DNA of 64,000 nucleotides from a bacterium BMS3Abin14 (GTDB taxonomy: Bacteria > BMS3Abin14), in the NCBI GenBank assembly GCA_002897695.1, contig BDTG01000043.1, positions 112,054 through 176,053 of the forward strand. Direction: 5' to 3'. Shown piece after piece: positions 1-64,000 of this stretch. Below the pieces are notes generated by a model. It was not told the origin of the DNA, ran no database searches, and saw nothing but the letters and a program-made list of their open reading frames with translations. Both the position numbers and the translations under genes were made by a program. The number at the start of each line of letters is the position of its first letter. The stretch's first letter is position 1.

Positions 1-634
1 CAGCTTCAAAAAGCTCCGCAAACCTCACGCTGCCACTGTTGGAGAGGAGGGCCTCAATATGTTCTATGCCGTCATCGACGGTGAATCCCTCCCTGGTAAC
101 CTCGTGGGGTCTCCTCCTGTCGGCCTCGGCGAGGATCCTGTTGAAAGCATCCATGAGTTGAAACATGTTAGCCTCGATGAACCTTTCCTCGCCTTTGACA
201 GGGAGCTTTTCCTCGGGTCTCGAAAAAACGTCCCGGCCCAGAAACGGGCGTGTCGAAAACTCCTCCGCCGCCCTCTTGTACTTCTGGTACTCAATGAGCC
301 TCTGGACCAGTTCTTCCCTGGGGTCCTTCTCCTCTTCCTCCTCACCATCCTCCGCATCAAAGGGCAGAAGCATACGGGATTTCAGGTGAATAAGGGTGGA
401 CGCCATGACGAGGAACTCACTGGCAACGTCAAGATCAAGCTCCCTCATGAGGTCCAGATACTCGACATATTGGCTGGTGAGCCGGGCGATGGGGATGTCG
501 TAGATATCCACCTCGTTTTTCTTGATGAGGTGCAAAAGCAGATCCAGGGGCCCCTGAAAGTTGTCAAGTTCAACCCGATAATCGCCCAGTGTGGTATTTT
601 CTCCGTTTTCGGGAGACCTGTCGGATGAAGCCAT
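1..634 (-). CDS. scpA: Segregation and condensation protein A (partial, 3' end outside window)
   Basis: ScpA is the kleisin-type subunit of the Smc-ScpA-ScpB complex that organises and segregates the chromosome. The gene runs off the left edge, so 211 codons are visible and no stop is seen. The reading frame starts at ATG (634-632) after a G-rich stretch in the 3-nt gap behind trpS. The N-terminal half carries the kleisin signature, with FQGPLDLLLHLI near residue 28 followed by VDIYDIPIARLT and a conserved LIHLKSRMLLP segment. A short acidic stretch (EDGEEEEEKD) follows near residue 97. The next gene to the left is probably scpB (inference). Assignment is confident from these motifs. Confidence 0.9.
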   Translation of the reverse strand, partial: MASSDRSPENGENTTLGDYRVELDNFQGPLDLLLHLIKKNEVDIYDIPIARLTSQYVEYLDLMRELDLDVASEFLVMASTLIHLKSRMLLPFDAEDGEEEEEKDPREELVQRLIEYQKYKRAAEEFSTRPFLGRDVFSRPEEKLPVKGEERFIEANMFQLMDAFNRILAEADRRRPHEVTREGFTVDDGIEHIEALLSNSGSVRFAELFEA

Positions 635-637
635 GGG

Positions 638-1657
638 TTATCCCCCCAGTCTCCCCGTGGAAAGAGGATAAAGCTGGACTGCCCTTCTGACGACGTCCAT
701 AGTCCTCTCGCACTCCGCTTTGGCCCTCTTGTTTCCATGGGCAAGGATTTCCCCGACCAGACCGGGTTTGTTTTCGTAAACAACTCTTCTCTCACGAATC
801 GGCCCGAGGGCCTTCTCCATCTCTTTGTAAAGGATCTTTTTACAATCGATGCACCCGATGGAGGCTATGCGACACCCCTCAGCGGCCTCATTCCTCCGTT
901 CCTCCGGGGTGAAGAAGCCGTGAAGCTCGAACACCGGGCATTTTCCCGGGTCGCCGGGATCGGTTCTTCTGACCCTCGCCGGGTCCGTGACCATGGGACG
1001 GAGTTTTTCCCATACCTCTTCGGCCGTGTCCTTCAGGAAGATGGCATTGCCATAGCTCTTGCTCATCTTCCTTCCATCTGTTCCGGGGACCTTGGGAGCC
1101 TCTGTCAGCAGGTGCATGGGTTCCGGAAATATCTCCTTGCCGACGGAGCCATACATATTGTTGAAGCGCCTGACAATCTCCCGCGACAGTTCAAGGTGCG
1201 GAAGCTGATCGATGCCCACGGGCACGAAGTCGGCTCTGTAGATTATGATGTCGGCCGTCTGAAGGAGTGGGTATCCCAGAAAACCGAAGGTGGAGAGGTC
1301 CTTGTGGGAGAGCTGCTGCCGGACCTCCTTGTAGGAGGGAACTCTCTCGAGCCACGAAAGGGGCGTTATCATGGAGAGGAGGACGAAAAGCTCCGCGTGC
1401 TCAAGGATGGCGGACTGGAGAAAAAGGGTTGACCGCTCCGGATCGAGCCCGACACTGAGCCAATCCATGACGATGTCTCCTGTGTAGTTCTCGAGGGAGG
1501 CAGGGTCATCGTACATGGTGGAAAGAGCATGCCAGTCGGCGACGAAGTAGAAGCACTCGTACTTATCCTGGAGGTCGATCCAGTTGCTCAGCGCTCCGAG
1601 ATAATGCCCTATGTGAAGCGGTCCAGTGGGCCGCATGCCGGAAAGGACCCGTTTCAT
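638..1657 (-). CDS. trpS: Tryptophanyl-tRNA synthetase
   Basis: Cytoplasmic class I aminoacyl-tRNA synthetase that charges tRNA-Trp. The 339-residue length is normal for bacterial TrpS. The HIGH-type motif GPLHIGHYLG lies near residue 13 and the KMSKS loop (GRKMSKSYGNAI) near residue 196. The C-terminal third is the usual helical anticodon-binding part. It lies between an M50 protease gene (14-nt gap upstream) and scpA (3-nt gap downstream), so the three are probably one operon. Nothing is odd apart from several cysteines near CIDCKK around residue 271. Confidence 0.97.
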   Translation of the reverse strand: MKRVLSGMRPTGPLHIGHYLGALSNWIDLQDKYECFYFVADWHALSTMYDDPASLENYTGDIVMDWLSVGLDPERSTLFLQSAILEHAELFVLLSMITPLSWLERVPSYKEVRQQLSHKDLSTFGFLGYPLLQTADIIIYRADFVPVGIDQLPHLELSREIVRRFNNMYGSVGKEIFPEPMHLLTEAPKVPGTDGRKMSKSYGNAIFLKDTAEEVWEKLRPMVTDPARVRRTDPGDPGKCPVFELHGFFTPEERRNEAAEGCRIASIGCIDCKKILYKEMEKALGPIRERRVVYENKPGLVGEILAHGNKRAKAECERTMDVVRRAVQLYPLSTGRLGG

Positions 1658-1671
1658 TCAATGACCTCCAT

Positions 1672-2337
1672 TCAGATTCCGAACATGGCTCTGATTATCA
1701 TGTAGATCACGCGATAGAAAGGAACGATGATCGCATTGAGCACTCCCGTAAAGAGAAGCGCCAGGAGGATGATCCACCCGTACCGCGCCATACGCGAATA
1801 GGCCATGGCCTGCTTGGCAGGGAGAAGGCCCTCCAGTATGTGACTCCCGTCCAGCGGGTGGATAGGAAGAAGGTTGAACACCCCGAGGTAGATGGATATC
1901 TGGATCCCTACAACCAACATGGTGGCCAGGGGTTCTAAAATGGCAGAGTTCCTGATGGCGTTGGCCCCCGGGAACCAGAGCAGAATCCGGAATATAAGCG
2001 CGAACCCCATGGCAAGGAGCAGGTTGCTCGCGGGGCCGGCAAGGGATACGCTCACCATGTCCTTCCTGGGAGACTTGAAATTAAAGGAGTTGACGGGTAC
2101 GGGCTTGGCCCACCCGAAGATTATGCCCGTCCCGGACATGGCCAGCATCAGGGGAAAAAGGACGGATCCGATAGGGTCGAGGTGCTTGATGGGGTTCAGG
2201 GTGATCCTCCCCATGAGTCTCGCCGTGTGATCCCCCTTGCGGTAGGCTATGTAGCCGTGGGCCACCTCGTGTACCGTTATGGCAAGGAGAAACGGCGGGA
2301 GGCTGATAATGTAGGGTAAAAGTTGTCTGGCGGTCAT
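1672..2337 (-). CDS. Site-2 protease family (M50) membrane metalloprotease
   Basis: Predicted integral-membrane zinc metalloprotease of the M50B type without PDZ domain, 221 residues with about five hydrophobic segments. The zinc motif HEVAHGY is in the first membrane segment (near residue 23) and the third ligand motif is NLLPIHPLDGSHIL near residue 155. Short M50 proteins of this kind commonly sit next to trpS and scpAB in deltaproteobacteria and Firmicutes, as here. The substrate is unknown. The start at 2337 puts the HExxH in the first helix, as expected for the family. Confidence 0.9.
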   Translation of the reverse strand: MTARQLLPYIISLPPFLLAITVHEVAHGYIAYRKGDHTARLMGRITLNPIKHLDPIGSVLFPLMLAMSGTGIIFGWAKPVPVNSFNFKSPRKDMVSVSLAGPASNLLLAMGFALIFRILLWFPGANAIRNSAILEPLATMLVVGIQISIYLGVFNLLPIHPLDGSHILEGLLPAKQAMAYSRMARYGWIILLALLFTGVLNAIIVPFYRVIYMIIRAMFGI

Positions 2338-2520
2338 TTGGATGCCCTTTTGTCAGAGTGAAATCCGGGATCATGAATCATTCGGAAAAACCCATATATA
2401 CGAACTTGACAGTAACGGAAAACCGGACGGCTTTTCTGATTAACACGCGGTTGGCGCGGGGTCAAGCCTTGCCTTGGGCCCAGAGATCCATTACCGGTTC
2501 GGGCCGCACGGGCACATGGT

Positions 2521-5163
2521 TTACGTGCTGGGAAAATGATTTTTCACCCATGCCTTCTCCTCAGCCAGGGTTTTAACCTCGCCGTCAACCCTCGCGTCCT
2601 GCGCCGCCTGCAGGATGCTTCTGAAAATTGGCCCGGATTCATACCCCATGGCCTGCAATATTTTTCCATCCAGCTCGCTTTTTATGGCCCGAAGCCGGGA
2701 AAGGTAGAGGGATACGGCTCTGGCGGTTCCTTCCCTTTTTGTCAGAGCCATGATGATGAGGAGGTCCTCGGTGGTCAGATCGGCGAGAAGACGGGCGATC
2801 CTGCTGTGCCGGATCGAGGGCTCATCCTCCCGGGCAAGAGCTTTGAGCGTGGATGTGATCTTCGACCACCTTCCCCTGAAAGTGTCCTGCCGATGCCCTT
2901 CTATCTGAAACACCTCCATGATTTCGTCCCTGGCCACAGTGGGTCTGAGCAGGAGAATCGTGTTGAAATAGATGTCGGAGATATCGGGCTCCTTCTCAAG
3001 GTAGAGATATCCATACCAGGTGTGGATCTTCTCCACCTGCTCGAAATTCTCACTGATCTTTCGGTCGAATGCCAGCGCCGGATGGATCGCGGGAAGGATT
3101 CCGAGCTGGTTCATCCTTTCAAATGCCCTTTCCGGTCGTGCTTCCTTGAGGATCGCCATCAGTTCAGAAAACGTCCGATGTCCCTGCGCCCGGGCCAGAT
3201 ACCCGTTCCTGACCGCTCCTTTCAGGAGATACTGGGTGTGCTTCCCTATCTTGAATCCAAACTTCTGCTCAAATCGCACTGCTCTGATTATCCTCGTCGG
3301 ATCATCTACGAAACTGAGGTTGTGAAGGATGCGGATCGTTCTTTCCTTGAGGTCGCGCTGTCCGCCGAAAAAATCCACAACCTGTCCGAACAACCCGGGA
3401 TTGAGCCTGATTGCCAGGGCGTTGACGGAAAAATCACGCCGGTACAGATCCAGTTTGATGGAACCCCTCTCCACCATGGGGTAGGCGCCGGGAAATTCAT
3501 AGTACTCCGTGCGGGCGGTGGCAACATCCATCTTGAAGCCCCGTTCCATGATCAGGACCGCTGTCTGGAACTTCCGGTGTGTCCTTATTCTCGCCTTCAA
3601 CCGACTTGCAAGCCTGTGCCCGAATTCAATCCCGTCACCCTCCACCACCAGGTCCACATCCTGGTTTTTGTTCCGAAGGATGATGTCGCGAACGAGCCCC
3701 CCGACCAGATAGGCTCTGAAACCCATGGACTCTGACACTTCTCCGGCGACAACCAGGACATTGAGGGTCCTTTCCGACAGGGTCTCCTTCATCAGTTCAC
3801 GGATGTTCCTGGCCCGCTCTGTCCCGGCGGCCTCAATCCCCTTGAAATCCTCATAGGCCCGTGTCCTTTTGAAGTCCTCGTGCATCGCCTCCAGCAGATC
3901 CGTCCTCGTGATGACGCCGATTATCTTCCGTTCATCCATGACGGGCAGCATTCGTTGATGCTTCTCGATGATGTATTCCTGGACGAGTTCGAGAGGAGCT
4001 TCCTCATTCACCCACTGGAATTCAGTGAGCATGTATTCCCTGACAGGCGAACCGGACAGGTGGTGCAGAATAGCCCTTTCGACCACGCCTCTGGTAATGA
4101 TCCCCTCCAGATCGCCATCGCCGCTGTTCACCGGGAGGGAATTGATATTGAACCTCGACATCATCTCCGCAGCGGCTGAAATGGGTGCGTCGGGGGCAAT
4201 GTCCAGCACCGGGGCTGACATAATGGCGCCGGCATTGAATTTCTCGCCGATCACCCGGGCAAGGAGCTTTAACAGTTCTTCTTTGACCTGAACCAGGGTC
4301 AGTTCCCTGATGGATGCGGAAGCGGCGGTGGGATGTCCGCCCCCGCCGAACTCTTCGGCGATCTTCCCGACATCGACCTCCGGGACCCTGCTCCGGCAGA
4401 CGAGAACAACCCGTTCCTCCATCCTGGCAAGGGTGAAAAGAACATCCAGCTGCTCCATTTCCATTATCTGGTGAACGAGAAGAGCGAGTTCTCCAAGGTA
4501 TTCCTCGGAGCTCCCAACCGTGATTGCCACGTGCAGGCCGTGGATATCGTGGATATCGAGGGAGTTGAGGAGGTCGTTGAGGAGCTGCACCTGTTTTGCG
4601 TCCAGGTCCCTCCTGATGGACGACGGCACAAGATCGAGTTTGGCCCCCTTCTTCAGAAGAAAGGCCACCGCATTGAGATCCCGGGGAGTGGTTGAGGAGA
4701 AGGTCAACGAACCCGTGTCCTCATATATCCCGTGGGCCATGAGAGTTGCTTCCGCGGGCGTGATTTTCTTCCTTCTTTTTCTGATCTCCTCAATCAGCAG
4801 GGTTGTTGTCGCACCAACGCTGTCCTGGATCTCGATCTTTCCGGAGTAGTCCCGATCCGTCGCGGGATGGTGGTCATAGATAATCAGTTCCACGTCCTCC
4901 CTTGCGGCCACCGCGTCAAGAGGTCCGAGCCTTCCCTGGATCTTGATATCCACCAGTATCATCCTGGTTACGGTGTCAAGATCGATATCCCTTATACGGT
5001 GGAAAGTGATCCCGGAAGGGAGGGTTTTGCTCAGGAATTCCCGGAGGTTCTTCTCCTGAGAGCCCGGAAAAACCATAAGGGCCTTCGGATAGAGCTTCTT
5101 CGCCGCCACCATGGAGGCCATGGCGTCGAAGTCGGCATTCAGGTGCGTGGTTATAATTTCCAA
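2521..5163 (-). CDS. DHH phosphoesterase - CBS pair - poly(A) polymerase/tRNA nucleotidyltransferase fusion
   Basis: An 880-residue multidomain protein. Residues 1-310 form a DHH/DHHA1 phosphoesterase with NADFDAMAS, the DHHP motif (near residue 96) and GGGGHPTAAS. Residues of about 315-430 are two CBS domains, which normally bind adenine nucleotides. Residues of about 470-880 are a class II nucleotidyltransferase: YLVGGLVRDIIL, the catalytic DVDLVVEGDG, DFSVNALAIRL and PTRIIRAVRFEQKFGF, then the RNA-binding region. This architecture is known from Aquifex and deltaproteobacteria, where the enzyme adds A (or CCA) to tRNA 3' ends. The phosphoesterase part may trim RNA or a dinucleotide (inference). 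It starts 2 nt after the recombinase gene and is probably co-transcribed with it. Confidence 0.93.
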   Translation of the reverse strand: MEIITTHLNADFDAMASMVAAKKLYPKALMVFPGSQEKNLREFLSKTLPSGITFHRIRDIDLDTVTRMILVDIKIQGRLGPLDAVAAREDVELIIYDHHPATDRDYSGKIEIQDSVGATTTLLIEEIRKRRKKITPAEATLMAHGIYEDTGSLTFSSTTPRDLNAVAFLLKKGAKLDLVPSSIRRDLDAKQVQLLNDLLNSLDIHDIHGLHVAITVGSSEEYLGELALLVHQIMEMEQLDVLFTLARMEERVVLVCRSRVPEVDVGKIAEEFGGGGHPTAASASIRELTLVQVKEELLKLLARVIGEKFNAGAIMSAPVLDIAPDAPISAAAEMMSRFNINSLPVNSGDGDLEGIITRGVVERAILHHLSGSPVREYMLTEFQWVNEEAPLELVQEYIIEKHQRMLPVMDERKIIGVITRTDLLEAMHEDFKRTRAYEDFKGIEAAGTERARNIRELMKETLSERTLNVLVVAGEVSESMGFRAYLVGGLVRDIILRNKNQDVDLVVEGDGIEFGHRLASRLKARIRTHRKFQTAVLIMERGFKMDVATARTEYYEFPGAYPMVERGSIKLDLYRRDFSVNALAIRLNPGLFGQVVDFFGGQRDLKERTIRILHNLSFVDDPTRIIRAVRFEQKFGFKIGKHTQYLLKGAVRNGYLARAQGHRTFSELMAILKEARPERAFERMNQLGILPAIHPALAFDRKISENFEQVEKIHTWYGYLYLEKEPDISDIYFNTILLLRPTVARDEIMEVFQIEGHRQDTFRGRWSKITSTLKALAREDEPSIRHSRIARLLADLTTEDLLIIMALTKREGTARAVSLYLSRLRAIKSELDGKILQAMGYESGPIFRSILQAAQDARVDGEVKTLAEEKAWVKNHFPST

Positions 5164-5165
5164 TT

Positions 5166-6056
5166 CTATCCCCTCGGATGAAATCGACGGTGCGTCTCAC
5201 GGAGATGGTCGGGGGATACATGGGTGTAAATCTGGGTTGTGGCAATGCTGGCGTGACCGAGCAGTATCTGGACGGTTCTCAGATCCGCACCACCCTCCAG
5301 CATGTGGGTGGCAAAGCTGTGGCGGAAGGTGTGCGGTGAAACAGCCGTGCCAAGGTCGGCCTTCCGGGCGCATGTCTTGACCATCTGCCAGACGGCCTGT
5401 CTGCTTATTGCGCCGCGAGCGCCGCGGCCCGGAAAGAGGAACGGTGACAGGTTTTTTTTAAGGAGACCGGGCCGGACCTCCGAACGGTACTTCTGGATCC
5501 AAAGCATGGAAATCGAGCCCAAAGGAGCCAGCCTTTCCCTGTCCCCTTTTCCCGTTACCCTGACATAACCGCCATCAAGGTTTATCTCCTCATCCATGAT
5601 CCGAATCAGTTCGGAGACTCTGAGGCCGGCCGCGTAAAGGGTTTCGAGCATGGCACGGTCCCTGACGCCGGAACCGGTGGTTATGTCAGGTTGATCGAGA
5701 AGTCTCACGACCTCCCTGGTGCTCAGGACCCCGGGAAGATGCCTCGGGACCTTCATGACGCCCATATTTTCAGTGGGGTTAACAAGGGATGAGCCTTCCG
5801 ACACCAGATGCCTGTGAAACCCGCGAATGGACACCACCATTCTCCGTATGCTTCTGGGAGAAAGGCCCGAGCGGCGCATTTCGGAAATGAAAGATATTAC
5901 GTCCCCTGAACGCACCTTCCCCGGATCGATGACCTCCCGGCCTTTAAGAAATTCACCATAGGATTGAAGGTCGTGGCGGTAGGCTGAAAGGGTGTTGTCC
6001 GACAGACCCTTCTCAATAAGAAGATAATCAAGGTAGGTGTCGACGTATGGTTGCAT
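5166..6056 (-). CDS. xerD: Tyrosine recombinase, XerC/XerD type
   Basis: Site-specific tyrosine recombinase of 296 residues, the normal Xer length, which resolves chromosome dimers at dif with FtsK. The N-terminal SAM-like core-binding domain (LDYLLIEKGLSDNTLSAYRH) is followed by the catalytic domain with Arg in AGLRVSELIRI, the Lys in GKGDRER, the HTFRHSFATHML box and the C-terminal GHASIATTQIYTHV with the nucleophilic Tyr. All catalytic residues are present. XerC and XerD cannot be separated by eye, so the symbol is tentative. It lies in a leftward run with the DHH-CBS fusion. Confidence 0.88.
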   Translation of the reverse strand: MQPYVDTYLDYLLIEKGLSDNTLSAYRHDLQSYGEFLKGREVIDPGKVRSGDVISFISEMRRSGLSPRSIRRMVVSIRGFHRHLVSEGSSLVNPTENMGVMKVPRHLPGVLSTREVVRLLDQPDITTGSGVRDRAMLETLYAAGLRVSELIRIMDEEINLDGGYVRVTGKGDRERLAPLGSISMLWIQKYRSEVRPGLLKKNLSPFLFPGRGARGAISRQAVWQMVKTCARKADLGTAVSPHTFRHSFATHMLEGGADLRTVQILLGHASIATTQIYTHVSPDHLRETHRRFHPRG

Positions 6057-6083
6057 TTTTCATGTCCCTTCTCCCCCACCCCG

Positions 6084-6944
6084 TCAGACATACTTGCCGA
6101 TAATGGGCCGCAGTTTTTCCTTTGTCTCATCGGTAATTGTCGCAGGATCGGTAATAATGGCAAATTTGAGCGACTCCGGGCACCCGCACGGGGCCTTTTC
6201 GGAAATCATCGTCGACACCCGGAGCAGGACTCTTTTGGCCGCTTCCACATTTCGGTGCATGATCTGAAGGATCGCCTCCACGGAAACATCATCCTCCGTT
6301 TCATGCCAGCAGTCGTAGTCTGTCGCAAGGGCCAGGGTGGCGTAGCACATCTCCGCCTCCCGCACGAGTTTCGCCTCCGGAATGTTGGTCATCCCTATTA
6401 CGTCCACACCCCACGATCGATAAAGGAAAGACTCGGCCCGGGTGGAAAATTGGGGCCCTTCCATACACAGGTAGGTTCCTCCACGGTGAACGGTCTCACC
6501 ATCATCCTCGACACAGGCGGCAAGTATGTCAGAAAGAGGGTGACAGACGGGATCGGCGAAAGCCACATGGGCAACGATACCTTCCCCGAAAAAGGTGGAG
6601 GGGCGCCCTTTGGTCCTGTCAATGAACTGAAATGGGACAATCATGTCTCCCGGCTTGATCTCCTCCTTCATGCTCCCGACGGCCGAAACGGAGATGATGG
6701 AATCGACCCCGAGGGACTTCAGTGCAAAAATGTTGGCCCGATAGTTGATTTCGGATGGAAGAAGCCGGTGACCCCTTCCGTGGCGGGGCAAAAACGCCAT
6801 TTCCACGTCGTTGAGCATCCCGGTGACAATATCATCCGATGGATTGCCGAAAGGTGTGGAAACACGTCTGGTTTCCATTTTGGTGAGCCCCTCCATCTCG
6901 TACAGACCGCTTCCTCCGATAATTCCAAGATAATTTCTCATCAT
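6084..6944 (-). CDS. mtnP: S-methyl-5'-thioadenosine phosphorylase
   Basis: Purine nucleoside phosphorylase family 2 enzyme that splits methylthioadenosine into adenine and methylthioribose-1-phosphate in methionine salvage. With the ATG at 6944 (GGAGGAA six bases upstream) the protein has 286 residues; a longer frame to 6998 exists but lacks a good ribosome site. Visible motifs are IIGGSGLYEMEGL at the start, FLPRHGRGHR for phosphate, VSAVGSMKEEIKPGDMI and GMTNIPEAKLVREAEMCY. A methylthioinosine phosphorylase role is possible. It is divergent from the thioesterase gene at 7150. Confidence 0.9.
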   Translation of the reverse strand: MMRNYLGIIGGSGLYEMEGLTKMETRRVSTPFGNPSDDIVTGMLNDVEMAFLPRHGRGHRLLPSEINYRANIFALKSLGVDSIISVSAVGSMKEEIKPGDMIVPFQFIDRTKGRPSTFFGEGIVAHVAFADPVCHPLSDILAACVEDDGETVHRGGTYLCMEGPQFSTRAESFLYRSWGVDVIGMTNIPEAKLVREAEMCYATLALATDYDCWHETEDDVSVEAILQIMHRNVEAAKRVLLRVSTMISEKAPCGCPESLKFAIITDPATITDETKEKLRPIIGKYV

Positions 6945-6989
6945 CGTCTTCCTCCAAACCCCCTTGATCACGCCATTCGTCCCCTCCCC

Positions 6990-7025
6990 GGGGCGCATTG
7001 ATGACTTATTACAAAGTCATCAATA
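6990..7025 (+). repeat. Hairpin repeat, copy 1 (GATG-ACT type)
   Basis: Perfect inverted repeat TTGATGACTT / AAGTCATCAA around a five-base loop, preceded by a GC-rich GGGGCGCA. It lies in the gap between the divergent mtnP and thioesterase genes. It shares flank and core with the copies at 26703, 31291 and 54396, so it belongs to one intergenic repeat family. It has no T-tract and does not look like a terminator. Confidence 0.55.
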
Positions 7026-7149
7026 AATGATTTGCTGATTTTCAGGGTAAATTTATGTTAACGTTTCCATATTGTCAAAGCGACATAAAAATTCAAGCGC
7101 AGTGACGTCCCTGCCGAAGCGGGCGTGGAAAGATGTAAGGGAGGAGATC

Positions 7150-7614
7150 ATGAAACAGGTGCTTTTCGACGGATGCTTCGTGTGCGGGCCGGACAACCGA
7201 TGTGGTCTTAACGCCACCTTCCGGACCCTTGAAAATGGCGAAGTGGAGGGCATTTTTACGCCGAAGGACGTTCACTGCGGTTACGATGGAATCGTTCATG
7301 GAGGGGTTGTAATGGGGTTCCTCGACGAGACCCTGGGCCGCCTGTCCTTTGCGAAGGATCGTCTGTTCCTGACGCACACACTGGAAGTGTCTTTTCGTCA
7401 GGCCGCAGCCCCTGATGTCCCGTTGAGGGCGGTGGCGCATCTCAAGGAGTGGAAAAAAAGGCAGTTCATCACGGAAGGGACGGTTTTTGATTCGGATGGA
7501 GAGATTATAGCCACGGCCAAGGGCCGTTTCCTGGTAATGAGCGAAAAAATGGAAAGGGACCTCTTGCCCGAGGACAGGAGGATTGCAGGAAAATCCCCTA
7601 TGGAGAAGCCCTGA
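7150..7614 (+). CDS. PaaI-type hotdog-fold acyl-CoA thioesterase
   Basis: Single hotdog-domain protein of 154 residues, predicted to hydrolyse acyl-CoA thioesters in the cytoplasm. The start at 7150 is chosen for the GGGAGGAG seven to ten bases upstream; an open frame extends to 7072 but lacks a ribosome site. The family signature is the FVCGPDNRCGLN segment and the helix start GIVHGGVVMGFLDE, where the Asp or Glu is the usual catalytic position. The substrate is not evident. It overlaps or abuts the QueT-like gene downstream and is likely co-transcribed. Confidence 0.8.
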   Translation: MKQVLFDGCFVCGPDNRCGLNATFRTLENGEVEGIFTPKDVHCGYDGIVHGGVVMGFLDETLGRLSFAKDRLFLTHTLEVSFRQAAAPDVPLRAVAHLKEWKKRQFITEGTVFDSDGEIIATAKGRFLVMSEKMERDLLPEDRRIAGKSPMEKP

Positions 7615-7615
7615 T

Positions 7616-8185
7616 TTGCAGGCACAACGGCTTTCCCGTCTTTCCCTGGTGGCGGCCCTTTACGTTGTTCTCACCTACCTTGCCAACATTCTCGGACCCG
7701 GGTTGAACCTCGGTTACGGTCCTATCCAGATCCGCATATCCGAGGGCCTGACCATGTTGGCTCTCTTCGATCCGCTCATGCCGCTGGCCCTATACGCGGG
7801 CTGCCTGATGGCCAACGTCATCGGCGGCCTGGGCCTGCCGGACATCATCTTCGGTCCCCTCCTGACTGTAGCCGCGGGTTATGCCACATGGTTAACCCGG
7901 CGCATCCCGGCGCTCCCGTTTGTCCCCCCCATCCTTTTCAACGCCCTCGGGGTCGCCGGCTACCTCTATTTTCTCCTGGGGATCAACTTCGGCTTCGCCC
8001 CTGTTAGTGGAACCGGCCCTTTTGCCCTGATACTCAATCTGGCCGCTTCCCACCCATATTGGGCCATGGTGTTCTCCATCGGGATAGGACAGACGATCTC
8101 GGTAGTTTTCTTCGGGCTGATCTTCATGAAGATATGGAAAAGGTCGGGAGGGATCCCCGAAGGGGGCCTGGGAAACAGGGTTTAA
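7616..8185 (+). CDS. queT: QueT-type transporter (putative queuosine precursor uptake)
   Basis: Small polytopic membrane protein, 189 residues with five or six hydrophobic helices, resembling the S component of ECF-type transporters assigned to queuosine precursors. Visible signatures are LVAALYVVLTYL, YGPIQIRISEGLTMLALFDP and the GCLMANVIGGLGLPDIIFGP segment. The start is uncertain: TTG at 7616 follows GGAGA by about nine bases, one base beyond the thioesterase stop, while another TTG at 7583 lies inside the upstream gene with its ribosome site too close. No preQ1 riboswitch could be recognised upstream. Confidence 0.78.
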   Translation: MQAQRLSRLSLVAALYVVLTYLANILGPGLNLGYGPIQIRISEGLTMLALFDPLMPLALYAGCLMANVIGGLGLPDIIFGPLLTVAAGYATWLTRRIPALPFVPPILFNALGVAGYLYFLLGINFGFAPVSGTGPFALILNLAASHPYWAMVFSIGIGQTISVVFFGLIFMKIWKRSGGIPEGGLGNRV

Positions 8186-8222
8186 TGTCCAGGTTCTGGT
8201 GTCTGGGAACTGGGGTCCAGTG
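8186..8222. repeat. Short-word patchwork tract A
   Basis: Directly after the queT stop lies a stretch of repeated CCAGGTTCTGG / CTGGGAACTGG-like words. The same words occur in the longer tracts at 36400, 43370, 45120 and 57010. No reading frame or hairpin explains it. Confidence 0.45.
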
Positions 8223-8237
8223 TAATCCATGACACAC

Positions 8238-8266
8238 AAAAAAGCCGGCCAACCGGCCGGCTTTAC
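8238..8266 (-). terminator. Rho-independent terminator of the HU gene
   Basis: Ten-base perfect arms AAAGCCGGCC (8241-8250) and GGCCGGCTTT (8255-8264) enclose a four-base loop. On the minus strand the hairpin ends in a run of six T, directly downstream of the HU stop. It may also serve the plus-strand queT gene. Confidence 0.8.
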
Positions 8267-8291
8267 TAAAACACAAGGGGAAGATGAAGTA

Positions 8292-8564
8292 CTATTTGAT
8301 GGCGTCCTTGAGACCTTTCCCAGGCTTGAACCTTGGAACCTTGGAGGCTGGAATGTCAATCTTGGCGCCGGTCCTGGGATTTCGCCCCGTCCTTGCAGCA
8401 CGATAGCTGACACTGAAAGTCCCAAAACTGACCAGAGAAACCTTGTCTCCGGCTTTCAATGTTTCCCCAACCCCGTCAACAAAGGCATTAAGGGCTCTTT
8501 CAGCCGCTGCTTTGCTGATCCCGGCATCGGCAGCCATCTTGGCAATCAGATCACTTCTGTTCAT
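8292..8564 (-). CDS. HU-family DNA-binding protein
   Basis: Histone-like protein of 90 residues that bends DNA as a dimer. The start at 8564 follows a strong AGGAGGAGGAG. It begins [18 protein letters not shown] and carries the DNA-binding arm region [18 protein letters not shown] followed by [18 protein letters not shown], the normal HU/IHF signature. It stands alone as a monocistronic unit with its own hairpin terminator. HU and IHF subclasses are hard to tell apart by eye; the IHF-like paralogue is at 26780. Confidence 0.92.
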
Positions 8565-8782
8565 CTTCTCCTCCTCCTGGTCAATGGTCAACTGGGAAAA
8601 ATAAAAGGGCAAGTTTCATATCCTGATGATTCTTGAGATAACAGATGAACCAGGCTGTGTCAAGGGCAATCAGGTTCCAGCCCGCATAAACATGAGGTTT
8701 CCGAGAATAACGCTTGAAACGGACTGGGGATAAGAGTAGGATTTCACATGCCCCGTTATTGTCACTATTAGCCAAGGAAAAA

Positions 8783-10258
8783 ATGCTCTTCGGAAACGTC
8801 CCGCATAAGAGACAGGTCCTTTTTTCCATTGCTCTCTTTTTTATCGCCGCTTTCGTACTGACAGTGAGCGATTATTTGACGGCGCGGAAAACGATAATTA
8901 AGGAATCCGGGGAATACGCAGGGAAAATTGCGAATTACCTCAGCGGTATGCTGCCGATCCGTTCGTTGCCGGACACAGGTGATTTCCTGCCGAGAGAAAG
9001 CCTGCCTGCCTACGGCGAGAAAATCCAGAATGTCATTTTCAGCTTTCATTTGACAAACATCAAGGTCTATTCCCTTGATGGAAAGATCCTTTTCTCCCTG
9101 GATTCCGAAATGATCGGGAAGACCGCAAAAAATCACCAGGCGTTGGACCGGGCCCTTGAGGGGGTTGAGTCGTCCCATGTCGCCACATCATCCTATTACC
9201 AACAGGTCTACGGTCGCGGTTTGAACCATCCCTTGCTGGAAACCTACATTCCCATTCATGAACGAACCACTGGGAAAATTATCGGTGCGTTCGAGATATA
9301 CCAGGATTATCGTCCCATGAGGTCCCATGTCAGAAAGGAAACTCTTCGGTCGAGCATCGCCCATAACATCCTCCTGGTGGTCTTTGTCCTCCTCTTTTTC
9401 GGGTACGGGCGGACCACATCCAGAACAATCGAGAACGAGCGAATTAAAATGATCAATGATCTCGAAGACCGCATTGAAGAAAGGACCTCCGAACTGACGG
9501 TGTCAAAGAAAAAAATCGATGATCTGCTCGAACGGACAGGCCGGATGTACAGGGACCTGAAAATTGCAGACGAATACCAGAAAAATTTTATCGGCCTGGT
9601 CAGTCATGAATTAAAGACTCCCCTCACTGTTATCAAGGGTTACCTTGCCCTGCTTGAGGATGGTGTATTGAAACCCGGGCATCCTGATACCATGGCGGCT
9701 CTGGAGACCAGTCTGGATGAGGTCGGCAATCTCGAGTCAATAGTAAACAACATCATTGAGCTGTCCCAGCTTGACCAGAATGATCAACAGGTTTTCAGGG
9801 AAGAGATCGATGTCAAAGTCCTTCTGGACGATGCGGTCTCATTGGTGGGGAAAGAGATCAGGAACCAGGGAGTCGAGGTACTTATCAACCTTCCACCCGG
9901 GGCCATGGTGATCCATTCCGACCGCATGAAAGTCCTTCAGGTCCTCAACCAGCTGGTCTCAAACGCGGTAAAATTTTCACCGGACGCTGGGAGAATTACT
10001 ATCACAGCCGTTCCCGGCGAAAGCGGGCTGCTGTTTTCCATCAGTGATGATGGCGTTGGGATACCCGAGTCTCAGCTGAAAGATATTTTCAACCGCTTCT
10101 ATCAGGTAGACATCACCACAACGAGGAACTATGAGGGAACAGGTCTGGGGTTGGCCATCGTCCGAAAAATAGCGGAGCTTATGGGCGGCAGAGTCTGGGT
10201 TGACAGCCGGGAAGGGGTCGGCAGCACCTTTTTCTTCGAAGTGCCGGAGATGAAATAA
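8783..10258 (+). CDS. Membrane sensor histidine kinase
   Basis: Two-component sensor of 491 residues from the ATG at 8783 (AAGGA upstream). A first membrane segment near residues 12-31 and a second near 200-220 flank an extracytoplasmic region of about 170 residues. A coiled-coil linker then leads to HisKA with FIGLVSHELKTPLTV (phosphorylated His near residue 275) and a HATPase with NQLVSNAVKFSP, DDGVGIPESQL and GTGLGLAIVRKIAELMGG. No response regulator lies beside it, so it is an orphan in this window. The signal is unknown. It converges on the oxidoreductase gene at 10315. Confidence 0.9.
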   Translation: MLFGNVPHKRQVLFSIALFFIAAFVLTVSDYLTARKTIIKESGEYAGKIANYLSGMLPIRSLPDTGDFLPRESLPAYGEKIQNVIFSFHLTNIKVYSLDGKILFSLDSEMIGKTAKNHQALDRALEGVESSHVATSSYYQQVYGRGLNHPLLETYIPIHERTTGKIIGAFEIYQDYRPMRSHVRKETLRSSIAHNILLVVFVLLFFGYGRTTSRTIENERIKMINDLEDRIEERTSELTVSKKKIDDLLERTGRMYRDLKIADEYQKNFIGLVSHELKTPLTVIKGYLALLEDGVLKPGHPDTMAALETSLDEVGNLESIVNNIIELSQLDQNDQQVFREEIDVKVLLDDAVSLVGKEIRNQGVEVLINLPPGAMVIHSDRMKVLQVLNQLVSNAVKFSPDAGRITITAVPGESGLLFSISDDGVGIPESQLKDIFNRFYQVDITTTRNYEGTGLGLAIVRKIAELMGGRVWVDSREGVGSTFFFEVPEMK

Positions 10259-10314
10259 GAGGAAACGGCCCAGATGGAACCGTTCCCCCCTGAGGTTGAC
10301 TGAGAAAAGGAATC

Positions 10315-12600
10315 TTAAAGGACAGGGCTGTTGTGCATCGCCTTGATGCGTTCCCACCTCCGGTCCACCTCCCGCTGAAATTCCTCGACGATATGCGCGT
10401 TTTCCGGCTTGGTGAGGTGGCGCGTCTTTCCCATGGTCTTGAGCCAATCCATTGTGGGTATCTTGTTTCCCTTATCCTCCGGATTATAGGTGAGGCGGGT
10501 TATCCCGTGCCTGATCTCGTAAAGCGGGAAGAAGCACGAATCCACGGCCTTCTGGATGATACTCACGGAATCTCTCTCCACCGTCCTCCAGCCCAGAGGG
10601 CAGATGGAAAGTATCTTGGCGAAAACGAACCCTTCCTCTCCGGCCACCTTCTGGGCTATGGCGGCTTTACGCACCATGTCCCTCGGCTGGGATTCAACGG
10701 CGGTGAACACATAGGGCATGTGGCACCCGGCCATTATCTGCACCGTGTCCTTGTGGTGGAAGGATTTGCCCTTCTCCGCCGGCCCCACGTTGGATGTGGA
10801 AGTGCGGTGTCCCAGGGGCGTCGTGAAGGACAACTGGGCGCCGGTATTCATGTATCCCTCGTTATCATACTCGAGGAGGATCATCCTGTGTCCACGGAGT
10901 GCGGTCCCTATGCTCGGACCCTGCCCGATGTCGTGCCCACCGTCACCGGTAACCATGATGAAGGTAAAGTCCTCATCCCCCGGCAGTTCTCCCCTCTCTA
11001 CCCTGGTGTGGTAGGCCTCCACCAGCCCGCTCATGGTTGGGGCCCCGTTCTGGAAGAGGTTGTGAATATACGTCACCCGGTGGGAGCTGTAGGGATAACC
11101 GGTGGTAACGACCATCCCGCATCCTGTGGCAAAAAGAACCACCACGTTTCCCTCGATTCCTTTAAGGAAAATGTTCAGATTGGGAAAGATTCCGCATCCG
11201 GGGCAGGCGCCGTGCCCCGGGAGTATCCTCTTGGGCTTGGCGGCAAGCTTTCTCTTGTTGAAGCCTTTCAGCAATACCCCTTCGTCCGTCTCCTCCAGGC
11301 GGAAGATCCCCGGGGATGTCCTTTCCTTTGTCAACGGATCGAGCACCCTCTCCATGGGGGATTCGGGATCGCCGGGATTTGCCCCATGATACTCGAAAGG
11401 GACCTGGACCTTCCCGGTCTTTGCGGTCTCAAGGGCCTCTCCAAGCATCTCAACAGCATCCTCGATGTAGAAGTCCCTGCCTCCCAGTCCATAAATCCTC
11501 GATATTACGCGTGTTTTATTGGCAGGATCGTCCTTGAGGGCGGCCTTGACCTCCATGGCCATGTTTCCGTTCCAGGCCCCGTAGCTGTCGGCCCTGTCAC
11601 CAACCAGGAGGCCCTTTGTCCCGGAGAAAAGCCGGATTACCTCCTCCCTGGGAAATGGCCTGATCACGTTGGGAGCGACAATGCCGACTTTTTTGCCCTC
11701 GGCACGAAGCATGTCGACAGCGATTTTGGCAGTGTCGTAGGCCGAGTTCAGGACAAACAGGGCAGCGTCCGCGTCCTCCATCTGGTAGGTATTCATGAGC
11801 GAATAGGTGCGCCCGGACATGGCTCCGTACTCCTGGAACATTCCGGGAAGCGCCTTGTATGCGGCCTCCATGGCCATGGATTGCTGTTTCTTGTTGTTTA
11901 TGAGGTCGGGTTCATTCATATAGGGCCCGATGGTAACCGGGTTGTTCGGGTCAAGAGCGTGATTTTCCTGGACTTTCGTCCCGAGCCAGTCCCGGACGAC
12001 CTGAGGATCCTCGAAATAGTGGACACGCCTCTTCTGGTGGCTGGTGAAGAAGCCGTCGTAGGCGACCATGACAGGAAGCCTCACATCGGGAAGTTCCCCA
12101 AGCTTGACCGCCACGATGTCCAGGTCATAGACCATCTGGGGATCTTTAGCCAGAAGGATGATCCAGCCCGTGTTCAGGGCCATCATGATGTCGCTGTGGT
12201 CGCCCTTGATATTCAGAGGCCCGGAAACCGAGCGGGTAGCGACATTCAGGACCATCGGGTACCGGCATCCGGATTGGACCGGAAGCTGTTCCATGGAAAA
12301 GAGAAGGCCGTTGGCGGAGGTGGCGTTGAAAACGCGTGCACCGCCGGCTGTCGCCCCGAAACAGATACCCGCTGCGCCATGCTCTCCGTCTCCCGGGATC
12401 ATGGTGATATTGTGCTTGCCCTCCGCCTTCATGGCGTCCAGGGCTTCGGCAACCTGGGTGGACGGGGTAATGGGATAGTAGCCCATAATCGTGAAATCGA
12501 TATGCTGGGCGGCAATGGCGCCTATGTGGTTGCCATCCTGGAGGTCCACTTTCTGAGGGTATGGTGTTGTGGTTTTACCGGCTTTTTTTGCTGTGCTCAT
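10315..12600 (-). CDS. 2-oxoacid:ferredoxin oxidoreductase, fused alpha and beta subunits
   Basis: Catalytic part of a pyruvate-type 2-oxoacid:ferredoxin oxidoreductase, which converts a 2-oxoacid and CoA to acyl-CoA, CO2 and reduced ferredoxin. Of 761 residues, about 1-390 are the alpha (pyrimidine-binding and domain II) part with YYPITPSTQVAEAL and FNATSANGLLFSMEQL. About 430-761 are the beta TPP part with GHGACPGCGIFPNL, FATGCGMVV and the TPP motif GDGGHDIGQG...DNEGYMNTG. Cysteines of a 4Fe-4S site are visible. The ATG overlaps the stop of the gamma-delta gene (ATGA), so translation is coupled. The actual substrate (pyruvate, 2-oxoisovalerate or another) cannot be fixed from the sequence. 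Confidence 0.88.
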   Translation of the reverse strand: MSTAKKAGKTTTPYPQKVDLQDGNHIGAIAAQHIDFTIMGYYPITPSTQVAEALDAMKAEGKHNITMIPGDGEHGAAGICFGATAGGARVFNATSANGLLFSMEQLPVQSGCRYPMVLNVATRSVSGPLNIKGDHSDIMMALNTGWIILLAKDPQMVYDLDIVAVKLGELPDVRLPVMVAYDGFFTSHQKRRVHYFEDPQVVRDWLGTKVQENHALDPNNPVTIGPYMNEPDLINNKKQQSMAMEAAYKALPGMFQEYGAMSGRTYSLMNTYQMEDADAALFVLNSAYDTAKIAVDMLRAEGKKVGIVAPNVIRPFPREEVIRLFSGTKGLLVGDRADSYGAWNGNMAMEVKAALKDDPANKTRVISRIYGLGGRDFYIEDAVEMLGEALETAKTGKVQVPFEYHGANPGDPESPMERVLDPLTKERTSPGIFRLEETDEGVLLKGFNKRKLAAKPKRILPGHGACPGCGIFPNLNIFLKGIEGNVVVLFATGCGMVVTTGYPYSSHRVTYIHNLFQNGAPTMSGLVEAYHTRVERGELPGDEDFTFIMVTGDGGHDIGQGPSIGTALRGHRMILLEYDNEGYMNTGAQLSFTTPLGHRTSTSNVGPAEKGKSFHHKDTVQIMAGCHMPYVFTAVESQPRDMVRKAAIAQKVAGEEGFVFAKILSICPLGWRTVERDSVSIIQKAVDSCFFPLYEIRHGITRLTYNPEDKGNKIPTMDWLKTMGKTRHLTKPENAHIVEEFQREVDRRWERIKAMHNSPVL

Positions 12601-13598
12601 AGCACCCTCCTGAGATCTGCTCTGATGCTCTTGACGTCAACGCCGGACTCCTCTTCCGCGGTCAGCGCTTCCACGGGACAGATCTCCACGCATCGCAGAC
12701 ATCCCTTGCAGTATTGGTAGTCAACTCCGAGCATGAAGGCGGTCTCACGCCCCTTTTCATCCTTTCCCATCTCGAAAACCATACAGTAATCAGGACAGGT
12801 AATGTCACAGTCGCCGCAGTGAATGCATTTGTCCTCATGCCAGAGGGGGAAATATCCCACGCGGGAGGCGTGATTGTTTTTGAGGATCGTATTCCCGGGG
12901 TTGGTGATTACCCCGCCCATCGGTTCCGTCAGGTAGCCAAGAGCCGGCTGGGGCCTGTGGCTTTCAAGGGCGGGGAACTTTTCAATCGAGGAAAAATCCT
13001 GCGTTTCAATGTCACTGTAACCCCTGTCGAAAGCCCTCATGTTTCCATCGATCAGATGTGGATAACGTTTGCCTATCTTGTCCTTGATGATGTTTTTAAT
13101 CGCCTCCGGATCGATGAATCCGGAGGCCCTGCTGATGGCCCCCAGCATGGCCGTGTTAAGGGGGACTTTCTCCTCCATGGAGATCTTCATGGCATCCACA
13201 CAGAATACCTTGCAGCCGGTTATTTCCATGAGGGTCATGGCATCCTCAGGGGATCGCGTGGTGTTGATAACCACAACCCCGCCCCTGGAAAAGCCCTGTG
13301 TTATGGGGACGGATCCAATGAGCTGTTCCGTGAAAACGGCCAGAAGGTGGGGCTCCTCTACGGGGGAATTGTTTGTAATGGCCTTATCGCCGGCGCACAA
13401 CCTGACAAATGCCTTCACCGGCGTGCCTTTCTTCTCGGATCCATAACTGGAGAAGTTGACCGCGTTCAACCCCATTTCGATTATTAAGGCCTCGGTGAGG
13501 ATCTGCCCTGCAAGGTTGGCCCCCATTCCCCCGATGCTCTCCATGCGGATCTCGTAGTAACCCAGTTCATTGGTAATGGGTATCCTGGTTTCCGACAT
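12597..13598 (-). CDS. 2-oxoacid:ferredoxin oxidoreductase, fused gamma and delta (ferredoxin) subunits
   Basis: A 333-residue partner of the alpha-beta gene. Residues of about 10-200 form the gamma domain (RMESIGGMGANLAGQILTEA; SSYGSEKKGTPVKAFVRL). The C-terminal part is a two-cluster ferredoxin with CIHCGDCDITCPDYC near residue 263 and YCKGCLRCVEICPVEA near residue 302. The start at 13598 is preceded by AAAGGAGAG; the open frame that continues upstream crosses the tRNA-Leu gene and is not used. With the adjacent alpha-beta fusion it makes a two-gene enzyme instead of the usual three or four. Confidence 0.88.
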   Translation of the reverse strand: MSETRIPITNELGYYEIRMESIGGMGANLAGQILTEALIIEMGLNAVNFSSYGSEKKGTPVKAFVRLCAGDKAITNNSPVEEPHLLAVFTEQLIGSVPITQGFSRGGVVVINTTRSPEDAMTLMEITGCKVFCVDAMKISMEEKVPLNTAMLGAISRASGFIDPEAIKNIIKDKIGKRYPHLIDGNMRAFDRGYSDIETQDFSSIEKFPALESHRPQPALGYLTEPMGGVITNPGNTILKNNHASRVGYFPLWHEDKCIHCGDCDITCPDYCMVFEMGKDEKGRETAFMLGVDYQYCKGCLRCVEICPVEALTAEEESGVDVKSIRADLRRVL

Positions 13599-13736
13599 TC
13601 CCTGCTCTCCTTTCCTGCGGTACTGCCATATCCGTTTGTAATCAATAAAGTAAAGAAAGGGGAGAAGACCTCCCCTTTTAATCTCATCCTGCAACCCGAT
13701 ACTTATAATGGATGCGATTGACCTGTCAAGATGAAA

Positions 13737-13823
13737 TGGTGGGGAAGGAGGGAATCGAACCCTCACGCCGTTACCGGCCCGGGATTTTAAGTCCCGTGCG
13801 TCTACCATTTCCGCCACTCCCCC
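13737..13823 (-). tRNA. tRNA-Leu (UAA)
   Basis: A complete leucine tRNA reads leftward. The 5' acceptor strand GGGGGAG pairs with CTTCCCC, followed by discriminator A and an encoded CCA. The anticodon arm has five-base arms around CTTAAAA, giving anticodon TAA. A long variable arm (class II, CCGGTAACGG-type) and the T-arm GAGGG-TTCGATT-CCCTC are visible. It lies just upstream of the gamma-delta oxidoreductase gene. Confidence 0.95.
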
Positions 13824-14045
13824 ATAAGATAACCAATTCAACGGGTTATTTATCTGTTGCTGATGTATAACTTAAAGTTTTTGTGCACAATTCACTCTGT
13901 CCTGCCTGCCTTGTCTGCCCCGTCTGCCCGCCGAAGCTTCATGCGAAGGTGGGAGCTAAGCCGAAGGGAGCAAGTGAAGCGTGTCCAAGGGTGGTGCATC
14001 AGCTTGTTGTCAGCGGCAAACATTCTAGCAGGAATCGGATGCAGG

Positions 14046-14963
14046 TCAATACTGCCCTTTCGCGTAGATTGTCCTGTTATCCCCCTCCGGCCGCGTCTTG
14101 AACCGCTTGTAGCTCCAGAGGTACTGTCCGGGATCCTCCCGGACACAGCTTTCCACCGCCCTGTTCAGGGCAGCTGCCGATATCTCCGGGTCATCACTTT
14201 TTATCTCCTCAGGGACAGTTCGAATGAAAACATCGTATCCCCCACCTCGGGGCAGCCTCAGTGCGAAGTTTGCAAGCACCTCGGCTCCTGATCTCCTGGC
14301 CAGCCTTGAGGCAAGGAGCATGGTGCTCGCCTGGACCCCAAAGAACGGGGCGAAGACACTTCCTTCTCGCCCCGGATCCTGATCAGGCAGGATAGCGACG
14401 AGTTCCCCGCGCTGGAGGGCGCGGAACAGGGAACGAATGCCGGCAGGCGTTGTGGGAACGAGCCGGGCACCCTCGAGTTGGCGCCCGGACAGAACAAAAC
14501 CCTGGAGAGAGGGCATCCGGAGGGGCCTGAAAAGAGCGGTAATCGGATAGTTCAGGGCAAGATAGTGGGACAGAAACTCCCAGGATCCAAGGTGCGGCAC
14601 GAGCAGGATCACTCCTTTTCCTGTTTTGAATGCCGATTCGAGGATCTCCCCTCCGTTTACCTGCTGCACAAATTTACCGGAGTCGGGTCTCCTGCGGCCC
14701 CAGAAAACGGCAAGCTCCATGAACCCCTTGCAGGTCTCCTTCAGGCTGCCTTGCTCCAGTTCTCTGAATCGGTCTGCATCAATCCCGGGGAAGCACACAT
14801 TCAGGTTCGAGCGGGTGATCCACCTCGGTTCGTTGGGAAAAGAGGCCAGTATTAACCCGATGCCAGAGCCTATTCCGTGCAGGACACGGAGCGGCAGCAC
14901 GGACCCGGCTTTCAGAAAAAGGATGATGAATCTGGATAAAAGGGTATGCACCTTTCCCGTCAA
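14046..14963 (-). CDS. LpxL/HtrB-family lysophospholipid acyltransferase
   Basis: Predicted lipid A late acyltransferase at the inner membrane, 305 residues. An N-terminal hydrophobic helix (SRFIILFLKAGSVLPL) precedes the catalytic domain. The H-x4-E active motif is in LLVPHLGSWEFLSHYLAL and the second block is VAILPDQDPGREGSVFAPFF. The start is TTG at 14963 overlapping the stop of pckA (TTGA); GTG four codons in is an alternative. Its presence supports a Gram-negative with lipid A. The acyl donor and position are not deducible. Confidence 0.85.
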   Translation of the reverse strand: MTGKVHTLLSRFIILFLKAGSVLPLRVLHGIGSGIGLILASFPNEPRWITRSNLNVCFPGIDADRFRELEQGSLKETCKGFMELAVFWGRRRPDSGKFVQQVNGGEILESAFKTGKGVILLVPHLGSWEFLSHYLALNYPITALFRPLRMPSLQGFVLSGRQLEGARLVPTTPAGIRSLFRALQRGELVAILPDQDPGREGSVFAPFFGVQASTMLLASRLARRSGAEVLANFALRLPRGGGYDVFIRTVPEEIKSDDPEISAAALNRAVESCVREDPGQYLWSYKRFKTRPEGDNRTIYAKGQY

Positions 14964-16564
14964 TCTATGTGCGGTCCAGCCGCCTTGACCTCCGGAATGA
15001 GATTGGCATCGAATTCCTTGAAGTTTTCGACGAACAGGCCGGCCAGTTCTCTGGCTTTAGCGTCGTATGCTCCCTTATCAGCCCAGCTCTCCCGGGGATC
15101 GAGGATCTTTGTCGGGACTCCCTCACACAGTGTCGGGACGTCGAAACCGAAGACAGGGTCACGACGCATGGGGACATCGTCCAGTTTCCCCTCGAGGGCG
15201 GCGTTGAGAAGGGCGCGGGTGTGCAAAATGGATATCCTCTCCCCCACGCCATACGGCCCACCTATCCATCCTGTATTGACCAGCCAGCACTTCGAGCCGT
15301 GACGGGTTATCTTGTCTCTCAGGAGCTCAGCGTAGACGGATGGAGGAAGAGCCATGAAGGGCGCGCCAAAACAGGCGCTGAACGTTGCCTCCGGCTCGGC
15401 CCCCATTCCGGCGACAGTTCCGCTGACCACGGCGGTGTATCCGGAAAGGAAATAGTATTTGGCCTGCATGGGTGATAGACGGGCGATGGGCGGCATGATC
15501 CCGAAGGCATCGGCGGTCAGCATGACGACATTCCTGGGGTGCCCCGCGACACCCGGGACAATGGAATTGGGAATCCGATCTATATTGTAGGCGGCCCTTG
15601 TATTTTCCGTAAGGGTATTATCGTCAAGATTGACCCTGTGGGTTTTTCCGTCGAGGGTGACGTTCTCAAGGATGGTCCCGAACTTCCTGGTAGCCTCGTA
15701 TATGGCGGGCTCGGCCTCCCTGGACAGGCGGATGACCTTGGCGTAGCACCCTCCTTCAAAGTTGAAAATGCCCTCATCGCTCCAGCCGTGCTCATCATCG
15801 CCGATAAGATTCCTGTTGGGGTCCGACGAGAGGGTTGTTTTTCCGGTCCCTGACAGCCCGAAAAAGACGGCAGCATCACCGTCTTTTCCGACATTGGCGC
15901 TGCAGTGCATGGAGAGGACTTTTTTCTGAGGCAAAAGGTAGTTCAGGATCGTGAATATGGATTTTTTCATCTCCCCGGCATAACTCGTCCCACCAATGAG
16001 GACCAGTTTTCTGGCAAAATTGACGATGATGAACGCTTCGGAGTTGGTACCGTCAATTTCGGGAACCGCGTGGAATTTGGGCATGTGGATGACTGTAAAC
16101 TCCGGGATGAAGCCCTTGAGTTTTTCCCGATCGGCTATCTGGACGAACATGTTCCGCGCAAAGAGGCTCAGCCATGCCTTTTCGGTGATAATCCTGATGG
16201 GAATGCTGTAGCGTGGGTCCGTTCCTGCGTGACAGTCCTGAATAAAGAGATCCTCGCCCTGAAGGTATCCCAGAAGCCTGTGGTATAGAGCCTGGAAACG
16301 TTCAGGTTCGAAAGGGCGGTTAGCCTTGCCCCACCAGATCATGTCCTGGCTGGACGGTTCTCTTACGAGGAACTTGTCGTTGGCTGCCCTGCCCGTGTAA
16401 TGTCCCGTCCTGACCAGCAGCGGCCCCATGTGTCCCAGAAGACCTTCACGCCTTCTGATGGCCTCCTCGTAAAGAACGGGGGTTGAGGACGTCCAGAAGA
16501 CATTCCCGACATTCCTGATCCCATGTTCTTCGATGGGATAATATCCGTGATCCATTCCTTCCAT
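14960..16564 (-). CDS. pckA: Phosphoenolpyruvate carboxykinase (ATP)
   Basis: Cytoplasmic enzyme interconverting oxaloacetate plus ATP and phosphoenolpyruvate plus CO2 plus ADP, central to gluconeogenesis. The 534-residue length is typical of the ATP-dependent type. The P-loop (kinase-1a) FFGLSGTGKTTLSSDP, the metal-binding IGDDEHGWSDEGIFNFEGG and the earlier GGTSYAGEMKKS are present. The start at 16564 has a strong GAGGAGGAA upstream. The acyltransferase gene overlaps its 3' end by four bases. Confidence 0.96.
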   Translation of the reverse strand: MEGMDHGYYPIEEHGIRNVGNVFWTSSTPVLYEEAIRRREGLLGHMGPLLVRTGHYTGRAANDKFLVREPSSQDMIWWGKANRPFEPERFQALYHRLLGYLQGEDLFIQDCHAGTDPRYSIPIRIITEKAWLSLFARNMFVQIADREKLKGFIPEFTVIHMPKFHAVPEIDGTNSEAFIIVNFARKLVLIGGTSYAGEMKKSIFTILNYLLPQKKVLSMHCSANVGKDGDAAVFFGLSGTGKTTLSSDPNRNLIGDDEHGWSDEGIFNFEGGCYAKVIRLSREAEPAIYEATRKFGTILENVTLDGKTHRVNLDDNTLTENTRAAYNIDRIPNSIVPGVAGHPRNVVMLTADAFGIMPPIARLSPMQAKYYFLSGYTAVVSGTVAGMGAEPEATFSACFGAPFMALPPSVYAELLRDKITRHGSKCWLVNTGWIGGPYGVGERISILHTRALLNAALEGKLDDVPMRRDPVFGFDVPTLCEGVPTKILDPRESWADKGAYDAKARELAGLFVENFKEFDANLIPEVKAAGPHID

Positions 16565-16867
16565 GCAAGTTCCTCCTCTTCTGCAGAAAATAAAGGTTCA
16601 TTCAGCTAAACTGCAAGTATTTTAGCAGATTTACCGTATAACCACCATATCCCTCGAGGATCATGGATCATGTGCCTGCGCACTCTTCCTTCCCCTTGCC
16701 CAAAGAAGAACCATTATGTATACCCTTGATATAGTCGCAAAAGATCCATTGATGGCTGCTTGTGAAGTCATCATCCATAGGTAGGGTCCTGGAAAGTCCA
16801 GCTGTGTAGGTGAGATGCATTGTTTTTCAGGAAAGATCCTGTGCGAGGCGGCTAAAGGGAGAGAACG
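16565..16867. other. Intergenic gap between pckA and chemoreceptor-like gene
   Basis: About 300 bases between the divergent pckA and GAF/MCP genes. It should hold both promoters, but no convincing -35/-10 pair, sigma-54 site, hairpin or repeat could be picked out by eye. Confidence 0.4.
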
Positions 16868-18883
16868 ATGGATAGGGAAAAGACAAGGGAAGGCGCCGAA
16901 GTAAAAATGCGGCCACGGGCAGGAAACCAGATCACCACCAATGCCGTCAAGGGGAGCCTTATAGGGATCTGTGCTCCCGTTGGGTGGCTGGCCATTGACG
17001 CCCTCTTTTTCAGATCCTCCGGATCCTCCATTTTCGGGTATCTGGCGAACCAGATCGCCGGGGACGTCCATTCCCTCTTCATCCTCCTTTACATGCTCTT
17101 CGGCACATCCCTGGCAATGGGAACTTTCGGCGCTCTCATCGGGAGGAAGAACATGAGGCTGCTGGATGAAGAAAAACGGATGTCGGATACCTACAAACTT
17201 TTCATGCAGAAGGAGGAAAAGTTCGAACAGCGCCTTTTCAGTCTCCAGAACAGGATGCGGGGAATTACCAAAGTCAGCGCTTCCATCCAGGCATCCGCCG
17301 AGCTCAAGGATGTTTTTCGTCTGTGCGCCGACGGTATACACGACGTGCTGGATTTCGACAGGGTTAATATTTTTCTTGTGAACCGGAAAACCGGCATGCT
17401 CGAATGCCAGGAGACGAGGGGCAATCTTAACGAGGCCATTACCGACATTCGGGTCCCTTTGACCGATGCCGGGGGCATCCTTAATCTCACAATCCAAGAT
17501 GACCGTGCCTATGTTGTGAGGGGGGTGGAGGAGATGAAGCCTGAGTACCGCCTTGGCCACCCCTACGACCGCATAAAGGCGATCCGGTCCATATCCTTCA
17601 TGCTCATTCCTTTTCACGACGGCCAGGAACCGGTGGGTCTGTTCGCCGTCGACAACAAGTTCAAAAAAGAGGCCATCAACGACGAGGAGGTTGACATCAT
17701 CATGGTTCTGGCGGATCAGACCTCGGTGGCCATCTCCAACATCAGGCTTATTAATGGGATCAGGCGAATGGACGACCTCATGGGGCAGGCGTTTACCACC
17801 ATAAAGGACAGGAGAGAACGATACGCGGAGGAGACCCAGAAGTTGGCCATGTCCACCACCAGTTTCAGGAAGTCCGCCGAAACCATGACCATGGATGCGG
17901 AAGAGATGCTTGTGGCCTCGGACCAGGAGATGAAAATTGCTGACGATTTCGACCGTGCTGGAGTTGAGGTGGCCAACCAGATGGATGAGCTGACATCCTC
18001 CATGGAGGAGATAACCCGGGTGGTCCGGAACATGGGGGAAACCCTCCAGGATATCAGGACAAGGGCGGAAGAATCCGCCCTTGCGGACGAACGGGTCAAG
18101 GAAGAGGTGTCATCCGGGGAGGACGTCTTCAGGGAGGCCGGTCAGGGCATCGAGAACCTTGATCAGTCGACCGATGCGTTTTTCAGGACCATGGAGGACT
18201 TGGCGGCCAGATCGGAGGACGTCCAGGAGATGGTCAAGGTCATAGACGATGTAATGGCTCAGACCAAGCTTCTGGCCCTGAATGCATCTATTATCGCCGC
18301 CCAGGCGGGAAGCCATGGTAGAAGCTTTGCCGTCGTAGCCGATGAGATAGGGAAACTTTCCAGAGATGTTGAGGGCTTCACCGGAAAAATCAAATCCGCC
18401 ATGGACGGATTTAAAAGTGACCTCCAGAAACTCATCGGGGGAACAGGAGAAATAAAGGCTGAGGTGAATACCGCGGTTGATAATTCCAGAAAAATGGAAG
18501 GCATTTTCAACAGAATAAGCCAGACCTTCGAAAAATCACACGACATCAGCCTTTCCATACGGGATGAGACCCAGCGCCAGGTGAAATCCGTGGTGAGCGT
18601 GGTCGAAACCGCAGAGCAGGTCCAATCCCTGGCTTCAGGCCTCAGGGAAGGGGCCGATCAGTACAGGGCCAAGGCGGACATCATCACCAAATCGGCCAAT
18701 AGCATGCGGGAGATTTCAAACAGGCTGACCACCACGGCCAAAAGCAACCAGTCCGAGAGTAAAACCCTTCTTCAGACGGTCAACGACTCCGAGCAGATTT
18801 TAGAGACACTCTTCGTAAGCCTGCAGGAGTGGAGGGAATTGGGAAAGGATCTGCTGAAGGAACTGGAGGCTTTCGGAGTCTGA
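16868..18883 (+). CDS. Membrane GAF-domain methyl-accepting chemotaxis-like protein
   Basis: A 671-residue protein with two N-terminal membrane segments (about 28-50 and 65-90), a GAF sensor domain (about 135-290) and a long helical signalling domain (about 320-660). The hairpin-tip region reads AQTKLLALNASIIAAQAG, followed by SFAVVADEIGKLS, so it clearly belongs to the MCP family. Positions that contact CheA and CheW are changed (the usual E, N, E and R are A, K, I and Q here). There is no HAMP domain and no che gene nearby. It may signal to a dedicated or non-chemotaxis partner (inference). Confidence 0.8.
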   Translation: MDREKTREGAEVKMRPRAGNQITTNAVKGSLIGICAPVGWLAIDALFFRSSGSSIFGYLANQIAGDVHSLFILLYMLFGTSLAMGTFGALIGRKNMRLLDEEKRMSDTYKLFMQKEEKFEQRLFSLQNRMRGITKVSASIQASAELKDVFRLCADGIHDVLDFDRVNIFLVNRKTGMLECQETRGNLNEAITDIRVPLTDAGGILNLTIQDDRAYVVRGVEEMKPEYRLGHPYDRIKAIRSISFMLIPFHDGQEPVGLFAVDNKFKKEAINDEEVDIIMVLADQTSVAISNIRLINGIRRMDDLMGQAFTTIKDRRERYAEETQKLAMSTTSFRKSAETMTMDAEEMLVASDQEMKIADDFDRAGVEVANQMDELTSSMEEITRVVRNMGETLQDIRTRAEESALADERVKEEVSSGEDVFREAGQGIENLDQSTDAFFRTMEDLAARSEDVQEMVKVIDDVMAQTKLLALNASIIAAQAGSHGRSFAVVADEIGKLSRDVEGFTGKIKSAMDGFKSDLQKLIGGTGEIKAEVNTAVDNSRKMEGIFNRISQTFEKSHDISLSIRDETQRQVKSVVSVVETAEQVQSLASGLREGADQYRAKADIITKSANSMREISNRLTTTAKSNQSESKTLLQTVNDSEQILETLFVSLQEWRELGKDLLKELEAFGV

Positions 18884-18896
18884 CTCCGCCTCGCCC

Positions 18897-20213
18897 TCAC
18901 CCCTCTCCCCGTCCACGCCGGAACCTCAATCGTATGGGGGTCCCGGCGAAGCCCGCCTCCTCCCTGATCCGCCCCTCAAGATATTTCACATAGTTCTCCC
19001 GGATCTCACCGGGACGATTTGTGAAGATAAGGAATGTTGGTGGATGGGTCAAAGTCTGGGTAGCGTAGTAAAAGCGGACCCGTTTGCCCCTTACCAGGGG
19101 GGGTTGATGGCGTTCAATCGCCCTTGTTAGAAGATCGTTCACCTCCCTCGTGGGGATCTTTTTCCCGGCTTCTCCATAGACGGCTTCCACCGCCTCAAAG
19201 ATCCTCCCGACTCGCATACCGGTGAGGCCCGACAGGGACAATATGGGCGCATGGCCGAAAAAAAAGAGCTGATCCCGGATATCCTTGCACATACGGTCAA
19301 ACGTCATGTGGTCCTTCTCCATCAGGTCCCATTTATTTAAAACAATGATCATTCCCCTGCCGCGGTCCTCGGCGAGCCCAGCAAGGCGGATGTCCTGTTC
19401 CACCAGGCCCTCGACGCTGTCAAGGAGAAGAAGGCATACGTCACACCGTTCCAGCGCGGATATTGTTCTCGTGACCGAATGGCGTTCCAGGTCTATCCTG
19501 ATCCTGCTTCGCCTGCGCACCCCGGCGGTATCGACAAGCAGATAGCTTCTCTCCCCATGCTTCAACAGCGTATCAACGCTGTCCATGGTTGTCCCCGGGA
19601 CCTCGGAAACGAGCAGCCTCTCCTCCCCCAACAGACGGTTGATGAGTGTGGATTTTCCCGTATTTGGACGTCCTATGACAGCAACCCGTATATCCCACTC
19701 CTCCGGGGTGTTCTCTTTGGCATCCGGCAGCTTGCGGACAACCTCCTCCAGCAGCTCGGCCACTCCGGCCCCATGGATGGCTGAAACGGGCAGCACACTT
19801 CCTAACCCCAGTTCGAAAAACTCCGCGGCCTCCATCCCGCGCCTGTCCCCTTCGGACTTGTTGGCGGTGACGATAACGGATTTTTCGGTTCTCCTGAGAA
19901 CGTCGGCAATCTCCATGTCGGCGGGGGTAAGGCCGTCGCGGGTATCCAGGATAAAAAGAATGACGTCCGCCTCATTAATTGCCAGCATGGCCTGCTCCCG
20001 AATAAGAGGGAAAAACCCCTCCTCAACCGTCGGATCCAGCCCCCCCGTATCCACAAGGGTGAACTCCCTTCCAGTCCAGGACGCATTGCCGTAGTTTCTG
20101 TCTCTGGTAACCCCGGAGACGTCATCCACAATGGCCTTTCTCCTGCCAAGAATACGGTTGAACAGCGTTGATTTGCCGACGTTAGGGCGGCCGACGATGG
20201 CTACGACAGACAT
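18897..20213 (-). CDS. der: GTPase Der (EngA)
   Basis: Tandem-GTPase ribosome-assembly factor for the 50S subunit, 438 residues. G1 motifs GRPNVGKSTLFNR (near residue 8) and GRPNTGKSTLINR (near 181) are present, with DTGG and DTAG G3 motifs and NKWD as the second G4. The first G4 is NKSE rather than NKxD. The C-terminal KH-like domain (TLTHPPTFLIFTNRP) is intact. The start at 20213 uses AAAGGAGGG that overlaps the upstream gene's stop. Confidence 0.95.
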   Translation of the reverse strand: MSVVAIVGRPNVGKSTLFNRILGRRKAIVDDVSGVTRDRNYGNASWTGREFTLVDTGGLDPTVEEGFFPLIREQAMLAINEADVILFILDTRDGLTPADMEIADVLRRTEKSVIVTANKSEGDRRGMEAAEFFELGLGSVLPVSAIHGAGVAELLEEVVRKLPDAKENTPEEWDIRVAVIGRPNTGKSTLINRLLGEERLLVSEVPGTTMDSVDTLLKHGERSYLLVDTAGVRRRSRIRIDLERHSVTRTISALERCDVCLLLLDSVEGLVEQDIRLAGLAEDRGRGMIIVLNKWDLMEKDHMTFDRMCKDIRDQLFFFGHAPILSLSGLTGMRVGRIFEAVEAVYGEAGKKIPTREVNDLLTRAIERHQPPLVRGKRVRFYYATQTLTHPPTFLIFTNRPGEIRENYVKYLEGRIREEAGFAGTPIRLRFRRGRGEG

Positions 20214-20217
20214 CCTT

Positions 20218-21417
20218 TCAACCCTCCTTTTGCAGGTCCTTGATGAAGTCCGCCTGCAGGTCACTGATATCCTTTTTGGTGAAGGCCCTCATGGCTTCCT
20301 CGAGGGTAAGCCCTTGCTGCAGGTCCGATACGATCACCGGGATCATGTTTTCCCCGTATTTTCCTTCCAGATATTCAATAAACAGGTAGCTGTCAGCATA
20401 GGCCAGGTTCCTCTCATCGGCCGGCAGGCTGACGAAACTGTCCCCGTAAGACAGAAGATCGGGAGTAAAGACGCCCTCCATAGCGTTCCGCAGCGCCCTT
20501 TTCATCTCCAGCGCTTTCCCGGCGGAGGGCCTTTCCCCCAACTTCTGTGCAACACCCTCCTGGAACCAGGCTGGAAGAATACCGCCTGCCTGATGAAGGA
20601 GGGCGTGGACCATCTCATGACGAACCGTACCTGTCCACATCTCCCGGTCGTTTAATGAATCTCCCGGATACAGACGAATCCTTCCATCATATATACCTTT
20701 AAAAACAGGGTCCACCGGTTTGGCCTTTTCACCAAGGTCCTTGGTCATGAGCAGAACATCGATGGGGTGGGATGGGAAAATCCCAAGGGCCGCGGTCAGG
20801 GAATCCATCTGCTCCTGCAGGATGAACAGCAGCTCCCCCTCAAACTCAAGCTGTCTGGCTCCGCTGTACAGAAGCCGGAAATACTGTCCCTCCTCGGCGA
20901 CCATGCCCTTGTCCTCCTCCATTAGCCCTTTCAGGCGGGCGATATAATCACTGAGATGGGGAAGATCGGGATTAAAGGCCGCCAATCTCACGGCGAGGTT
21001 CCACGCATCCCTGTATCTGCCATCCTCATAGTAGCGGAACGAAAGGCTGTTTAAGGCCTCCGGGTTTTCAGGCCACAAATTCAAGGCTTCCTTTAACAAG
21101 GCCTCGCTTCTCCTGGACCCCGCACTGTTCCCGTTCACTTTGGATAATCTGGCCAATCCCAGAGAAAGATTATGGGCTATAACCAGGTCTTTGGGATCCA
21201 TGGCCCCGGCGGCACGGAATTTTTCCACAGCTTTCTGGAATTTTCCTTTCTTCAGAAAACCGACACCCTGTTGGTTCAGGGCGTGGGACTCTGACGTTCC
21301 TTCCTTTTTTTTCAAAACAGATTTTTGCCCGATGTACGATGGCAGCTGATTGCTGAGGATCAGAATAAGGGTGACGCACATAACTCCTGCGATCAGTGTT
21401 CCGACAACCTTGTTCAC
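20218..21417 (-). CDS. TPR-repeat protein with peptidase MA-like domain
   Basis: A 399-residue protein with an N-terminal membrane anchor (residues 7-25), TPR-like helices (about 45-180) and a C-terminal metallopeptidase-like domain. The zinc motif is RHEMVHALLHQAG followed by PAWFQEGVAQKLG, the HExxH plus downstream Glu pattern of gluzincins of the peptidase MA-like type. It is probably periplasmic and membrane-tethered. The substrate is unknown. It overlaps the SNase gene by four bases and precedes der. Confidence 0.75.
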   Translation of the reverse strand: MNKVVGTLIAGVMCVTLILILSNQLPSYIGQKSVLKKKEGTSESHALNQQGVGFLKKGKFQKAVEKFRAAGAMDPKDLVIAHNLSLGLARLSKVNGNSAGSRRSEALLKEALNLWPENPEALNSLSFRYYEDGRYRDAWNLAVRLAAFNPDLPHLSDYIARLKGLMEEDKGMVAEEGQYFRLLYSGARQLEFEGELLFILQEQMDSLTAALGIFPSHPIDVLLMTKDLGEKAKPVDPVFKGIYDGRIRLYPGDSLNDREMWTGTVRHEMVHALLHQAGGILPAWFQEGVAQKLGERPSAGKALEMKRALRNAMEGVFTPDLLSYGDSFVSLPADERNLAYADSYLFIEYLEGKYGENMIPVIVSDLQQGLTLEEAMRAFTKKDISDLQADFIKDLQKEG

Positions 21418-22253
21418 GGGGCGCCCCCGGTGTCAAGCCGGCCTCGGGTGTGTCCCAACGATGCGGCAGGGTCATCATATACCGGAAGAATCTGCTCCGG
21501 TCGGTTTACTATGATCTCAGGACCATCGTATTCCTGGACCTTCCCGAGAACGTATACCGTGCGTCCAAGGAGATCCTCAGGGTTCAATCCCATGGAGGCA
21601 AACCGGGCAATCCCCCTGGAAAAGAGCACTATAGTAAAGTCCGTCCTCCAGTTATCCCCGAAGTTGAGGTGAACAACTTTGCGTCCGTGATGGATGTTTC
21701 GGATCCTGCCGAGGACAACGCTCCGCCTCCCGACTACCGCACCGGCATTTCTATCTTTTACGGCCTTGAATACCCTGGAGCTGTAGATTCCTTTACGCTC
21801 TTTAATGGCGCTTCCGGATGCCAGAAGAGCCGGATTCGCAATTAATGCCCCGCAGGGCGGTATCAACAGCGGAACCGCCAACCCCTCCTTTAAAAGACTG
21901 ATGTTGATATTTACTCCACCCCGCTGTAAGACGGCCAGGGTTCGTCCGTACGGATCTTTCCTGGCACACTCTTTCAGGGTGACCATCTTTCCCATCGCCA
22001 TTTTTTGCAAGGATCTCGTCGCCTCTTCGGCCCAGGGTTCACCAACTTCCGGAGTGTCTATTCCCAGAAGCCGAACCCTTGTTCCGCCCGTAAGCACCAG
22101 GGTATCACCGTCTATGACCCTTGCAACGAGGAACGTGCCGTCGGCGCAGGCAGGCATCGGCGCAAGGACGAGGCCCCATGCGGCCAATATTATGGCGGCA
22201 AGCTTGAATCGGATATTTTTTGCAGGTATTATCACAGGGTTAATTGATACCAT
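21414..22253 (-). CDS. Secreted staphylococcal-nuclease-like protein with C-terminal OB-like domain
   Basis: Signal sequence (hydrophobic core IILAAWGLVLAPMPACA) followed by an SNase domain with VIDGDTLVL, RVRLLGIDTPEVGEPW, DPYGRTLAVL and a KERKG end. The catalytic-type residues are largely in place, so nuclease activity is plausible. After it, residues of about 185-275 look like a second OB-fold (RRSVVLGRIRNIHHG; GRTVYVLGKVQEYDG). The start at 22253 is chosen because the longer frame to 22310 runs into the divergent gene. Confidence 0.75.
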   Translation of the reverse strand: MVSINPVIIPAKNIRFKLAAIILAAWGLVLAPMPACADGTFLVARVIDGDTLVLTGGTRVRLLGIDTPEVGEPWAEEATRSLQKMAMGKMVTLKECARKDPYGRTLAVLQRGGVNINISLLKEGLAVPLLIPPCGALIANPALLASGSAIKERKGIYSSRVFKAVKDRNAGAVVGRRSVVLGRIRNIHHGRKVVHLNFGDNWRTDFTIVLFSRGIARFASMGLNPEDLLGRTVYVLGKVQEYDGPEIIVNRPEQILPVYDDPAASLGHTRGRLDTGGAP

Positions 22254-22297
22254 AAGACCATTGGATCTGACCAGAGAACAGAAAGGAAAATGACTCC

Positions 22298-23596
22298 ATG
22301 TGGAAAACACCGTTATCCATCCTGGCGATTATCGTTCTGGCCACAACAACTCCGATTAATGTTTACGCCCAAAAACAGGCATCCTCCGGTCAAACTGCCG
22401 ATGTCCTTCCAGAAGGATCGAAAGCGCCGCTATTTACGGCAACTGCACATTCAGGACGGACGGTCGATCTCGCGGATTTTCTCGGCAAGGGGCCGATTGT
22501 CCTCAACTTCTGGTCCATTTACTGCGACTCCTGCGTGGATGAAATGCTCTCCCTGCAGAAACTCGAGGACAAATATGGCGGGAAGGGTCTGACAATCCTG
22601 GCGATTAACGAAGACATCAATATATCGAGGGAAAGAATCCAACGATTTCTCGAACGCCTGGAACGCTTTCGGGGCAAGGTAACCTATCCCATCCTTTTCG
22701 ACCGGGATTCAACCATCTTCAACTCATTCAAAGGCGATTATCTCCCCACGCTTGTCCTCATAGACAGAGATGGAAAGATCGTCTCAACATCCAGGGGATA
22801 TACGGAGCAAAGTGAGCCTGACATCCTGGCAACCATTGAAAATCTCGTTTCCCCTGAAAGTGCGGCCACACCGGAAAAACCACCTGCCGGTGCGGCAAAG
22901 GTCCAGTTTTTATCGGTCACCGGGATGGCATCACTTTGCGGGTTTTACAATGGGGGCAAGTGGACCAGGAGCTTCACAGGAAATAACAGTTTCGGGCAGG
23001 AGGTGGAGCTGACAAGGGAACTGGCCAGGAGGGACGCTACCAGGCGGACCGTCCTTGATGCCCTGGATGCCCAGGGGATCAGGCTTTTCTCAAATAAACC
23101 TTTGCGCGGCTGCATAGATGAGGCAGGGATCCATATTGACCGCGACCCATTGGACACTGGAGATCCGGCGTCCAACGTCCTGAGACTTCTGAACTACCCT
23201 GATTTTTTTACTGCCGCCAATGAGCAGGAAAAGCTTATAGGCAACATGTATTACGTTGCGAGGACCGTCAGGATAGACGTCGAGGCCCTGTCGGAAGAAC
23301 TGGCCTCTTCAGGATACCTGTTCAGGCCAACGAGGATCAAGTTCACCTATGTCAACATGACCTCCCTGGACCGAAAAGCGTTCCTTCAGTCCCTCCTGAG
23401 ACAATCCAGGTTCATCGGAAGTTTTGAAAACCCGGTAATCACACCCCACTCCACCTCTCAGGTGTTCGAGGTCTACACTACATCACAGGGATTCGCCGAT
23501 GAGATCCAGGATATGGATTTTTCGGACCTGCAGGTGTTCGTCGAACAGGTGACATCGTCATCGCTGGAGTTGGAGATCTGGAAAAAAGCGGATTAA
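22298..23596 (+). CDS. Secreted TlpA/ResA-type thioredoxin with unknown C-terminal domain
   Basis: Signal peptide (ILAIIVLATTTPINVYA) and a thioredoxin-like domain of residues of about 35-185, with the redox motif IYCDSCVDEML and the cis-Pro region YLPTLVLIDRDG. Proteins of this type reduce periplasmic disulfides or serve cytochrome c maturation. The remaining 230 residues have no match that I recognise; they contain two isolated cysteines (SLCGFYNGG and RGCIDEAG). It stands alone between the SNase gene and ruvB. Confidence 0.72.
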   Translation: MWKTPLSILAIIVLATTTPINVYAQKQASSGQTADVLPEGSKAPLFTATAHSGRTVDLADFLGKGPIVLNFWSIYCDSCVDEMLSLQKLEDKYGGKGLTILAINEDINISRERIQRFLERLERFRGKVTYPILFDRDSTIFNSFKGDYLPTLVLIDRDGKIVSTSRGYTEQSEPDILATIENLVSPESAATPEKPPAGAAKVQFLSVTGMASLCGFYNGGKWTRSFTGNNSFGQEVELTRELARRDATRRTVLDALDAQGIRLFSNKPLRGCIDEAGIHIDRDPLDTGDPASNVLRLLNYPDFFTAANEQEKLIGNMYYVARTVRIDVEALSEELASSGYLFRPTRIKFTYVNMTSLDRKAFLQSLLRQSRFIGSFENPVITPHSTSQVFEVYTTSQGFADEIQDMDFSDLQVFVEQVTSSSLELEIWKKAD

Positions 23597-23649
23597 AACC
23601 TTTCTCTCGCCTGTTCGCTCGCACTTCGCGGGAAGCCCGGTGTTTTATC

Positions 23650-24687
23650 TCAGGATTTGGGGAAAAGATCCTTCTGCTCCCCCGTCTCTCCGGGCGGTCT
23701 TCGTCCCAGATGACGGTAGGCGGTTTCGGTGGCAACCCTCCCCCGGGGCGTTCGCTGGAGAAAACCCTCCTGAAGCAGAAAGGGCTCGCAGATATCCTCG
23801 ATCGTGTCCCTCTCCTCACCCACAGCAGCGGCAATCGTACCGATCCCCACCGGGCCGCCTCCGAACTTGTCGATGATCGCCATCAGAACCTGACGATCGA
23901 GTTTGTCGAACCCTCGTTCGTCTATCTCAAGCCGTTTCAGTGTCAAATTGGCAACATCGCGGGTAATAACACCATCTCCGTGTACCTGAGCGAAATCACG
24001 TGCTCTTCTGAGCAGCCGGTTGGCTATCCTGGGAGTAGCTCTGGATCGCTGGGCTATCTCATCGGCGGCATCAGACGCCAGTTCGATCCTCATGATCCTT
24101 GCGGATCTCTGGACGATTTCCGTCAGGTCCGCCACAGAATAGAACTCCAGACGACAGACAACGCCAAACCGGTCTCTGAAAGGCGAGGAAAGCAACCCCA
24201 TGCGGGTTGTGGCCCCAATCAGGGTAAATCTGGGGAGATCCAGTTTTACGGTCCTCGCTCCCGGTCCCTTCCCGATAATCAGGTCGAGGGAAAAGTCCTC
24301 CATGGCCGGATACAGCACCTCCTCAACCGTTCTGTTCATCCTGTGGATCTCGTCCACGAAGAAGACGCCTTTGTCTTCCAGGTTCGTCAGGATTGCCGCA
24401 AGGTCGCCGGAACGTTCCATCGCAGGCCCGGAAGTAGCCCGGATATTCACCCCCAGTTCGTTGGCAAGAATGTGCGCAAGAGTCGTTTTTCCAAGACCCG
24501 GCGGACCATAAAGCAGGACGTGATCGAGAGCCTCTTTCCTCTCCCTGGCGGCTTCTATAAAAACACGGAGGTTTTCTTTGGCAGCGGATTGGCCGATATA
24601 TTCCGCGAGGGTTCTGGGCCGGATATTAACCTCGAACACCTCGTCCTCACCGGACTGCTCCGGTCCTATAACCCTTTCGTCATCCAT
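23650..24687 (-). CDS. ruvB: Holliday junction branch-migration helicase RuvB
   Basis: AAA+ motor of the RuvAB complex, 345 residues. Walker A is [17 protein letters not shown] and Walker B is [16 protein letters not shown]. Sensor and Arg-finger regions ([18 protein letters not shown]) and the C-terminal winged helix ([20 protein letters not shown]) are intact. It is the last gene of the yebC-ruvC-ruvA-ruvB run. Confidence 0.97.
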
Positions 24688-24707
24688 GGCTATTTACTTT
24701 CACCCTC

Positions 24708-25322
24708 TCAGACCGTCGGTTTTCTTCCGGAAAGGATACCCAGACACTCGCGTATCAGTTCATTGAAGGAAGGCGTTTCCCCCTGATCTTTCAGGACGGA
24801 CTTCAGCGCCGCCCTGCCGGCCCCGGCGCTGTAGCCGAGGTTTACGAGGGCGGATATAACGTCCGACATGAGTGCATTATCGCTTTGGGAAATGCCTTCC
24901 CCGGACTTTCCCTTCAGCGCATGCACCTTATCCTTGAGCTCAAGGATAATCCTTTCGGCGGTTTTGCGGCCAACCCCGGGAATGGTGGATATCCAGCCGG
25001 CGTCCTCACTGGATATGGCTTTGACGAGTTCAGGTGTTTTCAGGCCCCCAAGGATAGCCAACGCAAGCTTGGGCCCAACCCCCTTGGCCTGGACCAGAAG
25101 TTTAAACAGTTCCATTTCATCCGTTTCGGAAAATCCGTACAGGTGTATCGCATCATCCCGTACTACGGTGATCGTATTGAGAAAAACATCCTCCCCCTGT
25201 GGGGGAAGCGCCATCAGAGTGTTCAGTGACACGAAAAGCCGGTAGCCCAGCGCACCGGAATCAACAATGATAACCCCTGAGGAATCCTTAAGCGCCAGTC
25301 TGCCCTTTACCAGAGCAATCAT
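24708..25322 (-). CDS. ruvA: Holliday junction DNA-binding protein RuvA
   Basis: RuvA of 204 residues forms the tetramer that holds the four-way junction for RuvB. It begins MIALVKGRLALKDSSGV (OB domain), then has the paired helix-hairpin-helix motifs LAQAKGVGPKLALAIL-type and IPGVGRKTAERIILELKDK, and a C-terminal domain (LVNLGYSAGAGRAALKSV) that contacts RuvB. The start overlaps the ruvC stop by one base (TGATG). Confidence 0.96.
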   Translation of the reverse strand: MIALVKGRLALKDSSGVIIVDSGALGYRLFVSLNTLMALPPQGEDVFLNTITVVRDDAIHLYGFSETDEMELFKLLVQAKGVGPKLALAILGGLKTPELVKAISSEDAGWISTIPGVGRKTAERIILELKDKVHALKGKSGEGISQSDNALMSDVISALVNLGYSAGAGRAALKSVLKDQGETPSFNELIRECLGILSGRKPTV

Positions 25323-25801
25323 CAGATGTTGGCCGCATCCTGCCGAAAAAGGTGCGTCAGAGCAGCAGCGAGGGCATCCGCAGCGTCGGGTGGGGGTGTC
25401 TTTGAGAGGGTCAGTGTCCGGGTCACCATGTATTGGACCTGCTGTTTGTCAGCCCGGCCATATCCGGCCACAGTCTCCTTGATCTGGGTCGCTGAATACT
25501 GGGCGGCCGGGAGACCTGACCTCCTGCAGACAAGGATCACCACTCCTCTGACATGACCCAATTGAAGCGCCACGCGCATATTCCTGGCGGTGAATATATC
25601 TTCTACAGACAGGCAATCCGGTCTGTGCTGTGCGAGAATGGATTCGAGAGATTCGGCGATATGAAAAAGAGAGGATTCCAGAGGTTCGCCGACTTTGGTC
25701 CTGATAAGGCCGTATTCAACAACCTTTTGACGGGTTCGATCGCCTTCGACAACCGCGTACCCTGTGGATCTCAGGCTGGGATCAACCCCAAGCACACGCA
25801 T
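25322..25801 (-). CDS. ruvC: Crossover junction endodeoxyribonuclease RuvC
   Basis: RuvC resolvase of 159 residues that nicks Holliday junctions. The four acidic active-site positions are visible: MRVLGVDPSLRSTGYAV, LSVEDIFTARN and the pair in PPPDAADALAAALTH. It is co-transcribed with yebC (7-nt gap) and ruvA (overlap). Confidence 0.96.
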   Translation of the reverse strand: MRVLGVDPSLRSTGYAVVEGDRTRQKVVEYGLIRTKVGEPLESSLFHIAESLESILAQHRPDCLSVEDIFTARNMRVALQLGHVRGVVILVCRRSGLPAAQYSATQIKETVAGYGRADKQQVQYMVTRTLTLSKTPPPDAADALAAALTHLFRQDAANI

Positions 25802-25808
25802 TTTTCAG

Positions 25809-26552
25809 CTAGAGAGTTTCCATGACATCATCGGGGATGTCAAAATTTGTATAGACCTTCTGGACATCGTCGTTTTCCTCGAGGGCCTCCACCAGTCTCA
25901 ATGCCTGCTCCGCCTGTTTGCCCTCCAGAGGAATTGTGTTTTGAGGAAGCATGGTCACTTCTCCAACCTGGTAGACGATCTCTGCGGCATCGAATGCATC
26001 CTTGATCTCCTGGAATTTTTCCGGTGGAGCCGTCACCTCTATGTCACCATCATTCTCACCGATATCCTCAGCACCGGCCTGGAGAGCGACCTCCACGATA
26101 GAATCTCCATCTACTTCCCTGGCGTCAAAGACGAAATAGGAGGTCATCTGGAAAATCCAGGAGACACAGCCTGTTTCACCCAGGTTTCCATTGTGTTTGG
26201 TCAAAAGGTGTCTAATGTCCGAGACAGTCCTTTTACGATTGTCTGTGAGTGTTTCAATGAGTACGGCAACGCCGGCTGGGCCATAACCCTCGTAGGTTAT
26301 TTCCTCGTAATTGACCCCATCCAGGTCGCCGGTGCCCTTTTTGATGGCCCTTTCAATAGTGTCAATCGGCATGTTGGCGGCCCTGGCCTTGGAGATGGCC
26401 TGTCTCAGACGAGGACTGGCCTCAGGGTCGCCTCCTCCCATTTTGGCAGCAACCGTAATTTCCCGATTAAGTTTGGTGAATATTTTCCCCCTATGGGCGT
26501 CCTGTGCCCCCTTTCGTCTCTTGATATTCGCCCATTTTGAGTGACCTGACAT
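25809..26552 (-). CDS. yebC: YebC/PmpR-family regulator or translation factor
   Basis: Conserved 247-residue protein of the YebC/TACO1 family. Members act as transcriptional regulators in some bacteria and help ribosomes through proline stretches in others. It begins MSGHSKWANIKRRKGAQD and has AGPAGVAVLIE-type sequence and VLIETLTDNRKRTVSDIR. Two ATG codons are adjacent; the second (26552) fits better with AAGGAGG. Co-occurrence with ruvCAB is typical. Confidence 0.93.
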   Translation of the reverse strand: MSGHSKWANIKRRKGAQDAHRGKIFTKLNREITVAAKMGGGDPEASPRLRQAISKARAANMPIDTIERAIKKGTGDLDGVNYEEITYEGYGPAGVAVLIETLTDNRKRTVSDIRHLLTKHNGNLGETGCVSWIFQMTSYFVFDAREVDGDSIVEVALQAGAEDIGENDGDIEVTAPPEKFQEIKDAFDAAEIVYQVGEVTMLPQNTIPLEGKQAEQALRLVEALEENDDVQKVYTNFDIPDDVMETL

Positions 26553-26702
26553 CATTCCTCCTTCTGAAACGAACTCGGCCCATTTTACACGGGGGGTTAT
26601 CAGTGAGCGTGGAGAAGGGAGGGGCGTAAAAACGGGCAGGTTCCGCATGTCGCTATACCTGGCAACGACCTGCGCAGAAAATCATCGATTTCAGCGTCCT
26701 CA

Positions 26703-26741
26703 CCGGGTGCGTTGATGGACTTTTTTGTGCGAGTCCACCAG
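26703..26741 (+). repeat. Hairpin repeat, copy 2
   Basis: Contains GTTGATGGACT and AGTCCACC arms around a T-rich ten-base loop, preceded by CCGGGTGC. It lies between ihfB and yebC. Same family as 6990, 31291 and 54396. Confidence 0.6.
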
Positions 26742-26779
26742 TGGTGATGATCAATTAACTGAACGTTCTCTGTTTATCC

Positions 26780-27058
26780 TCAGGAGTCAACCCTGTCCCT
26801 GAGTTCCTTCCCCGCTTTGAAATAGGGTACGCGTTTGGAATCCACGTGGACCTTTTCTCCGGTTTTGGGGTTGCGTCCATCCCTGGCGCGCCTCTCCTTA
26901 ACCTTAAAACTACCAAACCCCCTCAGTTCAACTTTGTCACCCCGGGCCAGCGAGTCGGAAATACTTTTCAGGAAGATATTTACGATTAACTCAGCTTCCC
27001 TTTTGGTCAGAACACCAATATGTTCCACAAGAGCTTCAACCAGCCCAGCCTTGGTCAT
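26780..27058 (-). CDS. ihfB: Integration host factor beta-type DNA-bending protein
   Basis: HU/IHF superfamily protein of 92 residues, more like IHF beta than HU: it begins MTKAGLVEALVEHIGVLTK and has KVELRGFGSFKVKERRAR and GRNPKTGEKVHVDSKRVPYF. IHF bends DNA sharply at specific sites as a heterodimer. The alpha partner is not next to it. It follows sppA at 136 bases and probably has its own or a shared transcript. Confidence 0.85.
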   Translation of the reverse strand: MTKAGLVEALVEHIGVLTKREAELIVNIFLKSISDSLARGDKVELRGFGSFKVKERRARDGRNPKTGEKVHVDSKRVPYFKAGKELRDRVDS

Positions 27059-27194
27059 ACTCCCTCCTTAAACAAGTAGGCAACCCCATTCAACCAGGAA
27101 GCAAACCCCCCAAATGCTCCTGACCTTCCCTGCGGGTTCATCAACACCGAAAAGGCTAAACAAATTTATGTTAAAAGTCAAGAGCTTAGCAACA

Positions 27195-28097
27195 TTAAAA
27201 CGCTCTCCAAAGTTGAAGAAATCGGCTGTTTTTTCCGGCAGTGCCTCCCATCTGGGCCCAGCCCAGCGTTGCGGCCTCCATCTGATCTGCAAATGCACTC
27301 CCAAAAAGGACGGCCAAAAGGCCTTTTCTCCGCTTTTCCGGTTCCAGGATTTCAGCCGGCACCTTGGGCAACCCTGCGAGTTCGGCAGCTTTTTCCAGGG
27401 CCACGTTAATGTTTCCCAGTTCGTCAACAAGCCCGAGGCCAAGGGCCTGGCGTCCGGTAAAGACCCTCCCGTCAAGGTAGGGGTTAATCTTTTCGAACTC
27501 AACCGGACGTCCGGCCACCACAGCCTCAACAAACTGTTCGCGGACATCCTTCACCATTTCGGTCAGGAGTGTCCTTTCCTCTTCCGTCAATTCCCTGAAA
27601 GGAGACCCCATGTCCTTGTGAAGCCCGCTTTTGATAGTCTCGGTTCTGATCCCGAGCTTTCCAAAGAGTTTCTCCATATTGGTGAACTCCATGATCACAC
27701 CGATGCTTCCGGTGATGGTTCCCGGGTTCGCAACAATCCAGTCGGAAGCACAACTCAGGTAATAACCTCCTGAGGCGGCTACTGTTCCCATCGACACAAC
27801 CAGGGGCTTTTTTTCCTTGAGCTTGAGAAGCTCATCATAAAGTTCCTGTGTCGGAGCGACGGCTCCACCGGGGCTGTCGATCCTCAGGACGACACCCTTG
27901 ACTCGATCGTTGGTCCGAAAGGACTTTACCTGCTCCATGTACCAGTCCACGTCCGTAATAACGCCCTCAACACGAAGCAGGCCGAGGGTGTCTCCAGCGA
28001 AAGCATCCGGGAAATCCCGGTGGAAAATCCCCACGACAAAAGCCATAATGATAACCAGGGCCGCTACAAGGATAATTGTTTTAAGTCCTTTGCTCAT
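27195..28097 (-). CDS. sppA: Signal peptide peptidase SppA (short form)
   Basis: Membrane serine protease of 300 residues, the short (SppA 36K) type, that degrades cleaved signal peptides. There is an N-terminal membrane helix (IILVAALVIIMAFVVGIF), RIDSPGGAVAPTQELYDELL, and the nucleophile region VAASGGYYLSCASDWIVA followed by TGSIGVIMEF. A Lys general base is expected near KSGLHKDMGSPFR. The gene lies between the rpsA terminator and ihfB. Confidence 0.92.
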   Translation of the reverse strand: MSKGLKTIILVAALVIIMAFVVGIFHRDFPDAFAGDTLGLLRVEGVITDVDWYMEQVKSFRTNDRVKGVVLRIDSPGGAVAPTQELYDELLKLKEKKPLVVSMGTVAASGGYYLSCASDWIVANPGTITGSIGVIMEFTNMEKLFGKLGIRTETIKSGLHKDMGSPFRELTEEERTLLTEMVKDVREQFVEAVVAGRPVEFEKINPYLDGRVFTGRQALGLGLVDELGNINVALEKAAELAGLPKVPAEILEPEKRRKGLLAVLFGSAFADQMEAATLGWAQMGGTAGKNSRFLQLWRAF

Positions 28098-28170
28098 GTT
28101 TTTCTCCCTGAACCTTCTGCAGAATCAACCAGGCTACAGGCCGGGTACGCACAACCCGGATGAACCAAAA

Positions 28171-28222
28171 ATAAAAAAAGGCCGTGACACCCTTTCCACT
28201 GCTATGGAGTCCACGGCCTTAA
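28171..28222 (-). terminator. Hairpin terminator after rpsA
   Basis: Nine-base arms AAGGCCGTG (28178-28186) and CACGGCCTT (28212-28220) with a 25-base loop, followed on the minus strand by a run of seven T. It lies about 20 bases beyond the rpsA stop and closes the long aromatic/isoprenoid/translation transcript. Confidence 0.75.
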
Positions 28223-28242
28223 TAGCGATAATTACAGGGCGG

Positions 28243-30282
28243 TCAGGCCTTTCCGGACTCCCCTTCCCCACTTTTGTCAGCCTCTCCACCATCCTCCGCA
28301 TCTGCAGCAACATCGTCGGAAGAGAGATCAGCCTGGGCTTCTTCGGAAGGGGGTTCGGCCTGTTCTTCGTCGGAAGAGAGATCAGCCCGGGCTTCTTCGG
28401 AAGGAGGTTCGACCTGCTCCTCATCGGAAGAGAGATCAGTCTGATCCATCTGGGCTGCCAGGGAGGCTCCCAGTATGTCTCCAAGTGTTCCACCACCCTC
28501 ACTGTTGTTGTTCAGATAGGAGGAATACTTCCCGGCGGAAGACCCTTCCTGCGCCGCCGTAATACTCAGGCTGACCTTTCGCTCATCGGAATCCAGACTC
28601 AAGATCTTGACTTTCACCTCGGAATCCGGAGGGTATGCCTCCGCAGCGCTCTGTCCATCTTCAAGGCCCATCTCGGAGACGTGGATCAAACCCTCAATGC
28701 CTTCCATTAACTGCACGAACGTTCCGAAATCAGCGTGGCTTACAACCTTGCCGGTGAGAATGGACCCGACCGGATACGTCGAACCGATCTGCTCCCAGGG
28801 ATTCGTGCTAAGTTGTTTAAGCCCGAGGGAGAGCCTTTCTCTGGTTTTATCGACACTGAGCACCACGACCTTTACGGGATCACCCTTCTTGACGACCTCA
28901 GAGGGATGGTTGATTTTCCTGGTCCAGGACATGTCACTGACATGGATGAGTCCGTCAATTCCTTCCTCGAGCCCCACAAAAGCCCCGAAATCGGTAAGCG
29001 TCCTCACTTTACCCTCAATTATGCTCCCTGGAGGATAATGCTCCGCGACGACATCCCATGGGTTGGGCTCAACCTGTTTCATGCCAAGAGAAATCCTGCG
29101 GTTATCCTTGTCGAAATTCAGGACCTGGGTCTCGACAAGATCACCGACATCCACAAGCTTCGAAGGATGCTTGACCCTACGGTTCCATGTCATCTCCGAG
29201 ATGTGGACCAGGCCCTCGACCCCATCTTCAAGCTTAACGAAAGCGCCGTAATCGGTAATGCTTACAACCGTGCCGCTAACCCTGGCGCCAATCGGATACC
29301 TGTCGGAGACCAATTCCCACGGATCCTCGGTCAACTGTTTCATCCCGAGGGATACCCGTTCCTTTTCGCGGTCGAACTTCAGGACTTTAACGTTCACGGT
29401 GTCCCCCACGGTTATAATTTCCGAGGGATGCTGGAGACGGCCCCACGACAGGTCGGTGATATGGAGGAGACCGTCGATACCACCGAGGTCGATAAAAGCG
29501 CCGTAATCGGTGATGTTTTTTACGACCCCTTCCATCACGCTGCCTTCTTCGAGGACTTTCAGCGTTTCCTCTTTCTTGCTTTCCCTTTCGTCCTCCAGGA
29601 GGACTCTTCGTGAGAGAACGACATTGCCTCGACGCGGGTTGAATTTAATGATCTTGAAGAAGAATTCCTCGCCGACCAGGCGATCCAGATTCCTGATGGG
29701 CCGAATGTCCACCTGAGACCCCGGCAGGAAAGCCTTAACACCAATGTCAACAGTCAGGCCGCCCTTGATCCTCGATATTATCTTGCCGCTGACAGGTTTG
29801 TTATCGTCATAGGCCTTTCCAATATCGTTCCAGACCTTCATCTTGTCGGCCTTCTCTTTGGAAAGGTAGATCAGCCCCTCGGCATCCTCCTTCTTCTCGA
29901 GAAAAACCTCCACCTCATCACCGACTCCAACGGTTAGCTCACCGTTTTCATCCTCAAACTGTTTCCTTGGGATCATTCCTTCGGATTTATACCCGACATC
30001 CACGAGAACACCATCATCCGTGATCCCGATGACGGAACCGCTTACGACCTCCCGTTCCTTGAGGTCCTTGATGCTTGCCTCATAGAGTTTTGCAAAATCT
30101 TCCTCTTCCTCGTAATCATCGTCCTCAATCTCGTCGCTTACATCGTCCTCAATTTCGACGCTTCCATCGTCCTCGACACCAACGATTACCTCCACAACCT
30201 CGGCACTGACACTGACAGGTTCCCTCGACGCTTCATCGTCGTTTTCCTCACCTGTGAGGGAATTTTTCTCTTCGATAATCAT
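28243..30282 (-). CDS. rpsA: 30S ribosomal protein S1, six S1 domains with acidic tails
   Basis: S1 of 679 residues, longer than the usual 560 or so. Six S1 RNA-binding domains are visible, for example GVLVDVGYKSEGMIP, GGLTVDIGVKAFLPGS, DYGAFIDLGGIDGLLHI, DYGAFVKLEDGVEGLVHI, DFGAFVGLEEGIDGLIHV and DFGTFVQLMEGIEGLIHV. Before them is an acidic N-terminal extension of about 65 residues. After them is an acidic tail built of an 18-residue tandem repeat (unit starts DLSSDEEQ). The gene follows ispH by 147 bases and ends at a hairpin terminator. Start is ATG at 30282 after GGAGGAA. Confidence 0.95.
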   Translation of the reverse strand: MIIEEKNSLTGEENDDEASREPVSVSAEVVEVIVGVEDDGSVEIEDDVSDEIEDDDYEEEEDFAKLYEASIKDLKEREVVSGSVIGITDDGVLVDVGYKSEGMIPRKQFEDENGELTVGVGDEVEVFLEKKEDAEGLIYLSKEKADKMKVWNDIGKAYDDNKPVSGKIISRIKGGLTVDIGVKAFLPGSQVDIRPIRNLDRLVGEEFFFKIIKFNPRRGNVVLSRRVLLEDERESKKEETLKVLEEGSVMEGVVKNITDYGAFIDLGGIDGLLHITDLSWGRLQHPSEIITVGDTVNVKVLKFDREKERVSLGMKQLTEDPWELVSDRYPIGARVSGTVVSITDYGAFVKLEDGVEGLVHISEMTWNRRVKHPSKLVDVGDLVETQVLNFDKDNRRISLGMKQVEPNPWDVVAEHYPPGSIIEGKVRTLTDFGAFVGLEEGIDGLIHVSDMSWTRKINHPSEVVKKGDPVKVVVLSVDKTRERLSLGLKQLSTNPWEQIGSTYPVGSILTGKVVSHADFGTFVQLMEGIEGLIHVSEMGLEDGQSAAEAYPPDSEVKVKILSLDSDERKVSLSITAAQEGSSAGKYSSYLNNNSEGGGTLGDILGASLAAQMDQTDLSSDEEQVEPPSEEARADLSSDEEQAEPPSEEAQADLSSDDVAADAEDGGEADKSGEGESGKA
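28316..28441 (-). repeat. 54-bp tandem repeat inside rpsA
   Basis: The word TCGGAAGAGAGATCAG begins at 28316, 28370 and 28424, so the period is 54 bases and slightly more than two units are present. It encodes the 18-residue acidic, Pro- and Ser-containing repeat in the S1 tail. Copies differ by a few bases. Confidence 0.85.
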
Positions 30283-30429
30283 ACTTTAGTATTCCTCCTT
30301 AGTATTTTATTCTGAACGGTTGCGAATTATCCTACATTTGATATACCATGTCAATCGCAATAAACGCCGGGAACACTGCTTCCAGCAGCATCCGACGGCG
30401 CCTCGTTGCTGCGATGACCTCCGGACGTT

Positions 30430-31275
30430 CTATCCAGGAGATTTCTTCAGGGTACCGACGACATCGTCGATAACCCAGCCTGGGGTGGAAGCGCCCGCCG
30501 TCACACCAACCTTCGAGCCCGGGTGTATCCCCAGGGCAGCTATCTCTTCCGCGCTTTCAATCTGGTGGGTCCTTGGACACTCCTCGGTCGCTGCCTCCGT
30601 GAGCCTCGCAGTGTTAGCGCTGTTTCTGCCGCCCACAACGATCATGACATCCACCTTCCCGGCCATATCCCGCACCTGCTTTCTTCTCGCGTCGGTGGTC
30701 TGGCAGGTGGTTCTGAAGACCTTGATCTCCTTGCAGATCCCAACGCAGTAGGAAGCGACACGCTGCAGGTTCTCCAGGGCATGTGTCGTCTGGGCGACAA
30801 TGCCGACTCTGGACTTTATGCCTGGATTTTCTTTAAGTTCCTGGACGCTTTTGGCCACCAGACTGTCCGCGGGGGCAAAACTAAGGATAGCTTTTACCTC
30901 CGGATGGTCGGCCTGGCCCACAATGAGGATCTGGTAATTTTCGCCGGCAAGGGTTTCCACTCTTTCCTTTAGCCTGTTGACGAAGGGACAGGTGGCGTCA
31001 ACCACATTGAGGCCCTTCAACCTCGCCATCTCGATAACACCCTTCTGTGCACCATGGGAACGGATAATAACGGTTCCTCTCTCAATATCGTCCAGATTTT
31101 CCGCCATCAGCAACCCCATGGCCTCGAGCCGCTGCACCTCCTGTGGATTATGGATGATGGGACCAAGCGTATAAACCGGTTTCGGGCCCTTTTCAAGCGC
31201 CGAAACGGCTATTTCCACAGCCCTCTCCACACCGAAGCAAAACCCGGCTGTTTCCGCCAGAATAATCTCACTCAC
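30430..31275 (-). CDS. ispH: 4-hydroxy-3-methylbut-2-enyl diphosphate reductase
   Basis: Last enzyme of the MEP isoprenoid pathway, an iron-sulfur protein making IPP and DMAPP. I choose GTG at 31275, giving 281 residues that start just ahead of ETAGFCFGVERAV; the frame continues upstream to 31314 but that part lies in an intergenic repeat. The three cluster cysteines are visible in GFCFGV, VDATCPFVN and FRTTCQTTDARR. The aroA-cmk-ispH-rpsA order is characteristic of deltaproteobacteria and Clostridia. Confidence 0.94.
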   Translation of the reverse strand: MSEIILAETAGFCFGVERAVEIAVSALEKGPKPVYTLGPIIHNPQEVQRLEAMGLLMAENLDDIERGTVIIRSHGAQKGVIEMARLKGLNVVDATCPFVNRLKERVETLAGENYQILIVGQADHPEVKAILSFAPADSLVAKSVQELKENPGIKSRVGIVAQTTHALENLQRVASYCVGICKEIKVFRTTCQTTDARRKQVRDMAGKVDVMIVVGGRNSANTARLTEAATEECPRTHQIESAEEIAALGIHPGSKVGVTAGASTPGWVIDDVVGTLKKSPG

Positions 31276-31290
31276 CCTGGTTCTCCCATT

Positions 31291-31345
31291 CTTGACGGGT
31301 CGTAAAAAGTCCACCTGTCTGCGTGCGACGCACAGGCAGGTTCAC
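31291..31345 (-). repeat. Hairpin repeat, copy 3, with adjoining GC-rich dyad
   Basis: On the minus strand CAGGTGGACTTTTTACGACC is a diverged copy of the GATGGACTTTTTGCG element. It is preceded by an imperfect 12-base dyad, CCTGCCTGTGCG and CACGCAGACAGG, separated by three bases. It fills the 66-base gap between cmk and ispH. Confidence 0.5.
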
Positions 31346-32016
31346 GGCTTTTTCTCCAATTCCTTAACCCGTCTGAAAAGAAGGTCCACGACCTCATCCG
31401 GGGACATGTCGGTTGTGTCCACAACGACGGCATCATCCGCGAGTCTGAGAGGAGAGTCGGCCCGTGTGGAATCGTTGTGGTCGCGCTCCCGCATATCCTC
31501 TTCAACTTTATCCAGCGAATCCCTTGCTTCCGGTCCACCGAGTTCAAGCCAGCGTCTTAGCGCCCTTTCCCCGACGGATGCGTCGAGGTAAAATTTGGCC
31601 CGGGTGTCGGGGAATACGACTGTTCCCATATCCCTGCCCTCAGCCACCATGCCGCCACAGCTTCCCATTTCCCGTTGAAGGCGGACCATGTGACGCCTGA
31701 CGGAACTGACCCCGGACACGGCAGATGACGCGAGGCTCATCTCGGGGCTTCGGATAAGTTCAGAAACATCCTCCCCGTCCAGGTTCACCTTAATTCCGGA
31801 CCCGGTGTCGACAAGTTTGATGCGTATCCTGTCGCAAAGAGCGTCGAGGGCAATTTCATCTTCCATTTCCACGCCGCTCCTGATCGCAGCCAGCGCGACC
31901 GTCCGGTACATCGCCCCCGTATCGAGGTGAACGTACCCCAGACGCTTCGCCAACTCACGGGAAACGGTGCTCTTCCCCGCTCCGGACGGTCCATCAATGG
32001 CGACAATCTGCTTCAC
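31342..32016 (-). CDS. cmk: Cytidylate kinase
   Basis: Phosphorylates CMP and dCMP with ATP, 224 residues. P-loop IDGPSGAGKSTVSREL, then YVHLDTGAMYRTVALAA and GRDMGTVVFPDTRAKFYLDA are normal for Cmk. The start is GTG one base after the aroA stop (TGAGGTG), which points to translational coupling. It is part of the pheA-to-rpsA run. Confidence 0.95.
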   Translation of the reverse strand: MKQIVAIDGPSGAGKSTVSRELAKRLGYVHLDTGAMYRTVALAAIRSGVEMEDEIALDALCDRIRIKLVDTGSGIKVNLDGEDVSELIRSPEMSLASSAVSGVSSVRRHMVRLQREMGSCGGMVAEGRDMGTVVFPDTRAKFYLDASVGERALRRWLELGGPEARDSLDKVEEDMRERDHNDSTRADSPLRLADDAVVVDTTDMSPDEVVDLLFRRVKELEKKP

Positions 32017-32017
32017 C

Positions 32018-33379
32018 TCAGTCGACCCCGCTCAATGCCGGGAAATTACCTCGTTCCGCCGAAGGTTCAGAGACCAGTGATCCGGAAGAGAGGGCATTGA
32101 GTACGTCGGGAAAGCTTCCAAAAGAAGTAGCGACGCATTGGATGTCGGAAACCCTGCTCGCTTCTCCCGCGAGGAGGGCAAGGATAGCGGATGCCATGGC
32201 AATGCGGTGATCTCCACCACTGACAAAATCAGCTCCCCTGATTGCCCCACCTCCCTCGACGATAAAGCCGTCATCAAGTTCCCGGGCCTTTACCCCGGTC
32301 TGCTGAAGCATTCTCACCGTGCCGGTGATCCTGTCGGATTCCTTGAACCTCAATTCCCCGGCGCCCCGGATCTCGGTAACCCCATCGGCGGCGGCAGCCG
32401 CTACCGCAACCAGGGGGAGTTCATCTATAATACTGGGGACCCACTCAATCGGGACCTTGAACCCCTTCAGACGCGCTGTCCCGCGAACCCTGATATCCGC
32501 CACCGGTTCAACTTCCCAGGGACGGTCATCGATTTCCACGTCGGCTCCCATTGCGCTTAACAGACGGACAATTCCGGTCCGGGTCGGGTTGACTCCGACG
32601 TTCCTGATCGTGATGTCAGAACCGCTGATTATGGCCCCGGCTACGAGAAAAAATGCAGCGGACGAGATATCCCCGGGAACGGCTATTTCGCATGGGGAGA
32701 GGCTCTGTCCCCCCTGCATAATGGTGGAGCTTCCCCCGCTGGCTAAGTCCTCGGTGAAGAGATCCACCCCCATGCTCTTGAGCATCCTTCCGGTATGATC
32801 CCGGCTGAGGACAGGCTCCCTGAAAATTGTCGTTCCACCGGCCTGAAGACCCGCAAGAAGAACGCATGTTTTAACCTGGGCGCTTGAAACCGGGGATACG
32901 GTTTCAACCCCCTTCAGGCTGCCGCCGCGAATTACCAGCGGCAGAAGCCGTCCCCCATCCCGCCCGTCGATGACGGCCCCCATTTTCCTTAGCGGGTCTG
33001 TGATGCGTCCCATGGGGCGCCGTCGTAGAGAGGAATCCCCTGTCAACACGGACAGGAACGGGCATCCGGCCAGGAGGCCGGCCAGGAGTCTGACGCCGGT
33101 GCCGGAATTCCCCAGGTCAAGTACGTTGTCCGGTTCCGAAAGACCGTTCGGCCCGCGGCCGCGGATGAGTACCACATCTCCGTCGGATTTGACATCCACG
33201 CCAAGGGATCGGATCGCGTCGAGAGTATTGTCGGTATCTTCCGCTCTCAGGAACCCTGAAACAACGGTTTCCCCGACGGAAACGGCGCCCAGAATATAGG
33301 CCCTGTGGGTGACGGATTTATCCCCCGGGACATGGATTTCGCCAGATAGAGGCCCGGACGGAGATATGACCCATCTCAC
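32018..33379 (-). CDS. aroA: 3-phosphoshikimate 1-carboxyvinyltransferase (EPSP synthase)
   Basis: Shikimate-pathway enzyme that joins PEP to shikimate-3-phosphate, 453 residues. The PEP/S3P-binding N terminus reads SGEIHVPGDKSVTHRAYILG, then LDLGNSGTGVRLLAGLLAG and RRRPMGRITDPLRKMGA. The C terminus has FKESDRITGTVRML and GGDHRIAMASAIL. The start is GTG at 33379 overlapping the tyrA stop (GTGA), with AGGGAG upstream; a longer frame to 33538 is antisense-free but lies inside tyrA and is rejected. Confidence 0.95.
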   Translation of the reverse strand: MRWVISPSGPLSGEIHVPGDKSVTHRAYILGAVSVGETVVSGFLRAEDTDNTLDAIRSLGVDVKSDGDVVLIRGRGPNGLSEPDNVLDLGNSGTGVRLLAGLLAGCPFLSVLTGDSSLRRRPMGRITDPLRKMGAVIDGRDGGRLLPLVIRGGSLKGVETVSPVSSAQVKTCVLLAGLQAGGTTIFREPVLSRDHTGRMLKSMGVDLFTEDLASGGSSTIMQGGQSLSPCEIAVPGDISSAAFFLVAGAIISGSDITIRNVGVNPTRTGIVRLLSAMGADVEIDDRPWEVEPVADIRVRGTARLKGFKVPIEWVPSIIDELPLVAVAAAAADGVTEIRGAGELRFKESDRITGTVRMLQQTGVKARELDDGFIVEGGGAIRGADFVSGGDHRIAMASAILALLAGEASRVSDIQCVATSFGSFPDVLNALSSGSLVSEPSAERGNFPALSGVD

Positions 33380-34239
33380 TTCATCTCCCTCCTGGCAGCG
33401 GCTATACGACGAAAAGTATCCTCCAGCCTGTCGTGATCGCCGGATTCGACAGCTTTGTAGATTTTGTCGATGCTCGCCCGAAATCCGCTCAGCGCCTCCA
33501 GGAGAAGGCTCCTGTTTGCCACCGCGATATCCGCCCACATCCTGGGACTGCTTGCAGCCACCCGTGTAAAGTCTCTCAGTCCGCCGCCGGAGAAGGAAAC
33601 CCAGGAGCGGTCCTTCTCCAGGACAGCGTCAACGATGCCGTAGGCCGCCATGTGAGGAAGGTGACTGACCCAGGCAAAGACGGAATCGTGGTATTCCGGA
33701 TCCATAATTTCCACCCTGGCGCCCACTCCCCTCCACATCGCCGACACGGGGACGATATCAGGATCGTTCTCCACAACGGGTGTAATTATCGTTCGCGCCC
33801 CGCGAAACAGCCCCTGCCGGGCAGCATCAGGGCCCGATCTTTCATCCCCGGCAATGGGATGCGCAGGAACGAAGCCATAGTCCGCACCGCGCTCTTTCGA
33901 CTTCAGATAGGCCTTGACAAGGGGGGTCTTCACGCTCCCCACATCGGTAACCAGCGTGCCAGCATCGAAACCTTCTCCAAGGACCTCCACGAGGTTCAGG
34001 ACCGGGATGGCGAGGATAACCAGATCGCACATACGGAAATTTTCCCGGGTTGGCTGAAGGTGTTCGTCCAGGATCCCCATATCGATGGCCATCCGGAGTG
34101 AACGCGGATCACTATCGCTGCCGACTATTGTCCCGGCCAGGCCGTTGGCGCGCAGATCGAGCGCCAGCGAACCGCCGATCAGGCCGGTTCCCAGCAGGTA
34201 AATCCGGTCGAACCGGATATCGTCGGAGCGCCCCTTCAA
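33376..34239 (-). CDS. tyrA: Prephenate/arogenate dehydrogenase
   Basis: NAD(P)-dependent dehydrogenase of tyrosine synthesis, 287 residues. The Rossmann motif is YLLGTGLIGGSLALDLR, followed by VILAIPVLNLVEVLGE, TDVGSVKTPLV and the catalytic-region PAHPIAGDERSGPDAA. The start is probably TTG at 34239 overlapping the aroF stop (TTGA) with AGGGA upstream; a frame to 34329 exists inside aroF. Chorismate mutase is not fused. Confidence 0.9.
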   Translation of the reverse strand: MKGRSDDIRFDRIYLLGTGLIGGSLALDLRANGLAGTIVGSDSDPRSLRMAIDMGILDEHLQPTRENFRMCDLVILAIPVLNLVEVLGEGFDAGTLVTDVGSVKTPLVKAYLKSKERGADYGFVPAHPIAGDERSGPDAARQGLFRGARTIITPVVENDPDIVPVSAMWRGVGARVEIMDPEYHDSVFAWVSHLPHMAAYGIVDAVLEKDRSWVSFSGGGLRDFTRVAASSPRMWADIAVANRSLLLEALSGFRASIDKIYKAVESGDHDRLEDTFRRIAAARREMK

Positions 34240-35249
34240 ATTTCCCTGCCCACTACCCTCGCAATTTCCCCCATCCTCACCATGAGATCGGCAAATTCCG
34301 TCAGTCTGAGGGATTGGGTACCATCGCAAAGCGCCTCTTCCGGGTTCTGATGGACCTCTATAATAAGCCCGTCCGCACCGGCAGCCACCGCGGCCAACGA
34401 CATGGGGGGCACAAGATCCGTCCTGCCCACGGCATGGCTGGGATCCACGATAATGGGCAGATGGCTCATGGATTTGACGAGCGGCACAGCGGAAAGATCA
34501 AGGGTATTCCTGGTCTCGGTTTCGAAGGTCCGCACTCCTCTCTCGCAGAGGATTACGTCCATGTTTCCCTGGTCCAGAATATATTCGGCGGACATGAGAA
34601 ACTCTTTCACGGTGGCCGAGAGCCCCCTCTTCAGAAGTACGGGTTTGTCAAACTTGCCTACCTCCTTGAGAAGGGAGAAGTTCGACATATTTCTGGCGCC
34701 GATCTGGATAAGATCCGCGTAGCGGTAAACCAGGTCGGCGTCACGGGGATCCATGAGCTCCGTAACGACAGCCAGCCCGGTCTCCCTGCTCGCCTCTGCG
34801 AGATACTTGAGCCCCTCCTCTCCCAGACCCTGGAATGAATAGGGCGACGAGCGGGGTTTGAAAGCGCCGCCCCTGAGGAAGGTGCCGCCGGCCTCTTTAA
34901 CGGCCCTGGCCACCGTCAACAGCCCGTCACGGTCCTCAACACTGCATGGCCCCGCCATGATCTGAATCTTCTTGCCTCCCACGGCGACCCCACGGACCCG
35001 GATCACGGAATTTTCATTCTGAAAATCACGGCTGGCCAGCTTGAACGGTTTGAGAATGGGGAGGATCTTTTCAACGGCCGGATAGGCGGCCAGGGAGGCC
35101 TCCCTGAGGATTCTTTCGTCGCCGATTGCGCCGATAATGGTCCTCTCCTCACCCATGGAGAGATGAACCTTCAATCCTTTTTCCTTCAGCTTCTGCTCGA
35201 CATAATCTATGTCTGCCTGTGTTGATCCGGGTTTAAGTACGATAATCAT
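34236..35249 (-). CDS. aroF: 3-deoxy-7-phosphoheptulonate synthase (type I beta)
   Basis: DAHP synthase, the first step of the shikimate pathway, 337 residues. It has the N-terminal ferredoxin-like regulatory domain (MIIVLKPGSTQADIDYVEQK) seen in Thermotoga and Bacillus-type enzymes, then the barrel with IQIMAGPCSVEDRDGL, LRGGAFKPRSSPYSFQGLG, PVLLKRGLSATVKEF and PIIVDPSHAVGR. The regulatory domain suggests feedback control by Tyr or Phe (family knowledge). It begins 3 bases after hisC. Confidence 0.95.
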   Translation of the reverse strand: MIIVLKPGSTQADIDYVEQKLKEKGLKVHLSMGEERTIIGAIGDERILREASLAAYPAVEKILPILKPFKLASRDFQNENSVIRVRGVAVGGKKIQIMAGPCSVEDRDGLLTVARAVKEAGGTFLRGGAFKPRSSPYSFQGLGEEGLKYLAEASRETGLAVVTELMDPRDADLVYRYADLIQIGARNMSNFSLLKEVGKFDKPVLLKRGLSATVKEFLMSAEYILDQGNMDVILCERGVRTFETETRNTLDLSAVPLVKSMSHLPIIVDPSHAVGRTDLVPPMSLAAVAAGADGLIIEVHQNPEEALCDGTQSLRLTEFADLMVRMGEIARVVGREI

Positions 35250-35252
35250 TTT

Positions 35253-36374
35253 TCAGGCCTCATTTCTTAATATTATTTCGGTGAGTTTCTCCAGAAAATA
35301 CCTGTTTTCATCAGGGTTGCCGATTGTCACTCGAAGGTGCCCGGGAAGACCGTAACCCGTCATGGGGCGGACGATTACGCCCTTCTCCAGCAATGCCTGA
35401 TAGACGGTCTCGCCCTTTGCGCCCATGAGGTCGATGAGCATGAAGTTGCCGGCCGAAGGCGTCATTTCCAGTCCAAGGGAACCGACACCATCCGAAAGGG
35501 CCTCCATCTCAGTCCTGTTCAATCTGACGGTTTCCCGTATAAATTTCTCGTCCTCAAGGGCCGCCGTCGCTGCCGCCTGCCCAACGCTGTTGACGTTGAA
35601 GGGCTGGCGAATCCTGTTCAGAAGCTCCGCAAGTTTCTCGGGCATGACGGCATATCCAACCCTGAGGCCCGCCAGGCCGTAAGCCTTGGAGAAGGTCCTC
35701 GTTACAACCAATGACCTGCCCTGCTTGAGAAGTTCAATTCCGTCGGGATAGCCAGGCCGATCCGCGGCATATTCGAAATAGGCCTCGTCTAATACCGGAA
35801 CCACATTTTCCGGCAATGCGTCGAGAAAAATCTCAATCTCGGGCCCGGTTACGTAGGAACCGGTGGGGTTGTTGGGGTTGGCGATAAAGACGATACGGGT
35901 GTTGGGGGTAACCGCCTCAGCCATGGCGTCAAGATCATGGACCATGGCGCCATCGAGAGGCACCTCCACACCTCTGCCCCCGTGTGCCAGAGTACAGAGC
36001 CGGTAGACGATGAATGCCGGCCAACCGTACACGGTTTCATCACCTTCGCAAACGAGCAGCTGGACAAGAAGTTCGAGAATGTCGTTTGACCCGTTCCCCA
36101 GAACAATCATATTTCCGGGTACACCGTGTCTTTCGGCCAACAGTCCTTTCAGGTTGTAGGCGACTCCGTCGGGATAACGATTGAGGCTGCTCAATGCCTC
36201 CCGGGCCGCCGCCATAGCGAAGGGAGACATCCCCATGGGGTTCTCGTTGGATGCCAGCTTGATGATCCTCTCCAGGCCCAACTCCCTCGAAAGCTCCTCA
36301 ATGGGTTTTCCTGTGTGGTAGGGAAGCAGGTCCTCTACCGATCGGTATGCGGGTCTGTATTTATACTGTTTCAT
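35253..36374 (-). CDS. hisC: Histidinol-phosphate/aromatic aminotransferase
   Basis: PLP-dependent class I/II aminotransferase, 373 residues from MKQYKYRP. The PLP lysine is in RTFSKAYGLAGLRVGYAV, and IKLASNENPMGMSPFA, LGNGSNDILELL and IANPNNPTGSYV are family marks. Placed between pheA and aroF, it probably transaminates phenylpyruvate or hydroxyphenylpyruvate, possibly in addition to histidinol phosphate (inference). Two upstream in-frame ATGs at 36389 and 36410 are less well spaced. Confidence 0.87.
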   Translation of the reverse strand: MKQYKYRPAYRSVEDLLPYHTGKPIEELSRELGLERIIKLASNENPMGMSPFAMAAAREALSSLNRYPDGVAYNLKGLLAERHGVPGNMIVLGNGSNDILELLVQLLVCEGDETVYGWPAFIVYRLCTLAHGGRGVEVPLDGAMVHDLDAMAEAVTPNTRIVFIANPNNPTGSYVTGPEIEIFLDALPENVVPVLDEAYFEYAADRPGYPDGIELLKQGRSLVVTRTFSKAYGLAGLRVGYAVMPEKLAELLNRIRQPFNVNSVGQAAATAALEDEKFIRETVRLNRTEMEALSDGVGSLGLEMTPSAGNFMLIDLMGAKGETVYQALLEKGVIVRPMTGYGLPGHLRVTIGNPDENRYFLEKLTEIILRNEA

Positions 36375-36399
36375 ATTCGAAAGTCCCATATCTGATAAA

Positions 36400-36478
36400 A
36401 CGAGGTGCAAGGTTCCTGGTTCCTAAGGTTAGGTACCAAGCACTACCAGGCACCAGGTTCCAGGCACTGGGTTCCACG
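36400..36478. repeat. Short-word patchwork tract B
   Basis: The pheA-hisC gap is filled with variants of GGTTCCTGG and CCAGGCACCAGG words in close succession. Same vocabulary as tracts A, D and E. No coding frame or stable terminator is visible. Confidence 0.55.
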
Positions 36479-36480
36479 GG

Positions 36481-37314
36481 TCATTCATCTTCAACCTTTC
36501 CTTTAGGATAAGATCCCAACACCTTCATAAACATACACATTTTGTCAAGGCTTCGTAAAGCATCACGCACCGCCGGATCATCCTTGTGTCCCTCGAGATC
36601 GATGAAAAAAACATAGTCCCATGCCTTCTTTTTTGAGGGTCGCGACTCGATTTTCGTCAGGTTGATCCCCGTTTCGCCGAAAGGTTTGAGGATCTCATAG
36701 AGGGCCCCGACCTTGTCCTTGATGGAGAAAACCAGCGAGGTCTTATCGTTCCCGGATGGCGCAGCCGGATGGGTGGAAAACACAAGGAACCGCGTGAGGT
36801 TCTCTTCCCAGTCGCCTATATTCTCCACAAGGGTTGGAATTTCGTAAAGCTGCGATGCCATCGCACCGGCCACAGCAGCAGTCCCATCCCTGGAAAGACA
36901 GAGGGACGCCGCCTCAGCGGTGCTCCTGGTGTCTATAAATGCCGAGCCCCTGAGGTTTTCATGCAGCCAGCGCCGGCATTGGGCAAATGCCTGCGGATGG
37001 GAGTAGACCGTGAGAATTTCCCGAAGATCGTTTTCCCGTGACAGGAGCATCAGACGGACGGGCAATATGACCTCGCCGGTGATGACAAGTGTGGAGTCCA
37101 CAAGAAGATCCATGGTGGAGGTAACCACACCCTCATTGGAGTTCTCAACAGGCACCACTCCCCGATGGGCTTCGCCCACCTGGACCGCAGTAAAGACGTC
37201 GTCGATAGTCTCTGCGGGGATATATCCTGCTCCCTCGCCGAACGCACGCCACGCCGCCTGGTGTGTAAAAGTGGCCTGAGGGCCCAGATAGGAAATATTC
37301 AGATGCGAAGCCAT
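36481..37314 (-). CDS. pheA: Prephenate dehydratase with ACT domain
   Basis: Converts prephenate to phenylpyruvate, 277 residues. The catalytic part has ISYLGPQATFTHQAA, VPVENSNEGVVTSTMDLL and DTRSTAEAA; the Thr-Arg-Phe motif reads NLTRFLVF. The C-terminal ACT domain (KTSLVFSIKDKVGALYEIL with ESRPSKKKAWDYVFFIDLEG) gives phenylalanine feedback. There is no fused chorismate mutase. It starts 3 bases after accA. Confidence 0.94.
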   Translation of the reverse strand: MASHLNISYLGPQATFTHQAAWRAFGEGAGYIPAETIDDVFTAVQVGEAHRGVVPVENSNEGVVTSTMDLLVDSTLVITGEVILPVRLMLLSRENDLREILTVYSHPQAFAQCRRWLHENLRGSAFIDTRSTAEAASLCLSRDGTAAVAGAMASQLYEIPTLVENIGDWEENLTRFLVFSTHPAAPSGNDKTSLVFSIKDKVGALYEILKPFGETGINLTKIESRPSKKKAWDYVFFIDLEGHKDDPAVRDALRSLDKMCMFMKVLGSYPKGKVEDE

Positions 37315-37317
37315 TGG

Positions 37318-38280
37318 CTATGACTCTCTGTAGACCCCGATTTTGCGGAACCTGGCCCAACGATCCTCAACCAGCTCAGCGGGTCCCAGTTCAGAAAGTT
37401 CATCAAGGTGCCTTTTAATGTAGCCTCCGAGTACGTCTGCCGCAGCGGCGTAATTCCTGTGAGCGCCGCCCAGGGGTTCGGACACAATTTCATCGATTAT
37501 CCCGTTGGAGAGACTGTCCTGGGCAGTGAGCTTCATGGCTTCGGCGGCATCTTTGGAAAAAGCCTGGTTCTTCCAGAGAATGGCGGCGCAGCCCTCCGGT
37601 GAGATAACTGAATAGGTGCTGTTCTCCATCATGAGAACCCTGTTGGCCACAGCTAACGCGAGCGCGCCTCCACTTCCTCCTTCACCCGTTATCACGGTAA
37701 TGATCGGAACGGTAAGATCGGACATCTCTATGAGATTCCGGGCGATGGCCTCAGCCTGGCCTCTTTCCTCTGCCTGGATGCCCGGGAATGCCCCCGGGGT
37801 GTCCACAAGGGTCAGGATGGGAATCCTGAAACGCTCAGCCATCTTCATCAGGCGCAGGGCCTTTCGGTATCCCTCCGGGTGGGACATGCCGAAGTTTCGC
37901 ATGACCTTCTGCTTGGTGTTTCTTCCCTTTTGATGCCCGATTACCATCAGGGGTTTTTCAAAAAAACGGCCAATTCCGCCAACGATGGATGGGTCGTCAC
38001 CAAAAACACGATCTCCATGCAGTTCGATAAAATTTTTAGTTAATAATTCAATGAAATCGAGGGTGTAAGGCCTCATCGGGTGCCTGGCAAGGAGAGTTCG
38101 CTGCCACCTGTCCAGCTTTTTATAGAGTTCGCTCCTTAGCTTGTCCAGTTTCTTTTCGAGCCTCTGGACATCGTCGGTCAGATCAAGTCCGGACTCCCCC
38201 GTTTCCATGTGGCGAAGTTCCTCGATGCGTTTTTCCATCTCCACGATCGGCTTTTCAAAATCCAGATAGAATTCAACCAT
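37318..38280 (-). CDS. accA: Acetyl-CoA carboxylase carboxyltransferase subunit alpha
   Basis: Part of acetyl-CoA carboxylase, with AccD transferring carboxyl from biotin to acetyl-CoA. With ATG at 38280 (AAAGGAAAG upstream) it has 320 residues. Marks are HPMRPYTLDFIELL, GDRVFGDDPSIVGGIGRF, GHQKGRNTKQKVMRNFGM and TVITGEGGSGGALALAVANR. The beta subunit gene is not in this window. It follows dnaE by 22 bases. Confidence 0.96.
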   Translation of the reverse strand: MVEFYLDFEKPIVEMEKRIEELRHMETGESGLDLTDDVQRLEKKLDKLRSELYKKLDRWQRTLLARHPMRPYTLDFIELLTKNFIELHGDRVFGDDPSIVGGIGRFFEKPLMVIGHQKGRNTKQKVMRNFGMSHPEGYRKALRLMKMAERFRIPILTLVDTPGAFPGIQAEERGQAEAIARNLIEMSDLTVPIITVITGEGGSGGALALAVANRVLMMENSTYSVISPEGCAAILWKNQAFSKDAAEAMKLTAQDSLSNGIIDEIVSEPLGGAHRNYAAAADVLGGYIKRHLDELSELGPAELVEDRWARFRKIGVYRES

Positions 38281-38302
38281 GGTCTTTCCTTTCAATCCCG
38301 TT

Positions 38303-41300
38303 TCACTCGAATGTCACTGTTCCACTTCCGAGAAGTTCTTCCACCTCTCGAACCATCCGATCCGATGAACCCACACGGAGGGAATCCTCGGCGCTTATGA
38401 CTGCCTCGCCCTTGGTCGGGATGGCCAGTTTCAGCTTGAGTTTGCATTGTCCGGAATGCCTGGTGAGAACGGCTTTCAGCGAGGATAAGTCCTCACGGGT
38501 AAGTCCCAGGGTAGTCAGGTTGATCTGGACGACCCGCGTCACCTTTTCTCTGTAGTCCTCAAGAAGGCTCATCTTCTGAACCATTATCTTGGGTTTTTCC
38601 CCGTCTGAATCGGTGACTCCTTCAACCAGCATCGGTTTATCGGATGCGATGATGGACGAATATTTCTTGAAAACATCCGAAAATATCACCAGTTCAGCGC
38701 TGCCGTGAAGGTCCTCGAGGGTCAGGAACGCCATTCTATCACCTTTTTTAGTGTTGATCTCCTTGATGCTCTGTTTGACTCCCGCGACCCTTACCTCCTG
38801 ACCATCGCCCAGTTCACCGAGTTTGCCAAGGTCAGATGTAACATACCGTTCGAGCTCCCGGGTATATTTTTCAAGGGGGTGTCCGGAAATGTAGAACCCC
38901 AGACTCTCCTTTTCAAAGGTAAGCCTGAGATGTTCGGTCCATGGTTCGACATCCGGCAGGGACAGCCCATCGTCGATCCCTTTCGCCCCGCCGAACATGT
39001 TGATCTGCCCATTAATCCTGTCTCTCTGCTCCTTTTGACCTCTCTCAAGCGCCTGATCGAGGCCCGCGATGTTACGGGCCCTGTGGCCTGAAAACCCATC
39101 AAAAGCCCCGGACTTGATCAGGCTTTCAATCACTCTTCTGTTAACTTTGCGAAGATCGACACGGCCGCAAAAATCCTCAAGAGAAAAAAACTCTCCAGCC
39201 TGGTCCCTTTGCCCCAGAATCTCCTCCAGAGCGGCTACCCCCACGTTTTTGACGGCGCCCAGCCCGAACCGAATCCCGTCTTCGGTAACGGTAAACGGGA
39301 TCTCCGATTCATTGATATCAGGAGGGAGAAGGATGATCCCCATCTCCTTGCAGACACCGATATGCTGAGTCACCTTATCCGTGTTGTCCATCTCACTTGT
39401 GAGGAGTGCGGCCATGAACTCCATTGGGTAATGAGCCTTGACATAGGCCGTACGGAAGGAGATGAGGGCATAGGCTGCACTGTGCGACTTGTTGAATCCA
39501 TATCCGGCAAAATATTCCATGGTATCGAATATCCTGTTTGCCTTGACGGACGAGATACCCTCTTTTTTGCATCCTTCCTGAAAACGGGTCCTCTGCTGCT
39601 CCATCTCCTCATGTTTTTTCTTGCCCATGGCGCGCCTCAGGATATCGGCTTCGCCAAGGGAATATCCGGCCAGAGCGCTGGCGATCTGCATCACCTGCTC
39701 CTGATAAACTATAACGCCGTAAGTTTCCTCAAGAATCTCCTTCAACCCGGGCACTTCGTAGGTTATGGACTGCCGTCCTCTTTTTCGGTTGATGAAATCG
39801 GTGACCATCCCGCTTCCCAGAGGCCCGGGACGGTAAAGAGCAACCAGGGCAACAAGATCCTCGAAGGTCCCTGGCTTCATCTTGTTAAGGAGGTCCTTCA
39901 TCCCGGAGCTTTCGAGCTGAAACACCCCATCCGTATTGGCCGATGACAAAAGCTCATAGGTCAGGGGGTCCTCAAGGCTCAGATCTTCGAAGGCCAGAGT
40001 GGAACTGCCCTCGCGTTCGAGCCTGCGATTGAGAAGCTTCAGTGCGTGGTCAAGGAGAGTAAGGGTCCTGAGGCCGAGGAAATCGAACTTGACCAATCCA
40101 ATTTCCTCCAGATTCTTCATGGTAAACTGGGTAATCGCCTCGCCCTTCGTTCCCCTGTATAGCGGAACGTGCTCATCCAGCCTGTCCTGACTGATGACAA
40201 CGCCTGCCGCGTGGGTGGATGCATGGCGATGAAGCCCCTCTATCTTCTGGGCCAGCTCAAGCAGGTCGGCGATTTTCTTGTCCTTCTTCATGATTTCACG
40301 GAGCTGGGGCTCCTGTTCGATTGCCTGGCTGATAGTAATTTTGAGGATATCCGGGATCATCTTGGCAATCCGGTCGACCTCGGCGTAGCTGATGTCCAGC
40401 GCCCTCCCAACGTCCCGGATGGCCCCCCTTGCCGCCATGGTGCCGAAGGTGATAATCTGTGCTACCCTGTCCTCTCCGTATTTCTCGGTAACGTACCGTA
40501 TGACCTCGTCCCGCCGGTCCATGCAGAAATCGACATCAATATCCGGCATACTGACCCGCTCGGGGTTAAGAAACCTCTCGAAGAGAAGGCCGTAACGCAG
40601 CGGATCTATGTCGGTAATACCAAGTGAATATGCAACAAGGGAACCGGCTGCCGACCCGCGGCCCGGTCCCACAGGCACACCTTTTTCTTTTGCGAATCTG
40701 ATAAAATCCCAGACGATAAGGAAATATCCGGAAAAACCCATGGCGGAAATGGTTTCGATTTCCTTCCCGAGTCTCGTCTGATAGCGTTCAAGGATTGCCT
40801 CCTTCTCCTCAGCCGGGGCCATGTCCAGAATACTCTCCATGCGCCGCTCAAAACCTGACCTGACGGTATCGGCGAGAAAGGACTGGGGGGTCCGGTCCTC
40901 GGGCACCGGGAATAGCGGCATCTGGATCTTGTGCAGAGGAATCTCAAGGTTGCACCGTTCCGCCACTTCAAGGGTGTTGGCGAGGGCCTCAGGAAGGTCT
41001 CGATAGAGGACACCCATCTCGTCAGCGGATTTCAGATACAGTTCGTGGGCATCCATGCGCATCCTGTCCTCTGCATTGACAGTCTTTCCCGTCTGGATGC
41101 AGAGGAGAACATCGTGCATGCGCCGGTCCTCTTTCTGGAGATAATGAATATCGTTGGTGGCTACCATGGATATCCCAAGATCCGCTGAAATTCTTGCCAG
41201 CCCCTCGTTGGCCCGAGCCTGCTCCTCGAGCCCGTTCCGCATTATCTCCAGATAATAGGCGTCACCGAATACATCCCGGTACCATGCGGCGGTTTCCACG

Positions 41301-41773
41301 GCTTCCTTCTCCCTGCCCATGACGATGCGCCTGGCAACCTCCCCCTTGAGGCATGCGGAGAGTGCGATAAGGCCCTCACTGTGTTCGCTGAGTATCTCCC
41401 TGTCAATGCGGGGTTTATAGTAAAACCCCTCTCTGAAGCCTGAGGAGGACAGCTTGAGAAGGTTGTGGTATCCGACCAGGTTTCGGGCCAGAAGTACGAC
41501 GTGATAATAGTTATCGCCGTCGGCGGCCGGTTTCTTGTCCATTCTGCTGCCAGGCGCCACATAGAATTCACTGCCGATAATGGGTTTTATTCCTGCGGCC
41601 AATGCGCTCTGGTAAAAGTCGATAACACCGAACATCCCTCCGTGGTCCGTGATGGCCAGGGCGGGAAAGCGCATTTTTGCCGCAAGCTTCGTCAGGTCAG
41701 AAACCCGGCAGGCGCCGTCCAGAAGACTGAAGGAGGTGTGAACGTGAAGGTGTACGAAATCAACCCGTTTCAT
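38303..41773 (-). CDS. dnaE: DNA polymerase III subunit alpha
   Basis: Replicative polymerase of 1156 residues, normal DnaE length. The PHP domain starts FVHLHVHTSFSLLDGACRV; the palm has VGPGRGSAAGSLVAYSLG and the catalytic PDIDVDFCMDRRDEVIRY. The fingers region (SHSAAYALISFRTAYVKAH), tandem HhH and the C-terminal OB domain follow. It lies between guaA and accA, and the accA neighbour is common in bacteria. Confidence 0.98.
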   Translation of the reverse strand: MKRVDFVHLHVHTSFSLLDGACRVSDLTKLAAKMRFPALAITDHGGMFGVIDFYQSALAAGIKPIIGSEFYVAPGSRMDKKPAADGDNYYHVVLLARNLVGYHNLLKLSSSGFREGFYYKPRIDREILSEHSEGLIALSACLKGEVARRIVMGREKEAVETAAWYRDVFGDAYYLEIMRNGLEEQARANEGLARISADLGISMVATNDIHYLQKEDRRMHDVLLCIQTGKTVNAEDRMRMDAHELYLKSADEMGVLYRDLPEALANTLEVAERCNLEIPLHKIQMPLFPVPEDRTPQSFLADTVRSGFERRMESILDMAPAEEKEAILERYQTRLGKEIETISAMGFSGYFLIVWDFIRFAKEKGVPVGPGRGSAAGSLVAYSLGITDIDPLRYGLLFERFLNPERVSMPDIDVDFCMDRRDEVIRYVTEKYGEDRVAQIITFGTMAARGAIRDVGRALDISYAEVDRIAKMIPDILKITISQAIEQEPQLREIMKKDKKIADLLELAQKIEGLHRHASTHAAGVVISQDRLDEHVPLYRGTKGEAITQFTMKNLEEIGLVKFDFLGLRTLTLLDHALKLLNRRLEREGSSTLAFEDLSLEDPLTYELLSSANTDGVFQLESSGMKDLLNKMKPGTFEDLVALVALYRPGPLGSGMVTDFINRKRGRQSITYEVPGLKEILEETYGVIVYQEQVMQIASALAGYSLGEADILRRAMGKKKHEEMEQQRTRFQEGCKKEGISSVKANRIFDTMEYFAGYGFNKSHSAAYALISFRTAYVKAHYPMEFMAALLTSEMDNTDKVTQHIGVCKEMGIILLPPDINESEIPFTVTEDGIRFGLGAVKNVGVAALEEILGQRDQAGEFFSLEDFCGRVDLRKVNRRVIESLIKSGAFDGFSGHRARNIAGLDQALERGQKEQRDRINGQINMFGGAKGIDDGLSLPDVEPWTEHLRLTFEKESLGFYISGHPLEKYTRELERYVTSDLGKLGELGDGQEVRVAGVKQSIKEINTKKGDRMAFLTLEDLHGSAELVIFSDVFKKYSSIIASDKPMLVEGVTDSDGEKPKIMVQKMSLLEDYREKVTRVVQINLTTLGLTREDLSSLKAVLTRHSGQCKLKLKLAIPTKGEAVISAEDSLRVGSSDRMVREVEELLGSGTVTFE

Positions 41774-41785
41774 GATTACCGCCGA

Positions 41786-43351
41786 TTATTCCCACTCAAT
41801 GGTGGCGGGAGGTTTGGAACTTATGTCGTAGACTACCCGGTTCACCCCCCGGACCTCGTTAATGATCCTGTTGGAAATCCGGCCCAGGAGATCGTAGGGA
41901 AGGTGCACCCAGTCCGCTGTCATGCCGTCAAGGCTGGAAACTGCCCTTACGGCGAGAACGTTCTCATAGGTTCTCTCATCACCCATTACGCCAACCGTTT
42001 TGATTGGAAGGAGAACGGCGAGAGTCTGCCAGATGGAATCGTGCAGGCCTGAAACGAGGATCTCCTCCCTGACGACAGCGTCTGCCTCCCTGAGGATGAA
42101 CAACCGCTCCTCGGTAACCTCGCCGACAATCCTGATCGCCAGACCTGGACCCGGGAATGGGTGCCTTTTGAGGATCACATCAGGAACCTCAAGCTCCCTC
42201 CCGACCTCACGCACCTCATCCTTGAAAAGCTCACGGAGGGGTTCGATCAACTTGAGGTTCATCACATCAGGGAGCCCGCCGACATTGTGATGGCTTTTGA
42301 TGGTGGCCGAAGGCCCCTTGAATGAAACGCTTTCGATGACATCAGGATACAGGGTCCCCTGGGCCAGGTATTGTACGTTTCCGATCTTCGCGGCTTCCGT
42401 CTCAAAAAGTTGGATAAACTCGTTCCCGATGATCTTTCGTTTTTTCTCTGGATCATTAACACCGGAAAGTTTCTCCAGAAAGTGTTGTCCGGCATTGAGA
42501 ACAACGAGGGGGATGTGAAGATGATCTGAGAAAACCGACCGGACCCCCTCGACCTCATCCTTCCGAAGAAGGCCGTTATCAACAAAAACGCAGGTCAGCC
42601 GGTTGCCGATGGCCCTGTGAACCAGGACAGCCACAACAGAGGAATCCACCCCCCCGGAAAGGGCGCAGAGAACCCTTCCATGTTCTCCCACCTCCCTTTT
42701 AATCTGATCCACAGTACTTTCGATGTAGGAATGGGCGGTCCACAGGGGCCGAAGACCGCAGATCCGGAACAAAAAATTCTCAAGTATATCTTTCCCCCGG
42801 GGGGTGTGAACGACTTCAGGATGAAACTGGACCGCAAAGATTCTGGAACTTTGGTGTTTCATGGCGGCCACGGGGGAATTTTCAGTGTGTGCGATGGGTA
42901 GGAAACCCGGGGGAGCCGACTCGATCCTGTCACCGTGACTCATCCAGACCTTGATACGATTATCGGCGTCAGTCTTAAAACCCGCGAACAGGTCCCCGCT
43001 GTCATCAACCCGGAGCTGAGCGGGGCCATATTCGCGATTATGGGACTTACCGACCTTTCCACCCAGGAGGTGTGTGATGAGCTGCATGCCGTAGCAGATT
43101 CCCAGGAACGGGACATCCAGGTCGAACAGCTCCACGGGAACCAGGGGGGCGCCATCGTCCAGAACGCTGGAAGGTCCACCGGAGAGAATAATGCCCCCTG
43201 GCTCGAAGTCCCGGATCCTCTCCATACCGGCAGTACACGGCAGGATCTCACAATAGACCTTAAGTTCACGGACCCTTCGCGCGATAAGCTGGGTGGTCTG
43301 GCTTCCGAAATCGAGGATCAGTATTTTTTCTTCGTGCAGGTCCATATTCAT
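41786..43351 (-). CDS. guaA: GMP synthase (glutamine-hydrolysing)
   Basis: Amidates XMP to GMP, 521 residues. The glutaminase part has [19 protein letters not shown], the Cys nucleophile in [12 protein letters not shown] and the His/Glu in [11 protein letters not shown]. The ATP-pyrophosphatase loop is [15 protein letters not shown] and the dimerisation domain ends PPATIEWE. It is downstream of guaB with a 244-base gap of repeat tract. Confidence 0.97.
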
Positions 43352-43369
43352 TCACCCGGCAGTGTTTGA

Positions 43370-43595
43370 GTCCAGAGGGCGCAGGGATAATCCAATGTCC
43401 CAAGTCCAACGCCCAAGGATAGCAAGGCTCTGGGCGCGATGACTTCGCTTTTTTCTGTGTCTTTTTTCCCGTTGGACGTTGGACCTTGGACCTTGGGCAT
43501 CACCTCTATACTTCGACACTTCGTTACTTCGATACCCCCATACCCCAGTACTGCTCTTCCCTATCGCCCCTTGCCTATAGCCCATGGCCTATTGC

Positions 43596-43598
<3 letters not shown>
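43370..43598. repeat. Short-word patchwork tract C
   Basis: The gap between guaB and guaA is a mosaic of short-period blocks: TTGGACGTTGGACCTTGG, then CTTCGACACTTCG with ACTTCGATACCCCCATACC, then TTGCCTATAGCCCATGG with CCTATTGCCTATTC. Similar blocks recur in tract D (CCTATAGCC) and tract E (CTTCGACACTTCGATACC). No gene is seen. Confidence 0.65.
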
Positions 43599-45092
<1,494 letters not shown>

Positions 45093-45119
45093 TCATTGAA
45101 AAAATGGGTAATTTTCGGT

Positions 45120-45250
45120 ATATTTGCTCTTCAAGTTCCAGATTCCTGGAAGCAAGGTCCAGGTCCAGGTTCTGGGATCTGGATTTAAACCTCAAACTCT
45201 CCATTTCCTACAGCCTATAGCCTATATCCTACAGCCTATAGCTTAAAGCC
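45120..45250. repeat. Short-word patchwork tract D
   Basis: Starts with GTTCCAGATTCCTGG and AGGTCCAGGTCCAGG, passes through ACCTCAAACTC and ends in repeats of CCTATAGCCTATATCC and CCTACAGCCTATAGC. These are the same word classes as in tracts B, C and E in a different order. Confidence 0.65.
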
Positions 45251-45270
45251 TGCTTCGCTATAGATTTACG

Positions 45271-45293
45271 AAAACACCGCCCCGGCGGTGTGA
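45271..45293 (-). terminator. Hairpin terminator of the liv operon
   Basis: Eight-base perfect arms ACACCGCC (45274-45281) and GGCGGTGT (45284-45291) with a two-base loop, followed by TTT on the minus strand, about 115 bases after the livF stop. The T-tract is short, so efficiency is uncertain. Confidence 0.5.
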
Positions 45294-45404
45294 TATAAGT
45301 GAGATCTCATTGAAGGAAGTTGCATGGTGAATTAAGCGAGATTAGAGACAATGGGTAGATGTGTCAACCTGTGATTTGGCACCTGCTATTTTCCGAATGG
45401 AAAA

Positions 45405-46112
45405 TCAGATCCCCAGATAGGCCTCCCGAATCTTATCCGATTTTTTTATCTCTTCGGGGGATCCCTCGGCTTTTATGACACCCTCGTGCATGATGTAGAC
45501 GTAGTCCGCGGTGTCAAGGGACGCAGCGGCATTCTGCTCCACAAGAAGGATGGTAAGGCCCACCTCATTCTTGAGCTTCTCGATGGCCTCGAACATTTCC
45601 TGCACCAGTTTTGGGGCAAGGCCCTGGCTCGGCTCGTCGAGCATTATCATCCTGGGGTGGGTCATGAGGGCACGCCCGACGGTAACCATCTGCTGCTGCC
45701 CTCCGGAAAGGGAGCCTGCCTTCTGCTCTCCCCTCTCCTGGAGGATGGGGAAGATGGAGTACACAAGTTCCAGGGTTTCACTCTTGTGGCTCTGGGCCTC
45801 TTTACGATATGCCCCCATAATCAGGTTTTCGTAAACGGTCATATCTGTGAAGAGGTGTTTGCCTTCCGGGACCAGGGTCAAGCCAAGGTCGACCTTCTTG
45901 TGAGGAGGCGTGTTTGTAACGTCATGCCCATCAAAATGGATTTTGCCGGCCCGGACATTCACATCCCCGAAAATGGTCCAGAGAAGGGTGGATTTGCCGG
46001 CGCCATTGGGACCGAGAAGGGATGTGATAGTCCCTTTTTTCACCTCGAGATCAGGCCCCCACAGAACCTGCATGGAGCCGTAACCGGACTCCAGCTTTTC
46101 GACCTTAAGCAT
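45405..46112 (-). CDS. livF: Branched-chain amino-acid ABC transporter ATPase LivF
   Basis: Cytoplasmic ATPase of a HAAT-type ABC importer, 235 residues. Walker A SLLGPNGAGKSTLLWTIFG, signature SLSGGQQQMVTVGRAL and Walker B MIMLDEPSQGLAP are present. The start at 46112 is inside the end of livG, eight bases upstream of its stop, with GGAGGG before it. Confidence 0.93.
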   Translation of the reverse strand: MLKVEKLESGYGSMQVLWGPDLEVKKGTITSLLGPNGAGKSTLLWTIFGDVNVRAGKIHFDGHDVTNTPPHKKVDLGLTLVPEGKHLFTDMTVYENLIMGAYRKEAQSHKSETLELVYSIFPILQERGEQKAGSLSGGQQQMVTVGRALMTHPRMIMLDEPSQGLAPKLVQEMFEAIEKLKNEVGLTILLVEQNAAASLDTADYVYIMHEGVIKAEGSPEEIKKSDKIREAYLGI

Positions 46113-46854
46113 CGGCGCCCTCCGGTGGGTGGCCAAGGTAGACCTCGATGACCCTGGGGTCGCTCAGGGCTTCCCTTGTCGGTTCGTCAACGAGTTTTGC
46201 GCCCTGGTGCATTACCAGGACCCTTTCGGCCAGACCGGCCACTGCACGCATGATATGCTCCACCATGGCAATAATGGAGATGTTCTCTGTTTCCCGGATC
46301 ATCTTGATAAAAGAGACCATCTCATCAATATCTTTCGAGTTCATCCCGGCCATGGATTCGTCCATAAGCAGCAGTTTCGGCTTCATGGCAAGTGCCCGGG
46401 CGATCTCCACCAGTTTCTTCTCTGTGGGTGTGAGGCCTCCCGCCGGCTTGTCACGGTGGGCCTTTAAACCAATGAGGTCGATGTAGCGATCCGCCATTTC
46501 CATGGCTTTGTCTGCGTTAATTTCCCTGCCGCCTGCGCCAAACATTGCCCCGATTGCGATATTTTCCTGAACGGTAGCTGAGGAAAAGGGCCTGGGGATC
46601 TGGAACGTCCTGCCGATTCCGAGGTGGGCTCTCCTGTAGGCCGGAAATGCGGTGACATCCAGGCCATCAAAAATTATGTGCCCTTCATCTACAGGGAACA
46701 TGCCATTGATGAGATTAAACAGCGTGGTCTTCCCTGCACCGTTTGGCCCCACCAGGGCCATCATTTCGCCCTTCCGGATTTCCAGACTGACATCGTCCAC
46801 AGCGACGAGGCCGCCGAAGCGCTTGGTGACGTTCTTAAGTTCAAGCAGCGGCAT
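46105..46854 (-). CDS. livG: Branched-chain amino-acid ABC transporter ATPase LivG
   Basis: Second ATPase of the importer, 249 residues. Walker A ALVGPNGAGKTTLFNLING, the LivG-type signature GGLTPTEKKLVEIARAL and Walker B LLLMDESMAGMNSKD (Ser in place of the usual Pro) are visible. The C terminus is the extended LivG tail. It follows livM by eight bases. Confidence 0.93.
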   Translation of the reverse strand: MPLLELKNVTKRFGGLVAVDDVSLEIRKGEMMALVGPNGAGKTTLFNLINGMFPVDEGHIIFDGLDVTAFPAYRRAHLGIGRTFQIPRPFSSATVQENIAIGAMFGAGGREINADKAMEMADRYIDLIGLKAHRDKPAGGLTPTEKKLVEIARALAMKPKLLLMDESMAGMNSKDIDEMVSFIKMIRETENISIIAMVEHIMRAVAGLAERVLVMHQGAKLVDEPTREALSDPRVIEVYLGHPPEGADA

Positions 46855-46862
46855 TATTCACC

Positions 46863-47858
46863 TCAAATGATAAACTTTTCCAGCGGCGTTCCCGCAAGCT
46901 TCCGTTTGACAACCCCCACAGTTCCCTCCGGGAAAAGAACAATAATAAGAAGGATTAGAGGAGCAAAAATGAGGAGCTGGAAACCGGGCATTGCAATAGC
47001 CAGATAATATTTGGAAAGCCCGTATATCAGCCCCCCGATTATAGGGCCCAGCAATGTGCCCGCCCCCCCCAGCATGACAATAATTATCGCCTCCACCGTG
47101 TAGTGGATCTCGAAAACATCCTCTGGATACACGTAGCTCAGCTTCACGGCCCATGCGGTGGCGCCGAGCAATCCGGCGAGAACAGCGCTGGTCATGAACG
47201 CGGTAATCTTGTACTTGGTCACGTTGACCCCCATAGCCTTCGCAGCGTCCTCATCCTCCCTGACCGCGGTAAGCGCGTATCCGACCTTGTTCCTGAGATA
47301 GATAATGGTCATGACAGCAGCCATGGCGGCCACACCGAAGACCATAATGTCAACCCAGAAGGTGGAAATGGCGCTGGCGGTCTGTTTGCCGAAGGCTGCT
47401 TTCATGTTTCTGGTAAAGATAATGCCATCCGCCCCATTCCAGATCCTGGCCCCCTCGATAAGGTATCGAAAGCCCTCGTTCACGCCTATGGTTGCGATAG
47501 CGAAGTATGCGCCCCTGAGCCGGAGGGCGACGGCGCCAACCGCCAGAGATAAAATTGCGGAAAAAAGGACTGCCATCAACAACCCGAGGATGATCAGGCC
47601 AAAACCGAGCCCCTTGTCGTAAAAGTTTTGAATGGTCACCGCCATTCCATAGGTTCCCACCCCGAGAAAAGCGACATATCCGAAATCTACATATCCGGTC
47701 ATCCCCATGAAAAGGTTGAAGGCCTGCCCCAGAGCGCAGTAGAAGGCAAGCTGGGAGATCAGCTGCCAATGCCCGGGCGAGAGCAGGCCGACAATCAGGA
47801 GAACGGCATAGCCAAGGAGAACGGGAAGAATGGGGAGATATTTACGAGCCCTATGCAT
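46863..47858 (-). CDS. livM: Branched-chain amino-acid ABC transporter permease LivM
   Basis: Membrane permease of 331 residues with about nine hydrophobic segments. The family marks GQAFNLFMGMTGYVDFGYVA, RLRGAYFAIATIG and the coupling helix VREDEDAAKAMGVNVTKYK are present. Its start overlaps the livH stop by eight bases. Confidence 0.93.
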   Translation of the reverse strand: MHRARKYLPILPVLLGYAVLLIVGLLSPGHWQLISQLAFYCALGQAFNLFMGMTGYVDFGYVAFLGVGTYGMAVTIQNFYDKGLGFGLIILGLLMAVLFSAILSLAVGAVALRLRGAYFAIATIGVNEGFRYLIEGARIWNGADGIIFTRNMKAAFGKQTASAISTFWVDIMVFGVAAMAAVMTIIYLRNKVGYALTAVREDEDAAKAMGVNVTKYKITAFMTSAVLAGLLGATAWAVKLSYVYPEDVFEIHYTVEAIIIVMLGGAGTLLGPIIGGLIYGLSKYYLAIAMPGFQLLIFAPLILLIIVLFPEGTVGVVKRKLAGTPLEKFII

Positions 47859-48744
47859 TTTTCCGCCCGAACAGGCCTGTTGGTTTGATCAGAAGAATGA
47901 CCAGGAGGACCACAAAGGATAAGAACCGTGTCATGGCAAACGGTTCGAGCCAGGGAATGCTCGCGAAGAGCGTATATGAACCGTTTTCCACCAGACCGAA
48001 TATGAGCCCGCCGAAAAATGCCCCGTACGGGGAAGACAGGCCGCCCAGGACCGCGATAACAAAGGCCTTGAGGGTATAGCTCCCGCCCATGTACGGATTG
48101 ATGCCAACAGGAATGAACATGGTTAGAAGAGCGCCGCTCATGACGGTGATCCCGATACCGAGAGAGAAACTCAGGGTATACTGCCAGGCCACGTTGACCC
48201 CGCACACCATCGCTCCGCGATCATCTTCCACCACGCTTCTCATGGCTGTGCCGGCCCGGGTCTTATTGAACCAGAGATAAAGAAGAATGGCGACAATGAT
48301 ACTACCGGCGAAAGCGAGGATCTTGGAATAGGGCAGGACGGTAAAACCGACATCCAACTTTCCCAGCGTCCAACTGAAGCCCCTGGACTCGGAGGTGAAG
48401 ATCTGTTTGACAACTTCCTCCAGGATCACCCCGAAGGAAAAGGTCGCGAGCAGCGTGGACAGTTCCGGCGCCTTCAACAGCTTGTTGATCGTGGTGATGT
48501 AGATGACAAATCCGAGAAGCAGCCCCACCAGAAAGGCAACAAAGACGGAGAAAATAGGAGATATGCCAAATGAGCTGAAGAGGATCAGCGCGGTATAGGC
48601 GCCGACCATGATAAAGGCGCCGTGTCCGACATTGACCACCTTCAGAACTCCGAAGATAAGGCTCAGGCCCATGGTGGCCACCCCATATACTGCGCCTAGA
48701 ACCAGTCCCTGGAGGAGGTTGCCTGCGAGCTGTTCCAAAATCAC
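47851..48744 (-). CDS. livH: Branched-chain amino-acid ABC transporter permease LivH
   Basis: Membrane permease of 297 residues with eight or so hydrophobic segments. Marks are LVLGAVYGVATMGLSLIFGV, KVVNVGHGAFIMVGAY and the coupling helix RAGTAMRSVVEDDRGAMVCG. It is the first gene after the livK terminator hairpin, so it is probably expressed below livK. Confidence 0.93.
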   Translation of the reverse strand: MILEQLAGNLLQGLVLGAVYGVATMGLSLIFGVLKVVNVGHGAFIMVGAYTALILFSSFGISPIFSVFVAFLVGLLLGFVIYITTINKLLKAPELSTLLATFSFGVILEEVVKQIFTSESRGFSWTLGKLDVGFTVLPYSKILAFAGSIIVAILLYLWFNKTRAGTAMRSVVEDDRGAMVCGVNVAWQYTLSFSLGIGITVMSGALLTMFIPVGINPYMGGSYTLKAFVIAVLGGLSSPYGAFFGGLIFGLVENGSYTLFASIPWLEPFAMTRFLSFVVLLVILLIKPTGLFGRKNA

Positions 48745-48809
48745 TTGAGTATTCCCACCCTTTCTTGCCTCAGGAATCCATTGTGCGAATATTAATAGGC
48801 TCAGTCACA

Positions 48810-48853
48810 GAAAAACGGCTTCTCCCTGAGATAATTTTCAGAGAGAAGCCGTA
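48810..48853 (-). terminator. Intra-operon hairpin between livK and livH
   Basis: Ten-base arms ACGGCTTCTC (48815-48824) and GAGAAGCCGT (48843-48852), extended by further imperfect pairs in the loop, and followed on the minus strand by TTTTTC. It lies about 85 bases beyond the livK stop and 65 before livH. In transport operons such hairpins usually let binding protein outnumber permease. Confidence 0.75.
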
Positions 48854-48937
48854 TACTACTTTATTCAAAGGGCGTCTGTCACGACCATATATCACCTGAT
48901 ACCGGCCCGTCCCAAGGTCGGATCGGTGGAAAAACTG

Positions 48938-50191
48938 CTATTTGAAATCGGGCTTCGGGTACTCGACGTTTCCCGTCTTCGCGGACTCGGGCCAGACGAT
49001 TACACGCTTCCCATTCTGCCACTGAATAGCCACCATGGAATGACCGACCTGCTTGCCGGTACTATCTATCTTCCAGTTACCGTAGAAAGACATAAAATGT
49101 AACTTTCCCAAGGCGGCGCGGACCGCGTCGGAATTAACCGAGTTGGCCTTCTCGACCCCCAGGACCAGGGCCAGAACGGAGGCACCGGCCTCAGCAGCGT
49201 GGTAGTCCGGGATGATTTTCCTGCCTATGGCCTTCTGAAACAGGCTTACGAATTCATCCTGGCCGGGGCCGATCCAGGTGATGCCTTTCTTTTTGGCGCC
49301 CTCCTTGGAAAAGGTCACGCCATAATCCCAGTGGGATGGCCCCATGACCCCTTCGGCATCCTCCTTTAATGCATCGTAAAACGCGGGAAGGGTCACGGCA
49401 ACTACGAGGGAAAGGGCTTTGACGTTGATGCCAAGATCAGCCATCTGCCTGGTAAACAGCTGGCCATCCTGGAAGTGTCCGCCGCCCAGAACTATCTCAG
49501 CCTTGGCGGCCTTGAGGTCCGACAGAAGCGGCGTAAGATCCGTAACGCCCTTGGGATATGTCCGTTTGAAGATCACGTCGAAACCGAGCTTCTTGGCATA
49601 GGCCTCGGTGCCGTCCATAACCGACCTGGCGAACTCCGAGTCCTCAAACGCCAGGGCGACCCGCTTGGCGCTTGGATCAATCTTTTTTATCATGTCCAGC
49701 GTGCCTGCCTGATACTTTGAGCCGGGTCCGATTGTCTGAACAATGTATTCGAACCCCTGCCGAAAGATCTTGTCGCTTGCTCCTCCATGGTCCATGTAGA
49801 GCATTCCGTATTTTTCCGCGATGGGAGCCCCTGCCAATGTCAGGCCGGAGGTATAGGGGGCCAGGGTAAAGTTGACTTTGTCTATGGTAATCAACCTTTC
49901 CAGGAGGCTGGTGACCGATTCCTTTTTGGACTCGCAATCGTATTTGCGGTACTCCAGGGGCACCTTTCTTCCGTTCACGGTGACCCCCCCGTATACAGTG
50001 TTGACCCAGTCGACGATGGCCTGGACGCCGCCCGTCGCCTGCTCACCTGCCTTGGCGTACTTCCCGGAAAGAGTCGCGGCATGCCCAATGACGATTTTGT
50101 TAATCGCCTTGGCATGTGCAACCGGAGCGAACGCAAGTCCAAAGGTCACCATCAAGGCCACTAATACTAACAGGCTTCCTCTCTTCATCAT
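48938..50191 (-). CDS. livK: Periplasmic branched-chain amino-acid-type binding protein LivK
   Basis: ABC substrate-binding protein of 417 residues with a clear signal peptide (SLLVLVALMVTFGLAFAPVAHA). The type 1 periplasmic fold begins IVIGHAATLSGKYAKAGEQA. The ligand is probably an amino acid or small amide; the family also covers urea and aromatic compounds, so leucine is not certain. It is first in the liv operon, with GGAGACG before ATGATG. The 178-base upstream region to 50369 has no recognisable site. Confidence 0.9.
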   Translation of the reverse strand: MMKRGSLLVLVALMVTFGLAFAPVAHAKAINKIVIGHAATLSGKYAKAGEQATGGVQAIVDWVNTVYGGVTVNGRKVPLEYRKYDCESKKESVTSLLERLITIDKVNFTLAPYTSGLTLAGAPIAEKYGMLYMDHGGASDKIFRQGFEYIVQTIGPGSKYQAGTLDMIKKIDPSAKRVALAFEDSEFARSVMDGTEAYAKKLGFDVIFKRTYPKGVTDLTPLLSDLKAAKAEIVLGGGHFQDGQLFTRQMADLGINVKALSLVVAVTLPAFYDALKEDAEGVMGPSHWDYGVTFSKEGAKKKGITWIGPGQDEFVSLFQKAIGRKIIPDYHAAEAGASVLALVLGVEKANSVNSDAVRAALGKLHFMSFYGNWKIDSTGKQVGHSMVAIQWQNGKRVIVWPESAKTGNVEYPKPDFK

Positions 50192-50369
50192 CGTCTCCTT
50201 CTGTTATGGTTGCAGAAAATAAAACCTTCCCAACAAACGGAATTGATACTCAATTTTACCACAGAAACGAACAAATGGTGCGGAACTCTCGAGCCGTAAA
50301 GCGACATATCATTTCAAACTACCAGATGGGCACTTAAGGGTCAAATAAAAAGCCGTTCTATCTTTGCGG

Positions 50370-50651
50370 TCACCCATTTTCCGGTATTCTGCGAAACGAG
50401 TCGAGCCCGAAGCGTTCCCGGATGACCCGTTCCAGCCGGGGCCTGATCACCAGATCGAACACTCCCTTCCTCCCCGGAAAGAATCGTTCCGCAAGATACC
50501 CGAGGCCCGACACCAACCCGAGGGCCTCATGGATGGTGATCGGTTCAATGTAAAGACGCTGTTCGGTCAGGTCGGTGAGGAACCGGAACATGCGGACCCT
50601 CCGATTCTCCTCCATTACCACCGCGGTATTTTCAGGCATATTCGACATCAT
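50370..50651 (-). CDS. Small conserved-looking protein of unknown function
   Basis: Ninety-three residues from ATG at 50651, with GGAAGG about seven bases upstream. It is charged and helical with no membrane segment: EENRRVRMFRFLTDLTEQRL, then EALGLVSGLGYLAERFFPG and RPRLERVIRERFGLDSFR. I have an impression that similar short proteins occur in deltaproteobacteria, but I cannot name a family. It is a stand-alone gene upstream of the liv operon. Confidence 0.6.
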   Translation of the reverse strand: MMSNMPENTAVVMEENRRVRMFRFLTDLTEQRLYIEPITIHEALGLVSGLGYLAERFFPGRKGVFDLVIRPRLERVIRERFGLDSFRRIPENG

Positions 50652-51123
50652 CTTCAACCTTCCAGGCTCTACATTTGACCGGAACCGGATCGTATGAACT
50701 ATTCCTTTACATCCTACAACATAAAAAAAAAGGATCAGCACAAAAACGAGTCCGTCAATGTTAAACCGGATTTCACGCGTGTTGCCTGTTGTAGCTTCGC
50801 TTCACGATTACCCCCCTCCCTCGAGGGGAGGGGATGGGGGAGGGTGGTATATGTTATTCACCCCCACCTCTGTCCTCCCCCCTCAAGGGGGAGGAAGGTT
50901 TAAGGTTTTATTCACTTACGATGTTTGCCCTATCCCCTGTATCCCCCCACCTGCCACGTCGAAGCAACCGAAATGTGTGACGAAGACGGGTCCCTGTTAA
51001 ATCCTGCCTTTAGATGCAGTGAGCTACGTATTTCTATAATGACCCGGTATCGTGAGATTTTGATGAACTTTCTTTGGGAATATTGATTTGGGGAGGTTGT
51101 CGGTACGAACGGAGGAAAAGAAT
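50652..51123. other. Intergenic gap with GC-rich hairpin pair
   Basis: Gap of 472 bases. It contains the G/C-rich inverted-repeat pair at 50811-50897. The rest shows no gene or promoter that I can defend. Confidence 0.5.
50811..50897. repeat. Paired GC-rich intergenic hairpins
   Basis: First hairpin CCCCTCCCTCGAGGGGAGGG (about 50813-50832) and second CTCCCCCCTCAAGGGGGAG (about 50875-50893). They are separated by GGGTG and CACCC segments that could also pair with each other. This looks like a dispersed bacterial intergenic palindromic element. It has no T-tract. Confidence 0.55.
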
Positions 51124-51539
51124 ATGAAGTCAGCAAATTTCCCAAAACGAAACACTTTCGGGCAATCCCTGATTATTTTCGTCGCCATACTGTTCATTCC
51201 ACTGACAGCCCCGGCCGACTGGGATTTTTCAAAGCACAGCATCCCAGTCGAGGGAATCCGGGGGGGCGGCCCCCCAAGGGACGGGATACCGGCCCTTTTT
51301 AACCCAAAATACCTGAGCGCCAGGGAGTCCGACAAACTCCTCAAACCTGATGAGCGAGTGCTGGGAGTGACCATTAACGGGGTCTCCAGGGCCTACCCTA
51401 TCCGGATCATGTCCTGGCACGAACTGGTCAACGACGAGATCAACGGTGTCCCCTACCTCGTGAGCTGGAACCCATCGTGGTCTACTGGTTCGTGTGGAAG
51501 GGAATACACTCCGACTCGGGGCTTTACAGGCCAGAATAG
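51124..51539 (+). pseudogene. DUF3179 protein remnant with large internal deletion
   Basis: ATG at 51124 after GGAGGAAAAG opens a normal DUF3179 N terminus: a signal sequence, FSKHSIPVEGIRGGGPPRDG, VLGVTINGVSRAYPIRIMSW and HELVNDEINGVPYLVSW. At about 51465 the expected cysteine-containing middle is gone. Sequence resumes in another frame with EPIVVYWFVWKGIHSDSG and ends in LYRPE at a TAG (51537-51539), which is the C-terminal pattern of the same family. Roughly 200 or more residues are missing. The end overlaps the convergent sensor kinase gene by 16 bases. The remnant is not expected to make a working protein. Confidence 0.75.
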
Positions 51540-53437
51540 TTCAAGGGGGCCTCCGTCTTATCTCCTTCCAGCACCTCCCTGACTTTGGCGCCCAGGGCCT
51601 GTACGGCGAACGGTTTCTGAATGAACTGTATGCCTTCATCCACCACACCGCGATGGGTGATAACGTCTTCTGTGTAGCCGGACATGTAAAGCACTTTCAA
51701 GCCCGGGTATAAAGCAGACGCCTGGGTAAACAGATCCCTGCCGTTCATCCCTGGCATGACCACGTCCGTCAGCAGCAGGTGTACCGAACTCTCGTGGTCC
51801 TCCAGAACCCGAAGCGCCTCGCTTCCGCTTTCGGCGGAAAGAACACGGTAGCCAAACTGCTCGAGTATGGCACGACTGACCTCACGAACATGTTCGTTGT
51901 CCTCAACCAGCAGGATGGTCTCCCAGCCGTGCAGGTCGGTGGGGGCCGTTTTTTCAACAGTTGCCACCCCGGCGTCGACTTTTCCGGTAACAGGCAAATA
52001 GATCTTGAAGGTCGTGCCCTTGAAGGGTTCGCTGTAGAACCAGATGCTGCCGCCGTGCTGCCTGACAATGCCGTGAACCGTGGCCAGCCCCAGGCCCGTG
52101 CCGCCCTCTCCTTTGGTGGTGAAGAACGGCTCGAAGATGTGCTTGCGGACCTCATCATCCATGCCGCATCCCGTATCGCTGACGACCAGCATGACGTACT
52201 CACCCGGTTCCACTTCCGGGTGAGTCGCCGCGTATTCTTCGTCAAGATCAGCAAGCGTGGTCTCGATCGTCAATGTGCCGCCACCCGGCATGGCTTCAGC
52301 AGCGTTGACCGCCAGGTTCATGATCACCTGCTCGATCTGGCCGAGGTCCGCCATTACGCCATGAATATCGGGCGACAGGAGGACCTTGATCTCGATGTCT
52401 TCCCGGATAGTGCGCCGGAGTAATTTTTCAAAGCCCTCAACAGCTTTGCTAAGATCAATAGTCCTGTACTCCAGGGTCTGCTTGCGGCCGAATGCCAGGA
52501 GCCGGCTCACCAGGTCCCGGGCCCGAAATCCCGCATCCATGATTCCGTCTATGAATTTCAATCGCGCGTCGTCGGGAGCTAAATTGTCCCGAAGCATCTC
52601 ACCGTAGCCAAGGATGGGGATGAGAAGGTTGTTCAGATCGTGGGCCACGCCGCCGGCAAGCCGGCCTACAGCCTCTACCTTCTGTGCCTGAAGGTATTGC
52701 TCCTCCATTCTAGCCTTTTCTTCCTCGACCTGCTTGCGGGTCTGGATTTCATCCTGCAGCTCATCGAAGGTGGTTTTCAGTCCAAGACGCATCGAGTTGA
52801 TGGCCGAAACGATCCGGTCAATCTCGTCAGGATTCTGGGGAGAAGTCTTTTTCTTCTCTAAAAGCAGTTCCTTCTCAAGACCGTCGATTCCTATCTGTTT
52901 CACATATGCGGCGATGTCGGATAGATGGCGTGTAAACATAAACTGGAACAGGAAGTATATGGAAAAGGTGACAAGGAAGACCATCATTACCGTGTAGAAT
53001 AACCCCACCTTCACATGCCCCCACAACTCCTCGAATACCCCGTTTCTCGAGATGTCTACTTTCAGGATTCCCAATCGTATCGTCTTGCCCCCGTAAGTAT
53101 AGGTGAGGGGGAACTCACCCCGCATGGCATCTCCCGCTTCGATGCTGCCTATTTCCATGATCACCCGGCCCTTGTCTTCTATCAACACATGACGCAGGTG
53201 GGATATGTTCAGGAGTCCCTGCATGGCGGTCCTGACGGTCTTCTCGTCCATGACCCACAGATTTTCTCTGATGACCGGTAGCTGGGTTATCTTAATTTCC
53301 TTAAAGGTATTTTCAATATCGCTCATCGCCTTTCTGTAATCCAACCATGCCCTGACGGCTGTTATCAAAAGTGCGGCGATCAAACTGACTATGAGAACAA
53401 CGATGAAAAGCCGGAAAGCGATGGAATTTTTGGCCAA
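51524..53437 (-). CDS. Hybrid sensor histidine kinase with receiver domain
   Basis: Of 637 residues, 1-165 are a two-helix membrane sensor with a periplasmic part. A linker with coiled coil (about 205-255) leads to the kinase: AGGVAHDLNNLLIPILGYGE (phospho-His near 266), GCGMDDEVRKHIFEPFFTTK and GGTGLGLATVHGIVRQHGG. The C-terminal receiver has ILLVEDNEHVREV, LLTDVVMPGMNG (Asp) and FIQKPFAV. The probable TTG start overlaps the upstream binding-protein gene by 49 bases, so sensor and binding protein are tightly linked. Confidence 0.88.
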   Translation of the reverse strand: MAKNSIAFRLFIVVLIVSLIAALLITAVRAWLDYRKAMSDIENTFKEIKITQLPVIRENLWVMDEKTVRTAMQGLLNISHLRHVLIEDKGRVIMEIGSIEAGDAMRGEFPLTYTYGGKTIRLGILKVDISRNGVFEELWGHVKVGLFYTVMMVFLVTFSIYFLFQFMFTRHLSDIAAYVKQIGIDGLEKELLLEKKKTSPQNPDEIDRIVSAINSMRLGLKTTFDELQDEIQTRKQVEEEKARMEEQYLQAQKVEAVGRLAGGVAHDLNNLLIPILGYGEMLRDNLAPDDARLKFIDGIMDAGFRARDLVSRLLAFGRKQTLEYRTIDLSKAVEGFEKLLRRTIREDIEIKVLLSPDIHGVMADLGQIEQVIMNLAVNAAEAMPGGGTLTIETTLADLDEEYAATHPEVEPGEYVMLVVSDTGCGMDDEVRKHIFEPFFTTKGEGGTGLGLATVHGIVRQHGGSIWFYSEPFKGTTFKIYLPVTGKVDAGVATVEKTAPTDLHGWETILLVEDNEHVREVSRAILEQFGYRVLSAESGSEALRVLEDHESSVHLLLTDVVMPGMNGRDLFTQASALYPGLKVLYMSGYTEDVITHRGVVDEGIQFIQKPFAVQALGAKVREVLEGDKTEAPLNYSGL

Positions 53438-54138
53438 TCGGATACAATTTTCCGATAGGTCCCGTCCTTTTTCATCCGCTTGAGGGCTTCGGTTAGCCGG
53501 GGCACGATAGCCCGATGTTCTTTGTGGAGATAAATATACATGTCCTGAATGGATAAAGGCGACGAGATCGGCTTGATATCACTTAGACCCAGCTTCTTAA
53601 TGATAAACAACCCCTGCTGCAGGTCAAAGACAGCCACCTCAATCCGCTCCGCTTCGAGCATCTTGAATAGAATTTCGGAGTTATTTACTCTTGTGAGCGA
53701 CTTTGTTTGTTGAATGTTTTTTTCAAGGATCTTCCATCCGGTTACGATGCCGACATGAAATGGGCGCAGGCTCCCCCACCCGGCCGGCCGGAAATCGGAT
53801 TTCTTCGAAAACGCCACGAACTGAAACTGGGTAATCGGTTCAGGCACCTGGATCAGGTTGGGATACAACTGACCAATTAGTCCTCCAACTCTTGCATAGT
53901 TGCCATCTTCAATCCCCTCGTTTGCGTTTTGAAGCGCCCGTTCGGACGGCAAGCGAACAATCCGCAGACCCACACCGATGCGCCTGAACGTCTCCTTCAC
54001 AACCCTGTCGCTTATCCCATTCAGGCTGTCAGTGGATTCGGGTGGTTCATCCGCAGTATTGAGAATCATTTTATTCTGAGCTTCAGCAGCCGAAAAGAAG
54101 CAAAGCAGAAGGGCAATGATAAGAATCCTTGTTCTCAA
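53389..54138 (-). CDS. Periplasmic binding-protein-like (SBP family 3) sensor partner
   Basis: From TTG at 54138 (GGGGGA upstream) the protein has 249 residues and starts with a signal sequence (ILIIALLLCFFSAAEAQ). The rest resembles amino-acid binding proteins of family 3: GISDRVVKETFRRIGVGLRI, RLPSERALQNANEGIEDG, and MKKDGTYRKIVSDWP at the end. No permease or ATPase is nearby. It overlaps a hybrid histidine kinase and most likely feeds a ligand signal to it (inference). The open frame extends upstream to 54348, but that part has no ribosome site and is not secretion-compatible. Confidence 0.78.
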   Translation of the reverse strand: MRTRILIIALLLCFFSAAEAQNKMILNTADEPPESTDSLNGISDRVVKETFRRIGVGLRIVRLPSERALQNANEGIEDGNYARVGGLIGQLYPNLIQVPEPITQFQFVAFSKKSDFRPAGWGSLRPFHVGIVTGWKILEKNIQQTKSLTRVNNSEILFKMLEAERIEVAVFDLQQGLFIIKKLGLSDIKPISSPLSIQDMYIYLHKEHRAIVPRLTEALKRMKKDGTYRKIVSDWPKIPSLSGFSSLFS

Positions 54139-54395
54139 GATTTCCCCCAAAATTCTCTTCGTACTTTCCCCTATGCTACATTTCTCTGGCCCGGCAGGAT
54201 AGTTATTTTGCGGACATGGCGTTAAAACTTTTGCTGTTTCCGACAGATCCTCGCCGAAAAGTTCCGCAAAAGGCTCACCCAGAAGATCTGGATGAAAATA
54301 AAGCGGTTTCACTCCGAGCCATCGGGAGCATGTCGTGAACAATAGCACATTTTCGACACACGGTCCTTATCTGAAAATCCGGCTTGCTGTTTAAC

Positions 54396-54435
54396 TTCGA
54401 TGGACTCGCAAAAAGTCCATCAACGCGCCCGGGCA
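54396..54435 (-). repeat. Hairpin repeat, copy 4
   Basis: On the minus strand GGGCGCGTTGATGGACT is followed by a seven-base loop and AGTCCATCG. The arms GATGGACT/AGTCCATC are perfect. It lies between the thioredoxin-like gene and the binding-protein gene. Same family as 6990, 26703 and 31291. Confidence 0.65.
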
Positions 54436-54446
54436 GGGCGCCCAGA

Positions 54447-54746
54447 TCAATGGAGTTTTCTTATGACCTTCCTCAATGCTGCCACGGAAGGAGTATTGGC
54501 GAGTCCTCCGGACTCGTTCTCGTACATCCGTCAGGAAAATCCGGAGATCTCGGATGGGAAGAGATCGACGCCGTCGAGCATGATCGTCGGAGAGCCCCTC
54601 AAGCCAAGCTTTTCAGCCGCCTCGTCGGCGATACGACGGTAGTTCACCTCGGCCTTGAGACCCTCGGCTGCCAGAGCGTCAGGGATGTTCTTCCGCAGGA
54701 CCACTTCGGACCCACAGCCCATTGAAAAGTAGCAGTCAATTTTCAT
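54447..54746 (-). CDS. Thioredoxin-like protein with in-frame TGA, candidate selenoprotein
   Basis: Reading from ATG at 54746, codons 1-71 give a small thioredoxin-fold protein: MKIDCYFSMGCGSEVVLRKN, then LGLRGSPTIMLDGVDLFP and EISGFS. Codon 72 is TGA (54533-54531). Reading on in the same frame gives RMYENESGGLANTPSVAALR and KVIRKLH before a normal TGA at 54449-54447, a total of 99 residues. As I recall, related proteins have Cys at this place (GFSC-RxY). A hairpin (CGAGTCC, loop GGA, GGACTCG) begins its loop 22 nt after the TGA. The gene ends the leftward mer cluster. Alternatively it is a 71-residue protein truncated by a nonsense mutation. Confidence 0.68.
54500..54516 (-). promoter_or_regulatory. 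Putative bacterial SECIS hairpin
   Basis: Seven-base perfect arms CGAGTCC and GGACTCG enclose loop GGA. Counting from the base after the TGA at 54531-54533, the loop is at nt 22-24. Known bacterial SECIS elements have the apical loop about 16-37 nt after the UGA with a G among its first two bases, which is met. The hairpin lies inside the coding frame, as required. Confidence 0.6.
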
Positions 54747-54809
54747 GTCAACGTCTCCTACTGCCTTACTGGGGTTATTAAATAAATGAGCACCTGGATG
54801 TGGACCAAG

Positions 54810-55080
54810 TCACTCTTTCATGGTTCCGAGGTCCCTTTTTCCGAATCTCGGTGACCTGGGAGGCCTTTCCCTCTTGAAGGATTCGAAAGGGAGTCCGATC
54901 AGCCGGAGTATGCGGTTATCCTCGGGACTTTGAAATCGGCCGACCCCGATGGTTATCGCTGACTGCGGGACGTTCAGCACCAGGCTCCTGTTTATGGCGT
55001 CCCACCACCGGAAGATGACCGAGTAGTTGGAGTTCAGCTCCGAGCGAACCACCGAGTGGTGTACCCCGTGCATCCTGGGC
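54810..55080 (-). pseudogene. C-terminal fragment of a fatty-acid hydroxylase/sterol desaturase
   Basis: Begins in mid-gene with LTPRMHGVHHSVVRSELNSN, the last histidine box of the membrane hydroxylase family, and continues YSVIFRWWDAINRSLVL and IGVGRFQSPEDNRILRLIGL to a natural-looking end. The three upstream histidine boxes and all membrane helices are missing. The fragment is fused to the DsrE-like remnant at about 55080. Confidence 0.65.
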
Positions 55081-55180
55081 GTCAACCAGGACCTTGACCG
55101 TGTAGCCCTTCTCGAGCGCAGCCCAGATGACATTGTAAACGACGCAAATCTGTCAGTATCAGGATTCCGTACCGGTTCAT
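55081..55180 (-). pseudogene. N-terminal fragment of a DsrE-like protein
   Basis: Strong AGGAGGTAACTC precedes ATG at 55180, ten bases after the merA stop, and the frame opens MNRYGILILTDLR. A shift then changes frame. The continuing frame reads VYNVIWAALEKGYTVKVLVD, typical of DsrE/DsrF-like folds, before the break into the hydroxylase fragment. It was probably the gene after merA in the ancestral operon (inference). Confidence 0.55.
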
Positions 55181-55190
55181 GAGTTACCTC

Positions 55191-56594
55191 CTATACGCAG
55201 CAGGAGATGGCCGAGATATCCCTGGTAAAAGAGATGGCTGCGAGTTTTATGGATTCGGCCATGCTCGGGAACACGGGCATGGACTCGATGACGTCGTCTA
55301 TGGTGTTCTGGTTCCTGATCAGCATCATACCGATGGCGGCCAGTTCCGAAGACTGGTTCGACAGGAAGTGTATACCGTGTATCCGCCTCGTTTTCGGGTT
55401 GATCACCATCCTGACCAGTCCCTCGGTGCGTCCGGTGATAATGGCTTTGGGGATCCTTTCGAAAGAGACGGTCCTGCAGGAGCAGATCCCCTCACGCTTC
55501 ATCAGCTCTTCCTCTGTCAGGCCGACACCTGAAAGCTGCGGATCGGTAAACACCGTGTAGGGGACCGCGTCGTAGTCTACCCCATCTTTCGACCCGCTCA
55601 GGGCGTTTTGGGCGCCCAGCGTCCCCTCGCGGCCGGCGGTGGTTTCGAGGCGCCGCGGCAGATCCACAACGTCACCGGCGGCGAAGATATGGGGCTGCGA
55701 AGTCTGCATGAACCCGTTGACGGCAATAGCTCCCTTTCCGTTGGTCTTTACACCGGCAATGTCGAGGGCAAGGCCGTTTGTGTTCGGGTCCTTTCCCGCC
55801 GCCAGCAGGATCTCGTCACCGCTTACGACCACTTCCTTGCCACCTGAGATATAGGAAAGGTGTTTCCTGCCGTTTTTCACCCACGCCTTCCGGTATTCGA
55901 CACCCAGGGCGATGGAGATTCCCTCGCCTTCGAGTAGTTCACGGAGCCTGACTGCCAGCTCCGGCTCCGTTCCCTTGTATATCGACCCTGAACGCCTGAG
56001 CAGGGTCACATGAGTCCCGAACCTGGAGTACATCTGGGAAAATTCCAGGCCCACCGCCCCGGCGCCGATCACGATCATATCTTTGGGAGTGCGCTTTAGC
56101 TTAAGGGCCTCGATGTGGGTGAGAAAGCCCGTGTCTTCAATACCTTCGATGGCAGGAACCCTGGCTGTCGACCCGGTGGCGACGAGTAACTTTTTCCCCT
56201 CGATAGTCTTTCCGTTGACCTCGACCTGGTTGGATGAGACGAACCTTCCCTTTCCTTCAAACAGCGTGATGTTCTCAAGCCCCTTGAGGACGTGCTCGTA
56301 CTTTTCACCACGCAGTTTCTCAACCATGTCCAGTTCAGCCTGGACCACTGTGGGAAAATCGAACTGATCTCTGGTCAGCCCTATCCCGGGGACGCCATGA
56401 TGATCCGCCGCATGGAGGACCTCCCCGGCATACAGCAGTGCCTTGGAGGGGACACAGCCGACGTTCACGCAGGTCCCACCCAGGGGCAGTCCCACGTTGA
56501 TCATGGCCGTCCTGGCACCGATATCATTGGCCTTTATGGCCGCCCCGAAACCGCCGGCCCCGCCGCCGATGATTACCAGATCATACTTACCCAT
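55191..56594 (-). CDS. merA: Mercuric reductase
   Basis: FAD-dependent disulfide oxidoreductase that reduces Hg(II) to Hg(0) with NADPH, 467 residues. The FAD motif VIIGGGAGGFGAAIKA is followed by the redox pair GGTCVNVGCVPSK (Cys42, Cys47). The NAD(P) motif is VIGAGAVGLEFSQMYSRFG. The C-terminal vicinal pair that hands Hg to the active site is in SAISCCV. The N-terminal HMA (NmerA) domain found in some MerA is absent, so a separate MerP must deliver metal. It lies 57 bases after merP in the operon. Confidence 0.9.
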   Translation of the reverse strand: MGKYDLVIIGGGAGGFGAAIKANDIGARTAMINVGLPLGGTCVNVGCVPSKALLYAGEVLHAADHHGVPGIGLTRDQFDFPTVVQAELDMVEKLRGEKYEHVLKGLENITLFEGKGRFVSSNQVEVNGKTIEGKKLLVATGSTARVPAIEGIEDTGFLTHIEALKLKRTPKDMIVIGAGAVGLEFSQMYSRFGTHVTLLRRSGSIYKGTEPELAVRLRELLEGEGISIALGVEYRKAWVKNGRKHLSYISGGKEVVVSGDEILLAAGKDPNTNGLALDIAGVKTNGKGAIAVNGFMQTSQPHIFAAGDVVDLPRRLETTAGREGTLGAQNALSGSKDGVDYDAVPYTVFTDPQLSGVGLTEEELMKREGICSCRTVSFERIPKAIITGRTEGLVRMVINPKTRRIHGIHFLSNQSSELAAIGMMLIRNQNTIDDVIESMPVFPSMAESIKLAAISFTRDISAISCCV

Positions 56595-56651
56595 TTCAAT
56601 CCTCTCTTTCTGACAGTAAGAATATCGCGCTCGATCCCGGACCCCCGGATT

Positions 56652-56972
56652 CTAACTTCCCGCAGCCGGCTCTCTCTGGATGACCTTTCCCTTGAACCCG
56701 CTTTCCTCGACGGCCTTTTCCAGAACCTCTTCAGTAACGCTTTCATCCACAGTCACCCACGCCTTCTTTTCCTTGAGTGAGACATCCACCTCTTTTACGC
56801 CCTCGACCCCTGACAGGGACCGTTTCACCGCAATGGCGCAAAGGCCTCACGTCATACCCTTGATATCAAGGGTGACCTTCTGATCCGCCGCGTGGGCCGG
56901 ATGAGGGGTCGCCAGGGTTACAACAAGCGCCAACGCAAAAAACGCAATCGTAAAAAAACCGTATTTCGACAT
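56652..56972 (-). CDS. merP: MerP-like periplasmic mercury-binding protein with in-frame TGA, candidate selenoprotein
   Basis: ATG at 56972 has AGGAG six bases upstream. A signal peptide (FFTIAFFALALVVTLATPHPAHA) leads into an HMA domain: KVTLDIKGMT, then TGA at codon 42 (56849-56847), then GLCAIAVKRSLSGVEGVKEV and DVSLKEKKAWVTVDESV, to a TAG at 56654-56652. The total is 106 residues. The canonical metal site is GMTCxxC, so the TGA sits exactly on the first Cys and Cys45 is kept. The rest of the domain is intact in one frame, which argues against decay. Sec would give a GMT-Sec-GLC site. A nonsense mutation or sequencing error is the alternative. Ordinary gene finders will miss it. Confidence 0.72.
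56805..56846 (-). promoter_or_regulatory. Possible SECIS hairpins after the merP TGA
   Basis: Two competing foldings are visible by eye. (1) Immediately after TGA, GGCC-TTT-G-CGCC, loop ATTGC, GGTG-AAA-C-GGTC, about 11 pairs with two bulges; its loop is a little close to the TGA. (2) GGTCCC, loop TGTCA, GGGGTC, six pairs including two G-T, with the loop at nt 32-36 and G as second loop base, which fits the usual distance window. No energies were computed. Confidence 0.35.
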
Positions 56973-57009
56973 TACATACTCCTCATGACAGCGATCGCCC
57001 AATCACCCC

Positions 57010-57160
57010 TTATCCCTGAAATCGGTTCCTGGTACCTGGTTCATGCTTCCAGAAATAAAGGGTCTGGGATCTGGGGTCTAGACCCTACAATTCTTCGACA
57101 CTTCGATACCTTGATACTCCCAAACCTCAAACCTCAAACCTCAAACCAGCCCCATTCCCC
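57010..57160. repeat. Short-word patchwork tract E, inside the mer operon
   Basis: The merT-merP gap holds GGTTCCTGGTACCTGG, GGTCTGGGATCTGGGG, CTTCGACACTTCGATACC and three CTCAAAC repeats. All these words also occur in tracts B-D in housekeeping regions of the window. So the mer operon carries the host chromosome's own repeat style. Confidence 0.65.
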
Positions 57161-57525
57161 TACCCCGCAAACCATGCGACGACTTTCAGGTAAGAGACAG
57201 AAATAATCATGGCCACCGCCGCCGTCCAGAAGATCATCCTGGCGATCCTCCTTGTGCGAAAATCCGCTTCGCAGCTGCAGTCCGCTTTCTTCAGGTAAAG
57301 CTTCCAGAAGGAGTACCCCAGCATCAGGAAAGCAGCGCCCAGCATATACGGCCTGAATGGGCTAAGTGCCGCGAACTTGCTCAAAAACCCGACGGATGTC
57401 CCGAAGATAATAAAGATAACAGGCCCTATGCAGCAGGACGCTGCCAACAGGGCGGCAACAATGGATCCGAAACTGGACAGGTTTTCTTTTCTCAGGACCA
57501 CCCTGTTCTCGTTTACGGTGTTCAT
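57160..57525 (-). CDS. merT: MerT-like mercuric ion inner-membrane transporter
   Basis: Membrane protein of 121 residues with three hydrophobic segments. The first helix carries the vicinal pair LLAASCCIGPVIFIIFG (Cys31, Cys32), and a cytoplasmic-side pair is in KKADCSCEAD (Cys83, Cys85). These match the four-cysteine layout of MerT, which takes Hg(II) from MerP and passes it inward to MerA. It overlaps the upstream thioredoxin-like gene by four bases (ATGA). Confidence 0.82.
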   Translation of the reverse strand: MNTVNENRVVLRKENLSSFGSIVAALLAASCCIGPVIFIIFGTSVGFLSKFAALSPFRPYMLGAAFLMLGYSFWKLYLKKADCSCEADFRTRRIARMIFWTAAVAMIISVSYLKVVAWFAG

Positions 57526-57791
57526 TTTATGGGCTTTCCAATTCCCGCCGCCTTCAACTCGTCTCTTGACGGTCCTCTGCCAGTGCAGCAGCCTGCCAAT
57601 TGTCCGTCAACAATGATGGCCGGTACCGAACGGACACCAAGCACTCTGGCCCTCTTTGCTATCTCAGGTTCATTCATGTCCAGGATCGAAACATCGCAGG
57701 AAGGACATTCCATCTCCTGAACCAGACTGACCGCCTCATCACAGGCCGGACACCCGGCACTGAAAATCTCGATTTTTCTTTTTCCAGCCAT
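57522..57791 (-). CDS. CPAC thioredoxin/glutaredoxin-like protein of the mer operon
   Basis: Eighty-nine residues with a thioredoxin fold: KIEIFSAGCPACDEAVSLVQ, a second pair in EMECPSCDVSILDM, the cis-Pro region GVRSVPAIIVDGQLAG and a third pair (GCCTGRG). Six cysteines in so short a protein suggest metal or thiol exchange. Placed between merR and merT, it may reduce or relay Hg-thiol adducts (inference). It is a normal TGA-free reading frame. Confidence 0.72.
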   Translation of the reverse strand: MAGKRKIEIFSAGCPACDEAVSLVQEMECPSCDVSILDMNEPEIAKRARVLGVRSVPAIIVDGQLAGCCTGRGPSRDELKAAGIGKPIK

Positions 57792-57831
57792 TTCAACACC
57801 TCAGCTTTCTCTCCCCTCGGGATTGGAAATA

Positions 57832-58248
57832 TTATTCTGAACGATGCCATTCCGGCTCCAAAGCCTCCAATATGGGACATTCTCCATCTGGTCCGTCGAC
57901 GGCACAAGCGCCGACCAGTTCACCCAGGGCCTTTTCTATCCCCTGCAGGGATCGGATCTTTGCCGACACATTTCTGCGTTTTTCCTCTGCCATTAGCCTG
58001 ATGTCCTCGCATGTAGTTCTTGGATCAAGCCTGAGATTCAGAAGTTCATGTATTTCTTTAAGTGTAAAGCCTAATTCTTTAGCACGCTTGATAAATTGAA
58101 TCCTGATTACAGTGTTTAGTGGATACTGCCGATAACCCGATTCGGATCGAGGAGGCTCGTCGATCAAACCGCTTTTCTCGTAGAAACGGACAGTCTCCAC
58201 CCCGATGCCGGACTGTCTGGATACCTTTCCTATGGTCATCGACTTCAT
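57832..58248 (-). CDS. merR: MerR mercury-responsive regulator
   Basis: MerR-family activator/repressor of 138 residues from ATG at 58248 (GAAGGGG upstream). The helix-turn-helix begins MTIGKVSRQSGIGVETVRFY and continues SESGYRQYPLN and KELGFTLKEIHELL. The three Hg-binding cysteines of classic MerR are kept: Cys80 (RTTCED), Cys115 (LVGACAV) and Cys124 (GECPIL), which marks it as Hg(II)-responsive rather than a zinc or copper homologue. It is the first gene of the operon and should autoregulate from the promoter at 58332-58362. Confidence 0.87.
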   Translation of the reverse strand: MKSMTIGKVSRQSGIGVETVRFYEKSGLIDEPPRSESGYRQYPLNTVIRIQFIKRAKELGFTLKEIHELLNLRLDPRTTCEDIRLMAEEKRRNVSAKIRSLQGIEKALGELVGACAVDGPDGECPILEALEPEWHRSE

Positions 58249-58331
58249 CTTTTGCCCCTTCAATCCCTGTACAAGGACTACCCTTTCCAAATGCCGCATG
58301 GAAAGGTCACTAATACCCGACTTTGTCTCTA

Positions 58332-58362
58332 ACCTACACCCTGTAGTATACTACAGAGTCAA
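58332..58362 (-). promoter_or_regulatory. MerR-type promoter and operator of the mer operon
   Basis: Reading leftward: -35 TTGACT (58362-58357), a 19-base spacer, and -10-like GTAGGT (58337-58332), or TAGGTT with a 20-base spacer. The spacer contains a perfect 16-bp palindrome, CTGTAGTATACTACAG (58356-58341). An overlong spacer with a central dyad is the hallmark of promoters that MerR untwists. It lies about 85 bases upstream of merR. Confidence 0.78.
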
Positions 58363-58529
58363 GCCAATAATCAGGAATATGTAATATATTATGGATGTTG
58401 ACATCATTAGTTATCTAATTTTTGCATACTATTTATTGAATACGCCTATTTTCCATGCTATCTTTGCCTTCAGGTCCTTTCCGCAAATATCCCCAATATC
58501 CCTGGTTGTTTATTGTAAGGAGGAACTCC

Positions 58530-59543
58530 ATGAGAAGGCTTTTCCTGTTTATCCTGGCTTTTTCCCTGGGCCTTATCCCGGCTGCCGCCTCGGCCGGGTC
58601 TCAGTCTGGCACTGTCACCATGGAGTTTGACCTCACCTCCCACAACGCCGGGAAGGAAGCCGGGCTCTGGGTTCCCTATCCCGTGTCGGACGCCAACCAG
58701 TTGATCACGGATATAAGGATAACGGGCGACTTCGCCGAATCGGCCGTTTACACCGACCGTAAATACGGAACACCCATGCTCTACGCCCGCTGGAACGAAG
58801 GCGCTAAAAGCCGGAAGCTGAAATTCTCCTTCACGGTGGATCGTGAGGAAAGGCTCACCAGAGACCTGCCGTCAGCCGAGGCGCCGTGGGACCCGGCGGA
58901 CTACGCCTTGTACCTGAGACCTACCCGGCTCGGCCCCACCGACGGAGAGATCAGGAAGCTGGCCGACAGCATAACAGCGGGGAGGACGGGCGTGAGAGAC
59001 AAGGCCAGGGCAATATACGACTGGGTCAGCGGGAACATGTTCCGTGACCCGGATACCCGCGGGTGCGGGACAGGCGACGTGGACTCCCTGTTAAGCTCCC
59101 TGGGGGGCAAGTGCGCCGACATATCTTCCGTGTTCGTCGCCCTGACGCGCGCGGCCGGGGTTCCCTCCCGCGAGGTGTTCGGAATACGCCTCGGAAAGGG
59201 AGGCACAACGGACATCACCGGGTGGCAGCACTGCTGGGCGGAGTACTACCTGCCGGGATACGGCTGGGTCGTCGTGGACCCTGCCGACGTCCTGAAGATG
59301 ATGCTGAAGGAAAAGCTGGATATCACGGACGCGAAAACTGCCGAGTACCGTGAATATTTCTGGGGCGGGGTCGATCCTTACAGGGTCAAGCTCGGGGAGG
59401 GCCGGGACATTACGCTCAACCCGCCGCAGAGCGGCGGGCCGGTGAACTACCTCATGTACCCCTATGCCGAGATCGGGGGAAAACCACTGGACTGGCTCGA
59501 CCCGGATTTATTCAGGTACAGGATCACCTTTACAGGTTACTGA
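58530..59543 (+). CDS. Secreted transglutaminase-like (papain-fold) protein
   Basis: From ATG at 58530 (TAAGGAGGAACTCC upstream) 337 residues. Signal peptide (LFLFILAFSLGLIPAAASA), a beta-rich N-terminal domain of about 120 residues, then a transglutaminase core with Cys in SLGGKCADISSVFVALTRAA, GVPSREVFGIRLG and His/Asp in WQHCWAEYYLPGYGWVVVDP. The catalytic triad positions are present, so peptidase or amidase activity on peptides is possible. It is divergent from merR. Confidence 0.82.
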   Translation: MRRLFLFILAFSLGLIPAAASAGSQSGTVTMEFDLTSHNAGKEAGLWVPYPVSDANQLITDIRITGDFAESAVYTDRKYGTPMLYARWNEGAKSRKLKFSFTVDREERLTRDLPSAEAPWDPADYALYLRPTRLGPTDGEIRKLADSITAGRTGVRDKARAIYDWVSGNMFRDPDTRGCGTGDVDSLLSSLGGKCADISSVFVALTRAAGVPSREVFGIRLGKGGTTDITGWQHCWAEYYLPGYGWVVVDPADVLKMMLKEKLDITDAKTAEYREYFWGGVDPYRVKLGEGRDITLNPPQSGGPVNYLMYPYAEIGGKPLDWLDPDLFRYRITFTGY

Positions 59544-59572
59544 AAAACCGCATCTGCTTTTTGTTTCGACTT

Positions 59573-59893
59573 TTAGAAACTGATCACCCGATCTGAGTCA
59601 AGGAGCAGGTGATACAGATCATTCATTGTTGACATCGGGCATATTTCAGAACCCTCTGAATTACGCAGTTTAAGGCATGTTCCACAGGCCATGATACGTC
59701 CTCCAGCGGCCATGAAAACTTCAGTCTGCCCGCGAATGTTGAACTTTGTGTCTTCAATCTGGTCGAGTTCAACCCCTGCATTCATAAGAAAAACTGCCAC
59801 CTCGTCACCTTCGTTGGTCGCGAAATTTGCCAGGCGCATGGCGTTGAATGCCACTTCAGGATCATTTGTGGAAACAACCACTCCCAATTTCAT
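59573..59893 (-). CDS. DsrE-family sulfur-relay-like protein
   Basis: A 106-residue DsrE/DsrF-like protein from ATG at 59893 (GGGGAGG upstream). Fold marks are KLGVVVSTNDPEVAFNAMRL, VAVFLMNAGVELDQIED and MAAGGRIMACGTCLKLR. Cysteines in ACGTC and EICPMS are candidates for persulfide carriage. All are true Cys codons. It lies beside the quinone-reductase remnant and fits a sulfur/persulfide neighbourhood. Confidence 0.8.
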   Translation of the reverse strand: MKLGVVVSTNDPEVAFNAMRLANFATNEGDEVAVFLMNAGVELDQIEDTKFNIRGQTEVFMAAGGRIMACGTCLKLRNSEGSEICPMSTMNDLYHLLLDSDRVISF

Positions 59894-59915
59894 TGTTAAT
59901 TCCTCCCCTTATTAG

Positions 59916-60763
59916 TCACCATCCCCATCCAGAGGAAACACTTTTCCCTTTTCGGGCCCTTGACAGGTAATAGTGTTCAAAGATCTTTTTGGCCCACAGC
60001 CACCGCCTGCCTTCGCTTATTCTGGGAACATTTCGTGGAGGCCGTACCGGATCAGCTTTGATGTATGCCGCCTTGTCGCCCATGTCCAGGATGCACTCGC
60101 TATACAGGTCACGGGTTTTTTTTCTCCCGACCCTGTATTTGAGCAGCAATGTTGTGGGCGGCAAAGGCTGCCATTTGCTGAGTCATGTGGCCCGTCTTTG
60201 GGAAGTTAACCGGGACCGGTGTCTCATCGACAGGCGGGAGTGCTACGGCAACGCCCATCCCGCCGACGCCGAAATGGCCGAGAAACGGTTCCGGTGTGAC
60301 CATTGTCATGGGAACTTTGTGGCGAATCCGTCTTTTCCGGAGCAGATGGTCTATTTCGAACGTAAACTCATACGCCGGTCCGATACAACTCGCACCCGGG
60401 GCACATCCCACTACAACGGGGCCCGGCTTCTCCAGAAAAGCACTGAAAGCCTCCCGGGCCTCCTGGGCCTCCGAAGGTGACATAAGGGAGTGACCTGGAC
60501 CATCGAACGGTCCCAAACCGGGGACGGACTCGTTGGCGCTCCGGTGCCCTGAAGCGATGACGAGATAATCGTATGAGTATTCGTCAGTTTCGGTAAAAAC
60601 CTTGCATGCCTCAGGGTCGACGCTGCGCACAGTCGCATGTTCAAAATTGACATCCCTGCGTCCAAGAGGTTTTTCGAGGTCGAAGGAAATCTGACGCAGA
60701 TTTTTTGACCCGATCGCAACCCAGGGAAGTGAGGGGATAAAAACGCATGTCAATACTCCCTTG
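59916..60763 (-). pseudogene. Sulfide:quinone oxidoreductase-like remnant with deletions and frameshift
   Basis: A flavoprotein of the SQR/FCSD type, broken three ways. The N-terminal FAD-binding Rossmann segment is missing, and similarity begins at about FIPSLPWVAIGSKNLRQISF. After MTMVTPEPFLGHFGVGGMG the text jumps to VAVALPPVDETPVPVNFPKT, losing roughly 100 residues. At an eight-base A run (about 60116-60123) a one-base shift ends one frame at REKKNP and puts the true C terminus (TRDLYSECILDMGDKAAYIK and RRWLWAKKIFEHYYLSR) in another. It is unlikely to be functional. Confidence 0.72.
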
Positions 60764-61424
60764 ATCTTTCCACAGAGAGCCCATGCGCGCACCAATCCAG
60801 GACCCCATCTTCCAGACGCACCGCATGAAATCCATTTGTTCTCAGCATCTTCACAGCCTCCACGGCCAGGACACAGTATGGCCCCCTGCAGTAGGCCGCG
60901 ATCTCCTGACCCTTCGGCAGTTCAGACAGGCGCTCCGCCAGTTCCTTTAGCGGAAAAGAGATTGCGCCGGGAATATGACCGGTGCGGTACTCCTCCACCG
61001 GGCGAACGTCCAGAACTGTCACCTCACCTGCCCGAACGCGCTTCAACAACGATTCCCTGTCGACAGCCTCCAGGGCCCCGCGATCTTCAAGGAACTGATT
61101 CGTGATCTGCCGGATTTCAGCAAGCCGCCTCTCTGCCAGCAAACGCATATTCAGATAGAACTTGCAGACTGCTTCATCGGTAAGGCGGTACCTGACATAC
61201 TGGCCTTCCTTTTCCCCTTCGATCAGCCGCGCGGCGCTCAGAACATGGAGATGCCGGGATGTGTTGGCCAGGGTCATCCCGGTTTCCGATGAGAGATACT
61301 CCACCGTGCGGTCACTCTGGCAGAGCAGGTCCAACAGCTCGAGGCGTTTCGGACTTGCTACCGCCTTGCCGATACGCGCTAACTGCTCATAAATGGAACT
61401 CTTGAACTTTCGTTTGGAGATCAT
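60750..61424 (-). CDS. ArsR-family regulator fused to rhodanese domain
   Basis: Residues 1-95 are an ArsR winged helix (SPKRLELLDLLCQSDRTVEY; MTLANTSRHLHVLSAARLIE). Residues of about 120-215 are a rhodanese with the catalytic Cys in AAYCRGPYCVLAVEAV. Cys35 in the DNA-binding region and Cys87 (DEAVCKFY) lie where BigR/SqrR-type persulfide sensors have their redox pair (inference from family). The gene is divergent from the cysteine desulfurase gene and immediately upstream of the quinone-reductase remnant, matching a sulfide/persulfide-response unit. Confidence 0.82.
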   Translation of the reverse strand: MISKRKFKSSIYEQLARIGKAVASPKRLELLDLLCQSDRTVEYLSSETGMTLANTSRHLHVLSAARLIEGEKEGQYVRYRLTDEAVCKFYLNMRLLAERRLAEIRQITNQFLEDRGALEAVDRESLLKRVRAGEVTVLDVRPVEEYRTGHIPGAISFPLKELAERLSELPKGQEIAAYCRGPYCVLAVEAVKMLRTNGFHAVRLEDGVLDWCAHGLSVERSREY

Positions 61425-61587
61425 GACTCGCCACTCCTTGCTTGCATATTCAATTGATTTATTGAATAGTAAAATATATTCGGGCCTGTGTCAAACTCAG
61501 TTGAATTTTCGGGCTTGTCTTCAAACAGACTCATATTTAAGATGAGAAAGGAAATTTTATTAATCCAGGCAGACCGTCGGAGGAGAA

Positions 61588-62700
61588 ATGAAAAGCGAAA
61601 TCTACCTCGATTACAATGCAAGCACACCCTTGGCCCCGGAAGTGATCGAAGCGATGCGCCCCTTCCTGGCCGGCTACTACGGGAACCCCTCTTCGCTTCA
61701 TTTTGCCGGAGCCCCGGCGAAGGCGGCCCTGGAAAGAACAAGGGGAAAGGTGGCGGCCCTGATCGGCTGCGCACCCGGAGAGATCGTCTTCACGAGCGGG
61801 GGGAGCGAGAGCGACAATCACGCCATCAAGGGGACCTTCTTTGCCTGCGAAGGGGGCAGAAAACATGTTATCACCACCGCCGTGGAACACCCTGCGGTTA
61901 TCGAGCCGATCAGATTCCTGCAGAGGCTGGGCGCTGAAGCCTCAATCGTCCCTGTGGACAAAGATGGCATGGTCGACCCGGACGATATCAGGAAGGAGAT
62001 CAGGAAAGAGACCATCCTTGTATCGGTCATGCACGCCAACAACGAGGTGGGGACGATAGAACCCATAGAGGAGATATCGAGGATCACGAGGGAGTATGGG
62101 ATACCCTTCCATACGGATGCTGCGCAGTCGGCGGGAAAGATCCCGGTGGACGTGGACTCCCTGGGGGTGGACCTTCTCACCATCGCCGGGCACAAGCTTT
62201 ACGCGCCCAAGGGGGTGGGTGCGCTGTATGTTCGTGAGGGGACGAAGCTCGCGTCGTTTGTCCACGGCGCGGGGCACGAGGAAGGTAGAAGAGCGGGCAC
62301 AGAGAGCGTACTTCTCGCCGTGGGGCTTGGCAGGGCGTGCGAGATCGCGCCGGATTTCATGAACGGGGATGTGCGTCTTTTGAGGGATCTTTTCTTCGAG
62401 AAGCTCAAGGAGATTTTCGGTGACGATATAGTCCTGAACGGCCATCCGGAGATGCGTTTGCCGAATACCCTTAACGTAAGTTTCAGGGGTAAAATGGGAA
62501 GTGCGATCCTGGATCGCCTGGATGGGGTCGCTGCATCAACCGGATCCGCCTGCCACGCCGGCGAAACAGCTCTGTCTCCTGTCCAAAAGGCTATGGGGGT
62601 TTCTGAAGAGACGGGACTGGGTGCGGTGAGATTCAGCCTGGGAAGGATGACGACAAGGGATGAAATCCTGGAGGTCGTTGAGCGGCTTAAACATGTTTAA
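61588..62700 (+). CDS. Cysteine desulfurase (NifS-like, class V aminotransferase)
   Basis: PLP enzyme of 370 residues that takes sulfur (or selenium) from cysteine (selenocysteine). It begins MKSEIYLDYNASTPLAPEVI. The PLP lysine is in TIAGHKLYAPKGVGALYV, with FHTDAAQSAGKIPVD before it. The catalytic Cys loop is TGSACHAGETALSPVQKAMG, a short-loop variant distinct from IscS. The start has GGAGGAG upstream. It is divergent from the ArsR-rhodanese regulator and may supply persulfide, or selenium for Sec synthesis (inference). Confidence 0.9.
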   Translation: MKSEIYLDYNASTPLAPEVIEAMRPFLAGYYGNPSSLHFAGAPAKAALERTRGKVAALIGCAPGEIVFTSGGSESDNHAIKGTFFACEGGRKHVITTAVEHPAVIEPIRFLQRLGAEASIVPVDKDGMVDPDDIRKEIRKETILVSVMHANNEVGTIEPIEEISRITREYGIPFHTDAAQSAGKIPVDVDSLGVDLLTIAGHKLYAPKGVGALYVREGTKLASFVHGAGHEEGRRAGTESVLLAVGLGRACEIAPDFMNGDVRLLRDLFFEKLKEIFGDDIVLNGHPEMRLPNTLNVSFRGKMGSAILDRLDGVAASTGSACHAGETALSPVQKAMGVSEETGLGAVRFSLGRMTTRDEILEVVERLKHV

Positions 62701-62704
62701 GCAG

Positions 62705-63911
62705 TAGTGTCCGGTTAATAGTTGAATAAATTCAACTGGTTAATTGATCCCTCTGCTTCTTCCGTGCGATGAGAGTCTGTAAGTATCTGTAAGATTGATG
62801 TTTTTTCGAAAGTAGTGACGCTCAATATCTGTAAAATAGTGTAGAGGCTGGCTTCCAGGTTGAGGCGTTTTTTTATAATTGCCACTAACACGTAGACGGA
62901 GACAGCGATCCAGATCTGAGTTTTGACCGCGTTTTCGGAAGTTCCGTAGAAAGATTTTATCCGGAGATGCTGCTTGATCCATTTGAAGAAGAGTTCGATC
63001 TGCCAACGGCATCGGTATAGTTCGGCAATAGTTAGAGCGGGCAATGCGAAGTTGTTTGTGAGGAAAGTCAGCGTTTTTTTGGTTTTGGCGTCGAAATATT
63101 TGACCCGCCGGAGTTTCTCTGGATAGTACTTGGCGGAACGAGGAACAGTAAACCTGATGATCTGATCGCATTTGATTCCCGTGGTCTTGTCGACTGGGTG
63201 GGAATAAAGCCTTCGGAATTGCAGGTTGGACTTGGCTCGAATGACGAACCAAGCTGGCCACTGTGACAGATGATACAGTCGAGCGAAATCCACGTAGCCC
63301 CGGTCCATGATGTAGAAGGCCCCGGGTTCCGGAATCAATTCGTCGAGGATATTGACATCGTGCAGCAAGCCGTCGGAGATGCTTATAAACGTAGGTATAT
63401 TGCCGCGCAGGTCCAATAGGGTGTGGAGTTTGATAGCGCCTTTGGTTTTGCGGAATCTGGCCCATGGAAACACCGACAAGCACAGGTCGACGGTGGTGGA
63501 ATCGAGAGCATATACGGTCTGGTCGAGATCGACACCAAACTCGTCGTTGATGTACAGTTTGCGGGCGATGTGTATAAGTGATTGGGCGAAGTCGGCATGG
63601 ATGCGCCAGTCGCGTTTTTCGTTGGCATCCGCAAGGGTGCTTCGTGATATTTGACTGCGGACGCCCATGTGGTAGAGCTTGTTCTGCTGTGCACGCAGAC
63701 AGGCTTCGATATCCCGCAGACTTTCCCTGTAGGTCAGTTGAGCGAAGGCCATACAGAGGAATTGATCCAGACAGGTAAAGCTCTTGATTTTGTGGTTGCC
63801 GTGATATCGTTTTACGCATCGCCGAAAGGTGTGCATGGGGAGATGATCCATAACCTGCGAAAATATGAGTTGCCCTGCGTACATAAGCTAGTGTCCATCC
63901 GTAAACTCTAA
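62705..63911 (-). mobile_element. IS4-family insertion sequence (right end not resolved)
   Basis: The element begins just after the desulfurase stop, with TAGTGTCCGGTTAATAG at the left edge. The same eight bases TAGTGTCC recur in direct orientation at 63889-63896, but the expected inverted copy is not seen before the window ends. So the right end is either diverged or beyond 64000. Base composition is clearly more AT-rich than the neighbours, a sign of recent arrival. Confidence 0.7.
62715..63884 (-). CDS. IS4-family DDE transposase
   Basis: Transposase of 389 residues. The N-terminal domain resembles DUF4372 (FSQVMDHLPMHTFRRCVKRY; CMAFAQLTYRESLRDIEACL). The DDE core shows YALDSTTVDL (first Asp), FYIMDRGYVDFARLYHL (second Asp) and the IS4 Y-x2-R-x3-E-x6-K region CRWQIELFFKWIKQHLRIK. 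The frame is intact and may be active. It ends 15 bases after the desulfurase stop. Confidence 0.9.
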   Translation of the reverse strand: MYAGQLIFSQVMDHLPMHTFRRCVKRYHGNHKIKSFTCLDQFLCMAFAQLTYRESLRDIEACLRAQQNKLYHMGVRSQISRSTLADANEKRDWRIHADFAQSLIHIARKLYINDEFGVDLDQTVYALDSTTVDLCLSVFPWARFRKTKGAIKLHTLLDLRGNIPTFISISDGLLHDVNILDELIPEPGAFYIMDRGYVDFARLYHLSQWPAWFVIRAKSNLQFRRLYSHPVDKTTGIKCDQIIRFTVPRSAKYYPEKLRRVKYFDAKTKKTLTFLTNNFALPALTIAELYRCRWQIELFFKWIKQHLRIKSFYGTSENAVKTQIWIAVSVYVLVAIIKKRLNLEASLYTILQILSVTTFEKTSILQILTDSHRTEEAEGSINQLNLFNY

Positions 63912-64000
63912 CCTGTTGATAATATTAGCAAATTGTGTGTTTTTTGTTTGTATTTTCCTTTGTTTATCATACACGATTTCGGTAACATATTGATATTATT

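Follow-up and report, generated by a model that had tools for sequence, protein, structure and literature searches.

The closest described relative of the protein analyzed here is the "hypothetical protein DF", which Xiao and Zhang described with deep-Sep in 2025 (PMC12013277). They reported it as a selenoprotein of Desulfosediminicola flagellatus alone, without a conserved domain and without TGA-containing homologues in any other bacterium, and it is also listed in a 2026 review (PMC13188914). The same review lists SaoT and other Sao selenoproteins (NF040730 and others), as well as the thioredoxin-like selenoproteins Sec.1 and Sec.2 of PF13192, for which the listed motifs are CxU and UxC (PMC13188914).

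We analyzed a gene in a 64,000-nucleotide stretch of the genome of the bacterium BMS3Abin14 (contig BDTG01000043.1; the whole stretch is called the window), for which an earlier note, made from the DNA letters alone, had proposed a thioredoxin-like protein with an in-frame TGA at codon 72 and a SECIS-like hairpin downstream. The hmmscan results showed one NCBIfam match, NF049942 "DF family (seleno)protein", with 44.5 bits in comparison to a curated cut-off of 70, which is thus not reached; all members of the clade that were scanned likewise score below this cut-off, the best of six having an E-value of 3.7e-13. Residues 4-93 match model positions 2-95, the invariant columns C11, GSP and C/U-R are held in common, and Sec and Cys are exchanged at the same column, while the clade of the window protein differs from the DF family in being Sec-only in 56 genes, in its predicted thioredoxin fold and in its occurrence in Hg/As operons. 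By sequence comparison, the window protein falls into a Sec-only clade, the sister group of the Cys-containing DF family, and the branch joining this clade has a modest support of 0.74.

A fusion of MerB with a Cys-type DF domain occurs in Actinomycetota, as in the Gordonia protein WP_006438313.1 (DF domain at 4-97 and MerB at 204-328). This protein and similar Actinomycetota plasmid proteins carry the same domain, with LSCRLYPSDTGRLDGAPSVAALRAALR at the Sec region, but have Cys in place of Sec, form one polypeptide with MerB and have no matching stop codon. SaoT is similarly a thioredoxin-like selenoprotein beside a MerB-like lyase (SaoL) and an efflux permease (SaoE), and SaoE resembles the permease beside the window clade (NF040736, 142 bits, below cut-off); the window protein, however, does not match the SaoT model, and SaoT has a UxxC motif whereas C11 and U72 are separate here. 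With Sec.1 and Sec.2 the window protein shares a Thioredoxin_3-like fold, Sec and small size, but its Sec lies 61 residues after Cys11. Finally, Escherichia coli thioredoxin has the fold that is predicted for the window protein (Z 7.4 over 80 residues), the cis-Pro and a Cys at the N-terminal active-site position, in contrast to which the window protein lacks CxxC and its presumed second ligand, Sec72, lies behind strand 4.

The features of the locus are collected in Table 1. The coordinates proposed for the gene were correct, and the strand, which the earlier note had not given (nor had it mentioned the mercury operon or the published DF family), is minus. Read from 54746 to 54447, the translation is MKIDCYFSMGCGSEVVLRKNIPDALAAEGLKAEVNYRRIADEAAEKLGLRGSPTIMLDGVDLFPSEISGFS-[TGA]-RMYENESGGLANTPSVAALRKVIRKLH-[TGA], so that the frame does run on for 27 codons beyond the TGA to a natural stop, as had been described; that this stop is also a TGA had been passed over. 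The homology to relatives ends at this second in-frame TGA, which is the gene's own stop. An open reading frame on the plus strand (54384-54725) was rejected as a mere antisense shadow of the selenoprotein gene.

Table 1. Features of the selenoprotein gene and of the mercury operon in the window (window coordinates)
Feature	Position	Strand	Evidence or remark
Thioredoxin-like selenoprotein gene, 99 residues	54447..54746	minus	ATG at 54746, natural stop TGA 54449-54447; end-to-end conservation in 56 distinct relatives
Sec codon, TGA (codon 72)	54531..54533	minus	TGA in 56/56 distinct close relatives; Cys in distant ones
Cys11 codon, presumed partner of Sec72	54714..54716	minus	Cys in 57/58 loci, Sec (TGA) in L128
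Pro53 codon, GSP motif; thioredoxin cis-Pro position by fold inference	54588..54590	minus	GSP in 58/58 loci and in Cys relatives
Likely ribosome-binding site, AGGAG	54755..54759	minus	8 nt 5' of ATG; sequence
bSECIS hairpin	54500..54516	minus	arms 54516-54510 and 54506-54500, loop GGA 54509-54507
merA, mercury(II) reductase, 467 aa	55191..56594	minus	TIGR02053 496 bits, over cut-off; upstream of selenoprotein gene
merP-like HMA protein, in-frame TGA in metal motif (GMT-U-GLC)	56652..56972	minus	TGA 56849-56847
merT, mercuric ion transporter	57160..57525	minus	PF02411 67 bits, above gathering score
Thioredoxin_3 / ArsE-like small thioredoxin	57522..57791	minus	PF13192 34 bits, above gathering score
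merR regulator	57832..58299	minus	TIGR02051 134 bits, best family, below cut-off 150.85

Bacterial SECIS (bSECIS) elements are described as having a loop of 3-9 nt with a G within its first two positions, a stem of 4-16 bp, a spacing of 16-37 nt and an MFE of -7.5 or lower (PMC13188914). The hairpin of the window gene, CGAGTCC-GGA-GGACTCG, forms 7 perfect pairs at -11.1 kcal/mol, with 14 nt from the TGA to the start of the stem and 21 nt to the start of the loop, and it agrees with all of these published rules; the hairpin was found as the earlier note described it. The hairpin alone is nonetheless weak evidence and near chance, because a stem of equal or greater length, by these rules, follows 158 of the 2274 TGA trinucleotides in the window (6.9%), and as a stand-alone proof of Sec it was therefore dropped. 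The same frequency, together with the fact that 27 open codons are not rare by chance, is what can be said for the TGA being an ordinary stop with a functional product of 71 residues. An Rfam scan of the window gave no match to a SECIS family, and this was not counted against the SECIS reading, because such silence is expected for bSECIS elements.

The case for the TGA and the hairpin is lifted far beyond chance by the comparison of relatives, which is the decisive part of this sequence-based argument. When 386 genomes were searched with the NF049942 model, the window gene was recovered together with many Cys forms, a gene from a different genus of the family (L019) and a gene from a different phylum (L045); both L019 and L045 have TGA at the same column as the window gene. 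A further genome of the same family (G010; L021/L052) also has the gene; its TGA is in the corresponding position and is preceded by a frameshift of one base. A single-sequence scan of named genomes gave no match, while an alignment of the first three sequences, searched against the named genomes, gave three more loci, all with TGA, in MAGs titled Nitrospirae and Thermodesulfovibrionales. A model of six sequences matched 57 of the 395 genomes searched in the phylum to which L045 belongs, nearly all of the matches having exactly one in-frame TGA; since this model had C at the Sec column and did not halt at stops, a Cys form would have reached as good a score. Matches without TGA had E-values of 1e-9 or worse, except for pieces of a frameshifted gene (G617). 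The searches of the "class" and the "phylum" around the window's genome take in the same 12 genomes, and the gene is absent from the genome of the same genus (G001).

Altogether 56 distinct homologous genes were compared, of which one comes from a sister genus and almost all the rest from a single other phylum (Nitrospirota in the record titles); every one of them has TGA at the codon-72 column and none has Cys, while distant relatives have Cys at this column and align at full length (hhalign profile-profile probability 99.5%, E 1.6e-22, 99 columns). The expectation that the TGA stands at a conserved Cys position was thus borne out. The matches by tblastn to plasmids were all below 60% identity, and those inspected were Cys forms, alone or fused to MerB. 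The identity of the window protein with L019 is 71% after the TGA in comparison to 63% before it, and with L045 it is 54% in comparison to 56%. Homologues ending at residue 71 had been named as evidence against the selenocysteine reading, yet all homologues continue, with similar identity on either side of the TGA. Protein-level conservation that is as strong after the TGA as before it across 56 distinct genes, the invariance of R73, G80 and P86, and Cys relatives that run straight through all argue against an ordinary stop at codon 72, which we regard as very improbable.

Two loci show variations on the Sec column. One (L128, G743:C16) has two in-frame TGAs, at the Cys11 and Sec72 columns, and is a natural double-Sec form. 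The other (L053/L037, G296:C316) is a distant DF-type domain with an independent TGA at the Sec column (GIA-U-RAYETGG), the frame of which runs on into an ArsC-like low-molecular-weight phosphatase (APRHILFLCVQNSARSQLAEG); from its sequence this may be a fusion selenoprotein of DF and arsenate reductase.

The stability and covariation of the hairpin, which the earlier note had suggested for checking, also came out in favor of a functional element. Each of the five inner stem pairs (columns 19-33 to 23-29 from the TGA) is present in 91% to 96% of the 57 sequences, while the outer pair varies between C-G, U-A, A-U and U-G; for the first seven sequences, 91.8% of cells pair in comparison to at most 49% in slid controls. 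As the protein motif ESGRL could by itself yield part of this pairing, synonymous sites were checked. At Glu78 the codon is GAG in 44 of 44 genes, in comparison to 232 of the 488 Glu codons at other places in these genes (p 5e-14); at Leu82 it is CTC in 49 of 55, in comparison to 92 of 442 (p 1e-23); and the codon of Arg81 has A or G as its third base in 51 of 51, in comparison to 279 of 353. These Fisher p-values are too small, because the sequences share ancestry and their independence is overstated, but the direction is clear. The constrained synonymous bases of Glu78, Arg81 and Leu82 are stem bases. Compensatory changes and frozen synonymous sites together indicate that the hairpin is conserved beyond coding constraint.

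This constraint at the RNA level also bears on the reading of codon 72 as a sequencing error or as a mark of a pseudogene. Frameshifts do occur in two relatives (L052 and L145), and the stretch just upstream of the window gene looks broken, but the recurrence of this TGA in 56 distinct genes of dozens of genomes, together with a constrained hairpin, leaves this reading hardly any probability. The frameshift of L052 (G010:C25, 112-387, minus) lies just before the TGA with the rest intact, and is either an assembly error or a sign of a pseudogene.

The machinery for selenocysteine, the absence of which would have counted against the proposal, is present in the window's genome, where selB (361 bits), selA (575 bits), selD (355 bits) and a tRNA-Sec (72.7 bits, over the gathering score) were all found, selA adjoining selB on contig C29. 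The selD gene of this genome (G000:C8:25519-26442, plus strand, locus L057) has an in-frame TGA of its own and encodes a Sec-containing SelD. With a threshold of E <= 1e-60, selB was detected in 51 of the 54 genomes that carry the gene and in 16 of the 32 relatives that lack it; for genomes with a completeness of 90% or more, the numbers were 44 of 45 and 14 of 28, respectively. A reassigned code, with TGA read as another amino acid such as Trp or Gly, would likewise leave the in-frame TGA open, but the family has Cys at this column and neither Trp nor Gly, the genome has the full Sec machinery, the gene itself stops at TGA and other genes of the window run to normal stops, so that this reading is equally remote. 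In general, the column comparison, the frozen codons of the hairpin and the Sec machinery support the proposed reading, and on this comparative evidence we consider it nearly certain that TGA codon 72 is decoded as selenocysteine, under the direction of the downstream hairpin and by means of the Sec machinery that this genome encodes.

The description of the protein as thioredoxin-like agrees with an AlphaFold2 model built on four aligned sequences (pLDDT 90.6), the best solved structural matches of which are thioredoxin-fold proteins; thioredoxins match with Z about 8 at 2.5-3 A over 79-80 residues, and KaiB and SelW relatives, which are also thioredoxin-like, match at similar Z. On this model the protein is predicted to have a thioredoxin fold. 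The PF13192 (Thioredoxin_3) score was 16.6 bits in comparison to a gathering score of 24.8 and is thus below the threshold. Invariant or nearly so in the 58 loci are Cys11 (replaced by Sec in one), Gly51-Ser52-Pro53, Sec72-Arg73, Gly80 and Pro86. A CxxC motif was not found at the site, which reads C11-G-S-E14 with no second Cys there, and Cys5 was rejected as an essential site residue, being present in 52 of 58 loci and absent in 6. The double-Sec form suggests, by its sequence, that residues 11 and 72 work together.

The selenoprotein gene closes the minus-strand series merR–trx–merT–merP(Sec)–merA, on the same strand and in the same cluster. The MerP-like protein scored 72 bits with NF041115 "metal-binding (seleno)protein" and 65 bits with MerP, both below cut-off, and it is probably the other of the two TGA cases of which the earlier note spoke. 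Its TGA stands for the first Cys of the metal motif, the same UxxC form being found in L052, while in the MerP-like proteins of L096 and L104 the TGA takes the place of the second Cys (GMTCQLU and GMVCELU, respectively). Between merA and the selenoprotein gene, the minus strand of 54810-55180 contains DsrE-like pieces in several frames (MNRYGILILTD..., VVYNVIWAALEKGYTVKVLVDAQ...); the piece tested gave no Pfam match, and by its sequence the stretch looks like a frameshifted gene. Elsewhere in the window, a DUF3179 protein at 51088-51582 (plus strand; PF11376, 79 bits) covers only the first 66 of 292 model positions and then breaks off; DUF3179 is a known Sec-containing family.

Among the seed families tested, an Hg or As neighbor was found in 22 of the 58 distinct loci, and any metal role is thus guilt by association. 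MerA, MerT or MerB is nearby in 8 loci, with the order MerA-DF-MerB in L100, L102 and L103, MerR-DF-MerB in L094 and MerT-MerP(Sec)-DF in L052, and membership of a mer operon (same strand and cluster) was also seen in L097 and L102. In another 14 loci the neighbor is an ArsP_1 permease or ACR3, in most cases accompanied by ArsR and an ArsE-type thioredoxin, and yet another 13 have a CMD/AhpD-type (carboxymuconolactone-decarboxylase-type) gene nearby, which is upstream on the same strand in 12. Antisense clusters of open reading frames in this neighborhood analysis were discarded as shadows. The mer and ars neighbors and the fusion of DF to MerB point to soft-metal detoxification, while the CMD/AhpD-type neighbors point to thiol redox chemistry.

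In the mechanism that we propose, Cys11, at the N-terminal active-site Cys position of thioredoxins, and Sec72, behind the fourth strand, would form one thiol/selenol site beside cis-Pro53. This site would bind a soft metal ion or organometal, which would be Hg(II) or an organomercurial in the operon of the window and arsenic species in the arsP/acr3 clusters, and the bound metal would be handed to the operon enzymes (MerB to MerA), or else the metal-blocked thiols of those enzymes would be reduced. Selenium would be a stronger or faster-exchanging ligand for soft metals, and a better leaving group, than sulphur. Taken as a whole, a Sec protein with a Cys11-Sec72 site for soft metals or thiols is a likely explanation. 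Between its two branches, direct relay of the metal is preferred to the restoring of metal-blocked thiols, at close to an even call from the sequence evidence. In its most specific form, the proposal is of a Sec-obligate shuttle with a thioredoxin fold, in which Cys11 and Sec72 would take Hg(II) or organomercury from MerB (or As species) and pass it to MerA or an efflux pump, and which in the window would be paired with a second selenoprotein, the MerP-like carrier; this we put forward tentatively, at a little under an even chance.

A selenoprotein with a purely thiol redox function, glutaredoxin- or peroxiredoxin-like, which would repair oxidised or metal-modified thiols and neither bind nor relay the metal directly, is the main alternative to the shuttle. 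It is consistent with the thioredoxin fold, with the CMD/AhpD-type neighbors and with the fact that most selenoproteins are redox enzymes (PMC13188914), but it leaves aside the recurrent merA/merB/merT and arsP/acr3 neighbors and the DF-MerB fusion, and the C-G-S-E site is not the CxxC motif, so that we regard it as possible but somewhat doubtful.

A literature search, the coverage of which was incomplete so that an earlier mention is possible, found no link of the DF clade to mercury operons or MerB. What was already known is DF as a selenoprotein in one organism, and what appears new from these sequences is a large Sec-only clade that fails the curated cut-off. Annotation pipelines probably truncate or drop the genes of this clade at the TGA, because the curated model misses it. 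The clade extends the DF selenoprotein from the one reported organism to dozens of genomes, and it gives the DF family a predicted fold, a putative active site and a role that can be tested. Mercury is bound more tightly by selenium than by sulphur and is known to poison selenoenzymes; an operon with selenocysteine in its own mercury-handling proteins would reverse that relation, and if the shuttle reading is true, selenium chemistry would be built into mercury detoxification.
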